Assembly: GCA_017308135.1 (NCBI GenBank)
Contig: JAFKFM010000011.1
Span: 186,001 to 250,000 of the forward strand
Source of the DNA: Alphaproteobacteria bacterium
GTDB taxonomy: Bacteria; Pseudomonadota; Alphaproteobacteria; CACIAM-22H2
DNA length: 64,000 nt
Direction of reading: 5' to 3'
The first letter of the stretch is position 1. Every line of letters starts with the position of its first letter. The notes beneath the pieces were generated by a model. The model was not told the origin of the DNA, ran no database searches, and worked only from the letters and a program-made list of their open reading frames with translations. Below are positions 1-64,000 of this stretch, in pieces. Both the position numbers and the translations under genes were made by a program.

Positions 1-1
1 G

Positions 2-514
2 CGTTTGGGCAAACAGGATTGGGTTCCGATCATCGGGCGCGGCCATTGCCCGGAGCATGCGTGCCTGTGGGCGCGCGATCTGAATGTCGCCATAGTCGGC
101 GATATCGTGCTGCCGCGCATCACGCCCAATATCGGCGTTTGGCCGGTCGATCCCTTCGCCGATCCGCTGCGCGATTATCTCGATAGCTTGGATGGGTTCG
201 CGGGCGTGCCGGAATCGACGTTGATCCTGCCCGCGCACGGCCAGCCTTATCGCGGCGTGGGGGCGCGCATCGCGGCGATCCGCGCCCATCACGAGGAACG
301 CTTGGCCGCGCTGCGCGCCGCTTTCGCCGAACATCCGGCGGGGTTGCGCGCGGTCGATTGCTTCAAACTGTTGTTCAAGCGCGAGATCACGCCGCGCGTC
401 GTCGGCCTCGCGGTGGGCGAGGCGCTGGCGCATCTCCATCTGCTCGAATCGCGCGGCGAGGCCAAACGCGCACGCGATGCGGACGGCACGTGGCGGTTCA
501 GCGCCGCGCTTTGA
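2..514 (+). CDS. MBL-fold metallohydrolase, C-terminal part
   Basis: The frame is open from the window edge, so only the last ~170 residues are visible. The stretch GRGHCPEH followed by the DxVLPRITPNIG segment and LILPAHGQPYRG matches the second half of a metallo-beta-lactamase fold, where a Gly-His loop and an Asp complete the dinuclear metal site. The helical tail with HHEERL is typical of the 'MBL fold hydrolase' group with a C-terminal winged-helix-like extension. The N-terminal HxHxDH motif lies outside the window, so substrate cannot be inferred. The gene converges on tadA and overlaps its 3' end by 17 bp. Confidence 0.75.
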   Translation, partial: RLGKQDWVPIIGRGHCPEHACLWARDLNVAIVGDIVLPRITPNIGVWPVDPFADPLRDYLDSLDGFAGVPESTLILPAHGQPYRGVGARIAAIRAHHEERLAALRAAFAEHPAGLRAVDCFKLLFKREITPRVVGLAVGEALAHLHLLESRGEAKRARDADGTWRFSAAL

Positions 515-941
515 AGAAATCGCGCAGCAGAGCCGCGGCGTCGGATTCGGCGATGCCGCCGAACAATTCGGGCCGATGATGGCAGGTGGCTTGCGCGAAA
601 ATGCGCGGGCCGTTTTCGACGCCACCACCCTTCGGGTCCGACGCCCCCCAATAGACCCGGCGCAGCCGCGCGAAGGAAATCGCCGTCGCGCACATCGGGC
701 AGGGCTCCAGCGTCACGTAAAGATCGCAATCGGGCAGGCGCGAATCGCCGCGTTGGGCCGCGCCTGCGCGGATCGCCAGCATTTCCGCGTGCGCGGTCGG
801 GTCCTTGTCGCGCTCGACGCGGTTATGCGTCGCGGCCAGGACGGCGCCTTGCGCATCGACCAGCACCGCGCCGACGGGCACTTCGCCCGCTTGCGCGGCG
901 ATTCGGGCCTGTTCGAGGGCCAATTCCATGTACCCGGACAT
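498..941 (-). CDS. tadA: tRNA-specific adenosine deaminase TadA
   Basis: A 147-residue zinc-dependent cytidine/adenosine deaminase. HAE (residues 51-53) supplies a zinc ligand and the proton-shuttling Glu, and LEPCPMC (Cys81, Cys84) gives the other two zinc ligands. The family converts A34 to inosine in tRNA-Arg(ACG), allowing decoding of several Arg codons. The length is normal for bacterial TadA. ATG at 941 is used; a second Met (MELALEQAR) lies four residues in. The 3' end overlaps the convergent MBL-fold gene. Confidence 0.9.
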   Translation of the reverse strand: MSGYMELALEQARIAAQAGEVPVGAVLVDAQGAVLAATHNRVERDKDPTAHAEMLAIRAGAAQRGDSRLPDCDLYVTLEPCPMCATAISFARLRRVYWGASDPKGGGVENGPRIFAQATCHHRPELFGGIAESDAAALLRDFFKARR

Positions 942-988
942 GGGTTCCGTTTACCGGGGAATCGCCCGCGTGCTAAGAGATTTCCATC

Positions 989-1705
989 ATGACGCTCCCC
1001 CTTATCGGCATCACGCTGGACAGCGAACCGGCCGGCGGCTGGTCGAAAATGCCCTGGTACGCGCTGCGCCAGAATTACTGCGGCGCCGTGGCGGCTTCCG
1101 GCGGCTTGCCCGTGGCCTTGCCGCACGAGCCCGAAAAGGCCGGCGATTATCTCGACCGGATCGACGGGCTGCTGATCACCGGCGGCGCCTTCGACGTCGA
1201 TCCCGCGATGTTCGGGGCGTCGAGCAAACATGCCACGGTCAAAACCAAGGACCGGCGCACCGCGTTCGAATATGCGATCGTCAAAGGGGCGCTCGAACGC
1301 GACATGCCGATCCTGGGGATTTGCGGCGGCGAGCAATTGCTCGCGGTCGCGTTGGGCGGCACGCTGATCCAGCATATTCCGGACGAAGTGCCGGGATGCC
1401 TGCCGCATGAACAGCCCAATCCGCGCACCGAGCCGGGGCACATCGTCGATGTGGTCCCGGGCACGCTGCTGCATCGGTCGAACGGGGAGCGCGCGCGCAT
1501 GGATGTCAACTCCGCCCATCATCAAGCGGTGAAAATGGTCGGTCCCGGCACGATCGTCAGCGCCAAGGCGCCCGACGGCGTGATCGAAGCCATCGAAGCG
1601 CCGGGCAAGCGTTTCTGCCTGGGCGTCGAATGGCATCCCGAATATTCGATCGATCCGGGCGATAGCGCGATCTTCCGCGCCTTCGTCGCCGCGTGCCGCC
1701 GATGA
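989..1705 (+). CDS. Gamma-glutamyl-gamma-aminobutyrate hydrolase family (peptidase C26)
   Basis: A 238-residue class-I glutamine amidotransferase-like hydrolase. ITGGAFDVDP is the oxyanion-side loop, GICGGEQ holds the nucleophilic Cys, and GVEWHPEY supplies the catalytic His and Glu. This is the PuuD/peptidase C26 architecture, which cleaves gamma-glutamyl amides such as gamma-Glu-GABA. No other putrescine-degradation genes are nearby, so the physiological substrate is open. Its TGA overlaps the ATG of rluB (ATGA at 1702-1705), indicating translational coupling. Confidence 0.85.
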   Translation: MTLPLIGITLDSEPAGGWSKMPWYALRQNYCGAVAASGGLPVALPHEPEKAGDYLDRIDGLLITGGAFDVDPAMFGASSKHATVKTKDRRTAFEYAIVKGALERDMPILGICGGEQLLAVALGGTLIQHIPDEVPGCLPHEQPNPRTEPGHIVDVVPGTLLHRSNGERARMDVNSAHHQAVKMVGPGTIVSAKAPDGVIEAIEAPGKRFCLGVEWHPEYSIDPGDSAIFRAFVAACRR

Positions 1706-2478
1706 CCGACGAAACCCCCAAGGGCGAACGCATCGCCAAGGTGATGGCGCGCGCGGGTCTTTGTTCGCGGCGCGAAGCCGAAGCGTTGATCGCGCAAGGG
1801 CGCGTGTTCATCAACGGCAAGCGCCTGACCAGCCCCGCGCATAACGTGCAGCCGACCGACGAGATCATCGTCGACAACAAGAAGCTGGCGAAGCCCGAGC
1901 GGCCGCGGCTGTTCCGCTTCCACAAGCCGCGCGGCGTGCTGACCGCGACGCGCGATCCCGAAGGCCGCCCGACGATCTATGACGGCATGCCGGCCGAATT
2001 GCCGCGCCTGATGCCGGTCGGGCGCCTCGATTACAATTCCGAAGGCCTGTTGCTGCTGACCAACGACGGCGGCATCAAGCGCCATCTGGAATTGCCCGCG
2101 ACCGGCATCAAACGCAAATATCGCGTGCGCGTCTATGGCAGCCCCGATCCCGCGCGCCTCGTGCGCTTGAAGAACGGCATCACGATCGAAGGCGTGCATT
2201 ACGGTTCGATCGACGCGCGCCTCGAAGGCAAGCCCAACACCAGCAATGCCTGGATGATCTTCGAACTGACCGAAGGTAAAAACCGCGAAATTCGTCGCGT
2301 TTGCGAGGCGATGGGTTTGCAGGTCAACCGCCTGATCCGCATCGGCTACGGCGCCTTCGAACTCGACAAGCTTGCGGTGAAGGCTATCGAGGAAGTCGGC
2401 CCCGGCGAATTGCGCAAGGTGCTGGGCTCGGCTTTGGCCGGCGCACCGTTGAAGCTCGGCGGCAGGCCCGAGACGTGA
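1702..2478 (+). CDS. rluB: Pseudouridine synthase RluB/RsuA family
   Basis: 258 residues. An N-terminal S4 RNA-binding domain (ARAGLCSRREAEALIAQGRV) is followed by the RsuA-type catalytic domain with GRLDYNSEGLLLLTNDG, where the Asp is the nucleophile. RluB modifies U2605 of 23S rRNA; related enzymes RluE/RluF/RsuA share the core, so the exact site is inferred. I chose ATG at 1702 rather than GTG at 1693 because it makes the ATGA overlap with the upstream hydrolase. Its stop overlaps the GTG of rsmD (GTGA). Confidence 0.88.
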   Translation: MTDETPKGERIAKVMARAGLCSRREAEALIAQGRVFINGKRLTSPAHNVQPTDEIIVDNKKLAKPERPRLFRFHKPRGVLTATRDPEGRPTIYDGMPAELPRLMPVGRLDYNSEGLLLLTNDGGIKRHLELPATGIKRKYRVRVYGSPDPARLVRLKNGITIEGVHYGSIDARLEGKPNTSNAWMIFELTEGKNREIRRVCEAMGLQVNRLIRIGYGAFELDKLAVKAIEEVGPGELRKVLGSALAGAPLKLGGRPET

Positions 2479-3077
2479 AGTCGGGCGGCGGTTCGGGATC
2501 GATTCGCATCGTCGGCGGGCGTTGGCGCGGACGCAAACTTGCCGCTCCCGACGATCGCGCGATCCGCCCGACCGGCGAGCGCCAGCGCGAATCCTTGTTC
2601 AATATTCTCAGCCACGGCGCCTATGCGCCCGGCGGCGTGTCGATGCTGCAGGGGGCCGCGGTGCTGGACGTTTTCGCGGGTACGGGCGCGTTGGGTTTGG
2701 AAGCCCTATCGCGGGGTGCCGCGAACGTGCTGTTCCTGGAACAGGCGGCGAATGCGCGAAGCTTGATCGACGCCAATATCGCCGCGTGCAAGGCGCAAGG
2801 GGCCGCGCGCTTGGTGTTGGGCGACGCGACCAATCCGACGGCGCCGCCGCCGTCGCCCTGGACGCCCGCGACGCTCGTCTTTCTCGATCCGCCCTATGGC
2901 CAGGAGCTGGGGCCGAAGGCGCTGGCGGCGTTGAATGCGAAGGGCTGGCTCGCCCCGGGTTGCGTGGCGGTCGCCGAAACCGGCGAGCACGAAGCCTTCG
3001 CCGTGCCCGAAGGTTTCGCGCAGGAAGATATGCGCGATTACGGCAAGACGACGCTGCGCTTCTTGCGCAAGCTCTGA
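2475..3077 (+). CDS. rsmD: 16S rRNA (guanine(966)-N2)-methyltransferase RsmD
   Basis: About 200 residues. IRIVGGRWRGRKLA at the N-terminus is characteristic of RsmD, FAGTGALGLEALSRGA is the SAM-binding motif I, and FLDPPYG is the catalytic DPPY motif for N2-guanine methylation in the 30S head. The start is taken as GTG at 2475, which overlaps the rluB stop and puts the conserved N-terminus right after it; the longer upstream open frame is rluB in another phase. Third gene of a tightly coupled C26-rluB-rsmD run. Confidence 0.9.
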   Translation: MKSGGGSGSIRIVGGRWRGRKLAAPDDRAIRPTGERQRESLFNILSHGAYAPGGVSMLQGAAVLDVFAGTGALGLEALSRGAANVLFLEQAANARSLIDANIAACKAQGAARLVLGDATNPTAPPPSPWTPATLVFLDPPYGQELGPKALAALNAKGWLAPGCVAVAETGEHEAFAVPEGFAQEDMRDYGKTTLRFLRKL

Positions 3078-3084
3078 AAAAGAA

Positions 3085-3118
3085 AACGGCGCGGGAGGAT
3101 TTCTCCGCCCGCGCCGTT
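3085..3118 (-). terminator. Rho-independent terminator for fusA
   Basis: An 11-bp perfect stem (AACGGCGCGGG / CCCGCGCCGTT) with a 12-nt loop. On the minus strand it is followed by a T-rich run (TTTTCTTTTTC), the expected orientation for ending fusA transcription. On the plus strand the stem follows rsmD but lacks a U tract, so it would act only weakly there. Confidence 0.8.
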
Positions 3119-3143
3119 CGCCGTTAGGCTTGTCGCCGGAAGA

Positions 3144-5219
3144 TCAGGCCGCGTTCTTGGACATGATCTCTTCCGCGATGTTGCGCGGCACCGGCTCGTA
3201 GTGATCGAACTGCATCGTGAAGGACGCGCGGCCCTTCGACATCGAACGCAGATCCGAGATGTAGCCGAACATCTCCGACAGCGGCACGTGGCTGCGGATG
3301 ATGACCGACGTCGCGACCTGATCCTGGCTCTGAATGATGCCGCGGCGGCGGTTGATGTCGCCCACGACGTCGCCGACATGGTCGGGCGGCGTCGTCACTT
3401 CGACGTCCATGATCGGCTCCAGGATGATCGGCTGGGCCTTGCGCATGCCTTCGCGGAAGCAGGCCTTGGCGGCGATTTCGAAGGCCAGCGCCGACGAGTC
3501 GACGTCGTGGTACTTGCCGTCGAGCAGCGAGTACTTGAAGTCGACCGTCTGGAAGCCCGCGAGCACGCCCTGCTCGCACTGCACCTTGATGCCCTTTTCG
3601 ACCGCGGGGATGAATTCGCGCGGCACCGAACCGCCGACGACTTCGTCCTCGAACACGACGCCGGCGTTGCGCGGCTGCGGCTCGAACTTGATCGTCACTT
3701 CGGCGAACTGACCCGAACCGCCCGACTGCTTCTTGTGGGTGTAGGTTTCGGTGTGCGCCTTCGAGATCGTCTCGCGATACGCGACCTGCGGCGAGCCGAT
3801 ATTGGCTTCGACGCCGTATTCGCGCTTGAGACGATCGACGATGATTTCGAGATGCAGTTCGCCCATGCCCGACAGAATGGTCTGGCCCGACTCGTGGTCG
3901 GTTTTCAGACGCAAGCTGGGGTCTTCGGCGACCAGCTTTTGGAGGCCGATGGCCATCTTTTCGACCGAGTCCTTCGTTTTGGGCTCGACCGCGATGTCGA
4001 TGACGGGCACGGGGAACGCCATGCGCTCGAGGATCACGGGATCTTCCGGTGCCGCGAGCGTGTCGCCCGTGCCGGTGTCCTTCAGGCCCACGAAAGCGAC
4101 GATGTCGCCGGCGTAGACTTCCTTGATCTCGTCGCGCTTGTCGGCGTGCATCTGGAACATGCGGCCGATGCGTTCCTTCTCGCCCTTCGTCGTGTTGAGC
4201 ACGGTGTCGCCGGACTTGAGCACGCCCGAATACACCCGCACGAAGGTGAGGTTGCCGTACTTGTCGTTGATCATCTTGAACGCGAGTGCGGAGAACGGCT
4301 CGTCGTCCTTGGCGGCCTTGAAGCGTTCGGCTTCGCCTTCCTCGGTGATGACGCGCATGCCCTGGATGTCCGCCGGCGAGGGCAGATAATCGATGACCGC
4401 GTCGAGCAGCGTCTGCACGCCCTTGTTCTTGAAGGCCGAGCCGCAGAACACCGGACGGAACGCGCCCGACACCGCACCCTTCTTGATGCAGCGCTTCAGC
4501 GTCGCTTCCGCGACGTCGTTCTTCTCGAAATATTCCTCCATGGCGGCGTCGTCGACGCCGACGACGGCGTCGAGCAGCTGCTGGCGGAATTCCTTCGCCT
4601 TGTCGACGAGGTCGGCCGGAATTTCGATGTCGTCGAACTTGGCGCCCAGCTCGTCGCCGTGCCAAACCACGCCCTTCATGCGGACGAGATCGACGATGCC
4701 CTTGAAGTCGCCTTCGGCGCCGATCGGGATCTGGCACACGGCCGTGACGATGCCGAGCTTCTCCTTCATGGAGTCGACGGCCTTGTAGAAGTCCGCGCCC
4801 GTGCGGTCCATCTTGTTGACGAACACGACGCGGGGGACGTTATAGCGATCGGCCAAGCGCCAGTTCGTTTCCGACTGGGGCTGCACGCCGGCCACGCCGC
4901 AAATGACGAACACGGCGCCGTCGAGCACGCGCAGCGAACGGTTCACTTCGATGTTGAAATCGATGTGGCCGGGCGTGTCGATGACGTTGATGCGGTGGCC
5001 GTTCCACTCGGCGGTCACGGCGGCGGACGTGATCGTGATGCCGCGCTCGCGCTCCTGCTCCATGTAATCGGTCGTGGTGTTGCCGTCGTGCACCTCGCCG
5101 ATCTTATGGGACTTGCCCGTGTAATAGAGGATCCGCTCGGTCGTGGTGGTTTTGCCCGCGTCGATATGCGCGGTGATGCCGATATTGCGGAGCTTCTCGA
5201 TCGGGATAGTTCGCGGCAC
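3144..5219 (-). CDS. fusA: Elongation factor G
   Basis: A 691-residue translational GTPase driving ribosomal translocation. AHIDAGKTT (G1), DTPGHIDF (G3) and NKMD (G4) lie in the N-terminal G domain; domains II-V follow, ending with the domain IV/V segments [15 protein letters not shown] and [17 protein letters not shown]. The start is GTG at 5219, preceded by GGAGG at good spacing; the frame runs on upstream but the extra 69 residues are low-complexity and not EF-G-like. Unusually, no rpsL, rpsG or tuf flanks it: the gene is monocistronic with its own promoter and terminator, so it could be a relocated or second EF-G. Confidence 0.95.
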
Positions 5220-5353
5220 GACTGCCTCCGTTGGCGCCGGCTCGGATTTCCCCAATGGGAAGCGGGCCGGGGGTTGGGTAAAACGAAACCGCGCGGGCGC
5301 CGATCCCCCTTTCGGGCGGGCGGCGGTCGCGCGGGCTACATCCGTGAAAACGG

Positions 5354-5390
5354 CGCGGGGCTTATACCCTTCGCGGGGCTTATATGGCAA
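5354..5390 (-). promoter_or_regulatory. Candidate fusA promoter with a duplicated 13-bp segment
   Basis: On the minus strand TTGCCA (5385-5390) and TATAAG (5361-5366) are separated by 18 nt, each matching 5 of 6 sigma-70 consensus positions. A 13-bp direct repeat, CGCGGGGCTTATA on the plus strand, occurs at 5354-5366 and 5372-5384, so the -10 hexamer is present twice at an 18-nt period. The leader to the GTG start would be about 135 nt. Confidence 0.5.
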
Positions 5391-5472
5391 CAGCGAAGCG
5401 GGGGTTAAAGCCCCCGGAGGCCGCACCCGGCCGGGCTGGTGCTAGACCCAAGAATCGGTTAGGTTTTTAGCT

Positions 5473-5721
5473 ATGCCGCCCAGCCCACCCGAGGACCGCA
5501 AAGCGGTCATGCGCCGGATCAACCTCCAGGCCGATGCCATTCGGCGCAAACTCGACCCCAAAGTGCTCGAGCGCGCCAAGGTGGTGGCCGAGGGCGGGGA
5601 GATCTACGACCGCGAAGCCGCGCAGAAGGTCGTGGGCGAATTCCTCAAGGGCAAAACCCGCAAGGACGGGGGCCTGTTCCAGCAGGAACTGATGGCCCGT
5701 CTGCGCGGGGTCAAGCACTGA
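5473..5721 (+). CDS. Small hypothetical protein
   Basis: 82 residues, highly charged and predicted helical (RINLQADAIRRKLDPKVLERA, GEFLKGKTRKDGGLFQQEL). No signal peptide, membrane segment or motif that I recognise. It has proper codon usage and an ATG, and is followed 21 nt later by the DUF1737 gene on the same strand, so the two are probably co-transcribed. Divergent from fusA. Function unknown. Confidence 0.6.
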   Translation: MPPSPPEDRKAVMRRINLQADAIRRKLDPKVLERAKVVAEGGEIYDREAAQKVVGEFLKGKTRKDGGLFQQELMARLRGVKH

Positions 5722-5742
5722 CAGCATCCGGGACCCCGACAT

Positions 5743-5949
5743 ATGCAAGCCTATCGCTATCTGACCGGGAAGGACGATTCGTCCTTCTGCCACCGCGTGA
5801 CCAAGGCGTTGAACGAGGGCTGGCAGCTTTACGGCAGCCCGACGCTGACTTTCGACGCCGCCAAGGGCCATGCGGTCTGCGGCCAGGCGATCATGAAGGA
5901 AGTCCCGGACGTCGAGTATTCGCCCGACCTGAAGCTCGGCGATCTCTAA
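5743..5949 (+). CDS. DUF1737 domain protein
   Basis: 68 residues with the DUF1737 pattern: an N-terminal YRYLTGKDD strand, FCHRVTKALNEGWQLYGSP, and a QAIMKE strand near the end. Members are small single-domain proteins of unknown function common in proteobacteria. It ends in CTAA, which also encodes the stop of the convergent secreted repeat protein. Confidence 0.75.
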   Translation: MQAYRYLTGKDDSSFCHRVTKALNEGWQLYGSPTLTFDAAKGHAVCGQAIMKEVPDVEYSPDLKLGDL

Positions 5950-6191
5950 CGTTTTTCGAGCGTGCCGGTCCGCCGTCCGCTCGCGTCGCGGATGACGAAG
6001 CCGCCGCGCCCGTCGCTTTCATAGGTTTCGACCCGGCGGCCGGACGCGTCGCGGCGAATATAGTCGCCGCCGCTGCTCTCGATCGTTCCGGTGCGCCGGC
6101 CCGACGCGTCGCGTAACACGAAGTCCTGCGCCATCGCGGCGGTCGCCGTTCCCGCCAGCAGAATCGCGGCCAGAACACTTAAGCTCTTCAT
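5946..6191 (-). CDS. Small secreted protein with three RDASGRR repeats
   Basis: 81 residues. A clear Sec signal peptide (MKSLSVLAAILLAGTATAAMA) is followed by three tandem units of about 20 residues, each containing the core RDASGRR followed by T-G-T or V-E-T and an acidic/Ser stretch (cores at about residues 27-33, 47-53 and 69-75). GGGAGG precedes the ATG at 6191. The repeats look like short beta-hairpins, strongly basic and hydrophilic. I do not recognise a named family. The longer open frame upstream runs antisense to the lyase gene and is rejected as the start. Confidence 0.65.
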   Translation of the reverse strand: MKSLSVLAAILLAGTATAAMAQDFVLRDASGRRTGTIESSGGDYIRRDASGRRVETYESDGRGGFVIRDASGRRTGTLEKR

Positions 6192-6278
6192 GGGTGCCTC
6201 CCGCAATTCCAACGGAATTGCCGGCCGACTCATTCCCGCCGCTTGTCGGTGTGATATTCGCCGCCTAGGATTCGGGGA

Positions 6279-7373
6279 ATGAATCCGATCTCGCGCCGCA
6301 TGCTCCTCGCCGCTTCCGCCGCGACGCTCGCCGTTCCCGCTCGGGCGCAGGCGCGCTTCATCAATCCCTACGATCCCGCCGCGTTGCGCGCGCGCAAAGG
6401 CGTGAAAGGACCGGTCAACGCGCAATGCCCGGCGATGCCCCCGCCCGCGCGCGATCTGGTGGTCCCCGATTTCTATTCGGACCCACCGGTCTATAGCCGC
6501 ATCGACCATGACCGGCTGGAACAGCGCAACGCGCTGGTGAAGCCGATCGAGGCGGCGACGCGCGGCGTCGCCCTCAGCGTGGATCGTTGGGTGCGGCATA
6601 ATCCCGTCGACGGGCGCTATGCGGCGTGTGCCGCCGCCGCCCTCGACGCGATGGCGCAGGCGGATTCGACACTCGGCCAAACGAATACCCAAGGCGGGTT
6701 CGAGCGCAAATGGATGTTCTGCGCGTTGGCGCTGGCGCATCTCAAACTCGCGACCGCGCCCGAATACGATGCCGCCGCGCAAGCCCGCGTGCGCGCGTGG
6801 TTCGCGCGCTATTTGCCGCATCTGCGCGAAACCTACGACAAGCCGCCGGGGCGCGGACCCGCCCCCTCGATGCAGCTCAACAACCACGCGACCTGGGCGG
6901 GGCTTTGCGCGATGGCGTTGGCGCTGGCGATCGGCGACGACGCGAATTGGCGCTGGGGCCTATCGCGCATCCAACTGACCCTCGACCAGATCGATGCCGA
7001 CGGGTTCCTGCCGCTGGAAGTCCTGCGCGGCGTGAAGGCGCTGCATTATCACAGCTTCACGCTGGGCCCGCTGGCGCTGGCGGCGTTCCTCGCGCGGCCC
7101 AACGGCGTCGATCTCGCGGGGCCGGCGGATGGGCCGTTCCACCGCCTCGCCAAACGCACCTTCGACGCTTACGCCGATCCGGCACCGTTCGAAGCGCGCA
7201 CCGGCGGCAAGACGCAAACGCCGTTCTCGAAATTCTACGATATGGCCTGGATCGAGATTTACGCGGGCGAATTCGACAAACCCGAATTCCTGACCGCGTT
7301 GGGCGACCGGCGCCCGCAAGGCCAATCCTGGCTCGGCGGTGATCTCACGCTCTGGCACGCCAAGGACCGCTAA
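6279..7373 (+). CDS. Alginate lyase family (PL5, AlgL-like) secreted protein
   Basis: 364 residues. The N-terminus carries a twin-arginine-like or Sec signal (SRRMLLAASAATLA...ARAQA). The mature part is an alpha/alpha barrel with QLNNHATWAG and KALHYHSFTLGPLALAA, which correspond to the PL5 catalytic Asn-His and the Arg/Tyr region of mannuronate lyases. AlgL acts in the periplasm by beta-elimination on polymannuronate. No alg biosynthesis genes are in the window, so a scavenging or different uronic-acid substrate is possible. It shares a CTAA double stop with the convergent glycosyltransferase gene. Confidence 0.75.
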   Translation: MNPISRRMLLAASAATLAVPARAQARFINPYDPAALRARKGVKGPVNAQCPAMPPPARDLVVPDFYSDPPVYSRIDHDRLEQRNALVKPIEAATRGVALSVDRWVRHNPVDGRYAACAAAALDAMAQADSTLGQTNTQGGFERKWMFCALALAHLKLATAPEYDAAAQARVRAWFARYLPHLRETYDKPPGRGPAPSMQLNNHATWAGLCAMALALAIGDDANWRWGLSRIQLTLDQIDADGFLPLEVLRGVKALHYHSFTLGPLALAAFLARPNGVDLAGPADGPFHRLAKRTFDAYADPAPFEARTGGKTQTPFSKFYDMAWIEIYAGEFDKPEFLTALGDRRPQGQSWLGGDLTLWHAKDR

Positions 7374-8401
7374 CCGCGCGGACGTAAATGGTCCGCGAAT
7401 TGGCGCGCGCACTCGGCCCAGGAATAATCGCGCGCATGGGCGAGCGCACGGTCGCGCGGGATTTCCAGCGCCTTCAAACACGCGGCGCGTAAATCCTCGT
7501 CCATCGCCCCGCCGGATCGGTCGGCCGGGCGATCGCCCAGCACGTCCAGCGGCCCGGTGACGGGATAGGCGGCGACCGGCGTGCCGCAGGCCATCGCTTC
7601 GAGCAGCACCAGGCCGAACGTATCGGTCTTCGACGGGAAGACGAATACGTCGGCGGCGGCGTAAACGCGCGCAAGCTCGGCCTGTTGCAGCACGCCCAGG
7701 AAATTCACGTCCGGATACGCCGTGCGTAGCGACGCGAGCGCCGGCCCTTCGCCGACCACCCATTTCGAGCCGGGCAGATCGAGTTTCAGGAACGCTTCGA
7801 CGTTCTTCTCGACCGCGACGCGCCCGACATAGACGAAGATCGGCGGCTTTGTTTGCAAACGGTCGCGCGGACCGGGTTTGAAGATCTCCAGATCGACGCC
7901 GCGCGTCCACAGCACGACATTGTCGAAACCCCAGGATTCGAGATCCTTCTTCACCGTCGGCGTCGGCACCATCACGCGGCTGGCGGGGCCGTGGAAACGG
8001 CGCAGTACCGCATAGCTCCACGACAACGGCGCATGGATGCGCGCATTGACGTATTCGGGAAACCGCGTGTGATAGGCGGTGGTGAAGGGCAAATTGCGCT
8101 TCAAGCACGCCTTGCGCGCCGCCCAGCCCAGCGGGCCCTCGGTCGCGATATGCACGGCGTCGGGCGCGAATTCGTCGAGCAATTTGCCCACACGGCGCGA
8201 TCCCGCCAGCGACAAGCGGATCTCGGGATAGGTCGGGCAGGGGAAGGTCGTGAAGCGTTCGGGCGCGATCAGCTCGACCGCATGCCCCATCAGCTCCAGT
8301 TGCTTCTTCGTTTCGGTCAGCGTGCGCACCACGCCGTTCACTTGCGGGCGCCACGCATCGGTGACGATGACGATGCGAAGATTGCGCGAAGCTGCGTTCA
8401 T
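7370..8401 (-). CDS. Glycosyltransferase family 4 (GT-B fold)
   Basis: 343 residues. The N-terminal VTDAWRPQVNGVVRTL loop, HIATEGPLGWAARKAC, PTPTVKKDL and the C-terminal nucleotide-sugar motif SKTDTFGLVLLEAMACGTPVAAY are those of GT4 enzymes related to alpha-mannosyl/glucosyl transferases acting on lipids. ATG at 8401 overlaps the stop of the upstream phosphoesterase gene (ATGA). Coupling to an LpxH-like phosphatase and proximity to a diacylglycerol kinase suggest glycolipid synthesis; acceptor and donor cannot be read from sequence. Confidence 0.85.
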   Translation of the reverse strand: MNAASRNLRIVIVTDAWRPQVNGVVRTLTETKKQLELMGHAVELIAPERFTTFPCPTYPEIRLSLAGSRRVGKLLDEFAPDAVHIATEGPLGWAARKACLKRNLPFTTAYHTRFPEYVNARIHAPLSWSYAVLRRFHGPASRVMVPTPTVKKDLESWGFDNVVLWTRGVDLEIFKPGPRDRLQTKPPIFVYVGRVAVEKNVEAFLKLDLPGSKWVVGEGPALASLRTAYPDVNFLGVLQQAELARVYAAADVFVFPSKTDTFGLVLLEAMACGTPVAAYPVTGPLDVLGDRPADRSGGAMDEDLRAACLKALEIPRDRALAHARDYSWAECARQFADHLRPRG

Positions 8402-9261
8402 CGCGCGGCTCCCATCGGGGCCGCCAGCATGTCGAATTTGCGGATATGCGCCCAGTCGACGATCTTGAAGCTGCCGTCCCAATCCTCGACCAAGGCCGTG
8501 CAGCTTTCGACCCAATCGCCGTCGTTCATATAAAGCGCTTCGCCGATCCGGCGGATTTCGGCCTTATGGATATGGCCGCAGATCACGCCGTCGAAGCCGC
8601 GGCGATGGGCTTCGCCCGCCACCGCTTCCTCGAAATCGGAGATGTATTTGACCGCGTTCTTGACCTTGTTTTTCAGCCACGCCGACAGCGACCAATAGGG
8701 CAGGCCGAAAGTGCGGCGCGCGCGGTTGAACCATTCGTTGGTCCAAAGCGCGCAGTTATAGGCATGGTCGCCCAGGAAGGCGAGCCAGCGCGCGTAGCGC
8801 ACCACGCCGTCGAACGCGTCGCCATGGACGACCAGCATGCGCTTGCCGTCCGCGGTTTCGTGCGTGGCTTCGCCCGCGATGAAGATGCCGCCGAAATGAT
8901 GGTCGAGATAGTCGCGCAAGGCTTCGTCGTGATTGCCGGGAACGTAGATGACGTCGGTTCCCTTGCGCGCCTTGCGCAGCACCTTCTGCACCACGTCGTT
9001 ATGCGCTTGCGGCCAGTACCAGCCGCGCTTCAGGCGCCAGCCGTCGACGATGTCGCCGACGAGATAGAGCTTGTCGGATTCGTTGTGCTTGAGGAAGTCG
9101 AGCAGGAACTCCGCCTTGCAGCCCGGCGTACCGAGATGGATGTCGGAGAGGAAGATCGTGCGCCAGCGTTTGACGTCGTCGCCGCCATCGCCGCCGCCGC
9201 CCATGCCGTCGGGTGCGCGCATCGCGATGGCGCCGGCACGATGATCCACAAACTTGTCCAC
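8398..9261 (-). CDS. UDP-2,3-diacylglucosamine diphosphatase-like metallophosphoesterase
   Basis: 287 residues with all calcineurin-type metal motifs in order: SDIHLG, GDIVDGW, GNHD, VHGD and GHIHKAE. This is the LpxH-like group that is often adjacent to a GT4 gene in alphaproteobacteria; LpxH hydrolyses UDP-diacylglucosamine to lipid X in lipid A synthesis. A Gly/Asp-rich N-terminus (about 30 residues) precedes the domain, so the start could be the internal Met at residue 14. Translationally coupled to the glycosyltransferase downstream. No lpxA/B/D/K genes are near, so another lipid pyrophosphate substrate is possible. Confidence 0.8.
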   Translation of the reverse strand: MDKFVDHRAGAIAMRAPDGMGGGGDGGDDVKRWRTIFLSDIHLGTPGCKAEFLLDFLKHNESDKLYLVGDIVDGWRLKRGWYWPQAHNDVVQKVLRKARKGTDVIYVPGNHDEALRDYLDHHFGGIFIAGEATHETADGKRMLVVHGDAFDGVVRYARWLAFLGDHAYNCALWTNEWFNRARRTFGLPYWSLSAWLKNKVKNAVKYISDFEEAVAGEAHRRGFDGVICGHIHKAEIRRIGEALYMNDGDWVESCTALVEDWDGSFKIVDWAHIRKFDMLAAPMGAAR

Positions 9262-9369
9262 TGCCCGTCTCCGCGCCGATTCGGCGATTTCCTTTTGTCC
9301 GTATAAGGGCTTCGTGGTAGTCGTTTCGAGTGAATCTTCCGTTGCGAGAATAATTTCTAGAAACTTCGC

Positions 9370-10263
9370 GTGATCGTCATAAAAATGCCATTCGACGCGA
9401 GAACCTCACGCCTTTTGGTCGTCTACAATCCCATCGCCGGGCGTCGCCGGCGGCGCTTTCTGTCGCGCGTGCTGGAGGCGCTGGAACGGCGCGGGCTTTC
9501 GGTGCGCCTCGAGCCCACGAAAAAACGCGGCGACGCGGAGGATCTCGCGCGCGTCGCCGACGCCGATCGCATCGTCGTGGCGGGCGGCGACGGCACGATC
9601 AACGAAGCGCTGAACGGGCTTCCCGAGAACGGGCCGCCGCTCGCGGTCATTCCGCTGGGTACGGCCAACGTGCTGGCGCATGAGCTGGGCGTGACGGCGG
9701 GCGCCGAAGCGGTGGCGCAAGCGATCGTCGAGGGCATCCCGCGCGACGTGACGCTCGGCCTCGTCAACGGACGGCGCTTTTCGATGATGGCGGGTATAGG
9801 GTTCGACGCGCATGTCGTGCGCGACGTCGACACCAAGCTCAAACGCGCCATCGGCAAAGGCGCCTATGTGATCGAATCTTTGCGCCAGCTCTTCAAATTC
9901 GCGCCGCGTTTCTACGATGTGCGCATCGACGGCACGGCGCATCGCGCATCGTCGGTCATTCTGTGCAACGGCCATTACTATGGCGGGCGCTTTGTCGCGG
10001 CACCGAACGCGCGGCTCGACGCGCCCGAATTCCAAGTCGTGCTGTTCGGCACCGCCGGGCGTTTGGCGACGCTCCGCTACGCCGTGGCGCTGGCGCTGGG
10101 CCGGTTGCCGTATCTCGCCGACGTCACGATCCTGCCCGCGCGCGTGGTGGAGATCGACGGGCCGGCGGGCGAGCCCGTGCAGGCCGACGGCGATATCCTC
10201 GCCCATCTGCCGGCGCGCTTCGAGGCGAAGCCCCGTGCCGCGCGGTTGGTCGGCCCCGCTTAG
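9370..10263 (+). CDS. Diacylglycerol kinase family lipid kinase (YegS/DgkB-like)
   Basis: 297 residues. LLVVYNPIAGRRRR at the N-terminus and VAGGDGTINEALNGL form the nucleotide-binding site of the DAGK catalytic domain, followed by PLGTANVLA. The C-terminal beta-sandwich ends in VQADGD. The family phosphorylates diacylglycerol or related lipid alcohols. GTG at 9370 is given; ATG at 9385 (MPFDARTSRL) is an equally good start. Divergent from the LpxH-like/GT pair, consistent with a lipid metabolism neighbourhood. The stop directly abuts the stop of pmbA. Confidence 0.82.
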   Translation: MIVIKMPFDARTSRLLVVYNPIAGRRRRRFLSRVLEALERRGLSVRLEPTKKRGDAEDLARVADADRIVVAGGDGTINEALNGLPENGPPLAVIPLGTANVLAHELGVTAGAEAVAQAIVEGIPRDVTLGLVNGRRFSMMAGIGFDAHVVRDVDTKLKRAIGKGAYVIESLRQLFKFAPRFYDVRIDGTAHRASSVILCNGHYYGGRFVAAPNARLDAPEFQVVLFGTAGRLATLRYAVALALGRLPYLADVTILPARVVEIDGPAGEPVQADGDILAHLPARFEAKPRAARLVGPA

Positions 10264-11607
10264 TTAGCGTCCCGCGATCGTGCAGCCGTCGATGCGTAAA
10301 GTGGGCGCGTCGGTGCCGTGGCGGAACACCAGATCGTCGGCCGGCGTCAGGTTCTTGAAAATCTCGATCAGATTGCCCGCGACCGTGACTTCCGACACCG
10401 GGAAAGTCAGCTCGCCGTCTTCGATCATGTAACCCGCCGCACCCCGGCTGTAATCGCCGGTGACGCCGTTGACACCCATGCCGATGAATTCGGACACGTA
10501 CAAACCGCGCTTGATGTCCTTGATCATCGCGTCGCGTTTGATCGTGCCCGCTTCCATATAGACGTTCGTCGTGGCGGGGCTGGGCGGCGACGTTGTCCCC
10601 CGCGCGGCGTGGCCGGTGGATTTAAGGCCGAGCTGGCGCGCCGACCGCAGATCGAGAATCCAGGTCGTCAGGCGGCCCTTGTCGATGATCGCGCGGCGCT
10701 GGGGCGCGATACCTTCGCCGTCGACCGGCTTCGACGCGAGGCCGCGCTTGCGGAACGGATCTTCGATGATGGTGATGCCGGGCGCGAACACGATCTCGCC
10801 CATCTTGTTCTTCAAGTAGCTGGTGCCGCGCGCGATCGACGCCCCGTTGATGGCGCTGGTCAGGTGCCGGACGATGCTGTTCGACACGCGCGGGTCGAGC
10901 ACGATCGGTAATTTCGTCGTCTCGATTTTTTGCGGGTTGAGGCGCCGGACGGCGCGTTCGCCCGCCTCGCGGCCGACCTTCGCGGGATCGCCCAGATCGC
11001 CGCCATGCACCGACGACGACCAATCGTAGTCGCGCTCCATCGAAGTCCCTTCGCCCGCGATCACCGCGACCGACACCGAATGCGAACTGCGGCCATATTC
11101 GGCGGCGAAGCCGTTCGACGCGGCCAGCGCCACGCGCGTGGTGCCCCAGCTTGCGTCGGCACCTTCGGAGTTCGTCACGCCCTTCACCGCCATCGCGGTT
11201 TCTTCGGCCGCACGCGCGCGTTCCATCAACACTTCGGCCGAAGGCTCGACCGGATCGACCATATCGAGATCGGGCAGCGACTTGGCGATGTCGGCGGGAT
11301 CGGCGAGGCCGCAATAGGGGTCTTCGAGGCCGGCCTTGGCCATCGCGATCGCGCGCTCGACCAACGCGTCGAGCGCTTTGGGCGAACGGTCGTTGGACGA
11401 CACCACCGCTTGGCGCTTGCCGACGAACACGCGCAAGCCCATATCGTGGCCTTCGGCGCGTTCGAGTTTCTCGAGCTTGCCCAAACGCCGCGCATGGCTG
11501 ACCGACACGCCTTCGACGAACACCGCGTCGGCGGCATCGGCCCCCGCGCGCTTCGCCTTGGCGACGAGATCGGAGAGCAGATCGAGGGTCGAAACGGTCG
11601 CGGTCAT
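10264..11607 (-). CDS. pmbA: Metalloprotease subunit PmbA/TldE
   Basis: 447 residues of the TldD/PmbA (peptidase U62) family. It shows GMGVNGVTGDYSRGAAGYMIEDGE near the C-terminus but lacks the HExxxH metal motif, as expected for the TldE/PmbA partner. TldD and TldE form a heterodimeric Zn protease that degrades unfolded peptides and processes ribosomal peptides such as microcin B17. ATG at 11607 overlaps the stop of the upstream bactofilin-like gene (ATGA). The partner tldD lies at 27.0-28.5 kb. Confidence 0.92.
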   Translation of the reverse strand: MTATVSTLDLLSDLVAKAKRAGADAADAVFVEGVSVSHARRLGKLEKLERAEGHDMGLRVFVGKRQAVVSSNDRSPKALDALVERAIAMAKAGLEDPYCGLADPADIAKSLPDLDMVDPVEPSAEVLMERARAAEETAMAVKGVTNSEGADASWGTTRVALAASNGFAAEYGRSSHSVSVAVIAGEGTSMERDYDWSSSVHGGDLGDPAKVGREAGERAVRRLNPQKIETTKLPIVLDPRVSNSIVRHLTSAINGASIARGTSYLKNKMGEIVFAPGITIIEDPFRKRGLASKPVDGEGIAPQRRAIIDKGRLTTWILDLRSARQLGLKSTGHAARGTTSPPSPATTNVYMEAGTIKRDAMIKDIKRGLYVSEFIGMGVNGVTGDYSRGAAGYMIEDGELTFPVSEVTVAGNLIEIFKNLTPADDLVFRHGTDAPTLRIDGCTIAGR

Positions 11608-12566
11608 GGGGCGCGCATCCTTCGCGTGGTTTCCCGGGCGAAGGCGCCCAGGCCGAGCAAATAGGCGAGGGCGATGATCCAGCCGCCCGCCATCGGGATA
11701 TGGCTTGAAGCGAGCAAGGCCGCAAGCCCGATCGCCAAGGCGAGCAGCAAGCGCAGGCGGCCGGGGCCGCTTGCGATCAAGCCGCCGAGGGCCGCACTCG
11801 AAATCAGGAAGCCCAGCCCGGCGGCGCAGATCAGCATCAAGATCAGCGTCGCGGCCAGCGGCAGACCGACCAGCGTGAACCCGGCCAGCAGCGCCGCGAA
11901 GGGCACGCCGACGCCAAGTCCGATTCCCCAGGCCAATGCGGCGAAAGGCTGAGCGCGGATCGTCGATGCGCAGGCGTGGGTGAAGCCGGGGGCGAGCAAA
12001 GCGAGGCCCAGCGCCACGAAGCCGATGGCGAACCAGAACACCCAATGCAAGATCCGGCCGACGAAGCCCATCAGCGCTTCCAGCGCGTCGGCGATCGAAC
12101 CGGGATTGTGGACGATACCGCCCGCGATCTGCGCCGTGCCGTCCACGATGGGCGGTTCGGGCGACCAGATCGTCAGCGTGCCGCCGATTTTGGTATGCGG
12201 GCCCAAGCGCACGGGGCCGGAGGCGGCGATCTTCACGTCGCCGCGCGTGGCGATATCCGCGACCACCGCGTCGCCGGTCAGCCAGACGCGCTGCGCGTAG
12301 TCGCCCGCGATCGACAGCGTGTGCCCGAAGATATAGGCGTTGCGCGAAACTTTCGTGGCGGCGCCCACGCCGATCGCGCCGCCCGCGAGCACCAGATCGC
12401 CCGCGATCTCGGCTTCGACATAGAGCGTGCCGCCGGCGAGTGCGACGTCACCCTCGACGATGCCTTGCACGTCGATCGTTGGGCCCATGCGCGTGATCCC
12501 GTCGGCGAAGGCGGGAAACGCCGCGAAGAAGGCAACGATCAGGAACGCTGGAAAGGAATGCCGCAC
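11604..12566 (-). CDS. Bactofilin-like (polymer-forming) membrane protein
   Basis: 320 residues starting at GTG. Signal peptide (AFLIVAFFAAFPAFA), then residues ~25-150 form short hydrophobic-turn repeats (DVQGIVEGDVALAGGTLYVEAEIAGDLV) that look like the right-handed beta-helix of bactofilins/polymer-forming proteins. Residues ~165-315 contain four to five hydrophobic segments. The layout, exported beta-helix then membrane domain, resembles uncharacterised YdbD/CcmA-like envelope proteins rather than cytosolic bactofilins. Its start lies 28 bp inside the end of the upstream PAS gene, so its translation is coupled to the sensor module. Confidence 0.6.
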   Translation of the reverse strand: MRHSFPAFLIVAFFAAFPAFADGITRMGPTIDVQGIVEGDVALAGGTLYVEAEIAGDLVLAGGAIGVGAATKVSRNAYIFGHTLSIAGDYAQRVWLTGDAVVADIATRGDVKIAASGPVRLGPHTKIGGTLTIWSPEPPIVDGTAQIAGGIVHNPGSIADALEALMGFVGRILHWVFWFAIGFVALGLALLAPGFTHACASTIRAQPFAALAWGIGLGVGVPFAALLAGFTLVGLPLAATLILMLICAAGLGFLISSAALGGLIASGPGRLRLLLALAIGLAALLASSHIPMAGGWIIALAYLLGLGAFARETTRRMRAP

Positions 12567-13042
12567 ACCAAATACCCGCTGCCGGACGCCGCTTCAGAGC
12601 GTATCGGCACGATCAGCCGGTGCCAATGGTCGATCGTCGTCGATTGCGGCAGAGAATAGCGCACGCCATAGGGCACGCGGGTTTTTAGGCCGAGATTGTA
12701 GAGGCTCAAAAACGCCTTGGCGATCGGGCTGGGATAGGCGCTGGTGCGCGTCCCCACCGGATCGACGCCCATCGCGGCGGCGAGAAGTTTTCCGCAACTC
12801 GTATAGGTGAAGTCGCCGCCTTCGACGGCGGCGAGTTCCATCGTATTGGCGCCGATATCGGTCATCACGCCGGCATCGAGCTCGGCGCGCAGCGGCGGCA
12901 TGCCCAGCGCGTAGCGCTTTTTGCGCCAGGTGCGCAGCAAACGGCGCAGGCGCAGATCCAGCAGATCTTCCTCCTGCGGGTCGGCGTGCACGACGAAAGG
13001 CTCGCGAAGCCCGGTCAGGCGAATGTCGAAAGCCCGGCCCAT
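12539..13042 (-). CDS. Stand-alone PAS-like protein, copy 1
   Basis: 167 residues. EEDLLDLRLRRLLRTWRKKR, GMPPLRAELD, GGDFTYTSCGKLLAAAMGVDPVG and IDHWHRLIVPI follow the pattern of the PAS_5 group of small alphaproteobacterial PAS proteins: an N-terminal helix, a 'which-ligand' strand series and a conserved His-Trp-His near the C-terminus. No output domain. It is clearly paralogous to the gene at 13612-14112 (same MGRxFDI start, PxxEEDLLDLRxRRLL, AKAFLSxY, HWH). Four nt after its partner GAF gene. Function inferred only as a sensor/binding module. Confidence 0.55.
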   Translation of the reverse strand: MGRAFDIRLTGLREPFVVHADPQEEDLLDLRLRRLLRTWRKKRYALGMPPLRAELDAGVMTDIGANTMELAAVEGGDFTYTSCGKLLAAAMGVDPVGTRTSAYPSPIAKAFLSLYNLGLKTRVPYGVRYSLPQSTTIDHWHRLIVPIRSEAASGSGYLVCGIPFQRS

Positions 13043-13046
13043 CGGC

Positions 13047-13550
13047 TCAGCGCTCCGCCGTGCCGCGCAAGGCGAAGATATCGGCCGCCAATCGCCCCAG
13101 CGCCGCGAAGGCGGCAAGGCGTTCGGGCGACGGGTCGTCATGCGCCGTGTCGTCGATCACGCAGAGCGTGCCGATGGTGAACCCGTCGGGCAGGCGTAGC
13201 GGCATGCCGGCGTAGAAGCGGATATTCGGGCCGCCCGTGACCAGCGGATTGTCGTGGAAGCGCGGATCCTCGGTCGCGTCGGGCACCACCAGCGCGTCGT
13301 CACGCACAATCGCGTGTCCGCAGAACGAAACGTTGCGCGGCGTCTCGCTTGCCGGCAGGCCGATATTCGCCTTGAACCACTGGCGGTCGGCGTCGATCAG
13401 CGAGATCAGCGCGATCGGCACGCCGAACAGCGCTTTGGCGACCAGCACCAGATCGTCGAAGACGCGTTCGGGCGCGGTGTCGAGCACGTTCAATCGCCGC
13501 AAGGCGGCAAGGCGCCGGGGCTCGTCGTCGGGGGTCGGCGGCTCGATCAT
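13047..13550 (-). CDS. Stand-alone GAF domain protein, copy 1
   Basis: 167 residues forming a single GAF domain: RLAALRRLNVLDTAPERVFDD, LISLIDADRQWFKA, SFCGHAIVRDDALVVPDA, DPRFHDNPLV, RFYAGMPL and IGTLCVIDD are the hallmarks of the GAF group usually found at the N-terminus of diguanylate cyclases and histidine kinases. Here there is no kinase, GGDEF or EAL domain. It pairs with the PAS gene 4 nt downstream, and the pair repeats the GAF/PAS pair immediately upstream. Ligand unknown. Confidence 0.8.
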   Translation of the reverse strand: MIEPPTPDDEPRRLAALRRLNVLDTAPERVFDDLVLVAKALFGVPIALISLIDADRQWFKANIGLPASETPRNVSFCGHAIVRDDALVVPDATEDPRFHDNPLVTGGPNIRFYAGMPLRLPDGFTIGTLCVIDDTAHDDPSPERLAAFAALGRLAADIFALRGTAER

Positions 13551-13611
13551 TCGACGTACTCGCTGGGAAAGGGCGGTTTACGGACCAGCCGCGGTTACTT
13601 GTCGATGGCAG

Positions 13612-14112
13612 TCACTTATCGATGGCGACGTGACAGACCAGGAATCCGCCGACGTCGCGATTTTCGCCGCGCAACGGCGCGATCATATGATGCCAGTGCC
13701 CGACGCGCGACGGGGCCGGCGGTTTGTAACGCGTGGCGTAAGGTATGCGCGTTTTTATGGCCAGGCGGTAGATGCTCAGGAAGGCTTTCGCCAGCGGGCC
13801 GGGAAATTCGCTGGCTTTGCGGCCGGTCATGTCGTTGCCGTAGATCGATTTCAATGCCGGGCCGAACCCGACGAAAACGAAGTCGCCGTCGTTCTGCACC
13901 GCGAGTTCGGCGAGGTGCCCGCCGATATCCTCGAGGATCGACCCGCTGATCTCGTGCCGGAAGGGCATGCCGTGGCGCGAAAAGCGCACGCGCCGCCAAG
14001 CGACCAGCAAACGGCGCTGGCGCAGATCGAGCAGATCCTCCTCGGCCGGATCGGCGCGCACGTAGAACGGCTCGCTGATGCCGTCCACATGGATGTCGAA
14101 CAACCGGCCCAT
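13612..14112 (-). CDS. Stand-alone PAS-like protein, copy 2
   Basis: 166 residues, collinear with the PAS-like protein at 12539-13042. Shared blocks include PAEEDLLDLRQRRLL, GMPFRHEI, DGDFVFVGFGPAL, LAKAFLSIYRLAIKTRIPYATRY and GHWHHMIAPLRGE. ATG at 14112 (MGRLFDI) matches the start of the other copy and lies 8 nt after the GAF copy 2 stop. Divergence between the two copies is spread along the protein, so the duplication is not recent. No output domain; PAS assignment rests on pattern only. Confidence 0.55.
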   Translation of the reverse strand: MGRLFDIHVDGISEPFYVRADPAEEDLLDLRQRRLLVAWRRVRFSRHGMPFRHEISGSILEDIGGHLAELAVQNDGDFVFVGFGPALKSIYGNDMTGRKASEFPGPLAKAFLSIYRLAIKTRIPYATRYKPPAPSRVGHWHHMIAPLRGENRDVGGFLVCHVAIDK

Positions 14113-14120
14113 GCCGCGTC

Positions 14121-14624
14121 CTATTTCGCCGCGTCGCGCTTGCGCGCCAGCAGCGCTTCGACGGTCAGGCGGGCGAGGGCCGCCAGCGCGTCGAGCTGGG
14201 CTTGCGTGGGATCGTCGCGCAAACCCGGATCGGCGACGCACAGCGTGCCGATCGCGGCACCGTCCGCCACGCGCAAGGGCTGGCCGACATAGAAGCGCAA
14301 GCCCTCGCCCTCGACATAGGGGTTGTCGTGGAAGCGCGGGTCTTCGCGCGCGTCGGGCACCACCAGCGCGTCGTCGCGTAAAATCGCGTGGGCGCAGAAC
14401 GACACGTCGCGCGGCGTCTCCACGATGTCGTGGCCCACGCGCGCCTTCAGCCATTGCCGGTCCTTGTCGATCAGCGTGATATGCGCCATCGACGTGCCGA
14501 AGATCGCGCGCGCGACCGCGACGATATCGTCGAATATTCGTTCGGGTGCGGAATCCAGCACGCCCAAGGCGCGTAACGCGGCGAGGCGCTCGTCTTCGTT
14601 CTCGGGCGTGGCGGGTTCGATCAT
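14121..14624 (-). CDS. Stand-alone GAF domain protein, copy 2
   Basis: 167 residues, exactly the length of GAF copy 1 and sharing MIEPxTP, RLAALR, VLDxAPER, DRQWxKA, ETPRxVSFCxHAI, DDALVVPDA, EDPRFHDNP and IGTLCV. Starts 4 nt after the ubiD stop, so the GAF-PAS pairs appear to be transcribed with ubiD. Conserved Cys residues in SFCAHAI and GTLCV are shared by both copies and are common in this GAF group. Confidence 0.8.
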   Translation of the reverse strand: MIEPATPENEDERLAALRALGVLDSAPERIFDDIVAVARAIFGTSMAHITLIDKDRQWLKARVGHDIVETPRDVSFCAHAILRDDALVVPDAREDPRFHDNPYVEGEGLRFYVGQPLRVADGAAIGTLCVADPGLRDDPTQAQLDALAALARLTVEALLARKRDAAK

Positions 14625-14628
14625 GTCG

Positions 14629-16146
14629 TCACTTCCAAATCGCCTTGCCGCTGCCCGGCAGGCCGAGTTTGGACCACAGCGCGTCGACCTTTTCGATCGT
14701 TGCGTCGTCCATGCGCAGTTTCACGCCCCATTCGCGCTTGGTTTCCGGCGGCCATTTGTCGGTCGCGTCGAGACCGATCTTGGACCCCAAGCCGCTTTCG
14801 GGGCTGGCGAAGTCCAGATAGTCGATCGGCGTGCCTTCGACCAAGGTGATGTCGCGCGCGGGGTCCATGCGCGTGGACAGCGCCCACATCACATCCTTCC
14901 AGTCGCGCGCGTCGATGTCGTCGTCCACGACGATCACCCATTTCGTGTACATGAACTGGCGCAGATACGACCACACGCCCATCATCACGCGCTTGGCGTG
15001 GCCGGGATACGCTTTCTTCATCGACACGACGGCGATGCGATAGGAACAGCCTTCGGGCGGCAGCCAGAAATCCACGATCTCGGGGAATTGCTGGCGCAGC
15101 AGCGGCACAAACACGTCGTTCAACGCTTCGCCCAGCACCGACGGTTCGTCCGGCGGACGGCCGGTGAAGGTCGAGAGATAAATCGGATCGCGGCGCATCG
15201 TGATCGCGCTGACCGTGAACACCGGAAATTTCTCGATGGAATTGTAATAGCCGGTGTGATCGCCATAGGGACCTTCGTCGCCGTAATCGTCGAGGCTGAC
15301 ATGGCCTTCGATCACGATCTCGGCTTCGGCCGGCACTTTCAGCGGCACCGTTTTGCAGTCGACGAGCTCGACGCGCTTGCCGCGCAGCAAGCCGGCGAAT
15401 TGATATTCGCTCAGCGTTTCGGGCACGGGCGTGACGGCCGCCAGGATCGTGCCGGGATCGGCCCCCAGCACCACGGCGGCGGGGAAGGGCTCGGTCTTGC
15501 CGGCTTTCGCCCAGCGCTGATGCTGCTGGGCACCACCGCGGTGTTTCAGCCAGCGCATCAGCGTCGAGTTCTTGCCCGTCACCTGCATGCGGTAGATGCC
15601 GAGATTGAACTTGTCCTCACGCGCCCCGCTCGGGCCCTTGGTCACGACCAGCGGCCAGGTGATCAGCGGGGCGGGCTCGCCCGGCCAGCAGCTTTGGATC
15701 GGCAATTGGGCGAGGTCGATGTCGTCGCCGGTCCGCACGATTTCCTGGCACGGGGCCGTGCCGAACATTTTCGTGCTGGGCTTCATCGCAAGCACGGTCT
15801 TGGCGAGCGGCACCAGCTCCAGCGCTTCGCGCCAGCCTTCGGGCGGCTGCGGCTGGCGCAGGAAGGCGAGCGTCTCGCCGACTTCTTTGAGCTGATGCGG
15901 CTCGCGGTCCATGCCCCAGGCGACGCGCTCGACCGTGCCGAACAGATTCACCAGGACGGGGATCGGCGACACCGAGCCGTCGGCGCGGACCGGCTTTTCG
16001 AAAATCACGGCCGGGCCGCCCTCGGCGAGCAGCCGGGTCTGGATCTCGGTCATTTCCAGCACGGTCGAGACCGGTTCCTTGACCCGGACGAGCCGGCCGG
16101 CGCTTTCGAGGCGTTGGATGAAGTCGCGGAGCGAGGCGTAAGGCAT
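14629..16146 (-). CDS. ubiD: 4-hydroxy-3-polyprenylbenzoate decarboxylase UbiD
   Basis: 505 residues of the UbiD (prenylated-FMN dependent) decarboxylase family, which removes the carboxyl group from the polyprenyl-hydroxybenzoate intermediate of ubiquinone synthesis. [39 protein letters not shown] and the catalytic-site segment DDDIDARDW are diagnostic. I chose ATG at 16146 ([14 protein letters not shown]), which matches the family N-terminus, over the longer frame. ubiA, the preceding step, lies 4 kb away. No ubiX (prFMN synthase) is seen in the window. Confidence 0.95.
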
Positions 16147-16199
16147 GACGCCCGGACTATAGGGCGGGATTCGGCCCTTTGCCACGGGGCCGGGGCGGG

Positions 16200-16260
16200 G
16201 CTCGACGCGTCGATATTTTTATGATTATTATTAATTAGAAAATACAAACGCGGAGGATGT
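16200..16260 (+). promoter_or_regulatory. AT-rich upstream region and ribosome binding site
   Basis: A ~45-nt A/T-rich tract (TATTTTTATGATTATTATTA and following) stands out in an otherwise ~65% GC window. It lies in the 115-bp gap between divergent ubiD and the DUF900 hydrolase. CGGAGGATGTC just before the ATG at 16262 is a strong Shine-Dalgarno. TATTAT could serve as a -10 but no good -35 is visible, so exact promoter elements are not assigned. Confidence 0.35.
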
Positions 16261-16261
16261 C

Positions 16262-17485
16262 ATGGCGGGCGAAGGGCTGCAATTTTTCGCGACCAACCGC
16301 GCGATGGAAACACTCAGCAAGGCTGTGGAACTCGACGCGAAGCCCGGAGCGGGCAACAAGGAAAAAGCCGAACGCTATCGCCTGCAAAGCGGCGGCTATT
16401 ACTTCGTCGATGCGGACGAATACATGTCCTATTACCTGGCGCAGGTCGACGGATCGGTGATGCCGGAAACGGCGATCGTCCGCGATTCGAACGACGACGT
16501 GTTCGATAAATTCCTCGCGCGGCCGGAGATCGGCCGTGTCGTCGTTTGCGTCCACGGCTTCAATGTCGATTTCCACCATGCGATCACTTGGTTTCGCATT
16601 CTGACCGATACGATGCGCCATCGGGGCTTCGGCAAGGCGATGGCGTTGCGCGCGGACGATTCATCTTTCGCCGGCGCGACGCCAGACAGCTTGACCGCGT
16701 TCATCGGCTTTTCGTGGCCGTCGAATGGCAGCACCTTCGCTTATAACCGCGATCAAGCCGACGCCGTCGCGTCGGGCCAGGCATTCATCAATTTGCTCGT
16801 CCGTCTGCGTATCCACGGCAAGCGCGTCGCGCTGATTTGCCATTCGATGGGCAACTACCTCGCCTGCAACGCGCTCGCGGGCTTGGTGAACAAGGTCTTT
16901 CTGCCGGTGGCGATGACCACCGAGTACATCCAGGAACGCTTCAAGGATATGCCCGACGCCGACGCGCAGGCGTTGGAGGCGAAAATCCGCAACGAGATTT
17001 CGCGCGCCAAGGACGCGAAGCGCCAGCCGCCTTATCTGATCGAGACCTATGTGATGATCGCGCCGGACGTCGAGCGGCGGCACGTCACCAAATCGCGCGA
17101 CGAGCAATCGAAGCGAGCTTATGTCGGGCCGTTCTATTCGGGGCTCGAGCATATCGTCGGCAATGTCGTGAACGTCTATTCGCGTTTCGACGGCGCGCTG
17201 TCGGTCTCGACGATCGAGAAGAAGCCGAAGGATTGGGCGTTGAAGGTCGGCGACGCGCTGGCCGCGATCACGCCGTGGGGCGCGCTCGACGATTTGAAGC
17301 GCGATCCGGACAATAAATGGGAGATGCGGCTGGGTTCCTCCGCGCATCCCATCACGGCGCCCGCGAATTTCGCCTCGCTCAACGCGACCGAAATCGCCGG
17401 GCGGCCGATCGACCATTCCGACCATATCGATAGCGCACCGGTGGCCGAGGCGATCGCAAGCGCGCTGGGGCTCAAGAAAGACTGA
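16262..17485 (+). CDS. Alpha/beta hydrolase, DUF900 family
   Basis: 407 residues. RVVVCVHGFNVDF is the oxyanion-hole region, GFSWPSNGS follows, and LICHSMGNYLACNAL contains the nucleophile elbow (G/C-H-S-M-G). This is the DUF900 (esterase/lipase-like) fold. The N-terminal ~95 residues and the C-terminal ~100 residues have no recognisable domain. No signal peptide, so probably cytosolic. Monocistronic behind an AT-rich leader and divergent from ubiD. Substrate unknown. Confidence 0.72.
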   Translation: MAGEGLQFFATNRAMETLSKAVELDAKPGAGNKEKAERYRLQSGGYYFVDADEYMSYYLAQVDGSVMPETAIVRDSNDDVFDKFLARPEIGRVVVCVHGFNVDFHHAITWFRILTDTMRHRGFGKAMALRADDSSFAGATPDSLTAFIGFSWPSNGSTFAYNRDQADAVASGQAFINLLVRLRIHGKRVALICHSMGNYLACNALAGLVNKVFLPVAMTTEYIQERFKDMPDADAQALEAKIRNEISRAKDAKRQPPYLIETYVMIAPDVERRHVTKSRDEQSKRAYVGPFYSGLEHIVGNVVNVYSRFDGALSVSTIEKKPKDWALKVGDALAAITPWGALDDLKRDPDNKWEMRLGSSAHPITAPANFASLNATEIAGRPIDHSDHIDSAPVAEAIASALGLKKD

Positions 17486-17522
17486 CGATCCCGGGCGGCC
17501 GGGCGCTATTCTCCCGCCCGTC

Positions 17523-18221
17523 ATGGACCGATTTCCCGCCGACTTCGCCGATTTCCTGAGCCCCGCCGGCCGCCGCGTGCTGGACGGCAAGCTGGCTTTG
17601 CGCGCCGAGCCGTTTTTGGCGCGGCCCGATCTGATCGCGCCCGCCAAGGCCAAGGCGGCTTACGCGCTGCTCGAGCGCGCGTTGGGCCCGGTGGTGCGGC
17701 CGCTGGACCGCGCCATTCCGCCCGAATCGATCCTCAACCAGACGCGCAATTATCAGGAGCGCCTGCCCAAGACCGTCCGCGTGCGCACCGCCGATCTGGA
17801 TGCCTCGCGCGGCAAGGCGCGCGACGCCGCGCGCGCGACGGGGCTGGAGGCGATGCTGCTGTCGCCAAGCTTCCGCGAATTCGCCACGGCGCTGGCGGGG
17901 CGCAAGCTGACGCGCGGCTTCGGGCGCCAGGCGTTGCGCTACGGGCCGGGCGATTATTCGGGCCCGCATACCGACCATCACCCCGAAGATCCGGCGGCGA
18001 AGGACGGCTATTTCGATCTGCATTTGTCGTTCGTCGGCGGCGGAGCGACGCGCCAATTGCTGGTCTACGCCAAGGACGGCCATCTCAGCGAAACGGTCGA
18101 TGTGGCCGTGCCCGGCCTCGTATCCGCCTATCGTCTGCCGTTCTGGCATTACACCACACCGCTCGAAGGCAAAGCCTCGGCCGCGCGCTGGCTGATTTTG
18201 GGAACGTTCTACTTCGCTTAA
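17523..18221 (+). CDS. Putative 2OG-Fe(II) oxygenase-like protein
   Basis: 232 residues. YGPGDYSGPHTDHHPED gives an HxD iron-binding motif, and FWHYTTPLEGKASAARWLILGTF supplies a distal His and an Arg that would bind the 2-oxoglutarate carboxylate, as in the double-stranded beta-helix oxygenases. The middle region (YFDLHLSFVGGGATRQLLVY) fits the jelly-roll strands. The N-terminal ~110 residues are not recognised. Possible target: a macromolecule or small metabolite; nothing nearby decides it. Ends in TTAA, a stop shared with the convergent Cys-rich gene. Confidence 0.5.
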   Translation: MDRFPADFADFLSPAGRRVLDGKLALRAEPFLARPDLIAPAKAKAAYALLERALGPVVRPLDRAIPPESILNQTRNYQERLPKTVRVRTADLDASRGKARDAARATGLEAMLLSPSFREFATALAGRKLTRGFGRQALRYGPGDYSGPHTDHHPEDPAAKDGYFDLHLSFVGGGATRQLLVYAKDGHLSETVDVAVPGLVSAYRLPFWHYTTPLEGKASAARWLILGTFYFA

Positions 18222-18979
18222 CGCGCCGCGCGCGTCAGGCCCTTCAGCGAATTCGGATCGAGTGTGGCCCAGTGCTTGGCGGGCTCGGCGGGCTTGTCCT
18301 TCTCGTAGAAGCCCCAGCGGCCGAATTCGTGAAAGCGCGCGGCTTTGATCTCATGCGTCGTCGGCGTCACCTTATAGAGGTGGCCGTCGCGGCCCAGCAG
18401 CGGGATCGGTCGGTCGTGGCGCGTGAACACCCGGCGCATGCTGGCCGAATGGTCGCGATTGGCGGTGAATTCGTCGCGATCGACCTGGAACAGCATTTCG
18501 TAGGCCGCAACGAACTCGGTCAGGAAGCGCAGATTGACGATTTGCAGATGCGACTGCACCCAGCAGCGATCCTCGAACCCCCAGAACACCGACATGCCCA
18601 GGAAATCGCCCTCGCGGTCGATATAGGGGAAGAACGGGAAAGTGCGGCACGACATCGAACGGTTTTCGCGCTCGCAGCTCATGAAGCCCTTGCACTCGAT
18701 CGCCACGCAATCGTGGTGCAGGTCGGAAAGTTCCTTTTCCGTCGCCTTATCGGGGGCTTTGTATTCGTGCCAAAGGTCGGTGCGCTGCTTCAGCAGCTTC
18801 CATTCGTGCTTGTCCACGATGGGGATCGCCGCCTCGGTCGAGCAGCAGACGGGCACGCCCTCGTTATGCGCGGCGCATTTGGCCCCGCAATCGAAAGCGG
18901 ACACGGGCGCCATGAACATCTTGTAGATGTCGGCGTAGATTTCGGGCGTCGCGGTGCGCGGGGGTCGAGTCTTGGCCAT
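18218..18979 (-). CDS. Cysteine-rich conserved protein, YkgJ-like metal-cluster pattern
   Basis: 253 residues. The N-terminal half has CGAKCAAHNEGVPVCC, then CVAIECKGFMSC and RSMSCRTFPFFPYID, nine or more Cys in about 100 residues. The final part (C...R...CRTFPF) recalls the Zn/Fe-S-binding YkgJ family, where clustered Cys and a conserved Arg-x-x-x-Cys-Arg-x-Phe-Pro bind metal. The C-terminal half is not recognised. ATG at 18979 is the first plausible start; the upstream extension is antisense-like sequence. Function unknown; a metalloprotein role is inferred. Confidence 0.5.
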   Translation of the reverse strand: MAKTRPPRTATPEIYADIYKMFMAPVSAFDCGAKCAAHNEGVPVCCSTEAAIPIVDKHEWKLLKQRTDLWHEYKAPDKATEKELSDLHHDCVAIECKGFMSCERENRSMSCRTFPFFPYIDREGDFLGMSVFWGFEDRCWVQSHLQIVNLRFLTEFVAAYEMLFQVDRDEFTANRDHSASMRRVFTRHDRPIPLLGRDGHLYKVTPTTHEIKAARFHEFGRWGFYEKDKPAEPAKHWATLDPNSLKGLTRAAR

Positions 18980-19136
18980 TTTTCGGCCGCAAATATGAAG
19001 CCCCACAGCGCGTCGCGCCATTGCGCCATGCGGTCCACTGCGATTCCGTCGCTTCCTGTTGCGCGCGTGCCACGGTCTTCCGTGGCGCTTCGGAAACCGG
19101 CATGATGCGGGCGAACACGGAATGCGGAGAAATTCG

Positions 19137-19541
19137 ATGGCGACACGTTTTTGGGTCGAAGGCGGCGAGCATGCGGACGCGACCTTCACCGCTTTGGCGC
19201 CGGGCAAGGCCGAGATCCACGGGCCTTTCGCGACCTACGAGGAAGCGCGCGCCACTTGGCAATCGCGCACCATGGCGACGATCGACAACGCGTTGACCCG
19301 CTTCAAGGTCGTCGTGGGCGAAGGCCCGTCGATCGCGCCGGCCGCGGCGGCCAACGCCAAGACCTGGTGGGTCGAAGGCCAGGAATATGCCGACGCGACC
19401 TTCACGGGGTTGGCGGCGGGCAAGGCGCCCGAGCGCCATGGCCCCTTCGCCGATTACGACACGGCCAAAAAGGCCTGGCAGTCGCGCACGATGGCGACGA
19501 TCGACAACGCCCTGATCCGCTATCGGATCGTCGAGGGCTAA
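19137..19541 (+). CDS. Tandem DUF4170 protein
   Basis: 134 residues made of two near-identical DUF4170 units. Unit 1 (residues 1-58) has FWVEGGEHADATFTALAPGK...YEEARATWQSRTMATIDNAL and unit 2 (residues 74-134) repeats WWVEGQEYADATFTGLAAGK...YDTAKKAWQSRTMATIDNAL, joined by an Ala/Pro-rich linker. The family is usually a single ~65-75 residue domain in alphaproteobacteria, so this is a within-gene duplication. ATG at 19137 is preceded by GGAG. Function of DUF4170 is unknown. It shares a CTAA double stop with the convergent methyltransferase. Confidence 0.75.
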   Translation: MATRFWVEGGEHADATFTALAPGKAEIHGPFATYEEARATWQSRTMATIDNALTRFKVVVGEGPSIAPAAAANAKTWWVEGQEYADATFTGLAAGKAPERHGPFADYDTAKKAWQSRTMATIDNALIRYRIVEG

Positions 19542-20188
19542 ACGCGCACTTCCAAGACCCGGGTTTCGCGGGCGGTGCGATCCTCAAGGTCGAGCGTCGT
19601 CGGCACCGTATAGCGCGCGATCTCGACCAAGCCCGTCGCGGGCAGATAGGCGCGGCCCGGATCGGCGACCAGCACATGCGCGCCCTTGGCGGCGGCTTCT
19701 TTGAGCCAGGGCCAAACCTTGTCGGCCATCGGCTTTTCGTAAAACACGTCGCCCGCGAAGATCGTGTCCCAGCTGGCGGCGGGCGTGGCGAGCATATTTG
19801 TGTTGAGGATGTCGAGCGTCACGCCGTTGGCTTCGGCATTCAACGCCATCGCCGCACAGGCGAATCCGTCGATCTCGCAGGCGGTCACGTGCGCGGCACC
19901 CGCTTTGGCCGCGGCAAGTGCGGCCACACCGCTGCCGGCGGCGAAATCCAGCACGTGTTTGCCGCGCACCGTTTCGGGCCGATCGAGGGCGAGGCGCGCG
20001 AGCGCTTGGCCGCCCGGCCACGCGAAAGCCCAATAAGGCGGGGGCAGGCCGGTACGTTCCAGCGTGGCTTCCGTCGCCTCCCATAAATCGGTCGCGCGGC
20101 TGGCGAGATACAGCACGAGTTCGGGGATCAGCGACGGGTTTTCGAGGCGTGTTTGCGCGCGGATGAAATCGGCTGGGTCGGCGCTCAA
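19538..20188 (-). CDS. Class I SAM methyltransferase, ETFB lysine methyltransferase-like
   Basis: 216 residues. PPPYWAFAWPGGQALAR, VLDFAAGSGVAALAAAKAGA (SAM motif I) and AGDVFYEKPM (post-II motif) match the bacterial homologues of METTL20/EtfBKMT, which methylate lysines of the electron-transfer flavoprotein beta subunit. The start is TTG at 20188, which overlaps the ubiA stop (TTGA); no good ATG exists nearby. Related Nnt1-like methyltransferases share the fold, so the ETFB substrate is inferred from family resemblance. Confidence 0.78.
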   Translation of the reverse strand: MSADPADFIRAQTRLENPSLIPELVLYLASRATDLWEATEATLERTGLPPPYWAFAWPGGQALARLALDRPETVRGKHVLDFAAGSGVAALAAAKAGAAHVTACEIDGFACAAMALNAEANGVTLDILNTNMLATPAASWDTIFAGDVFYEKPMADKVWPWLKEAAAKGAHVLVADPGRAYLPATGLVEIARYTVPTTLDLEDRTARETRVLEVRV

Positions 20189-21105
20189 AACGCGCCCGCC
20201 GCGATCAACCCGGCGAGCAGCAACCAGCCGAACACACGATTCGATTTGAACTTGGCGAGGCAGTCATTGGGATCGTCGAAGCGGCAATCCCACACCTGCC
20301 ACGCAAGCTGGATCGCCCCCGCCCCCAGCGCCAATTCGAAGGCGAGGCCAAGGCCCGCGACGCGATCCATCGCCGCCAGCAGAAGCACGGCGCCGGCATA
20401 GAACAAGCCGATCCCGGTGCGCGAGGATTCGCCCAGCCGCAGCGCCGAGGATTTGACGCCGACCAGCACGTCGTCCTCTTTATCCTGATGCGCGTAGATC
20501 GTGTCGTAGCCCAGCGTCCAAAAAATCCCGGCGACATAGAGCAGGATCGGCGCCCAATCGAGCGTGCCGGTGGCGCTGGCATAGCCCAGCAACGCGCCCC
20601 AGTTGAAGGCAAGGCCGAGGAAGAATTGCGGCCACCACGTGATCCGCTTCATCAACGGATAGGTGAAGACCAGGATCAGCGATGCCGCGCCGACCATGAT
20701 GGCGAACGGGTTGAATTGCAGCAGAATGACGAAAGCGAGCGCCATCTGCGCGAACATGAAGGCGACGGCTTTCTTGACCGACACCGCGCCCGACGCGATC
20801 GGCCGGTCGGCGGTGCGCGCGACCTGGCGATCGAAATCGCGATCGACGATGTCGTTATAGGTGCAGCCCGCCCCGCGCATCAGCAAAGCGCCAAGCCCGT
20901 GCAGCACGAACAGCCACAACCCGGTCGCGAAACCGGGGGAGGCCAATGCGATCGACCACCAGCACGGGAACAGCAGCAGCCATGTGCCGATCGGCCTGTC
21001 GAAGCGGGCGAGGCGCGCATAGGGGCGCGCGAATTCGGGCAAAAACCGGTCGACCCAGTTGCCCTTGGGGATGTCGCTCGCGTTCGTTTGCGCGTCCGCC
21101 GTCAT
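20185..21105 (-). CDS. ubiA: 4-hydroxybenzoate polyprenyltransferase UbiA
   Basis: 306 residues, eight to nine transmembrane helices. The first Asp-rich motif NDIVDRDFD and the second, YDTIYAHQDKEDD, bind Mg-polyprenyl diphosphate; the family attaches the prenyl tail to 4-hydroxybenzoate in ubiquinone synthesis at the inner membrane. Divergent from rsmE with only 16 bp between start codons. Translationally coupled (TTGA) to the methyltransferase downstream. Confidence 0.95.
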   Translation of the reverse strand: MTADAQTNASDIPKGNWVDRFLPEFARPYARLARFDRPIGTWLLLFPCWWSIALASPGFATGLWLFVLHGLGALLMRGAGCTYNDIVDRDFDRQVARTADRPIASGAVSVKKAVAFMFAQMALAFVILLQFNPFAIMVGAASLILVFTYPLMKRITWWPQFFLGLAFNWGALLGYASATGTLDWAPILLYVAGIFWTLGYDTIYAHQDKEDDVLVGVKSSALRLGESSRTGIGLFYAGAVLLLAAMDRVAGLGLAFELALGAGAIQLAWQVWDCRFDDPNDCLAKFKSNRVFGWLLLAGLIAAGAF

Positions 21106-21121
21106 GTGTTAGGGCTTTAGC

Positions 21122-21868
21122 ATGAGCCGGGTCCCGCGTCTCCATATCCAAGGCCATTTCGCCGGCGGCGATGTGACGCTCGACGCCGACACGGCGCATC
21201 GCCTGCGCAACGTTCTGCGTCTGGGGTCCGGCGATGCGGTGCGGCTCTTCAACGCCGAATCGGGCGAGTTCGCCGCCACGCTGATCGAGCTTTCCAAGTC
21301 GCGCGGCGTGGCGCGGCTCGATGCGCGTTTGCGCGAACCCGGCCGCGATGAAGGGCCGTGGCTCGTCGCCGCCGCGATCAAGCGCGCCCCGCTCGACACG
21401 CTGGTCGAGAAGGCGGTGGAGCTTGGCGTGAGCGAGATTCATCCCATCGTGACCGAACGCACGAATGTCGAGCGCGTGAACGCGGCGCGGCTCGACGCGA
21501 TCGCAATTTCGGCGGCCGAGCAATGCGAGCGCATCGACCCGCCGATCATTGCCGCACCGGTAACCCTGCGCGAAAAGCTCGCGAATTGGCCGCGCGACCG
21601 GCGAATTCTGTTGTGCGCGGAGGCGGGCACGTCCATACCGCTCGCCCAAGCGCTCGCCGGTCTCGACTTCGCCGCCGCGTGGGCGATTATGGTCGGACCC
21701 GAAGGCGGCTTCGCGCCGGTGGAACTTGAAATGCTGGCCGCGCATCCCCTTGTTACGGGGGTCGGGCTGGGGCCGACGATCCTGCGCGCGGATACCGCCG
21801 CACTCGCCGCCCTGGCCGCGTTTCAATTGGCTTCCCCGCGCGCGCGTCAAGCGCCCCGCGCGTTCTAG
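21122..21868 (+). CDS. rsmE: 16S rRNA (uracil(1498)-N3)-methyltransferase RsmE
   Basis: 248 residues. An N-terminal PUA-like domain (HLRNVLRLGSGDAVRLFNAESGEF) is followed by a SPOUT (trefoil-knot) domain with MVGPEGGFAPVELEM and LGPTILRADTAALAALA, the SAM-binding knot. Methylates U1498 of 16S rRNA. Followed after 18 nt by gshA; the ubiA/rsmE/gshA arrangement is widespread in alphaproteobacteria. Confidence 0.95.
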   Translation: MSRVPRLHIQGHFAGGDVTLDADTAHRLRNVLRLGSGDAVRLFNAESGEFAATLIELSKSRGVARLDARLREPGRDEGPWLVAAAIKRAPLDTLVEKAVELGVSEIHPIVTERTNVERVNAARLDAIAISAAEQCERIDPPIIAAPVTLREKLANWPRDRRILLCAEAGTSIPLAQALAGLDFAAAWAIMVGPEGGFAPVELEMLAAHPLVTGVGLGPTILRADTAALAALAAFQLASPRARQAPRAF

Positions 21869-21886
21869 TTCGGTAGAGAGGTTTCG

Positions 21887-23257
21887 ATGTCGGCACCGCC
21901 CACCTCGCGCGGCGAAGTTCTGGAGAATAAGCGCCAGCTCGTCGAGTATTTCGCGTCGGGCGCCAAGCCGAAGGCGGATTGGCGCATCGGCACGGAGCAC
22001 GAGAAATTTCTCTTCCGTCAGGACGATCTGCGCCCGCTGCCGTATGAGGGCGATAAGGCCTCCGTGCGCGGCATGCTCGAAGGCTTGGAACGTTTCGGCT
22101 GGACGCGCGTGGAGGAGAACGGCAAGCCGGTGGCGCTGCTGCGCGACGGCTGCTCGGTCACGCTCGAACCCGGCGGGCAGTTCGAGCTTTCCGGCGCGCC
22201 GCTCGAAAACATCCATCAGACTTGCGACGAGACGAACAAGCATCTCGCCGAATGCAAGACGGTGGGCGAGGAACTCGGCGTCGGCTTGCTTGGCGTGGGC
22301 TTCGTGCCGAAGGGCACGCGCGCCGAAATGCACTGGATGCCCAAGGGCCGCACCGCCATCATGCGCCGCTACATGCCCACCAAGGGCAATCTCGGCCTCG
22401 ACATGATGGCGCGCACCTGTACCGTGCAGGTCAATCTCGATTTCGCCAGCGAAGCGGACATGGTGCGCAAGTTCCGCGTGTCGCTGGCGCTGCAACCCAT
22501 CGCGACCGCGATGTTCGCGTCGTCGCCCTTCGTCGAAGGCAAGCCGAACGGCTTCCTTTCCTATCGCAGCCATACCTGGACCGACACCGATCCCGATCGC
22601 TGCGGCATGCCCGAATTCGTGTTCGAAGACGGCATGGGCTACGAGCGTTACGCCGACTACATGCTCGACGTGCCGATGTATTTCGCCTATCGCGACGGGC
22701 GTTACACCGACCTCGCCGGCAAATCCTTCCGCGATTTCATGGCCGGCAAATTCAAGGATCAGGTCGGCGATTTCGCGCGCACCGGCGATTGGGCCGATCA
22801 TGTGACGACTGCGTTCCCGGAAGTGCGGCTCAAGAAATATATCGAGATGCGCGGGGCCGATGGCGGCCCGTGGAAGCATCTTTGCGCGCTGCCCGCTTTG
22901 TGGGTCGGGCTGCTTTACGATTCGACCGCGCTGGATGCCGCCGCCGAAATCGTCAAGGACTGGACGGTGCCGGAAATGCTCGCCCTGCGCCGCGACGTGC
23001 CGCGCCTGGCGCTCCACACGCCGTTCCGCAAAGGCACGGTGCTGGATGTGGCGCGTCAGGTCGTCGATGTCGCACGCAAGGGCCTCAACGCCCGCGCGCG
23101 GATGAACCGCATGGGCGATTCAAACGAAAGCCATTTCCTGGAGCCGCTGGCCGAGATCGTGGAAACCGGCAAGACGCGCGCCGAGCGCATGCTCGATCGC
23201 TACAACGGTGTTTGGAACGGCACCGTCGATCCGCTCTATCGCGAATACCAGTATTGA
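21887..23257 (+). CDS. gshA: Glutamate-cysteine ligase (plant/alphaproteobacterial type)
   Basis: 456 residues. WRIGTEHEKFLF, RDGCSVTLEPGGQFELSGAPLENIHQT and MARTCTVQVNLDF are the hallmark motifs of the group-3 (plant-type) gamma-glutamylcysteine synthetases, which ATP-dependently form gamma-Glu-Cys, the first step of glutathione synthesis. The length is standard for the group. No gshB in the window. The nearby glutathionylspermidine synthase-like gene could consume glutathione. Confidence 0.93.
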   Translation: MSAPPTSRGEVLENKRQLVEYFASGAKPKADWRIGTEHEKFLFRQDDLRPLPYEGDKASVRGMLEGLERFGWTRVEENGKPVALLRDGCSVTLEPGGQFELSGAPLENIHQTCDETNKHLAECKTVGEELGVGLLGVGFVPKGTRAEMHWMPKGRTAIMRRYMPTKGNLGLDMMARTCTVQVNLDFASEADMVRKFRVSLALQPIATAMFASSPFVEGKPNGFLSYRSHTWTDTDPDRCGMPEFVFEDGMGYERYADYMLDVPMYFAYRDGRYTDLAGKSFRDFMAGKFKDQVGDFARTGDWADHVTTAFPEVRLKKYIEMRGADGGPWKHLCALPALWVGLLYDSTALDAAAEIVKDWTVPEMLALRRDVPRLALHTPFRKGTVLDVARQVVDVARKGLNARARMNRMGDSNESHFLEPLAEIVETGKTRAERMLDRYNGVWNGTVDPLYREYQY

Positions 23258-23267
23258 GCGCCGCCGC

Positions 23268-23663
23268 TCAGCTCATACACGCGGCGTTGAGCAGGCCCAC
23301 GCCCAGTGCGAAGGCGGCGTAGGACACGCTCGTCGCCGTCTTACCCGCTTCGATATCGGCGGCGAGGCCGGGCTTGGCCCAGCGTGCCACGAAGAACACG
23401 CCCAACTGGATCACCAGTGCGACGAAGCTCCACACGGCCATGTCGATCAGGTTCAGGCTGTTGGCGGTCGCCGAGGCGAGCGGGATCGCGAAGCCGAGCG
23501 AGGCACCCGCCAGGCTGATCGCCGCCGCGTCGTTGCCCTTGCGGATGAGTTCAAGCTCCGCCCACGGCGTGATGCGCGTATAGATGAACAGATACGCCGC
23601 ACCGTAGGCGATGGCGGCCGCGAAGAAGAACAGAAAATTCGGAATCGTCTGCAAATAGATCAT
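23268..23663 (-). CDS. DUF350 (YjfL-like) membrane protein
   Basis: 131 residues with four hydrophobic helices (about 8-26, 46-64, 73-92, 112-129) and the DUF350 signature ITPWAELELIRKGNDAAAISLAGASLGFAIPLASA. ATG at 23663 overlaps the stop of the upstream glutathionylspermidine synthase-like gene (ATGA). E. coli yjfL sits in the same kind of operon with yjfM (DUF1190) and yjfC (GspS-like). Function unknown; probably an inner-membrane partner. Confidence 0.85.
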   Translation of the reverse strand: MIYLQTIPNFLFFFAAAIAYGAAYLFIYTRITPWAELELIRKGNDAAAISLAGASLGFAIPLASATANSLNLIDMAVWSFVALVIQLGVFFVARWAKPGLAADIEAGKTATSVSYAAFALGVGLLNAACMS

Positions 23664-24805
23664 GTCGCTTCCTCCGCGATATGGGGGACGAACCGGGCGA
23701 GACCGCCGACGAAGGGATCGTCGGCTTCGCGCAAGCCCAAGCCCGAGGGTTGCGAGGCGACGCACCACACGCCCGCCATCAGATAACGCCCGTCGATTTG
23801 CGCGGTCGGGGCGAGCGCTTGCCAGACGCGCGGGCCTTCGTCCTCGTCGGCGCTTTGCGTGTCGCCGCCGGTCGCGGGCTTCAGGCCGCCGTCGGCGTGG
23901 AAGGCCACACCGCGCCCGTCGCGGCCCAAAGCGGGCTTGGCGACGCAAGGGCCGGCGAGCGGCTCGAGCGAGGCGGGCAGCAGATTGGGATGATCAGGAA
24001 ACATCTCCCACAACAGCGCCAGGAAGCGCTTGTCGGCGGGCAGCATGCGCCAGGCAGGTTCCAGCACGGTCGTGTTCGCGACTTCCAGATGTGCTGCGAA
24101 TTCGTCGCGCGCCAACCATGCCCAGGGATAGATCTTGGCGAGGGCGCGCATCGTTTGTCCGTCGAGATCGACGAATTTCTCGCCGTCCCAGCCGATCTCG
24201 TCGAGGTCGATGCGCCGCGCGTCGATCCCCGCCGCACGCGCGGTCTCGGCGAGATAGTCGAGCGTCGCATCCGCCTCGATATCGTCTTTAAGTCCGGCGA
24301 AATGCACCGGTAATCGGGGTAAGCCGAGGGCTCGCCAAGCATTGTCGAGATGCGCGTCGATCTCGTTCCACTGCAAGGCGCCCGGCATGTGCACGTCGCG
24401 CCATTCGGCTTGGGCGCGCGCGGCCTCGATCAAACTGACCGCGCCGTCGGCGTTGTACTCGAGCAGCTTGGGCGCTTCGCCCGGCACGAAGGCGAGGTCG
24501 AAGCGGCCGATCAGATTGCGCGCTTGGCGATCCCAGGAATCGCCGGCGAGGCGCGCGGCAAGCGGCGACAGATCGAACCGGTCGAACATGTCGTGCTGCA
24601 CGATGCGATCGATGGCCGCGAGCGTCAGGCGCTCGAGCTCGGCGGCGGCGTCGTACAGCAGATCGATCTGCGGCTTGGCGATCGCATAGCCGCGATCCTC
24701 CACCCAATAGGGCGTGCCGTCGGGCAGGATCGGCTCAGCCAGACCCAAAGCCTCGACCCGCGCTTGCCAATCTTGCCGCGCCGAAACCCCGAACCCGCGA
24801 ATCAC
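23660..24805 (-). CDS. Glutathionylspermidine synthase-like ATP-grasp protein (YjfC/YgiC family)
   Basis: 381 residues of the GSP_synth (preATP-grasp/ATP-grasp) family. LLEYNADGAVSLIEAA, KIYPWAWLARDEFA, EPAWRMLPADKRFLALLWEMFPDHPNLLPA and CVAKPALGRDGRGV form the ATP-grasp active site. E. coli YgiC/YjfC share this domain without the amidase half of Gss and have not been shown to make glutathionylspermidine, so the ligated substrates are open. Coupled to the DUF350 gene (ATGA), and 4 nt after the DUF1190 lipoprotein gene. Confidence 0.85.
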   Translation of the reverse strand: MIRGFGVSARQDWQARVEALGLAEPILPDGTPYWVEDRGYAIAKPQIDLLYDAAAELERLTLAAIDRIVQHDMFDRFDLSPLAARLAGDSWDRQARNLIGRFDLAFVPGEAPKLLEYNADGAVSLIEAARAQAEWRDVHMPGALQWNEIDAHLDNAWRALGLPRLPVHFAGLKDDIEADATLDYLAETARAAGIDARRIDLDEIGWDGEKFVDLDGQTMRALAKIYPWAWLARDEFAAHLEVANTTVLEPAWRMLPADKRFLALLWEMFPDHPNLLPASLEPLAGPCVAKPALGRDGRGVAFHADGGLKPATGGDTQSADEDEGPRVWQALAPTAQIDGRYLMAGVWCVASQPSGLGLREADDPFVGGLARFVPHIAEEAT

Positions 24806-24809
24806 GAAA

Positions 24810-25430
24810 TCAGCCGCCGCCCATGCGGCCCATGCCGCTGGAACCGAAGCCGCCGCGCCGCGCTTGTGTGGGCGAGGTCGCGGTTTGCTGCGGCCCGCGC
24901 GGCATCGCGTTCGCCGTTTGATTGGGGGTGCGCGGCGGCGGCATCACGCGATCGTCGAAGCGGCCCATCGGGCGTGCGCCGGCCCCCGAATAGGCGCGGT
25001 TGTTGGTGTCGCGATACATCGGCTGGGCGGCCATGGCGCCGCCGGCCATGCGGCCCATCATGTAGCCCATCAGCATGGGCATGAAGAATCCGCCGCCGCC
25101 GGCCTGCTGAACTTGCTGCGGCTGGCCTTGCGTCGCTTCATGGGTTTGCGCGGCGGCAACCTGTGCCGGGGTCGGCGTGCCGGGGGCCGCTTCGCAGTTG
25201 GCGGCGCCGAACGCCGCTTCGCAGGATTCGCGCGTGGCGAAAGCGGGGGCGGTGCGCGCATGTTCCACGCGCGCGTCCATCAGCGCCTGACGGCAGGCCG
25301 AAGGATTATCCGTGCTGGCGCATTGCGCTTCGTCGCGCACGAAATCCGATTTGCCGGTGATGGAATCGTCGCACGCGGCGAGGGCCAGGGCGGCGACGGA
25401 GGCGAGCAACAGGGTCCGGGTTTTGCGCAT
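24810..25430 (-). CDS. DUF1190 (YgiB/YjfM-like) lipoprotein
   Basis: 206 residues. A lipoprotein signal with lipobox LAAC (LLLASVAALALAAC) is followed by a Cys-containing DUF1190 region (QCASTDNPSACRQALMDARVEH, ATRESCEAAFG) and then a Gly/Met/Pro-rich flexible tail (GGGGFFMPMLMGYMMGRMAGG). I chose ATG at 25430 for a proper lipoprotein signal; the longer frame adds eight residues. It is the first gene of a DUF1190 / GspS-like / DUF350 trio, the same set as E. coli yjfM-yjfC-yjfL. Confidence 0.82.
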   Translation of the reverse strand: MRKTRTLLLASVAALALAACDDSITGKSDFVRDEAQCASTDNPSACRQALMDARVEHARTAPAFATRESCEAAFGAANCEAAPGTPTPAQVAAAQTHEATQGQPQQVQQAGGGGFFMPMLMGYMMGRMAGGAMAAQPMYRDTNNRAYSGAGARPMGRFDDRVMPPPRTPNQTANAMPRGPQQTATSPTQARRGGFGSSGMGRMGGG

Positions 25431-25466
25431 GCCGGTAATGTAGTCGAATCCCACGCGGATTCAACG

Positions 25467-26273
25467 TCAACGCGTCGCAAACAACAAGGCGAGCATGGCC
25501 GATCCTATTGCGATGCGGTACCAGCCGAAGGGCGCAAAACCATGCGACTGGACGAAGCGCACGACCCAGCGCACGACGACCAGTGCGGCCACGAAGGCGA
25601 CGGCAAATCCCACACCGATCAGATGTAGATCGTCGACGCTCAATTCCGCGCGGTTCTTGTAGAGGTCGTAGACCGTGGCGCCGAGCATCGTGGGGATGGC
25701 GAGGAAGAACGAGAATTCCGTCGCCGCCTTGCGATCGACGCGCATCAACAGCGCGCCCATGATCGTCGCACCCGAGCGCGACACGCCGGGAATCATCGCG
25801 ATCGCCTGGCAGCAGCCGATCTTGAACGCGAGAAACGGCGTGATCTCGTCGATATCGCGCGTCTCGGTCGCGGGCAGATGGCGCTCGATCCACAGAATGG
25901 CGACGCCGCCGACGATCAAAGCGACCGACACGACCCAGGGATTGAACAGCGCGTTCTTGATGAAGGAATGCAGCGTGAAGCCCAGCACGAGGGCGGGCAG
26001 GAACGCGACCAGCACGTTGATCGCGAAGCGCCGGTCGGCGGGTTCGCTGGCAAGGCCCAGCACCGTGCCGAACAGCTTGGCGCGATAGACCCAGCAGATC
26101 GCCAGAATCGCGCCGAGCTGGATCGCCACTTCGAACACACGGCCCGGCGGGCCCTGGAAGCCGATCAAATCGCCCAGCAGGATCAAATGTCCGGTCGAGG
26201 ACACCGGGATGAATTCCGTCAGTCCTTCGACGAGCCCCAGTACGATGGCGCCCAGCAGCGTCGCGTTTTCCAT
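25467..26273 (-). CDS. uppP: Undecaprenyl-diphosphate phosphatase
   Basis: 268 residues, about eight membrane helices. GLTEFIPVSSTGHLIL (catalytic Glu/Ser-rich motif) and MIPGVSRSGATIMGALL (PGxSRSxxT motif) are diagnostic of the BacA/UppP family, which recycles C55-PP to C55-P for peptidoglycan and other polymers and confers bacitracin resistance. Same strand as exoD and tldD upstream, with short gaps. Confidence 0.95.
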   Translation of the reverse strand: MENATLLGAIVLGLVEGLTEFIPVSSTGHLILLGDLIGFQGPPGRVFEVAIQLGAILAICWVYRAKLFGTVLGLASEPADRRFAINVLVAFLPALVLGFTLHSFIKNALFNPWVVSVALIVGGVAILWIERHLPATETRDIDEITPFLAFKIGCCQAIAMIPGVSRSGATIMGALLMRVDRKAATEFSFFLAIPTMLGATVYDLYKNRAELSVDDLHLIGVGFAVAFVAALVVVRWVVRFVQSHGFAPFGWYRIAIGSAMLALLFATR

Positions 26274-26303
26274 GTCCGACTCGACCTTTCGGCGGGGATA
26301 CTA

Positions 26304-27023
26304 CTACCCGCCGAGGACGGCGCTACCCGCCGAATAGAAACCGAAGACCAGCGCGCCGACCAAGCCGAAGGACAGGACCGAGGCGGCGTAGCCCAGGATC
26401 ACGCAACGCCCGTCGCGTTCCAGAATGCCCAGCGCCAACAGCGCCAACGCGATCGCCGGCGGCGGATTGCCGAACGGGATCGGCAAGGCGAGCAGGATCG
26501 CGACCGGAATGCCGACCAGGCCGATTATGCGTTCGCCCAGCGGCGAGGTGAGCGCGGGCAGGCGCGGCTTCACCCAGGATTCGGCCTTCACCAGCCACGG
26601 CATGAAGCGCGTGACGACCTGGGCGTAACTCGCGCGATCCACGCCGCGATCGAGCAGCTTGGCCGGCAGCCACGGTTTCTTCACGCCCAGCAGCAGCAGC
26701 ACGCAGAAGAAGGCGATCGGCAAGCCGGTCAACGCCGAGAAGCCGGGGATGGAGAAGGGCAGGAAATTCGGCAGGCACAGCAAAATGATCAGCGCGCCGT
26801 AGCCGCGCTCGCCGAGTGCGTCGAGGATTTCGCGCAAGCTGATCTGCTTTCCCCGCGCCGGATCGACGAGATTTTGAAAAAGCGCGGAGAGGGATTCGGG
26901 ATGGGCGTCGTCGTTCACGGCGGCTCCGGGATCGAAATCGCCCGCGATCGGCATCGCGCCGTCGCGGGGCGTCTTCGCCTTGCGGCGAAAGGACGAAACT
27001 TGGGGGGAAGGCTCGGTGGACAT
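26304..27023 (-). CDS. exoD: Exopolysaccharide synthesis protein ExoD family
   Basis: 239 residues. After a ~50-residue soluble N-terminus come LREILDALGERGYGALIILLCLPNFLPFSIPG and several transmembrane helices, the ExoD pattern. ExoD was identified in Sinorhizobium as needed for exopolysaccharide and nodule invasion; its molecular activity is not established. Lies 10 nt downstream of tldD and 30 nt before uppP, so an envelope polymer role is plausible. Confidence 0.85.
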   Translation of the reverse strand: MSTEPSPQVSSFRRKAKTPRDGAMPIAGDFDPGAAVNDDAHPESLSALFQNLVDPARGKQISLREILDALGERGYGALIILLCLPNFLPFSIPGFSALTGLPIAFFCVLLLLGVKKPWLPAKLLDRGVDRASYAQVVTRFMPWLVKAESWVKPRLPALTSPLGERIIGLVGIPVAILLALPIPFGNPPPAIALALLALGILERDGRCVILGYAASVLSFGLVGALVFGFYSAGSAVLGG

Positions 27024-27033
27024 TGCGCGGCGG

Positions 27034-28467
27034 TTACGCCGCCGTGCCGCCGACGGTCAGCTTGTCGAGCAGCATCGTCGGCTGGCCCACGCCAACGGGC
27101 ACGCCTTGGCCATCCTTGCCGCAAGTGCCGATGCCGGGATCGAGCTTCATGTCGTTGCCGATCATCTTCACGTGCTTGAGCGATTCCGGCCCGTTGCCGA
27201 TCAGCATCGCGCCCTTCACGGCGGGGCCGATCTTGCCGTCTTCGATCAGATAGGCTTCGGCCGCGTTGAACACGAATTTGCCCGAGGTGATGTCGACCTG
27301 CCCGCCGCCGAAATTGACGGCGTAGAGGCCCTTCTTGACCGACTTCAAAATCTCGGCGGGCGCATGATTGCCGCCCAACATGACCGTGTTGGTCATGCGC
27401 GGCATCGGATGATGCGCGAAGCTTTCGCGCCGCCCGTTGCCGGTCGGCTTCATGCCCATCAGCCGCGCGTTCTGCCGGTCCTGCATATAGCCGCGTAAGA
27501 TTCCGTCTTCGATCAGCACGGTGCGCTGCGTGGGCGTGCCTTCGTCGTCGATGGTCAGCGAGCCGCGCCGATCGCCGATCGTGCCGTCGTCGACGACGGT
27601 GACGCCCGGTGCCGCGACGCGCTGGCCCATCAAGCCGGCGAAAGCCGACGTCTTCTTGCGATTGAAGTCGCCTTCCAAACCGTGGCCGATCGCCTCGTGC
27701 AGCAGAATGCCGGGCCAGCCCGGCCCCAACACGACGGGCATTTCGCCCGCCGGGGCGGGCACGGCGTCGAGATTGACCAGCGCTTGGCGCACGGCCTCGT
27801 TGACGGCGTTTTGCCAGTTTTCCGGATCGACGACGCGGCCGAAGGCGAAGCGGCCGCCCCAGCCATAGGAACCGGTCTCCTGCTTGTCGCCGTCGCCGAC
27901 GACGACGGAAACGTTCACGCGCACCAGCGGGCGCACATCGGCCAAGCGTTCGCCGTCGGCGCGCAGAATCTGCACCGCCTGCCATTCGCCGGCGATCGAG
28001 CACATGACTTGGCGCACGCGCTTGTCCTTGGCGCGGGCATAGGCGTCGATCTCGCCCAGCAGCTTCACCTTGTCGGCGAAGGGCATCAGCTCCAGCGGAT
28101 TCTCGTCGGTATAAAGCCGCGCGTTCGTGCCTTGCGGGCCCTCGGCGGCCGTGCCGGCATGGCCCGACTTGATGGCGCCGACGGTGCGCGCGGCGCGCGC
28201 GATGGCGTCGTGGCTGAGGTCGGACGCATGGGCATAAGCCGACGTGTCGCCCAGCACGGCGCGCAGGCCGAAGCCCTTCGCCGTGTCGAACGACGCGCTT
28301 TTCAACTTGCCGTCGTCGAAGGACAACGCCTCGCTCTGGCGATATTCCAGAAACAATTCCCCGTCATCGGCGCCCGACAAGGCTTCCGCCGTCTGACGCT
28401 GGGCTTTCGCGAGGTCGAGCCCCGCCTCCTGGAAAAACAGGCGGTCGGTCGTGGCGATATGGCTCAT
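27034..28467 (-). CDS. tldD: Metalloprotease TldD
   Basis: 477 residues. HEAIGHGLEGD (His257, Glu258, His262) is the HExxxH zinc site; the C-terminal GKDGQGVPVGVGQPTMLLDKLTVGGTA matches the TldD family end. TldD is the catalytic subunit of the TldD/TldE protease that degrades unfolded peptides through a narrow cavity. Its partner pmbA (tldE) is 16 kb away on the same strand. Lying next to the cox genes is a common alphaproteobacterial arrangement. Confidence 0.95.
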   Translation of the reverse strand: MSHIATTDRLFFQEAGLDLAKAQRQTAEALSGADDGELFLEYRQSEALSFDDGKLKSASFDTAKGFGLRAVLGDTSAYAHASDLSHDAIARAARTVGAIKSGHAGTAAEGPQGTNARLYTDENPLELMPFADKVKLLGEIDAYARAKDKRVRQVMCSIAGEWQAVQILRADGERLADVRPLVRVNVSVVVGDGDKQETGSYGWGGRFAFGRVVDPENWQNAVNEAVRQALVNLDAVPAPAGEMPVVLGPGWPGILLHEAIGHGLEGDFNRKKTSAFAGLMGQRVAAPGVTVVDDGTIGDRRGSLTIDDEGTPTQRTVLIEDGILRGYMQDRQNARLMGMKPTGNGRRESFAHHPMPRMTNTVMLGGNHAPAEILKSVKKGLYAVNFGGGQVDITSGKFVFNAAEAYLIEDGKIGPAVKGAMLIGNGPESLKHVKMIGNDMKLDPGIGTCGKDGQGVPVGVGQPTMLLDKLTVGGTAA

Positions 28468-28590
28468 GCGGCTCCCGGGGGAATGGGTTACCCGGTGAAT
28501 TTAGGATGATTGCGACGCTTTTTCCATGCGGCCGGTCCCTTAGATGCGCGTATTCTGCACTTCGCCGGAACTTTCCTGGGAATTCCGAAC

Positions 28591-29868
28591 ATGCCGCGCG
28601 AACACCCTTTGCGCATGGCGTTGGTGAACGAGGTCCATGCGCGCCCGTTTTTGGCGCTGACGGCGCCCGAGCGCGCGTCGCATCTCGCCATGACGTCGGG
28701 CGAGGGCGGGGCGGCGGCGGATCGCGCGCATTTGGTGGCGCTGTGTGAACGCTATGGCGTGGGTCATCCGCCCGAAGGCGCCAATCATTACGTCGCGGAA
28801 TTCGACGGCTTCACGTTGAAATGGGAACGCCACACCGAATTCTGCACCTGGACCTTCTTGAAGAAGGGCGCGTTCGTCGATCCGTTCGACGCCACGCCGA
28901 TCGAAGCCGCCCCGCATGAATGGGTCGCGAATATTCCGGGCGAGCGTTTGGTCGCCACGCATGTCGCGGTGATCGAGCGCACGCAAAGTGCCCCCGGCAC
29001 CGATTTGCTCGGCAAATGGCTGCATCTCGAATTCCTCGCCGGCAGCTCCGTCGCGGGCGGGGCCGCGACCGTATGGACCGATTTTCGCGTCCATGCCGAT
29101 GGGTTCGGGCGCATCGTCGTGCATGATTTGGGTTTGAGCGAACGCCAAGGCGGGCGCGTCGTGCAGCGTTTGCTGGAGGTCGAGACCTATCGGACGATGG
29201 CCTTGTTGGCTTTGCCGGTGGCGCGCGACACGACGGCGCGGATCGGCCGCGCCGATCGCGAATTGCTGACGGTGATGGACGGCATGGCGACGTCGGGCAC
29301 GCTCGCCGAACAGCGCGCTTTGCTCGATCGCTTGACGGCGGTGTCGGCGGATATCGAACGCGCGACGGGGGCGGCCGATTATCGCTTCGGTGCCGCGCGC
29401 GCCTATGGCGATCTCGTCGACAAACGAATCCTCGAATTGCGCGAGACGCGCATCGAAGGCTTGCAGACCTATCGCGAATTCATGGACCGGCGCTTCGTTC
29501 CGGCCCTTCGGACTTGCGAAGCGACGGCCGAACGCTTGGCGGGCATTTCGCGGCGTTTGACGCGTGCCGGCGCCTTGCTGCGCACGCGGGTCGATCTTGC
29601 GGTCGAAGCGCAGAACCAGGATCTGCTCGCCTCGATGGACCGGCGCGCCCAGCTTCAATTGCGCCTGCAGGAAACGGTCGAAGGCCTGTCCGTCGCCGCG
29701 ATCACCTACTATCTGGTCGGTTTGTGCGGCTATCTGTTCCGCGCGCTGGAGACGGCCGGGCTTCGGCTCGACAAGGATATCGCGACCGGCGTGTCGATCC
29801 CGGTCGTGGCGGGACTCGTGTGGTGGGGGCTGCGGCGGTTCCGCAAATCGCTGCATAAGTCCAAATAG
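28591..29868 (+). CDS. DUF3422 family membrane-anchored protein
   Basis: 425 residues. HPLRMALVNEVHARPFLALTAPERASHLAM at the N-terminus and EFLAGSSVAGGAATVWTDFRVHADGFGR identify DUF3422. A long helical segment with coiled-coil character (residues ~250-370, ERLAGISRRLTRAGALLRTRVD) leads into two transmembrane helices near the C-terminus (YYLVGLCGYLFRAL; PVVAGLVWWGL), resembling a CorA-like arrangement but without the GMN motif. ATG at 28591 (MPREHPLRM) is preferred to TTG at 28510. Function unknown. Confidence 0.85.
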   Translation: MPREHPLRMALVNEVHARPFLALTAPERASHLAMTSGEGGAAADRAHLVALCERYGVGHPPEGANHYVAEFDGFTLKWERHTEFCTWTFLKKGAFVDPFDATPIEAAPHEWVANIPGERLVATHVAVIERTQSAPGTDLLGKWLHLEFLAGSSVAGGAATVWTDFRVHADGFGRIVVHDLGLSERQGGRVVQRLLEVETYRTMALLALPVARDTTARIGRADRELLTVMDGMATSGTLAEQRALLDRLTAVSADIERATGAADYRFGAARAYGDLVDKRILELRETRIEGLQTYREFMDRRFVPALRTCEATAERLAGISRRLTRAGALLRTRVDLAVEAQNQDLLASMDRRAQLQLRLQETVEGLSVAAITYYLVGLCGYLFRALETAGLRLDKDIATGVSIPVVAGLVWWGLRRFRKSLHKSK

Positions 29869-30130
29869 GGAGAGGCCGCGCGGCCTGCGGCAAAGCGCCG
29901 CACCTGCGCCTTAACCCTCTGAATTCGCGCGTTTTCGGGCCTGTGCGCGCCATGCGCGCCGAAGCCGGTCCGGCGCCCGCCCGGCCCCCCGAAAGGGAGG
30001 GTTGAGAAGGCGGGGGCCGCTCGTGTAGTTTCCCGTCGATTCCGGGCGGCAATCTGCCGCATCGGATCGCGACGTTTTCTTTGAGGCCAAAGGCCGGGCG
30101 CCCCCTGTCGTCCCGGTTCCGCGATTAGAC

Positions 30131-30143
30131 CCTAACGGTTAGG
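30131..30143. repeat. Palindrome overlapping the coxB ribosome binding region
   Basis: CCTAAC G GTTAGG is a perfect 6-bp dyad with a one-base centre. The right arm contains the AGG that lies 7 nt before the coxB ATG, so the element could be an operator or could mask the Shine-Dalgarno. It sits at the end of a 281-nt gap (29869-30149) in which I find no gene and only weak promoter-like hexamers. Confidence 0.35.
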
Positions 30144-30149
30144 CAGTCC

Positions 30150-31034
30150 ATGCGCTCGATCCTGTCCGTCCGCTCCGTCGTGGCTTTCGCCGCGGTGGCG
30201 TTTATCGCCCTGTTCGCCGACGCGGCACTCGCCCAGCAGCCGCACCCCTGGCAGCTCGGCATGCAGCCGCCCGCGAGCCCGGTGAAGGAGTTCATCGGCA
30301 GCTTCCACAACATGCTGCTCGTGATCATCACCCTGATCACCGTGTTCGTGCTCGCATTGCTGCTCTACACGATGGTCCGCTTCCGCGCTGCGGCCAACCC
30401 GAACCCGTCCAAGACTTCGCACCACACGCTGCTCGAAGTCGTGTGGACGCTGGTGCCGATCCTGATCCTGATCGTGATCGCCGTGCCGTCGTTCCGCCTG
30501 CTGTACTTCGCCGACAAGGCGCCGGAAGCGGAGATGACGCTGAAGGTCACCGGCCGTCAGTGGTACTGGAACTACGAATATCCCGACCAGGGCGGCTTCC
30601 AGTTCGACAGCTACATGGTCCAGGACAGCGACCTGAAGCCCGGCCAGCCGCGCTTGCTGGAAGTCGACAACCGCGTCGTCGTGCCGGTCGGTGCCCGCGT
30701 GCGCGTGTTGATCCACGGCTCGGACGTCATTCATTCCTGGTTCCTGCCGGCGCTGGGCGTGCAGAAATACGCGATGCCCGGCCGCATCAACGAAACCTGG
30801 ATGCAGGTCGATCGCCCCGGCGTCTATTACGGCCAGTGCAACCAGATCTGCGGCGTGAACCATGCGTTCATGCCCGTCGCGATCGAAGCGGTGGACAAGG
30901 CGACCTTCGACCGCTGGGTCGACGAAGCCAAGAAGCGCTTCGCCCAAGACGGTTCGGCGCCGCTGTCGGTCGCCGAAATCCGCATGATGGAAACGGGCTC
31001 GCTGACGGCCCAAGCCCCCAACGCCGCCCGCTGA
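30150..31034 (+). CDS. coxB: Cytochrome c oxidase subunit II
   Basis: 294 residues. A signal peptide (to about residue 28), two transmembrane helices (~53-76, ~96-116), then a periplasmic cupredoxin domain. The CuA ligands are visible: His195 in IHGSDVIHSW, and Cys230, Cys234, His238 and Met241 in YGQCNQICGVNHAFM; QWYWNYEYP is the aromatic electron-entry loop. It accepts electrons from cytochrome c in the aa3-type oxidase. First gene of the cox block. Confidence 0.97.
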   Translation: MRSILSVRSVVAFAAVAFIALFADAALAQQPHPWQLGMQPPASPVKEFIGSFHNMLLVIITLITVFVLALLLYTMVRFRAAANPNPSKTSHHTLLEVVWTLVPILILIVIAVPSFRLLYFADKAPEAEMTLKVTGRQWYWNYEYPDQGGFQFDSYMVQDSDLKPGQPRLLEVDNRVVVPVGARVRVLIHGSDVIHSWFLPALGVQKYAMPGRINETWMQVDRPGVYYGQCNQICGVNHAFMPVAIEAVDKATFDRWVDEAKKRFAQDGSAPLSVAEIRMMETGSLTAQAPNAAR

Positions 31035-31044
31035 GCTCTCCTGA

Positions 31045-32685
<1,641 letters not shown>

Positions 32686-32697
32686 GGCCGGACGGCG

Positions 32698-33654
32698 ATG
32701 TCGGGCGAGAGCACCATCGCGCAAGCGATCGACACCGGCGCGGTGTCGGCGCGTTTCGGCGGGGCGGCGGATTTCGTCGCCCTGTTGAAGCCGCGCGTGA
32801 TGAGTCTGGTGGTGTTCACCGGGCTTGTCGGGTTGATGCTCGCCCCCAACTCCGCGCTTCATCCCTTCGAAGCCGCCGTCGCGATCCTGTGCATCGCGGT
32901 GGGGGCGGGGGCGGCCGGTGCGATCAACATGTGGTACGACCGCGACATCGACGCATTGATGTCGCGCACCAAGGATCGACCGATCCCGGCGGGTGCGGTC
33001 GATGCCGACGAAGCGCTCGCCTTCGGCATCGTGCTGTCGATCGCGTCGGTCGTGACGATGACGCTGGTCGCCAATCTTGCCGCCGGCGCGCTGCTCGCCT
33101 TTTCGATCCTGTTCTACGTCCTGATCTACACGATGTGGCTGAAGCGCAGCACGGCGCAGAACATCGTGATCGGCGGGGCGGCCGGCGCCTTTCCGCCGGT
33201 CATCGGCTGGGCGGCGGCGACGGGCGAGGTGAGCCTCGCCGCGATCGTGCTGTTCTTGATCGTGTTCATGTGGACGCCGCCGCATTTCTGGGCGCTGGCG
33301 CTGTTCCGGGCGGGCGACTACGCCAAGGCCGGCGTGCCGATGCTGCCCGTCGTGGCGGGCAAGCGCGAAACGCGCCGCCAGATCGTGATCTATTCGATCC
33401 CGATGGCGGTGCTGGGTGTGGCGCCCTATTTCCTGGGCGTCGTCGGGCCGGTCTACGCCGCGATGGCCGCGTTGCTCGGCTTCGTCTTCGTCGCGGGCGC
33501 TTGGGCCGTGTGGCGCGACGGCGCGCACGCGGACGCGGACAAGCCCGATTTCGCCGAGACCGCCGCCAAGCGGCTATTCGGTTATTCGATCGTCTATCTG
33601 TTCCTGCTGTTCGGGCTGATGCTGCTCGATCGCGTGGCGCTGGGAGCGGCCTAA
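32698..33654 (+). CDS. ctaB: Protohaem IX farnesyltransferase
   Basis: 318 residues, about nine transmembrane helices, UbiA superfamily. [23 protein letters not shown] carries the Mg-prenyl diphosphate motif, and the second motif is the [15 protein letters not shown] loop. Makes haem O from haem B, the first step toward haem a for the oxidase. 12 nt after ctaD and 1 nt before the small coxF-like gene. Confidence 0.95.
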
Positions 33655-33655
33655 C

Positions 33656-33802
33656 ATGACCGCGCAGCCCGATATCGATCCGCGTAAAGTGACGCCCGAA
33701 ATGTGGAAGGCGCGGCGCGGCAAGAACATCGCGATCGCGCTGGCGGTCGCCGGGTTCTGCGCGCTGTTTTACGTCATCACCATCGTGAAGATGGTGAAGT
33801 GA
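33656..33802 (+). CDS. CoxF-like small membrane protein
   Basis: Only 48 residues: a hydrophilic N-terminus (DIDPRKVTPEMWKARRGKN) and one transmembrane helix (IAIALAVAGFCALFYVITIV) ending in KMVK. Position between ctaB and ctaG and the single-helix layout match the small CoxF/'cox cluster' proteins of alphaproteobacteria. ATG follows the ctaB stop by 1 nt, and its TGA is 1 nt before ctaG. Easily missed because of its length. Role in oxidase assembly is inferred from context. Confidence 0.7.
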   Translation: MTAQPDIDPRKVTPEMWKARRGKNIAIALAVAGFCALFYVITIVKMVK

Positions 33803-33803
33803 C

Positions 33804-34376
33804 ATGAGCGAGACGCCAAATCGCCCGTCGAACGCGCGCACGGCCTTCATGGCCGTGGGCATCGTTGTGGGCATGGCGGCGCTGTCCTTCGCGTCGGTGC
33901 CGCTCTATCGGCTGTTCTGCCAAGTCACCGGTTTCGGCGGCACGCCGATGGCCGGCGGCGAAGCGCCCGCCGAACACGGCTCGCGAATCGTGACCGTGCG
34001 TTTCGACGCCAATGTCGCCGGCGGCCCGCAGCCGCTCGACTGGCGCTTCGCGGGGCCAAGCCCCGTGAAGGTCGTGACCGGCGAAGACAAGCTGATCTTC
34101 TATAAAGCCACCAATCGCGGCGACGGCGAGACGACGGGGACGGCCTCGTTCAACGTGACGCCGCTGAAGGCCGCACCCTATTTCCACAAAATCGCGTGTT
34201 TCTGCTTCACTGACCAGGCGCTCGCACCCGGCGAAAGCATGGACATGCCGGTGTCCTTCTATGTCGATCCCGCGATCGAGAAGGACCCCAATCTTCGCGA
34301 CGTGACGACCATCACGCTCTCCTATACCTTCCACCGGGCGGCCAAAACCGCCGACGCGACCAACGCGCGCAACTGA
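33804..34376 (+). CDS. ctaG: Cytochrome c oxidase assembly protein CtaG/Cox11
   Basis: 190 residues. One N-terminal membrane anchor ([21 protein letters not shown]) with the conserved [13 protein letters not shown], then a periplasmic immunoglobulin-like domain with the copper motif CFCF (Cys132, Cys134) and the PVSFYVDP strand. Delivers Cu(I) to the CuB site of subunit I. Confidence 0.96.
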
Positions 34377-34387
34377 GGATCCGGACC

Positions 34388-35266
34388 ATGGCCCAATCGC
34401 ATTCCACCGGCGCGAAAGCCCCCTACCATCTGGCGGACCCGAGCCCGTGGCCGATCATCGGCGCGATCTCGGCCTTCGTGCTGGCTTACGGCTTCGTGGC
34501 GATGCTGCATCCCGACTTATTCGGGAAGGGTGCCGAACCGTTCTTCAAGGCGCTCGGCCCCTGGAAGGTGCTGATCGGCGTCGGCCTCGTGCTGTTCACG
34601 ATGTTCGGCTGGTGGCGCCAGGTCATCAAGGAAAGCATGACGGCGGGCCTGCACACCCCGGTCGTGCGCTTGGGCCTGCGCTACGCGATGGTGCTGTTCA
34701 TCGCTTCGGAAGTGATGTTCTTCGTCGCTTTCTTCTGGGCCTATTTCCACTTCTCGCTCTACCCCGCGCATACCGCCGGCGGTGTGTGGCCGCCCGCGGA
34801 TATCGTCACTTTCGATCCGTGGGATCTGCCGTTCCTCAACACGCTGATCCTGCTGACCTCGGGCGCCACGGTGACCTGGGCGCATCATTCGCTGATCGAA
34901 GGCAACCGCAAGGGCCTGATCTGGGGCTTGGTGCTGACGGTGCTGCTGGGTGCGGCCTTCACCGCCTGCCAAGCCTACGAATACGGCCACGCCGCGTTCG
35001 GCTTTAAGGAAAACGTGTACTCGTCGGTCTTCTACATGGCGACCGGCTTCCACGGCTTCCACGTGCTGGTCGGCACGATCTTCCTGCTCGTGTGCTTGAT
35101 CCGCGCGATCAAGGGCCAGTTCACGCCGCAGCGCCATTTCGGCTTCGAAGCCGCGGCGTGGTACTGGCACTTCGTCGACGTGGTGTGGCTGTTCCTGTTC
35201 GCCGTGATCTACGTGGCGGGCGAAGGTCCGGTCAGCCTGCCGGGCCACGGCCCCTGGTCGTCCTGA
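34388..35266 (+). CDS. ctaE: Cytochrome c oxidase subunit III
   Basis: 292 residues, seven transmembrane helices. HPWPIxG-type start ([18 protein letters not shown]), [47 protein letters not shown] and the C-terminal [20 protein letters not shown] are characteristic. Stabilises subunit I and proton uptake. 11 nt after ctaG. Confidence 0.97.
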
Positions 35267-35282
35267 TCGGAAAGGCGGGTTG

Positions 35283-35639
35283 ATGCCCGCCTCGCCGATT
35301 ACGGCCGGACTCCTCCAACGTTGTCCGCGTTGCGGTCAGGGCGCCCTCTTCGAGGGCGCCCTGTCTCTTTCGGTGCGTCCCGTATGCGATTCCTGCGGCT
35401 TCGACATGAAGTCGCACGAGGAGGGCGACGGGCCCGCCGTGCTGGTCATGCTGCTCCTCGGCGCGATCGTGGTGATCCCCGCCTTGATCGTCGAAGCGCG
35501 CTACGAACCGCCCTTCTGGGTCCATGCTTTGTTGTGGCCCGTGCCGATTTTCGGCCTGGGCATCTGGATGCTGCGGGTCATGAAGGCCATATTGATCGCC
35601 ATGCAATACCGCCATCGCCGCGACGATTTCGATGCTTGA
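35283..35639 (+). CDS. DUF983 small zinc-ribbon membrane protein
   Basis: 118 residues. A Cys4 zinc-ribbon-like N-terminus (RCPRCGQGALFEGAL then VCDSCGFDM) followed by two transmembrane helices (VLVMLLLGAIVVIPALIV; HALLWPVPIFGLGIWMLRVMK). DUF983 is a constant neighbour of ctaE and surf1 in alphaproteobacteria and is suspected of helping oxidase biogenesis. Start set at ATG 35283. Overlaps surf1 by 8 bp. Confidence 0.88.
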   Translation: MPASPITAGLLQRCPRCGQGALFEGALSLSVRPVCDSCGFDMKSHEEGDGPAVLVMLLLGAIVVIPALIVEARYEPPFWVHALLWPVPIFGLGIWMLRVMKAILIAMQYRHRRDDFDA

Positions 35640-36348
35640 TCGCCTGATCCCGGGCTTCGCGCCCAAGCTTGTCCCCACGCTGATTTCCGTTCCCGGCGTG
35701 ATTTTTTTGCTCTGCCTGTCGGGCTGGCAGTTGTCGCGCCATATCGAGCGGACGGCCGAAAACGAATTGCGCGCCGAACGCATGGCGCTGCCGCCCGAAG
35801 ATATCGATGTGGTCCTCGCCGATCCCGCGCAAGACCGCTTCCGCCGCGTGAAGACGACGGGCACGTGGTCGCACGCGCACGAGATTCATGTCTATGGCCG
35901 TTCGCAGCGCGGCAACGAAGGCTTCTACATCCTCACGCCGCTGCTGCGCGACGGGAAGCCCGCCGTCATCGTCAATCGCGGCTGGGTCGACAAGCAGCAT
36001 CAAAACGCGTCGACGCGGCCCCAAGGCCAAGTCGCCGGGCCGGTGACGGTCGAAGGCGTATTGCGCGACGAGCCGCGCCGCGGCCCGTTGATGCCCGACA
36101 ACGTGCCCGACAGGAACCAATGGTTCTGGTTCGACCTGCCTGCGATGACCAAGGCGGCGGGGCTTGCCTCGGCGCTGCCGGTCTATGTCGAGCAGGAATT
36201 GGAGCCGCGCAATCCCGGCGGCTGGCCGCTGGGCGGGCAGACGATCGCGCAATTGCCGCGCCCGCATCTGCAATACGCGTTCACCTGGTTCGCGTTGGCG
36301 ATCGCGCTGGCGGCGGTCTATTTGATTTCGCAAAGGCGCAAGCCATGA
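35632..36348 (+). CDS. surf1: SURF1 family oxidase assembly protein
   Basis: 238 residues. Two transmembrane helices at the ends flank a periplasmic domain with RRVKTTGTWSHAHEIHVYGRS, GFYILTPLL, VNRGWV and PDNVPDRNQWFWFD, the SURF1/Shy1 pattern. Needed for haem a insertion into subunit I. Stop overlaps the ATG of the carboxypeptidase gene (ATGA). Confidence 0.93.
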   Translation: MLDRLIPGFAPKLVPTLISVPGVIFLLCLSGWQLSRHIERTAENELRAERMALPPEDIDVVLADPAQDRFRRVKTTGTWSHAHEIHVYGRSQRGNEGFYILTPLLRDGKPAVIVNRGWVDKQHQNASTRPQGQVAGPVTVEGVLRDEPRRGPLMPDNVPDRNQWFWFDLPAMTKAAGLASALPVYVEQELEPRNPGGWPLGGQTIAQLPRPHLQYAFTWFALAIALAAVYLISQRRKP

Positions 36349-37835
36349 CCCCGGAAGTCGCGTACAAAGCGCTCGAAACCCGTTTCAAGCGCATGAACCT
36401 GGTCTACGACGCGATCGCGATGCTGGACTGGGACGCGGCCGCGATGATGCCCGATGGCGGGGCCAATGCCCGCGCCGATCAAGTCGCCACGCTGAAAGTG
36501 ATCGCGCACGAACAGGCGACCGATCCCGCGATGGCGGAGTTGTTCGACCAAGCCAAGCCCGCCGATCCGTGGGCGCAGGCGAATTTGCGCGAAATGCGCC
36601 GGGGCTGGCTGCACGCGACCGCCGTGCCCGGCGATCTGGTCGAAGCCAAATCCAAGGCCGTTTCCGAATGCGAGATGCGCTGGCGCACCGCGCGCAAGGA
36701 AAATGACTTCAAGGGATTGCTGCCCTATCTGCGCCGCGTGCTGGACCTGACGAAAGAGGTCGCGACGATCAAGGCCGAGAAGCTCGGCCGCACGAAATAC
36801 GACGCGCTGCTCGACGAATACGAGCCCGGCGGCTCGTCGGCCGAGATCGATGCGATCTTCGACGATCTCGCGAAATTCCTGCCCGATTTCACCCGCGCGG
36901 TGTTGGAACGCCAAGCGGCCCAACCCAAAGCCTTGCCGCTCGAAGGCCCGTTCCCGGCCGCGACGCAAAAGCAGCTCGCGCATGATTTGATGGCGAGCGT
37001 GGGTTTCGATTTCGAGCATGGGCGCCTCGACACGTCGCATCATCCCTTCTGCGGCGGCGTGCCGGACGATGTGCGTCTCACCACGCGCTGGGACGAGAAG
37101 GATTTCGCCAAAGGCCTGATGGGCGTGCTGCACGAAACCGGGCACGCGATGTACGAGCTGGGCTTGCCGCAAGCCTGGCGCAACCAGCCGGTCGGCTTCG
37201 CGCGCGGGATGAGCGTGCATGAAAGCCAGTCGCTGCTGGTCGAGATGCAGGCGAGCCGTTCCGACGCGTTCTTGCGCTATCTCGCCCCCAAGGCGGCGGC
37301 GGCTTTCGGCAAATCGGGCCCGGCCTGGACGCCGGAGAATTTCGCGCGCGTCTATCGCCGCGTGTCGCGCGGGCTGATCCGTGTGGACGCCGACGAGGTG
37401 ACGTATCCGGCGCATGTCATCCTACGCTATCGCCTGGAACGCGCGCTGATCGAAGGCCGCATGGATCTGGCCGATCTGCCGGGGGCATGGAACGAGCAGA
37501 TGCGCGAACTCGTCGGTATCGTGCCGCCGGACGATCGCGACGGCTGCTTGCAGGACATTCACTGGCCGGGCGGCTCGTGGGGCTATTTCCCGACCTATAC
37601 GCTGGGCGCCATGACCGCCGCACAGCTTTACGCCGCCGCGAAGCAAGCCGATCCGTCGATCGAGCCGTCGATCACGAAGGGCGATTTCAAGCCGCTGATG
37701 GCGTGGCTGCGCGCGAATGTCCATTCGCTCGGCTCGTCGCTGTCGGCGGGCGAATTGCTGACGCGCGCCACGGGCAAGAAACTCGATGCCGCCGTGTTCA
37801 AGGCGCATCTCAAAACGCGCTATTTGGACGGCTGA
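36345..37835 (+). CDS. Carboxypeptidase M32 (Taq type)
   Basis: 496 residues. HETGHAMYE is the HExxH zinc motif with a downstream Glu in RGMSVHESQSLLVE; HHPFCGGVPDDVRLTTR, RVDADEVTYPAHVILRY and GIVPPDDRDGCLQDIHWPGGSWGYFPTYTLG are family signatures. Releases C-terminal residues, broad specificity. The open frame extends 160 codons upstream into surf1, but the real start is ATG 36345, coupled to the surf1 stop. Confidence 0.95.
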   Translation: MTPEVAYKALETRFKRMNLVYDAIAMLDWDAAAMMPDGGANARADQVATLKVIAHEQATDPAMAELFDQAKPADPWAQANLREMRRGWLHATAVPGDLVEAKSKAVSECEMRWRTARKENDFKGLLPYLRRVLDLTKEVATIKAEKLGRTKYDALLDEYEPGGSSAEIDAIFDDLAKFLPDFTRAVLERQAAQPKALPLEGPFPAATQKQLAHDLMASVGFDFEHGRLDTSHHPFCGGVPDDVRLTTRWDEKDFAKGLMGVLHETGHAMYELGLPQAWRNQPVGFARGMSVHESQSLLVEMQASRSDAFLRYLAPKAAAAFGKSGPAWTPENFARVYRRVSRGLIRVDADEVTYPAHVILRYRLERALIEGRMDLADLPGAWNEQMRELVGIVPPDDRDGCLQDIHWPGGSWGYFPTYTLGAMTAAQLYAAAKQADPSIEPSITKGDFKPLMAWLRANVHSLGSSLSAGELLTRATGKKLDAAVFKAHLKTRYLDG

Positions 37836-37929
37836 TTCGGCGTTCCGTACCAAGGCGTTAGGCTTCCTTGCGCGCGGGTGTCTGCGGGGCTAACGTCGCG
37901 CTCCTTTCCAAGTCCGGCGGATTTCGACT

Positions 37930-39321
37930 TTGCGTTATCTCTCGACCCGCGGCGAACCGGCCGCTCTCGCTTTCGACGACGTGTTGCTCGCAGGGTTGGC
38001 GCGCGACGGCGGATTATACGTGCCCGAAACTTGGCCGCAATTCTCGGCCGCCGAATGGCGCGCCCTGCGCGGCAAGCGCTATCACGAAATCGCCTTCGCG
38101 GTGCTGAAGCCCTATGTCGGCGGGGCGATCCCCGACGCCGATTTGGCGCGGCTGACGCGCGAGGCTTACGCGAATTTCAGCCATCAGGCCGTGGCGCCGT
38201 TGAAGCAGCTCGACGCCAATCTGTGGACGTTGGAGCTGTTCCACGGCCCCACGCTCGCCTTCAAGGATTACGCGCTGCAGCTCGTCGGCAAGCTGTTCGA
38301 TTACGTGCTGGCGAAGAAGGGCCGGCGCATCACCATCGTCGGCGCCACCTCGGGCGATACGGGGCCCGCCGGGATCGCGGCGGTCGCGGGGTCGAAGCAT
38401 ATCGACATCGTCGTGTTGCATCCCAATGGGCGCACCTCGCCCGTGCAACGCCGTCAGATGACGACGGTGCTGGACGCGAACGTCCATAACGTGGCGCTCG
38501 AGGGCAATTTCGACGATTGCCAGGATCTGGTGAAGGCGCTGTTCGGCGATCTCGAATTTCGCGATCGCTATAACTTGTCGGCGATCAACTCGATCAACTG
38601 GGCGCGCATCGCGGGCCAGATCGTCTATTACGTCCATGCCGCCTTGGCGCTGGGCGCGCCCGATCGCGCCGTGTCGTTCTGCGTGCCGACGGGCAATTTC
38701 GGCAATGTGCTGGCGGCCGACGCCGCGCGCCGCATGGGCCTGCCGATCGAACGTCTGGTCGTCGCGACCAATCGCAACGACATCGTCGCGCGCACCATCC
38801 TGACCGGCACGATGGCGCTGGAAAGCGTCGCGCCGACCATCACGCCGTCGATGGATATCCAGGTCTCGTCGAATTTCGAACGCTTGGTGTTCGAGCTTGC
38901 GGGCCGCGACGGCCGCGCGACGGCCGCGATGATGACCGAGTTCCGCCAATCGGGGAAACTCGCCTTCCCGCAAGGCATGCAAGGCGCGCTCGCCGACGGC
39001 TTCGACGCGGGTGCGGCGTCCGAAGCCGAAACGCTCAACACCATCGCCAAGATGCGTCTGACGACGGGCGAGATCGTCGATCCGCACACCGCCGTCGCCA
39101 TCCATGTCGCGCAGCGCGCCAGATCCGAGGCGCCGATCGTCGTCGCCTCGACCGCGCATCCGGCGAAATTCCCCGACGCGGTCGAAAAGGCGACGGGGAT
39201 TCGTCCCGCGTTGCCCGACTTCCTCGCCGATCTGTTCGAACGCGAGGAACGCGTCGATATCCTCCCCAACGACGCCGCGACGTTGAAGAAATACGTCGCC
39301 GCCCACGCGAAGGCCCAATGA
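37930..39321 (+). CDS. thrC: Threonine synthase
   Basis: 463 residues of the PLP fold-type II family. FHGPTLAFKDYALQL has the PLP lysine, GATSGDTGPAGIAAVAG binds the phosphate, and SAINSINWARIAGQIVYY is conserved in type-2 threonine synthases. Converts O-phosphohomoserine to threonine. The start is TTG at 37930, giving the family N-terminus LRYLSTRGEPAALAFDDVLLAG. thrB, making the substrate, is at 45 kb. Overlaps the M16 peptidase start (ATGA). Confidence 0.95.
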   Translation: MRYLSTRGEPAALAFDDVLLAGLARDGGLYVPETWPQFSAAEWRALRGKRYHEIAFAVLKPYVGGAIPDADLARLTREAYANFSHQAVAPLKQLDANLWTLELFHGPTLAFKDYALQLVGKLFDYVLAKKGRRITIVGATSGDTGPAGIAAVAGSKHIDIVVLHPNGRTSPVQRRQMTTVLDANVHNVALEGNFDDCQDLVKALFGDLEFRDRYNLSAINSINWARIAGQIVYYVHAALALGAPDRAVSFCVPTGNFGNVLAADAARRMGLPIERLVVATNRNDIVARTILTGTMALESVAPTITPSMDIQVSSNFERLVFELAGRDGRATAAMMTEFRQSGKLAFPQGMQGALADGFDAGAASEAETLNTIAKMRLTTGEIVDPHTAVAIHVAQRARSEAPIVVASTAHPAKFPDAVEKATGIRPALPDFLADLFEREERVDILPNDAATLKKYVAAHAKAQ

Positions 39322-40577
39322 CCATCCGCATCACCACGCTGCCCAGCGGTTTGCGCGTCGCCACCGATACGATGTCGCAAGTCGAAACCGCGTCCGTCGG
39401 TGTTTATGTGGGGGCGGGGACACGCCACGAAAGCCCGGCGCTCAACGGTGCAGCGCATATGCTCGAGCATATGGCGTTCAAGGGCACGGCCACGCGCGAC
39501 GCGAAAGCGATCGCGGAGGAGATCGAGGCCGTCGGCGCTTTCATGAACGCGCATACGGGGCGCGAACAGACCGCCTATTACGTCAAATGCCTGAAGGAAG
39601 ACACGGGCCTCGCGCTCGATATTCTGTCGGACGTCTATCTGCGCTCGGTCTACGATCCCGCCGAGTTCGAGCGCGAACGCGGCGTGATTTTGCAGGAGCT
39701 CGGCCAGGTCGAAGACACGCCCGACGACGTGATTTTCGACCGCTTCCACGAAACCGCCTATCCGGGCCAAGCGCTTGGCCGGCCGGTGCTGGGTGACGCG
39801 AACACGATCCGCACCATGGCGCGCGACGCGGCAATCGCGTGGCGCAAATCGGCCTACGCGCCCAGCAACACGATCGTCGTCGCGGCGGGCAATCTCGACG
39901 CCGAGACGTTCGACGCGGAAGTCGCCAAGCTGTTCGGCGATTGGACGGGCGACGCCAAGCTGGTCGAGGAGCCCGCGCGTTACGCAGGCGGCGAGTTCCG
40001 CGACGACGGCGATCTCGAACAGGCGCATCTCGTGCTCGGCTTCCCCGGTGTCGGCCTTGCCGATCCCGATTACTGGCCCGTGCAGGTGCTGGCGACGATT
40101 CTGGGCGGGGGCATGTCCTCGCGCCTGTTCCAGGAAATCCGCGAGCGGCGCGGCCTCGCCTATTCGGTCTCGGCGCATGCCGCGTCCTACATGGATGGCG
40201 GCGTGTTCGATATCTATACGGGCACGGGCGAAACAGAGATGGCGGAGCTCATCCCCGCGCTCGTGTCCGAATTGCGCGGCGCCTTCGCCGTGCCCGGCGA
40301 CGCCGAAATCCGCCGTGCCAAGGCGCAGATGAAGGCCGGGCTGTTGATGTCGCTGGAAAGCACCAATGCGCGCATGGACGCGCTGGGCTCGAACCTGCTG
40401 GTCTATGGCCGCGACGTGACGCCGGAAGAAGTGTCGCGCAAGGTCGAAGCCGTGGCGGCCGACGATCTGGTGCGCGTCGCGCGGCGCATCCTGACCGGCA
40501 AGCCCACGCTCGCGGCGATGGGGCCGCTCGGCAAGCTCGAATCGCTCGCGAAAATCGCGGAACGTCTGGCCGCCTAA
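39318..40577 (+). CDS. M16 family zinc peptidase (processing peptidase-like)
   Basis: 419 residues. HMLEHMAFKGT contains the inverted HxxEH zinc motif (His47, Glu50, His51) with the distal Glu in ERGVILQELGQVEDTPDD. The C-terminal half carries the inactive-like domain with RRGLAYSVSAHAASYMDGG. This is the alphaproteobacterial relative of the mitochondrial processing peptidase beta subunit, usually next to thrC. Shares a CTAA stop with convergent algH. Confidence 0.93.
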   Translation: MTIRITTLPSGLRVATDTMSQVETASVGVYVGAGTRHESPALNGAAHMLEHMAFKGTATRDAKAIAEEIEAVGAFMNAHTGREQTAYYVKCLKEDTGLALDILSDVYLRSVYDPAEFERERGVILQELGQVEDTPDDVIFDRFHETAYPGQALGRPVLGDANTIRTMARDAAIAWRKSAYAPSNTIVVAAGNLDAETFDAEVAKLFGDWTGDAKLVEEPARYAGGEFRDDGDLEQAHLVLGFPGVGLADPDYWPVQVLATILGGGMSSRLFQEIRERRGLAYSVSAHAASYMDGGVFDIYTGTGETEMAELIPALVSELRGAFAVPGDAEIRRAKAQMKAGLLMSLESTNARMDALGSNLLVYGRDVTPEEVSRKVEAVAADDLVRVARRILTGKPTLAAMGPLGKLESLAKIAERLAA

Positions 40578-41158
40578 GCGTGGCCCGCTTCGCCCGACAG
40601 GAAACTGGGATGGGCACCGGCCTTCATCAGCGCGCGATGCCATTTCGTGTCGAGATCGGCGTCGAACACGATGTCGTCGTCGACCGGCACGGTCAGCCAC
40701 CCGTTGCCGGTCAACTCGCCTTCCAGCTGGCCCGGGCCCCAATTGGCGTAACCCAAGGCGAGCAGCGACCGGCGCGGGCCGTCGCCCTGCGCCATCGCTT
40801 TCAGAATATCGACCGTCGCGGTCAGTGCGATGCCGTCCTGCACGCGCATCGTGCCGTCCTGCATGTAGTCGTCGGAATGCAGCACGAAGCCGCGCCCGGA
40901 TTCGACCGGGCCGCCGGTGCGCATGCGGATCGCCTTGGCACCGGACGCCGCCTTGATGTCGAGCTGGTCCAGAAGATCGGGGAAGGTCAGCTGCGTGAAC
41001 GGCTTGTTGATGACCAAGCCCATCGCGCCGTCCTTCGTGTGGGCGCACATATAAATGACCGTTCGCGCGAAACGCGGATCGGGCATGCCGGGCATGGCGA
41101 CAAGCAAATGCCCGGCGAAGAACGTGGGGATCTCGACGCGGCTCTTTCCCATGACCAT
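40574..41158 (-). CDS. algH: YqgE/AlgH family protein
   Basis: 194 residues of the DUF179 family: FFAGHLLVAMPGMPDPRFARTVIYMC, GAMGLVINKP, TGGPVESGRGFVLHSDDY and LALGYANWGPGQLEGELTGNGWL are the conserved blocks. AlgH was described as affecting alginate regulation in Pseudomonas, but the biochemical role is unsettled. Divergent from the dsbD-like gene with 11 bp between starts. Confidence 0.92.
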   Translation of the reverse strand: MVMGKSRVEIPTFFAGHLLVAMPGMPDPRFARTVIYMCAHTKDGAMGLVINKPFTQLTFPDLLDQLDIKAASGAKAIRMRTGGPVESGRGFVLHSDDYMQDGTMRVQDGIALTATVDILKAMAQGDGPRRSLLALGYANWGPGQLEGELTGNGWLTVPVDDDIVFDADLDTKWHRALMKAGAHPSFLSGEAGHA

Positions 41159-41169
41159 ATTAGACTAGC

Positions 41170-43272
41170 ATGAAAACGCCGCGTTTACAGGTGGGGTCGG
41201 TGTTCCGTTACGCGCGACGCATCGCCGTGGCGCTGGGGTTTGCCGCGCTGATTGTGGGAAATAGCGGCATCGCATCCGCGCAGGAAAGCGACTGGGTGCG
41301 GCATAAGGAAATTTCGCTGCGCCTCGTTTCCGGCAGTGCGGCGTCGGGCGAGGGCGGGGCGTTGCGCCTCGGCCTTGAAATGCGAATGGCGCCGGGGTGG
41401 AAAACCTATTGGCGCTCGCCGGGCGATGCGGGCCTGCCGCCGACGATCGATTGGACGGGATCGGCGAATTTCACCGACGCGAATTTGCGCTTTCCCGCCC
41501 CGCATCGTTTCACCTTGTTCGATCTGGAGACGTTCGGCTATGGCGGCACGGTGATTCTGCCGATCGCCGCGCGCAGCGAAGGCGCCGGTGAAACGCGGGT
41601 GCGTGCGGCCGTGGACGTGTTGGTCTGCGAGAATCTCTGCATCCCTTATCGCGCCGATTTGGCGCTGGACCTGCCGGCGGGAAGCCAAGCGCCGACCGCG
41701 CATACGCACGAAATCGCGCGTTACGAATCCGCGATCCCGCAGATCGACAAGGACGGGCGCGGCGTCAACGGCATCGCCATCGAAAGCGCGGCGTTCCGCG
41801 ACGGGCCGCAAGCAGCACTGGTGGTGCGCGCCAGCGCCAATCCGCGTTTCGAGGCGCCTGATCTGTTCGTCGAAGCGCAAGAAGGCTGGCGTTTCGCCAA
41901 GCCCGAAATCGCCTTCGTCGATGGCGGGCGATACGCCACGCTGACCTTCGCCGCGACCGGCGACAAATCGGCGGCGAAACTCGACGGCACGGCCGCGACG
42001 CTCACGCTCGTCGATGGCCAGCGCGCGATCGAGCGCCTGCTGACGCTGGGCGTCGCACCGCCGGCCCCCGTGTTCACCGGCTCTTTCGCCGCGATCCTGG
42101 CGATCGCCTTGCTCGGCGGCTTGATCCTCAACCTGATGCCTTGCGTGCTGCCGGTGCTGGCGATGAAGCTCGCGGGTGTGGCGGCGTTGGGCGGCGCCGG
42201 TCCACGCAAGCTGCGCATCGCGTTCCTGGCCACATCGGCTGGCATCGTCGTGTCGTTCTTAATTCTGGCGGGCGCGTTGATCGCGCTGAAGCTGGGCGGC
42301 GAGACGATCGGCTGGGGCCTCCAATTCCAGATGCCGTGGTTCCTGGCGGGGATGGCGCTGATCGTCACGCTGTTCGCAGCGAATCTCTGGGGCTTGTTCG
42401 AAATTCCGTTGCCGCGTGCGTTGGCCGATCGCGCCGATGCGGGCTCGGCCGCCGGGTCCTTCGCGACGGGCATGTTCGCGACATTGTTGGCCACGCCTTG
42501 CTCGGCGCCGTTCGTCGGCACCGCCGTCGGTTTCGCGCTGGCGCGCGGGCCCGTCGAAATCGTGTCGATCTTCGCGGCATTGGGAATCGGCTTGGCGCTG
42601 CCTTATCTCGCCGTCGCCGCATTCCCTTCGGCCGCGCGCATCCTGCCGCGCCCGGGCCCGTGGATTCTCAAACTGCGCGCCGTGCTCGGCGTGGCGCTCG
42701 CGGGCACGGCCTTGTGGCTCGTTTGGGTGCTGGCGAGCCAAGCGGGCGAGACGGCCGCCGCCGCGTTGGGTTTCGTGCTCGGCGCCGTGGTGTTCGGCTT
42801 GTGGCTGGTGCGCGGGCTCGAACGCAGCCAGGCGCGGCCGTTGCTGTTGGCGGCCGGGGCGGTGTTCGCCATTGCCTTGCCGTTGCGCTTCGCCGAAACG
42901 CCCACCGCGATCGCGGCCGACGAAACGATTTCCTGGCGCGAATTCGACCGCGCGGCGATCGACGCGGCGGTGCGCGACGGCAAGATCGTGTTCGTCGACG
43001 TGACCGCCGAGTGGTGCGTGACCTGTCAGGTCAATAAGCGCTTGGTCATCGACCGGGGCCGGGTCGCCAAGGCGCTGTCGGACGGCACGGCGATTCCGAT
43101 GCGCGCCGACTGGACGCGCCCCGATCCGCGCATCGCCGCGTATCTGGCCGAATTCGGTCGCTACGGTATTCCCTTCAACGCGGTCTACGGACCCGCGGCC
43201 GCCGGCGGCGCGCCCCTACCCGAATTATTGAGCGAAGACGCGGTTTTGGCGGCCTTCGCCAAAGCGAAATAA
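41170..43272 (+). CDS. DsbD/ScsB-like thiol:disulfide interchange protein
   Basis: 700 residues in three parts. After a signal peptide (IAVALGFAALIVGNSGIASA), residues ~30-290 form a periplasmic DsbD-N/ScsB-alpha-like domain with CENLC. Residues ~300-570 carry eight hydrophobic helices with the conserved NLMPCVLPVLAMK and TPCSAPF cysteines of the DsbD electron-transfer domain. The C-terminal thioredoxin fold has TAEWCVTCQVNKR (CVTC). Moves reducing power from cytosolic thioredoxin to periplasmic thiols. The next gene is a peroxiredoxin. Confidence 0.9.
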   Translation: MKTPRLQVGSVFRYARRIAVALGFAALIVGNSGIASAQESDWVRHKEISLRLVSGSAASGEGGALRLGLEMRMAPGWKTYWRSPGDAGLPPTIDWTGSANFTDANLRFPAPHRFTLFDLETFGYGGTVILPIAARSEGAGETRVRAAVDVLVCENLCIPYRADLALDLPAGSQAPTAHTHEIARYESAIPQIDKDGRGVNGIAIESAAFRDGPQAALVVRASANPRFEAPDLFVEAQEGWRFAKPEIAFVDGGRYATLTFAATGDKSAAKLDGTAATLTLVDGQRAIERLLTLGVAPPAPVFTGSFAAILAIALLGGLILNLMPCVLPVLAMKLAGVAALGGAGPRKLRIAFLATSAGIVVSFLILAGALIALKLGGETIGWGLQFQMPWFLAGMALIVTLFAANLWGLFEIPLPRALADRADAGSAAGSFATGMFATLLATPCSAPFVGTAVGFALARGPVEIVSIFAALGIGLALPYLAVAAFPSAARILPRPGPWILKLRAVLGVALAGTALWLVWVLASQAGETAAAALGFVLGAVVFGLWLVRGLERSQARPLLLAAGAVFAIALPLRFAETPTAIAADETISWREFDRAAIDAAVRDGKIVFVDVTAEWCVTCQVNKRLVIDRGRVAKALSDGTAIPMRADWTRPDPRIAAYLAEFGRYGIPFNAVYGPAAAGGAPLPELLSEDAVLAAFAKAK

Positions 43273-43285
43273 TCCCCCACACGCG

Positions 43286-43307
43286 GCCGGGTTGCTTTCC
43301 GCCCGGC
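43286..43307 (+). terminator. Weak terminator-like hairpin after the dsbD-like gene
   Basis: GCCGGG / CCCGGC, a 6-bp stem with a 10-nt loop, followed by TTGGATTTA, which is only a weak U tract. It lies between the reductase and peroxiredoxin genes; read-through seems possible. Confidence 0.3.
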
Positions 43308-43356
43308 TTGGATTTACATCCTTCGCACCCAACCCAAAACGACCGGAGACGGCTCG

Positions 43357-43842
43357 ATGACCATCAAGGCAGGCGACAAGATCCCGTCCGTGAAACTGCG
43401 TCATATGACGAAGGACGGCGTGAAGGAAATCACGACCGACGAGATCTTCAAGGGCAAGAAGGTCGCGATCTTCGGCCTGCCCGGCGCGTTCACGCCGACC
43501 TGCTCGGCCAAGCATCTGCCCGGCTATCTCGCCAATTTCGACAAGTTCAAGGAGAAGGGCGTCGATACGATCGTCTGCATCTCCGTGAACGACTCGTTCG
43601 TCATGGACGCCTGGGGCAAGAGCCAGAACGTGGCCGACAAGGTTCTGATGGTCGCCGACGGCAACGCGGAATTCGCCAAGGCCCTGGGCATCGAGATGGA
43701 CGGCACGGGCTACGGCATGGGCCTGCGCATGAAGCGCTTCTCGGCCTATGTCGTCGACGGCGACGTGAAGGCGTTCAACCTGGAAAAGCCGGGTGCCTTC
43801 GAAGTCTCGAACGCCGAGACGATGCTGACGCAAGTCAACTAA
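43357..43842 (+). CDS. Peroxiredoxin, Prx5/type II
   Basis: 161 residues. PGAFTPTCSAKHLPGY holds the peroxidatic Cys49 in the Prx5 context (TPTCS), and the C-terminal VKAFNLEKPGAFEVSNAETML matches the type II end. Reduces hydrogen and alkyl peroxides. Convergent with rnhA; a terminator lies immediately after its stop. Confidence 0.95.
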   Translation: MTIKAGDKIPSVKLRHMTKDGVKEITTDEIFKGKKVAIFGLPGAFTPTCSAKHLPGYLANFDKFKEKGVDTIVCISVNDSFVMDAWGKSQNVADKVLMVADGNAEFAKALGIEMDGTGYGMGLRMKRFSAYVVDGDVKAFNLEKPGAFEVSNAETMLTQVN

Positions 43843-43864
43843 GCGAAATTCGCTTCGTTACCGA

Positions 43865-43891
43865 AACCCCGGCGCCTCAGGCGTCGGGGTT
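43865..43891 (+). terminator. Rho-independent terminator of the peroxiredoxin gene
   Basis: AACCCCGGCGCC / GGCGTCGGGGTT, a 12-bp stem with one G-T pair and a 3-nt loop, followed by TTTTTGTTT. It lies over the last codons of the convergent rnhA gene, whose stop falls in the loop. Confidence 0.88.
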
Positions 43892-44347
43892 TTTGTTTGC
43901 CTTGAGCGTCGCGATGCCGCCGCGCGCCAGCGCGTCGGCGCGTTCGTTCTCCGGATGGCCGGCATGGCCCTTGATCCAGCGCCATTCCACGTCGTGGGGC
44001 TTGGCCGCTTCCAGCAGCGCCTGCCACAGATCGACGTTCTTCACCGGCTTCTTGTCGGCGGTTTTCCAGCCCGACCGTTTCCAGCCATGGACCCACTTCG
44101 TGATGCCGTCGCGCACATAGACGCTGTCGGTCCACACGCGCACTTGCGCGGGGCGTTTGAGGGCCTTGAGCCCTTCGATCGCCGCCATCAACTCCATGCG
44201 GTTATTGGTCGTCGGCGTTTCGCCGCCGGAAAGTTCCTTCTCCACGCCGCGAAAACGCAAGATCGCCCCCCAGCCGCCGGGGCCGGGATTGCCCGAGCAC
44301 GCGCCGTCGGTGAAAATCTCGACGAGGTTTGCGTCGTCTTCGCTCAC
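43877..44347 (-). CDS. rnhA: Ribonuclease HI
   Basis: 156 residues. [19 protein letters not shown] (first catalytic Asp), [13 protein letters not shown] (Glu), [15 protein letters not shown] (Asp) and [15 protein letters not shown] (His and final Asp) are the complete RNase HI active site. Cleaves RNA in RNA-DNA hybrids. GTG at 44347 overlaps the stop of the SIMPL gene (GTGA). Last gene of the ispH operon. Confidence 0.96.
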
Positions 44348-45027
44348 TTCGCTTCCAGCAAGACGTCGGCCTCGACCGAGACGCGCACCGTGGCGCGGCC
44401 GGGTTCGGCGGAAGGGGCGGGGGCCGAATCGGCCGACGCCATCGCCGGGGCGGCGCGCATCATCACGGGGCGCATCGGCGGCTGTTCGTTGACCGCGCCG
44501 ACGCGGATCGCGCGATAGCCCGCGATCTTCATATTGAGCGCGTCGGCCGCACTGGCGGCACGCGCCTGCACGCGGGCGAGCGCTTCGCGCGTCAACACGT
44601 CTTCGGCCGCGCGCGCCGTCTCGCGGCGCAGATCGAAACGCATGCCCGACATGGCAAGTCCCGCTTCCTGCAAGCCGCCGGCGAGCGCGGTCACGGACGC
44701 GAAATCGGTCCCGGAGATTTCCAGCGTTGCCGCCCCGCGCCAGCGGCGCGGCTGGCCTTGCGGGCGTTCCTCGCTGGTCCAATAGCCGCCGGTTTCGACC
44801 TCCACGCCCTGCACCGCTTTGGCGCGCGCGAGTGCCGCATCCATGCGCTTGTTGATCTCGGCCTGCACGGCCGCGGCATTCGGCGCGGTCGCCTCGGCGC
44901 GCAAGGACACGAACAGCTTGTCCTGCGGCACCGCGCGTTCGGCACTTTCGCCCAGCGTCAGCACGGTCGGCTCGGCCGCCAAAACGGGGGTGGCGATCAA
45001 CAACAGAGCGATCAAAGCGGCGCGCAT
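44344..45027 (-). CDS. SIMPL domain (DUF541) periplasmic protein
   Basis: 227 residues. Signal peptide ([14 protein letters not shown]), then [52 protein letters not shown] and [24 protein letters not shown], the SIMPL/DUF541 pattern. Members are small oligomeric periplasmic proteins of unclear role, sometimes linked to oxidative stress. GAAGGAG precedes ATG 45027. It sits between thrB and rnhA, which are normally adjacent in related genomes, and is coupled to rnhA. Confidence 0.82.
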
Positions 45028-45038
45028 TTTCGTCTCCT

Positions 45039-45998
45039 TCAAAGGCCGTAAGCCGACGGCGAGGGAACGGCGCGATGGAAGCGCAGCTTCTTGGCGTATT
45101 CGAGGGGATTTTTGGGCCGGACGAAGGCGCCCGGCGGATGGTTGAGCCAATCGTAAAGCCGCGTGAGCAGAAAGCGCAGCGCGGAGCCGCGCGCCATCAC
45201 CGGCAAGGCGGCGGTTTCGGCTGCCGATAGCGCGCGCTTGGCCGTATAGCCCGCGACCAGCCGGCGCGCCTTGGTCGCGTTGAACGAACCGTCGCCTTCG
45301 AAGCACCAGCAATTGAGGCAGATGGCGAGGTCGTAGGCGAGGATGTCGTTGCACGCGAAATAGAAGTCGATCATCCCTGAGAATTTGCCGTCGAGGAAAA
45401 AGACGTTGTCGGGGAAGAAATCGGCGTGGATCACGCCCTGCGGCAGATCGCGCGGCCAGTTCGCGTCGAGGAAATCGAGCTCGCTTTCGATCAACGCGGC
45501 GAGGCCCTTTTCCACTTCGTCCGCACGGCCGTTGCACGAATCGTAAAGCGGGCGCCAGCCCGCCGGGCCCAACGCGTTTTCGCGGCGGATCGAAAAATCC
45601 GCGCCCGCGACATGAAGGCTCGCCAACGCTTCGCCGACCGGCGCGCAATGCCCGATCTCGATCTTGCGCGGCCACACGCCCTTCAAAAACGAGACGATTG
45701 CCGCCGGGCGGCCGCAAAGCTCGCCCAGCAACGCGCCATCGTTGCGATGGATCGGCGTGGGGCAAGCGATCCCCTTGGCGGCGAGATGTTCCATCAGGCC
45801 GAGGAAGAAGGGTAGGTCTTCGCGCTTCACGCGCTTCTCGTAGAGCGTGAGAATGAATTGCCCTTGGCCCGTTTCGAGCACGAAGTTGGAATTCTCCACG
45901 CCTTCCGCGATGCCGCGATAGGCGACCAGCGAGCCGATCCCGTAATCCTTCAGGAACCGCGTGAGGGCCTCGTCGTCGACATCGGTATAGACGGCCAT
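45039..45998 (-). CDS. thrB: Homoserine kinase (APH-fold type)
   Basis: 319 residues of the aminoglycoside phosphotransferase-like ThrB used by alphaproteobacteria. [15 protein letters not shown] is the glycine-rich-like loop, [14 protein letters not shown] the catalytic HxDxxxxN motif and [12 protein letters not shown] the metal-binding Asp. Makes O-phosphohomoserine for ThrC. ATG at 45998 shares one base with the ispH stop (TGATG). Confidence 0.95.
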
Positions 45999-46945
45999 CA
46001 GGCGGATTCCAGCGCGCGGGGCAGATTGAACTTCACGTCCTCGACGGCGGTGACGACGTCTTCGATCGTCACGGCGAAACGCTTGCGCGCTTCGTCGATC
46101 GTTTCCTGCACCAGGATTTCGGGCGCCGAGGCGCCGGCCGAAAGCCCGAGCGTGCGGATGGGCCCGAGCTTCGCCCAATCGATATCGGCCGCACTGGCGA
46201 CCAAATGGGCGTTGGCGCAGCCCGCGCGTTTGGCGACTTCGACGAGGCGCAGCGAATTCGACGATTTGGTCGAGCCGATCACCAGCACCGCGTCGCTGCG
46301 CGCGGCGATCGCCTTCACCGCCGCTTGGCGATTGGTCGTCGCGTAGCAGATATCGTCCTTTCGCGGCGGCAGCATGTCGGGGAAACGCCGCAAAAGTTCC
46401 GCGACGATCCCGGCCGTGTCGTCGACCGACAGCGTGGTTTGCGTCGCGTAGGCGAGCGGCCCGGCGGGAAGATTTACGCGGCGCGCCTGTTCTTCGTCCT
46501 CGACCAGCGTGATCGAGCCTTCGGGCAATTGGCCCATCGTGCCGACCACTTCGGGGTGGCCGGCATGGCCGATCAAGGCGATATGGCGGCCGGCCTTGCG
46601 GTGATGCTCGGCCTCGCTATGGACTTTGCTGACCAGCGGGCAGGTCGCGTCGAGATAGATCATCTCGCGGCGTTGCGCCTCGGCGGGCACCGATTTGGGC
46701 ACGCCATGGGCGGAGAACACGACCGGCCGGTCGTCCGGCACCTGGTCCAGTTCGGCGACGAAAATCGCCCCTTTGCGTTCCAGCGCCTCGACCACGTGGC
46801 GGTTATGGACGATTTCGTGGCGCACATAGACCGGCGTGCCGTAGCGTTCCAGCGCCCGTTCGACGATCAAAATCGCGCGGTCCACCCCGGCGCAGAATCC
46901 GCGCGGGCCGGCGAGCAGGATCGTCAGGGAAGCTTGTGCGGGCAT
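45998..46945 (-). CDS. ispH: 4-hydroxy-3-methylbut-2-enyl diphosphate reductase
   Basis: 315 residues. The three cluster-binding cysteines are Cys18 ([13 protein letters not shown]), Cys102 ([11 protein letters not shown]) and Cys200 ([11 protein letters not shown]); HEIVHN and GHAGHPEV supply substrate-binding His, and [10 protein letters not shown] the Ser-x-Asn motif. Last step of the MEP isoprenoid pathway, producing IPP and DMAPP. ATG at 46945 chosen; the upstream open frame runs antisense to the CDGSH and lipoprotein genes. First gene of ispH-thrB-SIMPL-rnhA. Confidence 0.96.
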
Positions 46946-47020
46946 AGGGGAAATCCTATTGTCGCCCCGTGATATACCGGAGTCGCAGCGCGATTCCAGC
47001 CCGTTCCGGAGGCTCGAAGA

Positions 47021-47260
47021 ATGGCCGATCCCGTCGTCGCCCAGAAAGCGCCCTATCCCGTGGATGTCGAAGCGGGAAAAACCTATTGGTGGTGCGCCTG
47101 CGGCCGGTCGAAGAAGCAGCCCTTCTGCGACGGTTCGCATTCGGGCACGGGTATCCAGCCGATGAAATACGAAGCCGGCCAAGCGAAAAAGCTGTTCTTC
47201 TGCGGTTGCAAGGCGACCAAGAACCAGCCTTTGTGCGACGGCGGGCATAAGGGGCTTTGA
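47021..47260 (+). CDS. CDGSH iron-sulfur domain protein (two motifs)
   Basis: 79 residues with two CDGSH [2Fe-2S] motifs: [16 protein letters not shown] and [16 protein letters not shown], each a C-x-C-...-C-x3-H set. This double arrangement in one chain matches the CISD3/Miner2 type rather than dimeric mitoNEET. Such proteins carry redox-active, labile clusters and are linked to iron or redox handling. Divergent from ispH, itself an Fe-S enzyme. Confidence 0.9.
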
Positions 47261-47263
47261 CAC

Positions 47264-47806
47264 TTGTTGCGTAAAATTTTCGTCGCGGCGGGCCTCGCCG
47301 CCGCCGTTCTTTCGGCCTGTTCGTCGCCCGATCTTGCCACCACGGCGACCTGCCCGCGCGGCGGGCTGGTGCCCGACGCCAATACGCTGGTCCAGTTCCG
47401 CGAAGGGCCAGGCCGCGATCTGACCGATGTGGTGGCGCAAGCCCAGATCGTCGATTTCAAGATCGCGTGCGAATACGCGACCGGCCGAAGCGCCAAGCCG
47501 GGCGTGGTGCTGGATCTGCAAGTCGCCATCGCGGCCGAACGCGGCCCCGCCGATCGCGCGCGCAAGGCCAATCTGTCGTATTTCGTCGCGATCCTGGACG
47601 GCGAGCAGAACATCGTCGCCAAGGATTTCTTCCAGGCGGCGTTCGAGTTTCCCGACAACCGGACCCGCGTGGGCCGGGTGGAGGAATTGGAGCCGCGAAT
47701 CGCGCTTAAATCCAATTTCGACGGCCCGTCCTATCGCGTGATGATCGGTTTCCAGCTGACCGAAGATCAGCTGGAATGGAACCGCCGCCAGCGCGGGCCG
47801 CGCTGA
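47264..47806 (+). CDS. Conserved hypothetical lipoprotein
   Basis: 180 residues starting at TTG, three nt after the CDGSH gene. The signal [14 protein letters not shown] is a lipobox (LSAC). The mature part has [22 protein letters not shown], a Cys near residue 30, and strand-rich sequence ending [16 protein letters not shown] do not recognise a named family; similar proteins are seen as alphaproteobacterial 'hypothetical lipoprotein'. Confidence 0.7.
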
Positions 47807-47845
47807 TCGAACCGGGCGAATTCATCCACACAATCGACGAGCAGC

Positions 47846-47873
47846 TTGACCCGCCAGGGACTCCCTTTATCTT
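47846..47873 (+). promoter_or_regulatory. Candidate sigma-70 promoter of the gcv operon
   Basis: TTGACC (5 of 6 consensus) and TATCTT (4 of 6) with a 16-nt spacer. The predicted start near 47880 falls just before the first aptamer of the glycine riboswitch, which supports the call. Confidence 0.5.
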
Positions 47874-47884
47874 GGGGGTGCCTA

Positions 47885-48092
47885 TCGCGGGAGAGACCGC
47901 GTCGTTTTCGGACGGCGCGGCGCCGAAGGAGCAACCGCCCCGGAAACTCTCAGGCAAAAGGACCGCGATCAGGCGTCGAGTTGCGAACTCTGGAAAGCGG
48001 CGTATGGGTTTCGGTCCATAAGCCCACCGAAGAGGTAAGTCTCCCGCAAGGGCAGGCGATTCTTTCAGGTCCCAGGACAGAGGGGGCGCCCA
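47885..48092 (+). ncRNA. Tandem glycine riboswitch
   Basis: Two consecutive glycine aptamers in the 336-nt gap upstream of gcvT. Aptamer 1 (about 47885-47976) has GCGGGAGAGACCGCG, CGCCGAAGGAGCAACCGCCCC and ACTCTCAGGCAAAAGGACC. Aptamer 2 (about 47988-48092) has ACTCTGGAAAGC, CACCGAAGAGGTAAGTCTCC and CTTTCAGGTCCCAGGACAGA. These are the conserved gcvT-motif elements. Glycine binding normally switches the operon on. The short linker between aptamers is typical of the tandem class. Confidence 0.93.
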
Positions 48093-48094
48093 CG

Positions 48095-48113
48095 GCCGGA
48101 TGAATAATCCGGC
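48095..48113 (+). promoter_or_regulatory. Hairpin in the riboswitch expression platform
   Basis: GCCGGAT GAATA ATCCGGC, a perfect 7-bp stem with a 5-nt loop directly after aptamer 2 and 29 nt before the gcvT start. No U tract follows, so a translation-level or antiterminator role is more likely than termination. Confidence 0.45.
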
Positions 48114-48142
48114 ATTTGCGCGCCCGACTCCGGAGTTCCGTT

Positions 48143-49252
48143 TTGTCCGACGACGAAAACCTGAAATTCACGCCGCTCGATGCGTTGCATCGTTCGCTGG
48201 GCGCCAAAATGGTGCCGTTCGCGGGCTATGCGATGCCCGTGCATTATCCCGCCGGCATTTTGAACGAGCATTTGCACACCCGCGCCGCCGCCGGGCTGTT
48301 CGACGTGTCGCATATGGGACAGGCCTTGCTGTTGGGCCCCGATGCCGCGACGGCGCTCGAAACGCTCGTGCCCGGCGACCTTCAAGTGTTGAAGGAGGGG
48401 GCCACGCGCTACACGCAGCTGACCGACGACAATGGCGGCATCCTCGACGATCTGATGGCGACGAAGCGCAACGACGGGCTCTATCTCGTCGTCAACGCGG
48501 CGTGCAAAGACGCCGATTTCGCGCGCATCGACGCCAAAATCGGATCGCGCGCGAAGCTCGTGCGCCTCGACGATCGCGCCTTGCTGGCGTTGCAGGGACC
48601 GAAAGCGGCCGAGGTGATGGCGCGTTTGGCGCCCGACAGCGTCGGCCAAAAATTCATGACTCTGCGTGCCGGGAAGATCGGCGCGTTCGATTGCTGGTTC
48701 ACGCGCTCGGGTTACACCGGCGAAGACGGCTACGAGATTTCGGTCCCTGCGTCGCAGGCCGAAGGTCTGGCGAAGCTGCTGCTCGATCAGCCGGAAGTGA
48801 AGCCGATCGGTTTGGGCGCGCGCGATTCGCTGCGTCTCGAAGCGGGGCTTTGCCTCTACGGCCACGATATCGACACGACGACCTCGCCGATCGAAGCCGA
48901 TCTGGTCTGGTCGATTTCCAAGCGCCGGCGCGCCGAAGGCGGCTTCCCAGGTGCCGCGCGCGTGCAAAAGGAACTCGCCGACGGGCCGTCGCGCAAGCGC
49001 GTGGGCATTCTGCCCGAAGGCCGCGCCCCTGCCCGCGAAGGCACGGAGATCGTCGATGCCAACGGCAACAAGATCGGCATCGTCACCTCGGGCGGTTTCG
49101 GGCCCACGGTGAACGGCCCGATCGCCATGGGCTATGTGCCCGCTTCCTTCGCCCAGCCCGGCACGCCGGTCGGGCTCGTCGTCCGGGGCAAGACGCTTCC
49201 CGCCAAAATCGCGGGAATGCCTTTCGCCCCCCATCGTTATTTCCGCGGTTAG
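48143..49252 (+). CDS. gcvT: Aminomethyltransferase (glycine cleavage T protein)
   Basis: 369 residues. [70 protein letters not shown] and the C-terminal [24 protein letters not shown] region identify T protein, which releases ammonia and forms methylene-THF from the H-bound aminomethyl group. Start is TTG at 48143, seven nt after GGAG; this gives the family N-terminus [12 protein letters not shown]. First gene behind the glycine riboswitch. Confidence 0.95.
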
Positions 49253-49264
49253 GAGACCCGACAC

Positions 49265-49645
49265 ATGGCCGAATTGCGTTTCACCAAAGACCACGAATGG
49301 ATCCGCGTCGCCGACGGCGACGTCTACGAGATCGGCATTTCCGACTACGCGCAAAGCCAGCTCGGCGACGTCGTGTTCGTCGACCTGCCGGAAATCGGCA
49401 AGCAGATCGCCAAGGGTGGCCAAGCCGCCGTGGTCGAATCGGTCAAGGCGGCGTCGGACGTGTATTCGCCCGTCGGCGGCACGGTCGTCGGCATCAACGA
49501 CGCGCTCAGCGCCGATCCGGGCTTGATCAACCGCGAGCCCACGACGGGCGGCTGGTTCTTCAAGCTGAAGACCGGCGACACCGCGCAATTCGCCGAGTTG
49601 ATGGACGAAGCGGCGTATGCCGACTACGTGAAGGGCCTGGGCTGA
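49265..49645 (+). CDS. gcvH: Glycine cleavage H protein
   Basis: 126 residues. KDHEWIRV at the start and [16 protein letters not shown] with the lipoyl-accepting Lys61, followed by the [14 protein letters not shown] strand, are diagnostic. Shuttles the aminomethyl group between P, T and L proteins. TGATG overlap with gcvPA. Confidence 0.97.
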
Positions 49646-50991
49646 TGCGTTATCTGCCGCATACCGATTCCGATCGCGCCGCGATGCTGGCGGCGATCGG
49701 CGTCAAATCGGCCGACGAGCTGTTCGTCGACGTGCCCGCCGCGGCGCGTTTGGCCGGGCCGGTCGCGGGTCTGTCCGCGACCAAGAGCGAGCTGGAAGTC
49801 GAGCGCATCCTGAGCGGGCTTGCGGCGAAGAACCGCCCCGCCGGTTCGCAAGCGAGCTTCTTAGGCGCGGGCGCTTATCGCCATCACGTGCCCGCCTCGG
49901 TCGATGCGATCATCCAGCGCGGCGAGTTCCTGACGAGCTACACGCCCTATCAGCCGGAAATCGCGCAAGGCACGCTGCAATATCTGTTCGAGTTCCAGAC
50001 GCAGGTCGCGATGCTGACCGGCATGGATGTCGCCAATGCGTCGATGTACGACGCGGCGACCGCCGCGGTCGAAGCGGTGCAGATGGCCAATCGTGTCACG
50101 CGGCGCGGCAAGACGATCCTGTCCGGGGCCGTGCATCCGCATTATCGCGAAACGATTGAAACCCACGGCAAGTTCTCGGGCTTCGAGGTCGTGTCGCTCG
50201 CCCCGAACGTCGATGGGCTTGCGGGCATCGAAGCCAAGCTCGACGCCAAGACCGCCAGCGTCGTCGTGCAATACCCGAACGTGTTCGGCCGCTTGCAGGA
50301 CCTGACGTCGCTCGCCGCCGCCTGCCAAAAGGCGGGTGTGTTGCTGATCGTTGCGATCCCCGAGATCGTGTCGATGGGGGCGGTCACGCCGCCGGGTGCG
50401 ATGGGTGCGGATATCGTCGTGGCCGAAGGCCAATCGATCGGCAACGCGCTGAATTTCGGCGGGCCTTATGTGGGCCTGTTCGCCGCCAAGGAAAAATATG
50501 TCCGCCAGATGCCGGGCCGCTTGTGCGGCGAAACGGTGGATGCGGACGGCAAGCGCGGCTGGGTGCTGACCCTCTCGACGCGCGAGCAGCATATCCGCCG
50601 CGAAAAGGCGACGTCGAATATCTGCACCAATTCGGGGCTCTGCGCGCTCGCCTTCACGGTGCATCTGTCGTTGTTGGGCGAAACGGGTTTGCGGCGTCTC
50701 GCGGGCCTCAATCATGCGCTGGCGACGACGCTGGAAGCCAAGCTCGCCAAGGTGAAGGGTGTCAAACTCCTCACCGACGCCTATTTCAACGAATTCGCGA
50801 TCGAATTGCCGCGCGATGCGGGTGAAGTCGTCGATGCGCTCGCCGACAAGGGCGTGCTCGCCGGCGTGCCCGGTTCGCGTCTGTGGCCGGGCGATGCGTC
50901 GATGGCCAAGACGCTGATCGTCGCGGTCACGGAAACGAACACGGTGGAAGACATGGATCTGTTCGCGACGAAGCTCGCGGAGGTGCTGTGA
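49645..50991 (+). CDS. gcvPA: Glycine dehydrogenase (decarboxylating) subunit 1
   Basis: 448 residues. [14 protein letters not shown] start, [39 protein letters not shown] and [16 protein letters not shown] match the N-terminal half of P protein, as found in the two-subunit enzyme. The ATG at 49645 is coupled to gcvH; the frame is open for about 500 codons upstream but that part is a shadow of gcvT/gcvH in another phase. Confidence 0.96.
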
Positions 50992-52574
50992 TGGACAAGT
51001 CGCAAGGCCGCAGCGCACAAGACGCGCCCGCCCAGGAACTCCCGCCTTTCGTCACCGCGTCGGGCCATCGTGGATTGCAGCTCGAAGAAAAACTGATCTT
51101 CGAGCAAGGCGTGCCCGGCCGCGTCGGTGTGGACGTGCCGGAAGCGCCCCAGGGTGCCGCGAACAAGCTCGGCGCCTTCGCGCGCAAAGGCGCGATCGGC
51201 TTGCCCGATCTTTCCGAGCCGCAGGTCGTGCGCCATTTCACGCGCCTGTCGCAGAAGAACTACGGTATCGATTCGGGCCTGTTCTCGCTCGGCTCGTGCA
51301 CGATGAAGCACAACCCGCGCCTGAACGAGAAGATGGCGCGTCTGCCGGGCTTCGCGGATATCCATCCGCTGCAGCCGGAAAAAACCGTGCAGGGCGCGCT
51401 CGAGCTCATCGACACGCTGGCGCATTGGCTGAAGACGCTGACCGGCATGCCGGCGGTGGCGATGAGCCCGGCGGCGGGCGCCCATGGCGAGCTCTGCGGC
51501 ATGGTCGCGATCTGGGCCGCGATCCAGGCGAAAGGCGAGGGCGCCACGCGCCGCCGCGTGCTCGTGCCTGAATCCGCGCACGGTACCAATCCCGCGACGG
51601 CCGCGTTGCTCGGCTTTACCGTCGATCCGATCCCGGCGAACGAACGCGGGCGCGTCGATCTGGCGGCGTTCGAGAAGAAGCTGGGCCCCGATGTCGCCGC
51701 GATCATGCTGACCAACCCCAACACTTGCGGGTTGTTCGAAGGCGACATCAAAAAGATCGCCGATCTCGTCCACGCGGCGGGCGGCTATTTCTATTGCGAC
51801 GGCGCCAATTACAACGCGATCGCGGGCCGCGTGCGCCCGGCCGATCTCGGCGTCGACGCGATGCATATCAATCTGCACAAGACGTTCTCCACACCGCATG
51901 GCGGCGGCGGCCCGGGCTCGGGCCCCGTCGTGTTGTCGGCGGCGTTGGCGCCTTATGCGCCGCTGCCCTATGTCGTGCATGGCGCCAAAGGTTTCGAACT
52001 CGTCGAAACCAAGAAGTCGGGCACGTCGCCCTTCGGCCGCTTGAAGGGCTTCCACGGCCAGATGGGCATGTTCGTGCGCGCCTTGGCCTACATGCTCAGC
52101 CACGGCTCGGACGGGATTCGCCAAGCCTCGACCGACGCGGTGCTGAACGCGAATTACATCCTCGCGCGCTTGAAGGATGTGATGAGCCCGGCCTTCGCCG
52201 GCGGCCCGTGCATGCACGAGGCGCTGTTCGACGATGCGTTCTTGAAGGATACGGGCGTGTCGACGCTCGACTTCGCCAAGGCGCTGATCGACGAGGGGTA
52301 TCATCCGATGACGATGTATTTCCCGCTCGTCGTCCACGGCGCCATGCTGATCGAGCCGACGGAAAGCGAGAACAAGGAATCGCTCGACGCGTTTATCGAT
52401 TCCTTGCGCCACCTCGCCACCCTGGCGAAGAAGGGCGATCAGGCCGATTTCTTCCACGCGGCGCCGCGGCTCACCCCGCGCCGGCGCCTGGACGAAACGC
52501 GCGCCGCGCGCAGCCCGATTCTGCGCTGGAAGCCCACCCCGCCGCCGTCGCCCACCGCGCAAGCGGCGGAGTGA
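50991..52574 (+). CDS. gcvPB: Glycine dehydrogenase (decarboxylating) subunit 2
   Basis: 527 residues. GSCTMKHNPR, SPAAGAHGELCGM, PESAHGTNPATAAL and MHINLHKTFSTPHGGGGPGSGP with the PLP lysine Lys297 identify the C-terminal half of P protein. Together with gcvPA it decarboxylates glycine and transfers the aminomethyl group to GcvH. A Pro/Ala-rich tail ends the protein. TGATG overlap with gcvPA. The L protein is not in the window. Confidence 0.96.
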   Translation: MDKSQGRSAQDAPAQELPPFVTASGHRGLQLEEKLIFEQGVPGRVGVDVPEAPQGAANKLGAFARKGAIGLPDLSEPQVVRHFTRLSQKNYGIDSGLFSLGSCTMKHNPRLNEKMARLPGFADIHPLQPEKTVQGALELIDTLAHWLKTLTGMPAVAMSPAAGAHGELCGMVAIWAAIQAKGEGATRRRVLVPESAHGTNPATAALLGFTVDPIPANERGRVDLAAFEKKLGPDVAAIMLTNPNTCGLFEGDIKKIADLVHAAGGYFYCDGANYNAIAGRVRPADLGVDAMHINLHKTFSTPHGGGGPGSGPVVLSAALAPYAPLPYVVHGAKGFELVETKKSGTSPFGRLKGFHGQMGMFVRALAYMLSHGSDGIRQASTDAVLNANYILARLKDVMSPAFAGGPCMHEALFDDAFLKDTGVSTLDFAKALIDEGYHPMTMYFPLVVHGAMLIEPTESENKESLDAFIDSLRHLATLAKKGDQADFFHAAPRLTPRRRLDETRAARSPILRWKPTPPPSPTAQAAE

Positions 52575-52591
52575 CGCCAAGCCGGTCCCGT

Positions 52592-52623
52592 GCTAGTTTC
52601 TACCCATCAGGGTAGAAACTAGC
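52592..52623. promoter_or_regulatory. 14-bp inverted repeat, candidate vapBC operator
   Basis: GCTAGTTTCTACCC / GGGTAGAAACTAGC, perfect 14-bp arms around a 4-nt centre (ATCA). It lies 12 nt before the antitoxin ATG and 18 nt after the gcvPB stop. There is no U tract, so it reads as an operator for VapB autoregulation rather than a terminator. Confidence 0.65.
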
Positions 52624-52634
52624 CGGAAACGGCG

Positions 52635-52943
52635 ATGGGCAGACCGATCAAGAAGACCAAGCGCGACGCGGCGGCCAAGGGCTTGAGCATCAAGAGCCCC
52701 GACGTGCTGCGGCTTTTGCGCGCGCGCAGTTCCGAGACGGGGCTCGGCTATACCGAATTGCTGCGCCGGGTTTTGGCGCGCCCGCTGGTCCGTTCGGCGG
52801 CCGAAATCGCGCGCATCGAAACCGAAACGGCGGCGATTCAGCGCCGTATGGCGGCGAAACGCGCCGAATTCGCCGCCACCGGCAAGCCTTGGCCGAGCGG
52901 CGATCATGACGATCTCTACGACGAGCACGGCCTGCCGAAATGA
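52635..52943 (+). CDS. vapB: VapB-type antitoxin
   Basis: 102 residues, basic N-terminus (GRPIKKTKRDAAAKGLSIKSP) then helical DVLRLLRARSSETGLGYTELLRRVLA, consistent with a ribbon-helix-helix-like or PSK-type DNA-binding part, and an acidic C-terminus (GDHDDLYDEHGLP) that would wrap the toxin. Overlaps vapC by 4 bp (ATGA), the usual arrangement. Family assignment depends largely on the toxin partner and the inverted repeat upstream. Confidence 0.78.
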   Translation: MGRPIKKTKRDAAAKGLSIKSPDVLRLLRARSSETGLGYTELLRRVLARPLVRSAAEIARIETETAAIQRRMAAKRAEFAATGKPWPSGDHDDLYDEHGLPK

Positions 52944-53326
52944 TCGTCGTCGACGCTTCGGCGCTGGTGGCGATGCTGCGCGACGAAGCGAAAGCCGATC
53001 AAATCCGCAAGGCGCTGATCGCGGATCCCGATTGCGTGATGGCGCCGGTCAATTGGCTCGAAGCGCGGATCGTCGCCGAACGGCATGACGCCGTCGCCGA
53101 GATGGAGCGGTTGCGCGCCGTGTTCGGCATCGAGATCGTGCCGACCGACGAGGCCCAATCCGATGCGGCGTGGAATGCGTTCAAGAATTTCGGCAAGGGT
53201 CGCCACGCGGCGGGGCTGAACCTCGCCGATTGCTTCGCCTATGCGCTGGCGCAAGTGAGCGAAGCGCCGTTGCTGTATATCGGCGCCGATTTCGCCAAGA
53301 CGGATATTCGCGCAGCGATCGCTTGA
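52940..53326 (+). CDS. vapC: VapC-family PIN toxin
   Basis: 128 residues with the PIN-domain acidic residues Asp5 (VVDASALV), Glu41 (NWLEARIV), Asp97 (LNLADCFAYA) and Asp117 (YIGADFAKTD). VapC toxins are Mg-dependent endoribonucleases, usually of tRNA or rRNA. Followed by a strong bidirectional terminator. Confidence 0.9.
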   Translation: MIVVDASALVAMLRDEAKADQIRKALIADPDCVMAPVNWLEARIVAERHDAVAEMERLRAVFGIEIVPTDEAQSDAAWNAFKNFGKGRHAAGLNLADCFAYALAQVSEAPLLYIGADFAKTDIRAAIA

Positions 53327-53345
53327 ATCGAGGGCGCCCAACGAA

Positions 53346-53375
53346 AAACCCCGCCGGATCGCTCCGGCGGGGTTT
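53346..53375. terminator. Bidirectional terminator between vapBC and the atp operon
   Basis: AAACCCCGCCGGA / TCCGGCGGGGTTT, a perfect 13-bp stem with a 4-nt loop (TCGC). The minus strand is followed by TTTTTCG and the plus strand by TTTGTTCG, so it can end both vapC and atpF transcripts. Confidence 0.85.
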
Positions 53376-53386
53376 GTTCGTTCGAG

Positions 53387-53418
53387 ACCCCGGCTCTCGC
53401 CGAAGGCTCGGCCGGGGT
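53387..53418. repeat. REP-like hairpin downstream of atpF
   Basis: ACCCCGGC / GCCGGGGT, 8-bp arms spanning a GC-rich centre with TCTCGCCGAAGGCTCG. The composition resembles dispersed intergenic repeats common in alphaproteobacteria. Only one copy is seen in this window. Confidence 0.35.
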
Positions 53419-53430
53419 GACGCTAAAGCG

Positions 53431-53919
53431 TCAGTTCAAGCGGCCCGGGATGTTCTTGATCGCGCCGTCGATCAGCGCGTCCTGGCGGCCGCGATCGAGG
53501 CCCTGGGCGAGCAGCTTGCCCGTGGCGGCCATCGCGAGGTCGACGGCGGCCGAACGCACTTCGGCGGTCGCCTGGGCTTCGGCCTGGGCGATACGCTGCA
53601 TCGCCGCGTCTTCGCGGCGCTTCAGCGCGGCTTGCAGATCGGCTTCGGCCTTGGCGGCGAGGCGCGCGGCCTCTTCCTTGGCGTTGGCGACGATCGCGTC
53701 GGCCTGGGCCATCGCTTCCTTGTGCTTGGCGACGTATTCGCCCAGCAGCTTTTCGGCGGCGGCGCGCAAGCTGGCGGCTTCGTCGAGATCCTTGCGGATA
53801 CGCTCGGCGCGCGCGTCCAGACCGGCGAGGAGCGCCGTCTTGGCCGGCGTCCAGGCGAAGTAGAACAGCGCCACGATCGCCAGCGTGATCCAGAGATATT
53901 CGTTGTGCAGGATCGCCAT
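53431..53919 (-). CDS. atpF: ATP synthase F0 subunit b
   Basis: 162 residues. One N-terminal helix (NEYLWITLAIVALFYFAW) and a long Ala/Glu/Lys-rich alpha-helical stalk (AAEKLLGEYVAKHKEAMAQADAIVANAKEEAARL). Forms the peripheral stator with b'. ATG at 53919, 14 nt after the b' stop. Last gene of the F0 operon. Confidence 0.9.
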   Translation of the reverse strand: MAILHNEYLWITLAIVALFYFAWTPAKTALLAGLDARAERIRKDLDEAASLRAAAEKLLGEYVAKHKEAMAQADAIVANAKEEAARLAAKAEADLQAALKRREDAAMQRIAQAEAQATAEVRSAAVDLAMAATGKLLAQGLDRGRQDALIDGAIKNIPGRLN

Positions 53920-53933
53920 TATCCGGATCTCCT

Positions 53934-54416
53934 TCAGGCGCGCGCGGCGGCGGCGGCCGCTTTGGCGTCGGCTTCGCTGACATTGAGGCCGGCGATCTTG
54001 CGCGCCGCGTCGGCGGCGATTTCGCCCGCGATGGCTTCGACATTGGCCAACGCGGCCTTGCGCGCGTCGGCGATGCGCCCTTCGGCCGACTTGATCTTGT
54101 CGGCGAGCTCCGCACCCTGGCGCGCCGACAATTCGGCGGCGTGCTTGGCGGCGGCGGCTTCGGTTTCGCCGCGCACGGCCTGGGCCTTCGCGCGGCTCTC
54201 GGCCAAAGCCTTCTCGTAGGCCGCGACCATCTTGTCGGTTTCTTCCTTGAGCGCGCCCGCCTTGGCGAGATCGCCTTCGATCTGCTTCTCGCGCGCCTCG
54301 ATGGCGGCACCCAGCTTGGGCGTCACGGCGCCGGCGACGACGTAGTAGAAGATCGCGAAAATGACCAGGAGCCAGAAGATTTGGCTCGCGAACCAGGTCG
54401 GGTCGAATTGCGGCAT
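53934..54416 (-). CDS. atpG: ATP synthase F0 subunit b'
   Basis: 160 residues. FDPTWFASQIFWLLVIFAIFYYVVAGAVTPKL is the b'-type membrane segment with the conserved FWL and P-K/R-L end, followed by the helical stalk and an Ala-rich C-terminus. Heterodimeric b/b' stators are typical of alphaproteobacteria and photosynthetic lineages. A UUCG-type hairpin separates it from atpE. Confidence 0.92.
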   Translation of the reverse strand: MPQFDPTWFASQIFWLLVIFAIFYYVVAGAVTPKLGAAIEAREKQIEGDLAKAGALKEETDKMVAAYEKALAESRAKAQAVRGETEAAAAKHAAELSARQGAELADKIKSAEGRIADARKAALANVEAIAGEIAADAARKIAGLNVSEADAKAAAAAARA

Positions 54417-54446
54417 GGCCGGTTCCCGTATGCGGGAGGAAAGGGG

Positions 54447-54472
54447 CCGGCCCTTCCCGAAGGAAGGGCCGG
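54447..54472 (-). promoter_or_regulatory. Stable intercistronic hairpin downstream of atpE
   Basis: On the minus strand CCGGCCCTTCC - TTCG - GGAAGGGCCGG, a perfect 11-bp stem closed by a TTCG tetraloop, in the gap between atpE and atpF'. No U tract follows. It could stabilise the upstream atpE message or attenuate read-through. Confidence 0.7.
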
Positions 54473-54479
54473 AAGAGGC

Positions 54480-54704
54480 TTAGGACACGAAGATCAGAAT
54501 CGCGATGACGAAGGCGAGCAGCGCGATGAACTCGGTGACGGCGAAGCCGATGTAAGCGAAGACCTGAACGTTGTCCTTGGCGGCCGGGTTGCGGGCCACG
54601 GCGGCGATGAGGCTCGCCCACACCGAACCCACGCCGATGCCCGCGCCGATCATGCCGATGGCGGCGAGGCCCATGCCGATGAGCTTAGCTGCTGCTGCTT
54701 CCAT
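54480..54704 (-). CDS. atpE: ATP synthase F0 subunit c
   Basis: 74 residues, two transmembrane helices with the polar loop ARNPAAKDN (Arg38-Asn-Pro) and the proton-carrying Glu58 in FAVTEFIALLAF. Gly-rich first helix (AIGMIGAGIGVGS) packs the c-ring. Flanked on both sides by strong hairpins. Confidence 0.97.
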   Translation of the reverse strand: MEAAAAKLIGMGLAAIGMIGAGIGVGSVWASLIAAVARNPAAKDNVQVFAYIGFAVTEFIALLAFVIAILIFVS

Positions 54705-54747
54705 GAAACGTATCCTTCTCTCTTGGTTGGTTTACCGGCCATTCGTT

Positions 54748-54781
54748 CCCGCCGGCGGTCCACATTTTTCGGGCCGGCGGG
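54748..54781 (-). promoter_or_regulatory. Intercistronic hairpin upstream of atpE
   Basis: CCCGCCGGC / GCCGGCGGG, a perfect 9-bp stem with a 16-nt loop, between the atpB stop and the atpE start. Together with the hairpin after atpE it brackets the c-subunit cistron, as if marking out an mRNA segment. Confidence 0.55.
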
Positions 54782-54788
54782 GCGAAGG

Positions 54789-55523
54789 TCAGTGCAGGTG
54801 GATCGCGTCGTGCAGGTAGATGCACGCCAGGATCGTGAAGATGTAGGCCTGAAGCGCGGCCACGAAGAATTCCAGCGCCATGATGCCGACGAGCACCGAG
54901 AACGGCACCACGCCCGGGATCACGAAGAAAGCGCCCAGCGAAATGACGAAGCCGGCGAAGATCTTCAGGATGATGTGGCCGACGGTCATGTTCGCGAAAA
55001 GTCGCACCGACAGCGAGATCGGGCGCGACATGTAGGAGATGACTTCGATCGGGATCAGGATCGGCGCCGTCGCCAACGGGGCGCCCGACGGGAAGAACAG
55101 CGACAGGAAATGCGTGCCGTGGCGCGCGAAGCCGATCAGCGTGATCGTCAGGAAGATGATCAGCGCCATCGTGAAGGTCACGACGATGTGGCTGGTGAAG
55201 GTGAAGGCGCCGGGGATCAGGCCGACGAGATTGCCGAACAGAACGAACATGAACAGGGTGAAGAAGAACGGGAAGTACTTCTTGCCCTCGTCGCCCACGT
55301 TCTCGCGGACCATGCCGGCGATGAACTCGTAGAGCACTTCCGCGGCCGATTGCAGGCGGCCCGGCACGATCTTGGCGCCCGAGGCGGCCGAGACCAGGAA
55401 GAACGTGGCGCCCGCGGCGGCCACGGTCATCCACAAGGCGGAGTTCGTGAAGGCGAGGTTGAGCCCCGCGATTTCGATGGGAACGATCGGCTTGATCTGG
55501 AATTGATCGAGAGGGCTCGACAC
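54789..55523 (-). CDS. atpB: ATP synthase F0 subunit a
   Basis: 244 residues, five to six transmembrane helices. SLSVRLFANMTVGHIIL contains the essential Arg of the proton path, and FFVAALQAYIFTILACIYLHDAIHLH is the C-terminal helix. PFFFTLFMFVLFGNLVGLIPGAFTFTSHI is the conserved middle block. Works with the c-ring in proton translocation. Confidence 0.97.
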   Translation of the reverse strand: MSSPLDQFQIKPIVPIEIAGLNLAFTNSALWMTVAAAGATFFLVSAASGAKIVPGRLQSAAEVLYEFIAGMVRENVGDEGKKYFPFFFTLFMFVLFGNLVGLIPGAFTFTSHIVVTFTMALIIFLTITLIGFARHGTHFLSLFFPSGAPLATAPILIPIEVISYMSRPISLSVRLFANMTVGHIILKIFAGFVISLGAFFVIPGVVPFSVLVGIMALEFFVAALQAYIFTILACIYLHDAIHLH

Positions 55524-55541
55524 GTTTGGAACTCCGTCCGG

Positions 55542-55868
55542 TTATTTCGTCTCGGTCTTGGACCGCTCGGCGCTGATGCGCGTTGCGACCCGGATCGCGT
55601 TTCTCATACCGGCGGCGGCGCCGAGCATGAGGAACACGAGCGTCAACCACGGCGAGGTGCCGAGCCAGCGATCCAGCACGAAGCCCATGCCCGTGCCGAC
55701 CGCCAGTGTCGCCAGCATCTCCACCGAGATGCGGAACCCCAGGCCCATCTGCCCCGTGCTGCGGCCGGCCGTGCGCGCCGATTTTTTATCGGCCTTCGAA
55801 CGGCGCGCTTGCAGCGCATCGACCTGCGCCTGGATCTCGTCGATGGCCCGCTGATCGCGGTCGTCCAT
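55542..55868 (-). CDS. atpI: ATP synthase protein I (AtpI)
   Basis: 108 residues. Acidic/basic N-terminus (DDRDQRAIDEIQAQVDALQARRSK) then GLGFRISVEMLATLAVGTGMGFVLDRWLGTSPW and LTLVFLMLGAAAGMRNA, two transmembrane helices as in AtpI, which helps c-ring assembly and Mg uptake. ATG at 55868 excludes a 38-residue extension that overlaps the promoter. First gene of atpIBEF'F. Confidence 0.85.
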   Translation of the reverse strand: MDDRDQRAIDEIQAQVDALQARRSKADKKSARTAGRSTGQMGLGFRISVEMLATLAVGTGMGFVLDRWLGTSPWLTLVFLMLGAAAGMRNAIRVATRISAERSKTETK

Positions 55869-55978
55869 GGCAAGCTCCAGACCCGGACCCTTCGCAAGCG
55901 CGAAGGGCACCCGGCAACTCGGGGAAAACGGTTGAAAAGACAGAAGAATCCGCCCTTTCACCCGGCTGACGCGCGCGG

Positions 55979-56007
55979 ACAATAGGGGCGGTGCCGCCCC
56001 CTGTCAA
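55979..56007 (-). promoter_or_regulatory. atp operon promoter with a perfect dyad in the spacer
   Basis: On the minus strand TTGACA (6 of 6, at 56002-56007) and TATTGT (4 of 6, at 55979-55984) are exactly 17 nt apart. The spacer consists almost entirely of a perfect dyad, GGGGCGG - TG - CCGCCCC (55985-56000). The predicted start is about 105 nt before the atpI ATG. Confidence 0.7.
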
Positions 56008-56017
56008 GGATCACGCT

Positions 56018-56069
56018 GACCGCCTAAGCCTTTGAAAGGGCGGATGTTTCCAGAGGCCCTTAGGCGGTC
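56018..56069. repeat. Inverted repeat spanning the smc stop codon
   Basis: GACCGCCTAAG and CTTAGGCGGTC, perfect 11-bp arms separated by 30 nt. One arm contains the last codons and stop of smc. It lies just upstream of the atp promoter and may be a terminator-like or insulating structure; no U tract follows on the minus strand. Confidence 0.5.
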
Positions 56070-59000
56070 GCGCGCAGTTTCTCGGCTTGTCGCATATCGA
56101 CCGACACCAGGGTCGACACGCCGCGCTCGGCCATCGTCACGCCGAACAGGCGATCCATTTTCGCCATCGTCAGACGGTGGTGGGAGACCACGACGAAGCG
56201 CACGCCCGAGGAGCGGGCGATTTCGTCGAGCAGCGTGCAGAAGCGATCGACGTTCGCGTCGTCGAGGGGCGCGTCGACTTCGTCCATCACGCAGATCGGG
56301 GCGGGGTTGGTGAGGAACACCGCGAAGAGCAGCGATAGCGCGGTCAGCGCCTGTTCGCCGCCCGAGAGCAGCGTGAGCGACTGCAGCTTCTTGCCCGGCG
56401 GCGAGGCCATGATGTCGAGCCCGGCTTCGAGCGGATCGTCGACGACCTGACCGTCGGGCCCCATCACGGGCACCCAGGTCAGATGTGCGCGCCCGCCGCC
56501 GAACAGACGGCCGAACAGATCCTGGAAGTGCTTGTCGACCGCTTCGAAGGCGACGCGCAGACGTTCGCGGCCTTCCTTGTTGAGGGCAGAGATGCCGCCG
56601 CGCAGCTTGGCGATCGCCTGGACCAGGTCGTCCTTCTCGGCGTTCATGCCGGCGATCTGGGCTTCGACTTCCTCGGCTTCCTGCTCGGCGCGCAGATTGA
56701 CCGGGCCCATATTGTCGCGCTCCTTGATCAAGCGCTCCAAACGGTTCTCGATCTGCTCGAGGCCCGGCAATTCCTCGTCCGCCTCGATCATGCCCGCCGC
56801 CAAGCACGCATCCGGCGCGCAATCCAGGCGCTCGCGGATCGTCTGGGTCAGCGTGGCTTCGTTGGCGGCTTGCTGTTCGGCATAGGCTTGCGCGCGCACG
56901 CGATCTTCGCGCGCCGACATCAGCGTGTTCTCGACCGCCTTCAACGCGCGGTCGGCTTCCAGCACGGCGCTTTCCGCTTCGGCCAAGCGATCGGCCTTCT
57001 CGCGGCGCAAGGCTTCCACTTCATGCGTCTTGTCGAGCAACGCGGAACGCTCGGCGGCGATTTCGCCGGGGCGGGCCGACAGGCCCTCGCGCTCCGTCGT
57101 CGTCGCAGCCGAACGGCCATCGATCGATTCGATCTGCGTCTTGGCGCCTTCTTCGCGGCGCGCCCATTCGGCGTTCTCGTGGCCGATGGCGACACGGCGA
57201 CGCTCGCGGCCTTCGCGCTCGCGCTGCAAGCGCTGCGACGCGGCTTCGCGTTCGGCCAGTTCCTTGCGCGCACCCGACAGCGTCTGGCGGTCCTCGGCGA
57301 GCTTGGCGCGCGCTTCGGTCGGGTCGGGGATTTCGGCGAAGCGGGCTTGCGCCGTGTCGAGGCGCAGCTGGAACTCGTCGTTTTCGACGGTCAGGCGTTC
57401 GATCTGCTCGACCAGCGTGCCGAGCTTGGCCGAACGGCCCTCGGTCGTGCGCTGGATCTGCACGATCGCGGAGCGCGCGCCGTCGATCGCCCCTTGCGCG
57501 GATTTCGCACCTTGGCGGGCCTGCTGATCGGCGGCGTCGGCCGCACGCGCGGCTTGTTGCGCCGCCTGATAGCGCGCCTTGGCGCCGTCGGCGATTTCCT
57601 TGGCGCGCACGACTTGCGCTTCCAGGCTTTCCAGGCGATTGCGCAGTTCGAAGGTTTCGGCGGCGCGCGTGACGGCCGCACCGGTCTGCACGAAACCGTC
57701 CCAGCGCAGCAAGGCGCCGTCGCGCGTCACCAGACGCTGACCTTGCGCGAGTTGCGGCGCGACGCGCTCGGCCGTTTCCATATCGGCGACCACGCCGATC
57801 TGGCCCAAGCGGCGCGCGAAGGCGGCGGGCGCTTCGACATATTGCGCCAGCGATTGCGCTTCCAGCGGCAACGGGGCGGGCGTGCCCGCGATATCGAGCA
57901 TGCGCCAGTGATGCGGGGCGGCCGCATCGAGGGCGGCGGCGAGATCGTCGCCCAACGCCGCGCCCAGCGCCTTTTCGTAGCCGGGCGTCACGCGGATCGA
58001 ATCTAGGGCGGGCGGGAAATCCGTCGCCTTGCCGCGCGAGGCGGCGAGTGCGCGCGAAATACCCTGGCGCTCACCATCGAGCTTGGCGAATTCCGCATCG
58101 GCTTCGCGCGCGGCTTCGCGGGCCCCGAATTCTTCCTCTTGCGCGGCCCGGCGCGCGGCTTCGGCTTCCTCGGCGGCGGAAAGGGCGGCGTTCAGCGCTT
58201 CGTCCGCCTCGGCGAGCTTCATCTCGGCTTCGTGGCGCTGCGCGTCGGCCCCGGCGAGTTCTTCTTCGAGGCGCGTCTTCTCGCCCTCGACGACCGCGCG
58301 CCGTTCGGCCAAGCGGCCCAAACGGCCGGTCAGGTCGTTGATTTCGCGCGTCAGCGACGCGCGTTCGGATTCGGCCTTGGCGACCGCTTCGGTCGCGCGG
58401 GCCAGTTCCTCGTCGAGCGCTTCCACCGCTTCGCGGCGGTTGCGGATATCGCCATCGAGATCGCGAAGTTCCTCGTCAGCCGCGATGTCGGCGTTGGCGA
58501 GTTCTTCGAGCTCGGCGGTCAAGCGCGCATGGGCGGCTTGCGCATCCGCGACCAGCGCTTCTTCGCGCGCCTTGTCGGCGGCAAGTTGCGCGATCGTCGC
58601 GTCGAGTTTTTCGATTTGGGCGGCGAGGCGCGCTTCTTCGGCGGCGAGTTGTTCGCCCGCCATCTGCAAGCGCGCGAGGGCCGCGGCGGCTTCGGCTTCT
58701 TCCTGGCGCAGCGCGGGCAAGGCGGCCTGTGCTTCGGCGAGGATCGTCGCGCCATGGGCCGCGCGCGTCGTGATCTCGATCACCAGCGCTTCGGCTTCCT
58801 TCAGGCGTTCCTGCGCCGTCAGCGTTTCGGCCGTCTGCGCCTGCCAGCGCAGATGGAACATGATCGCTTCGGCGCGGCGCACCAGATCGCTCATGTTGCG
58901 ATAGCGCGCGGCTTGGCGGGCCTGCTTCTTCAGGCTTTCAAGCTGCGTGGCCAGCGTCGTCAGCACGTCGTCGAGGCGTGCCAGATTCTGCTCGGCGGCT

Positions 59001-59554
59001 TTGAGCTTCAATTCCGCTTCGTGGCGGCGCGAATGCAGGCCCGTGATGCCCGCGGCTTCCTCCAGCACTTGGCGGCGCTCGGTGGGCTTGGCTTGGATCA
59101 GCGCGCTGATGCGGCCTTGGCTGACCAGCGACGGCGAATGCGCACCCGTGCCGACATCCTGGAAGAACAGCTGCACGTCGCGCGCGCGCACTTCGCGCCC
59201 GCCGATGCGATAGGCCGAGCCCTTCTCGCGCTCGATCCGGCGCACGACTTCGAAGTCGCTCATGTCGTTATAGGCGGGCGGGGCCTTGTGGTCGGGGTTT
59301 TCGACCGACAGCGACACTTCGGCCACGTTGCGCGCCGGGCGGCTGGTGGTGCCCGCGAAAATCACGTCGTCCATTTCGCCGCCGCGCAGCTGCTTGACGC
59401 GCGTTTCGCCCATGACCCAGCGCAAGGCTTCGACAAGGTTGGACTTGCCGCAGCCGTTGGGGCCGACGATGCCGGTCAGACCGGGCTCGATCGCGAACTC
59501 GGTCGGTTCGACGAACGATTTGAAACCGGACAGGCGCAGCTTGGCGAAATGCAT
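56060..59554 (-). CDS. smc: Chromosome segregation protein SMC
   Basis: 1164 residues. Walker A GPNGCGKSN (31-38) in the N-terminal head, Q-loop QGRISALIQAKPTERR, two long coiled coils (about 170-490 and 650-990) around a hinge (about 500-620), then signature LLSGGEQALTALSLLFAVF and Walker B ICVMDEVDAPLDD. Forms the SMC-ScpAB condensin that compacts and segregates chromosomes. Full length for the family. Upstream is the DsbA-like gene, an arrangement common in alphaproteobacteria. Confidence 0.97.
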   Translation of the reverse strand: MHFAKLRLSGFKSFVEPTEFAIEPGLTGIVGPNGCGKSNLVEALRWVMGETRVKQLRGGEMDDVIFAGTTSRPARNVAEVSLSVENPDHKAPPAYNDMSDFEVVRRIEREKGSAYRIGGREVRARDVQLFFQDVGTGAHSPSLVSQGRISALIQAKPTERRQVLEEAAGITGLHSRRHEAELKLKAAEQNLARLDDVLTTLATQLESLKKQARQAARYRNMSDLVRRAEAIMFHLRWQAQTAETLTAQERLKEAEALVIEITTRAAHGATILAEAQAALPALRQEEAEAAAALARLQMAGEQLAAEEARLAAQIEKLDATIAQLAADKAREEALVADAQAAHARLTAELEELANADIAADEELRDLDGDIRNRREAVEALDEELARATEAVAKAESERASLTREINDLTGRLGRLAERRAVVEGEKTRLEEELAGADAQRHEAEMKLAEADEALNAALSAAEEAEAARRAAQEEEFGAREAAREADAEFAKLDGERQGISRALAASRGKATDFPPALDSIRVTPGYEKALGAALGDDLAAALDAAAPHHWRMLDIAGTPAPLPLEAQSLAQYVEAPAAFARRLGQIGVVADMETAERVAPQLAQGQRLVTRDGALLRWDGFVQTGAAVTRAAETFELRNRLESLEAQVVRAKEIADGAKARYQAAQQAARAADAADQQARQGAKSAQGAIDGARSAIVQIQRTTEGRSAKLGTLVEQIERLTVENDEFQLRLDTAQARFAEIPDPTEARAKLAEDRQTLSGARKELAEREAASQRLQREREGRERRRVAIGHENAEWARREEGAKTQIESIDGRSAATTTEREGLSARPGEIAAERSALLDKTHEVEALRREKADRLAEAESAVLEADRALKAVENTLMSAREDRVRAQAYAEQQAANEATLTQTIRERLDCAPDACLAAGMIEADEELPGLEQIENRLERLIKERDNMGPVNLRAEQEAEEVEAQIAGMNAEKDDLVQAIAKLRGGISALNKEGRERLRVAFEAVDKHFQDLFGRLFGGGRAHLTWVPVMGPDGQVVDDPLEAGLDIMASPPGKKLQSLTLLSGGEQALTALSLLFAVFLTNPAPICVMDEVDAPLDDANVDRFCTLLDEIARSSGVRFVVVSHHRLTMAKMDRLFGVTMAERGVSTLVSVDMRQAEKLRATA

Positions 59555-59582
59555 CGTCGGCAGACTCCCCTAAGGCATGTTG

Positions 59583-60206
59583 TCAGCGCTTTGCCGCAAG
59601 CGGGCGCAGCACGTTGTCGAGTTCTTCGTAGCTCATCCCGCCGCGATGGACGGTTCCGTTGATCACGAGGGTCGGCGTGCCTTGCACCTTGTGCTCGCGC
59701 TCGCCGGTCATCGCGTTGGTCAGGATGACGTTCTGAACGGTCTGGTCGGCCAGGCATTGGTCCATCTGCGGGGCCGTCATGCCGCCCAGCTGCGCCAGAC
59801 GACGCAAATTCTGCATCATCTGGTCGGGCGTGCCGCGCGTCCAATTGGCCTGCTGGGCGAAAAACACGTCGAGGAATCCGAAGAACCGCTCCGGCCCCGC
59901 GCAGCGCGCCAGCATCTGCGCGTTTAGCGCCATGCGGTCGAGCGGGAAGTCGCGGAAGACGAACTTCATCTTGCCGGTCTCGACATATTCGCTTTTCAAA
60001 CGCGGCACGATTTCCGCGTTGAAGCGCGCGCAATGCGGGCAGGTGAGCGACGCGTATTCGATCATCGTGATGGGCGCATCGGGCGCCCCCATGACCATGT
60101 CGTTGCCTTCCAGGCGCGGCCCGTTTTGGGCCATCGCCGGGGCCGAAAAGCCAAGGCAAATCAGGGCGAAAACCGCCGCGAGCGTCGAGATGTACCGTTT
60201 CTGCAT
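59583..60206 (-). CDS. DsbA-family thiol-disulfide oxidoreductase
   Basis: 207 residues. A signal peptide (STLAAVFALICLGFSAPAMA) then a thioredoxin fold with YASLTCPHCARF (Cys56-Pro-His-Cys59), FRDFPLDRMALNAQ and the cis-Pro loop GTPTLVINGTVHRGG. A periplasmic oxidant/isomerase of the DsbA/'Thioredoxin_4' group. ATG at 60206; GTG at 60218 is an alternative. Divided from smc by 28 nt; possibly co-transcribed. Confidence 0.88.
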   Translation of the reverse strand: MQKRYISTLAAVFALICLGFSAPAMAQNGPRLEGNDMVMGAPDAPITMIEYASLTCPHCARFNAEIVPRLKSEYVETGKMKFVFRDFPLDRMALNAQMLARCAGPERFFGFLDVFFAQQANWTRGTPDQMMQNLRRLAQLGGMTAPQMDQCLADQTVQNVILTNAMTGEREHKVQGTPTLVINGTVHRGGMSYEELDNVLRPLAAKR

Positions 60207-60323
60207 GGTCAGACCCACTAGATATAGTGATGGTATCGACTCACGAGCGCCTCCGACAAGGGCCCGGACTCGATGGGGATAACTGCGGCTATCCGACCGC
60301 AGAATCGAGGCTTTTTGAAGCCC

Positions 60324-60827
60324 TTACGGTATACGCCGCCGGCCGCGCAGCATTCCGTCGCCCAGGCGACGGAGCGATTGGCGGAGATTCTCGTCCGGGA
60401 TCGTTTCGACCAGCGCGTCGAGTCGCGCCGCTTGTTCCTTGGTCAGCGGCGGCCGGGGCGGGGCGGGCGGTTTGCCTTGGCCCGGCAACGGGCCTTGCAC
60501 GAAGCGCAAACGCGCGACGGCTTTGTACCCGACGAAGGCGTTGATCTTGTCGATCAATTGCGGGGCAAGATGCTGCAATTCCATCGCCGCACCGGACCCG
60601 ACTCGAAGCGTGAGCGTGCCCGCCGGGCGCGGTAAATTGCTGCCTTTGGGCGGGGGCGGCGGGGCGGAGATTTTTTCGGGCAGCGTGCTGGACGCGAATT
60701 CCGGCCCGACGATATTGGCCCATTCGGCGATCAGCGTGGCGAAAGCGGCGCCGCGGCGCTTCAACGCCTCGCGGGTCATTCGCGGAACTTGTGCGCCGAT
60801 CGCTTTCAGGGCCATACCGGGGAACAT
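60324..60827 (-). CDS. DUF721 (DciA-like) protein
   Basis: About 167 residues. GPEFASSTLPEKIS, LTLRVGSGAAMELQHLAPQLIDKINAFVGYKAVARLRF is the DUF721 core (KH-like fold). DciA family members recruit the replicative helicase in bacteria lacking DnaC. ATG at 60827 or 60815 (MALKAIG) both fit; a C-terminal basic tail follows. Divergent from mutY by about 16 bp. An HTH-like role in replication is family knowledge, not visible here. Confidence 0.78.
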   Translation of the reverse strand: MFPGMALKAIGAQVPRMTREALKRRGAAFATLIAEWANIVGPEFASSTLPEKISAPPPPPKGSNLPRPAGTLTLRVGSGAAMELQHLAPQLIDKINAFVGYKAVARLRFVQGPLPGQGKPPAPPRPPLTKEQAARLDALVETIPDENLRQSLRRLGDGMLRGRRRIP

Positions 60828-60843
60828 ACGCGCTCGGTTTCCG

Positions 60844-61947
60844 ATGTCCACCGCCCTCGCCGCATCGCTTCTCGCCTGGTACGACCGGCACGCCCGCGTG
60901 CTGCCGTGGCGCGTGGGGCCCAATAAACGCGCCGCGCGGCCCGATCCCTATCGCGTGTGGCTTTCCGAAATCATGCTCCAGCAAACGACCGTCGTGACGG
61001 TCGGGCCGTATTTCGCCGAATTCCTGCGCCGCTGGCCGGATGTGCAAGCGCTGGCCAAAGCGCCGATCGACGACGTGCTCGCGGCGTGGGCGGGGCTTGG
61101 CTACTACGCGCGCGCGCGCAACCTGCATAAATGCGCGCGCTACGTGGCCGAGGAACTCGGCGGCGTGTTCCCCGACACCGAAGAAGGCTTGCTGACGCTG
61201 CCCGGCGTGGGCCCGTACACGGCCGCCGCGATCGCGTCGATCGCGTTCGACGTTCCCGCCGCCGTGATCGACGGCAATGTCGAGCGCGTGATCGCGCGCG
61301 TGTTCAAGATCGATACGCCGCTGCCCGCCGCCAAGCCCGAGATCTGGAACGCGGTCGCGGGAATCGTGCCCGAGCAGCGGCCCGGCGATTTCGCGCAAGC
61401 GACGATGGATCTCGGCGCCACGATCTGCACGCCGCGCAATCCGCAATGTCTGCTCTGCCCGTGGAAACTCGCCTGCCAAACCTGCGGCGGCGAACCCGAA
61501 ACCTATCCGCGCCGCACGGCCAAGCCCAAACGGCCCTTCAAGCGCGCGATCGCCTTCGTGTTGTTCGATGCGGACGGGGCCGTGTGGGTACGCAAGCGCG
61601 CCGATACGGGATTGCTGGGCGGCATGCTGGAAGTGCCGTCGAGCGATTGGAAGGCGGGCGAGATCGACGAAACCGCCGCCCGGCGCGCGTCACCCGCCGC
61701 TTTGGCGTGGCGCCCCGCATCGGGCGTGGTGCGCCACGGCTTCACGCATTTCGAATTGGAATTCGCGGTGTGGATCGCGCAAGCGCGGCGTAGCGACGTG
61801 CGCGGCGGGCAATGGGTCGCGGCGGATGATATCGGGTCCGTCGCGTTGCCCACGCTGATGCGTAAAACGATCGCTCACGCCCGCAAATCGATCAGCCCTG
61901 CGAAAGACACGAAGAAAGGTCCTTCGCGAGGCCGCGCATCACGCTGA
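60844..61947 (+). CDS. mutY: A/G-specific adenine DNA glycosylase MutY
   Basis: 367 residues. SEIMLQQTTV with catalytic Glu42, helix-hairpin-helix LPGVGPYTAAAI, VIDGNVERV with Asp143, and the [4Fe-4S] motif CTPRNPQCLLCPWKLAC (C-x6-C-x2-C-x5-C). The C-terminal NUDIX-like domain with VRHGFTHFELEF recognises 8-oxoG. Removes A opposite 8-oxoG. The 3' end overlaps convergent znuA by 56 bp. Confidence 0.96.
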   Translation: MSTALAASLLAWYDRHARVLPWRVGPNKRAARPDPYRVWLSEIMLQQTTVVTVGPYFAEFLRRWPDVQALAKAPIDDVLAAWAGLGYYARARNLHKCARYVAEELGGVFPDTEEGLLTLPGVGPYTAAAIASIAFDVPAAVIDGNVERVIARVFKIDTPLPAAKPEIWNAVAGIVPEQRPGDFAQATMDLGATICTPRNPQCLLCPWKLACQTCGGEPETYPRRTAKPKRPFKRAIAFVLFDADGAVWVRKRADTGLLGGMLEVPSSDWKAGEIDETAARRASPAALAWRPASGVVRHGFTHFELEFAVWIAQARRSDVRGGQWVAADDIGSVALPTLMRKTIAHARKSISPAKDTKKGPSRGRASR

Positions 61948-62809
61948 AATAGTGATCGGGGCCCGGCGGCACTTCGGCGCCGACGTAATCCAGCGTGCCG
62001 GTCTTCGCCTTCGTTCCTTCGGCGACCGTGCGCACCAGCGCTTGGTCGAATTGCGGTTCGGCGAACACGCAAATCGTTTTCGAGCGCGCGATACGGTCGC
62101 GCAAACGCTGCAAGCGTTGCGCGCTGGGCCGGCGTTCGGGGCTGACGGTGATCGAGCCCGCCGGCGTCAAACCGTAGCGCTTCTCCAAATATTGAAGCGA
62201 GTCGTGGAACACGATGAACGGCTTGCCGGCGAGCGGACGCAAGCTCGTGGCGAGTTCGGCGTCGAGCGCATCGAGCTTCGTCGCCAAGGCTTCGGCATTG
62301 GCGCGATAGCGCGCGGCGTTGGGCGCGTCGATTTCCGACAGCGCCGCCGCGATCGCGCGGCCGAACGCGGCGGCGTTCTTCGGATCGAGGAACATATGGC
62401 CGTCGATCTCGCCGTGCTTATTCCCGTGCTTATGCCCGTGTGCGTGGCCATCGCCTTCCCAGACGCCGCCTTCGCGCGCTTTGAACGTGGCCACGCCCGG
62501 TGCTTCGGCCAATTCCAGCACGCGTGCGCGCTTGCCCAGCGCCTTGATCGGGCGTTCGAGGAAGCCTTCGTAATCTTCGCCGATCCAGATCACGAGATCG
62601 GCTTGTTCGAGGGCGCGCGCGTCGGACGGGCGCATCGAATAGGTGTGCGGCGAACCGCCGCCGCGCACGATCGACTCCGGCGCCGCGCCCGAAACGGCGG
62701 CGGCCAGCGATTGCAGCATGGGGAAGCTGGTCACGATCTTCGGCTCGGCGGCGCCGGCCGGTGCGGACAGAAGAACCAGAAATGTCGCAATTTGCAGAAG
62801 CTTGCCCAT
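61892..62809 (-). CDS. znuA: Zinc ABC transporter substrate-binding protein
   Basis: 305 residues. Signal peptide (to about residue 20), zinc ligand His55 (GGSPHTYSM), a His-rich loop at about 122-138 (GHAHGHKHGNKHGEIDGH), and the second domain with VFHDSLQYLEKRYGL. Captures periplasmic zinc for the ZnuBC permease. Divergent from zur-znuC across a 139-nt gap with a candidate Zur operator. Overlaps mutY at the 3' end. Confidence 0.95.
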   Translation of the reverse strand: MGKLLQIATFLVLLSAPAGAAEPKIVTSFPMLQSLAAAVSGAAPESIVRGGGSPHTYSMRPSDARALEQADLVIWIGEDYEGFLERPIKALGKRARVLELAEAPGVATFKAREGGVWEGDGHAHGHKHGNKHGEIDGHMFLDPKNAAAFGRAIAAALSEIDAPNAARYRANAEALATKLDALDAELATSLRPLAGKPFIVFHDSLQYLEKRYGLTPAGSITVSPERRPSAQRLQRLRDRIARSKTICVFAEPQFDQALVRTVAEGTKAKTGTLDYVGAEVPPGPDHYFSVMRGLAKDLSSCLSQG

Positions 62810-62904
62810 GGCCGTGCCGACCTTCGTCCTAAGATGCTGAGAAATTCCGGAAATGACGCTAATGTTTCCGGTGAGCGACTTTCCCGTGCCGGAAGAGCTC
62901 GCGT

Positions 62905-62927
62905 TATAAAGTACGATATACTATATC
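62905..62927. promoter_or_regulatory. Candidate Zur operator and divergent promoters
   Basis: TATAAAGTA - CGATA - TACTATATC, an imperfect dyad (7 of 9 pairs) in the znuA/zur gap, A/T-rich in a GC-rich genome. On the minus strand TTGATA and TATAAC, 15 nt apart, form a candidate znuA promoter; on the plus strand TATACT is a -10-like hexamer for zur. A second dyad, CCGGAAA / TTTCCGG, lies at 62847-62871. Confidence 0.5.
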
Positions 62928-62948
62928 AAGGCCGGGAGTTCTAGTCTG

Positions 62949-63437
62949 ATGTCGCCGAGTTCCGCCGAGCATCACCATGCCGAACATCACGATCACGGCA
63001 AATGCGTCGCCGATGCCTTGGCCGCCGCGCGGGAAATCTGCGCCCAGCGCGGCGAGCGTTTCACCGAATTGCGCGGCCGGGTGCTGGAGCTCGTGTGGGC
63101 AAGCCATCGCCCGATCGGCGCTTATGCCGTGCTCGAACGCTTGAAATCCGATGGCCGCTCGGCCGCCCCGCCGACGGTCTATCGAGCACTCGATTTCCTG
63201 ATGGAAGTCGGGCTCGTCCACCGCATCGAATCGCTCAACGCCTATATCGGCTGCGCGCATCCCGGGGCGGCGCATTCATCGCAATTCCTGATCTGCAAGG
63301 ATTGCGGCACGGCGGAGGAACTCGAATCCCCGGCGATCGACGCGGCCTTGGCCGCCGCCGCCGGCGATCACGGATTCAAACTCGCGGGCCGCGTGGTCGA
63401 ATTGTCGGGCACTTGTAAGAACTGTTCGGGATCGTGA
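62949..63437 (+). CDS. zur: Fur-family zinc uptake regulator Zur
   Basis: 162 residues. A His-rich N-terminus ([13 protein letters not shown]), winged helix with [14 protein letters not shown] and [12 protein letters not shown], dimerisation domain with [20 protein letters not shown], and the structural Zn site Cys116-x2-Cys119 and Cys156-x2-Cys159. Zn-bound Zur represses zinc uptake genes; context with znuA and znuC indicates Zur rather than Fur. GTGA overlap with znuC. Confidence 0.93.
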
Positions 63438-64000
63438 CCGGCTACGCGATCGAAGGACGGGGCCTCGTCAAACGATTCGCCGATCGCGTGGTCGTCGATC
63501 ATGTCGATATCGGCGCCAAGCCCGGCGAAATCGTCACGCTGATCGGCCCCAATGGCGCGGGCAAGACCTTACTGCTGAAAATGCTGCTCGGCCTTGTGGC
63601 ACCCGACAGCGGCACGATCGCGCGTTCGCCGGGTTTGCGCGTGGGCTACATGCCCCAGAAACTCGCCGTCGATCCCAATCTGCCGATTTCGGTGGCGCGT
63701 TTCGTCGGTCTTGCCGGGAAGGGCGATGTCGCGGCGTCGCTCGAAACGGCCGGCGTGGCGGATATGGCGGGCGCGCCGATGGCCGGTCTGTCGGGCGGCG
63801 AGATGCAGCGCGTGTTGCTGGCGCGCGCCTTGATGCGCGATCCGCAATTGCTGGTGCTGGACGAGCCCGCGCAAGGCGTCGATGTCACCGGCCAGGACGC
63901 GCTTTACGCGCTGGTCGGACGCTTGCGCGACCAAACCAACTGCGCCGTGCTGCTGGTCAGCCACGATCTGCATTTGGTGATGGCGCGGTCCGATCGCGTC
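63434..64000 (+). CDS. znuC: Zinc ABC transporter ATP-binding protein, 5' part
   Basis: The frame starts at GTG 63434, overlapping the zur stop (GTGA), and is open to the window edge (189 codons). Walker [13 protein letters not shown]-loop GYMPQKL, signature [15 protein letters not shown], Walker [13 protein letters not shown] and H-loop SHDLH are all present. Energises zinc import with ZnuA; the ZnuB permease should follow outside the window. Confidence 0.92.

Follow-up and report, generated by a model that had tools for sequence, protein, structure and literature searches.

The window, a stretch of 64,000 nucleotides from an alphaproteobacterial contig, carries an F0 gene cluster downstream of smc, which runs in the same direction and ends at 56060. 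The first gene of the cluster encodes AtpI (Pfam ATPase_gene1, PF09527, 6.3e-18), its start codon being placed at 55868 by alignment with homologues, and is followed by the genes for AtpB and then AtpE. A TTGACA-to-TATTGT promoter begins 139 nt 5' of this start codon (Table 1). It was the only sigma70-like match that a promoter scan returned between 54500 and 57500 (shuffle mean 0.3, sd 0.6), with 10 of 12 consensus matches and a 17-bp spacer that falls within the 16-18 bp of sigma70 housekeeping promoters. The initial annotation had placed the two boxes with 17 nt between them at the right coordinates, although the letters that it quoted were those of the plus strand and the elements lie on the minus strand. 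Transcription probably starts at about 55972, directly after the CCGCGC discriminator.

Table 1. Elements of the promoter region upstream of atpI, in window coordinates
Feature	Position	Strand	Basis or remark
-35 element TTGACA	56002..56007	-	promoter scan; identical in 10/11 genus genomes
Spacer, 17 nt, GGGGGCGGCACCGCCCC	55985..56001	-	contains 7-2-7 dyad at 55985-56000
-10 element TATTGT	55979..55984	-	promoter scan and genus pattern search
GC-rich discriminator CCGCGC	55973..55978	-	invariant in 10 aligned genus sequences
Leader hairpin, 12 bp	55933..55960	-	inside inferred 5' untranslated region; separate from spacer dyad
atpI, first gene of the F0 cluster (atpI-atpB-atpE-...)	55542..55868	-	Pfam and homologue alignment

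The most conspicuous feature of this promoter is its spacer, which on the minus strand reads, from 56001 to 55985, as a single G, the arm GGGGCGG, the centre CA, and the arm CCGCCCC. It had been described as a perfect dyad filling the spacer. The 7-2-7 arms are indeed there; the symmetry, however, covers 16 nt of the 17, with an extra G left over beside TTGACA, and the centre (CA/TG) is not self-complementary. When the letters of the spacer are permuted as a whole, an arm of at least 7 arises in 3.1% of trials, and when they are permuted within each half, so that the left stays G-rich and the right C-rich, it arises in 28.5%. The dyad is thus unusual for a single sequence, yet near chance once composition is counted. 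Among near-consensus promoters across the genome, spacer arms of at least 5 occur at 4 of 29 sites, and the atp site, with 7, has the longest.

For a comparative view, upstream regions of atpI were gathered at 110 atpB loci (L009-L118) in two subsets that overlap in species: 30 loci from the genome itself and its relatives (an atpB match was found in 55 of 61 genomes) and 80 named loci kept from 225 relatives. Many loci of L009-L038 are apparently from the same species as L039-L054, and redundant entries were merged by sequence. By AtpB identity, the named genome records that come closest are those of a Proteobacteria MAG (99%) and of Tagaea sp. CACIAM 22H2 (98%). In the genus, the pattern TTGACA-N17-TATTGT-CCGCGC occurs exactly once per genome, upstream of atpI, in 10 of 11 genomes, while the reversed-pattern control gives 0 matches; the eleventh genome (G007, 84% complete), in which the pattern is missing, also has no atpB match. 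Across the Rhodospirillales, a promoter score of at least 11 is reached by 82 of the 97 distinct regions upstream of atpI but by only one of 970 mononucleotide shuffles and by none of 91 coding stretches, and at 11.5 or above there remain 70 upstream regions with no shuffle and no coding stretch. These picks were selected by score, which inflates the column counts of the -35 and -10 elements, and five of them are doubtful (L023, L025, L026, L113, and L116). A family-wide search for TTGACA-N17-TATNNT-NCGCGC found it in 13 of 23 genomes, belonging to two of seven genera; the remaining genera have different -10 or discriminator letters before atpI. The comparative evidence thus identifies the atp promoter as genuine, and the earlier assignment of these boxes to an atp promoter holds in the genus and more widely, with the core and the exact 17-nt spacing conserved before atpI. 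The CCGCGC discriminator is better conserved than the spacer. What these comparisons show to be conserved is the pair of boxes, their spacing, and the discriminator, while the sequence of the spacer varies.

The dyad has a different distribution from that of the core. A regulatory role had been proposed for it, with alignment of relatives as the check and a lack of conservation among close relatives as one refuting outcome. In the 10 promoter-bearing genus genomes it is perfect in three (the own genome and two sister species, with the centres CA, GA, and TA), near-perfect in one (6 of 7 pairs in G010), and lost in six (1-3 of 7 pairs in G002-G006 and G008). This is the outcome named as refuting, and the regulatory reading of the dyad is not supported. 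The perfect match in three species says little because the two sister species are 94.7% and 95.6% identical to the own genome over the whole 3.7-kb locus. The spacers of these three differ only at one base of the dyad centre, which is C, G, or T, and the three are just as uniform in their discriminator, flanking promoter, and leader. At 4-5% divergence, about one change per 17 nt is expected; therefore, a single spacer change is roughly what drift alone would leave, and selection on the arms is hinted at solely by the position of that change in the centre.

The wider collection points to composition as the source of the symmetry. We compared 71 distinct 17-nt cores, leaving out nine loci with 16- or 18-nt spacer picks and L036, which lies too near the open reading frame to show 10 discriminator bases. 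Arms of at least 7 occur in three of these cores, all from the own and sister clade; column shuffles of the 71 give a mean of 0.18 such arms and reach three or more in 0.05% of trials, a comparison to be read with the three perfect dyads as one clade rather than as independent cases. The 67 distinct spacers that remain without this clade (L009-L012) show no excess of dyads, their longest arm being 4. Their arms average 2.78, where column shuffles average 2.94 and reach the observed mean in 94.6% of cases, and their pairs in the 7-2-7 register number 2.33 against 2.21 (17.4% of shuffles reaching the observed value). L103 comes closest to a dyad of independent origin, with a 6-bp arm and a 5-nt loop in an 18-nt spacer, and thus outside the 17-nt counts. 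Spacers from beyond the clade have 232 G and 136 C in their first eight positions, compared with 94 G and 279 C in their last eight. A spacer that begins with G and ends with C is already halfway to a dyad, and self-complementarity therefore arises easily. The dyad is limited to one clade and is probably a neutral product of spacer composition.

An alternative would make the dyad an operator of recent origin, at which a dimeric repressor bound between the -35 and -10 elements would block RNA polymerase in a small clade only. Its position is suitable, the retention of all 7 pairs by three species, and of 6 by a fourth, is in its favor, and the same genome offers a promoter-spacer palindrome next to a gene that we take to be MarR-like. 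Against it stand the absence of the dyad from six of the 10 promoter-bearing genus genomes, the lack of any regulator detectable by Pfam among the six neighboring proteins scanned, and the genome-wide distribution of the sequence. The exact 16-mer has two copies in the genome, the second of them within a 577-aa coding frame, and copies with at most two mismatches (12 + 8) are rarer than those of the reversed control (24 + 24). A scan of the genome for further copies had been proposed as another check, and it identified no second copy upstream of another gene, an absence to be read with the fact that a regulator with a single target would need none. Among the papers that searches of the open-licence literature on atp operons, ppGpp, and the stringent response listed, none describes a regulator of this promoter in its title or the opening of its abstract. 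We consider the repressor operator very unlikely. A more specific version, in which a small Tagaea-like clade would recently have turned its F0 promoter spacer into an operator for a dimeric regulator, keeping the arms and leaving the centre free, receives very little credence from us.

The palindrome mentioned above belongs to L119 (G000:C7:51037-51065), a promoter-like site with the AT-rich sequence ATACTGATCATCAGTAT over its spacer and -10 element, located between two divergent genes. From their translations, we take these to encode a MarR-like protein and a divergent FAD-monooxygenase-like protein. A probable spacer operator with an adjacent regulator has this appearance, in contrast to the atp site.

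The location of the dyad had also suggested the site of an activator of the MerR type, which would untwist an over-long spacer. Apart from the palindrome between the -35 and -10 elements, the atp promoter does not fit such a mechanism, as its spacer is exactly 17 bp and not 19-20 bp. Passages of one study describe MerR-family regulators as binding -35/-10 palindromes in promoters with 19-20-bp spacers (PMC1526738), and passages of another report almost no effect of MerR on mer promoter derivatives with 16-18-bp spacers (PMC11049809). The 17-bp spacer thus does not suit a MerR-type site (PMC1526738, PMC11049809), and we see practically no chance for this mechanism here. The 17-bp spacer of the atp promoter needs no help of the MerR type. 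The first of these studies mentions a CadR-type palindrome whose spacer is 17 bp long, and its authors think this palindrome either destroyed or restricted to repression (PMC1526738); a plain repressor therefore keeps a formal, though very small, probability.

The dyad might instead act as a DNA or RNA structure, namely as a cruciform, as a transcription terminator for smc, or through the stiffness that it lends to the spacer. It is GC-rich and self-complementary, and the end of smc, which has the same orientation, lies shortly upstream; on the other hand, a T-run is absent after the dyad on both strands, a scan shows no terminator-like site there, the dyad is not conserved, and spacer composition could alter promoter strength without any dyad. 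We regard a structural role as highly improbable.

The leader downstream of the promoter presents a separate structure, a 12-bp hairpin that closely follows the presumed start. All nine rows of 45-nt leaders from the genus (six of them distinct) fold with z < -2.3, while over the whole collection folds with z < -2 are found for 11 of 68 leaders and 10 of 71 upstream control segments. The hairpin arms differ among the genus leaders, and two-sided changes keep the pairing at several positions, the pairing having been taken from each leader's own fold and hence being biased towards pairing. RNAalifold on a MAFFT alignment of the genus leaders found no covarying pairs and proposed a different structure; we attribute this to a failure of the alignment to hold the hairpin in register. 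The claim of a hairpin is weaker because it is based on separate folds. The hairpin possibly serves mRNA stabilisation or attenuation. Searches of seven loci with Rfam returned nothing at the gathering score except two tRNAs. Around the promoter, the sole Rfam match was to a human lncRNA family, below threshold and attributable to chance. Two further repeats lie nearby. A 13-nt inverted repeat, ATCCGCCCTTTCA (55948-55960 and 56033-56045), flanks the promoter with its copies 72 nt apart; it has no other exact copies in the genome, and the upstream one of the two differs in G009 and is absent from G010. An 11-bp perfect inverted repeat (56018-56028 and 56059-56069) overlaps the smc stop codon and is perhaps part of the 3' end of smc; it carries changes in G009 and was not seen in G010.

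The discriminator connects the atp promoter with other genes of the genome. The pattern TTGA-N18..20-TANNNT-NCGCGC fits eight promoter-like sites of the genome, whereas its reversed control fits three. Half of the eight precede ribosomal protein genes, namely rplU (L21), rpmJ (L36), rpsD (S4), and rpmG (L33), and the others precede mnmG, pal, and atpI, with one lacking an assigned gene. L148-L155 form a candidate class of promoters with the CCGCGC discriminator, located before ribosomal protein genes, mnmG, pal, and atpI. The discriminator that the atp site has in common with the ribosomal protein sites suggests a growth-linked housekeeping promoter, perhaps controlled by ppGpp. Work on E. coli, as summarized in passages of a review, typically finds GC-rich discriminators in ppGpp-inhibited promoters, and the same review cautions that predictions are difficult (PMC9304144). 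The chances that ppGpp is the route of growth control, as extrapolation from the E. coli rules would have it, appear to us about evenly balanced.

Taken together, we consider it highly likely that the site is a sigma70-type housekeeping promoter of the F0 cluster, and that the dyad in its spacer is a by-product of composition and not an operator. RNA polymerase would recognize TTGACA and TATTGT, whose 17-bp separation is optimal, and would initiate after the discriminator, near the start position deduced above. The GC-rich discriminator probably shortens the life of the open complex and would thereby tie F0 synthesis to growth. The dyad, for its part, would have arisen in one small clade, from a tendency of the spacers of this promoter towards G at the start and C at the end. 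The site illustrates that the composition of a spacer can by itself produce a striking symmetry in a promoter; the information lies in the boxes and the discriminator. More generally, F0 synthesis in the Rhodospirillales may follow growth rate through the same promoter property as ribosome synthesis.

These features may be set beside three known systems. With the sigma70 housekeeping promoters of Alphaproteobacteria, among which passages of one study describe the primary promoters of Magnetospirillum as sigma70-like (PMC9549626), the atp promoter shares a TTGACA-like -35 and a TATaaT-like -10 element; it differs from them in that its boxes and spacing are unusually constant across atpI genes. 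With the promoters of the MerR family it has in common the palindrome between the -35 and -10 elements, whereas here the dyad is not conserved and no regulator was found among the six neighboring proteins scanned. The third comparison is with the ppGpp-inhibited promoters of the rRNA and ribosomal protein type in E. coli: a GC-rich discriminator is common to both, and here it also occurs at sites before ribosomal protein genes, although the atp promoter drives F0 genes and its host is far from E. coli.
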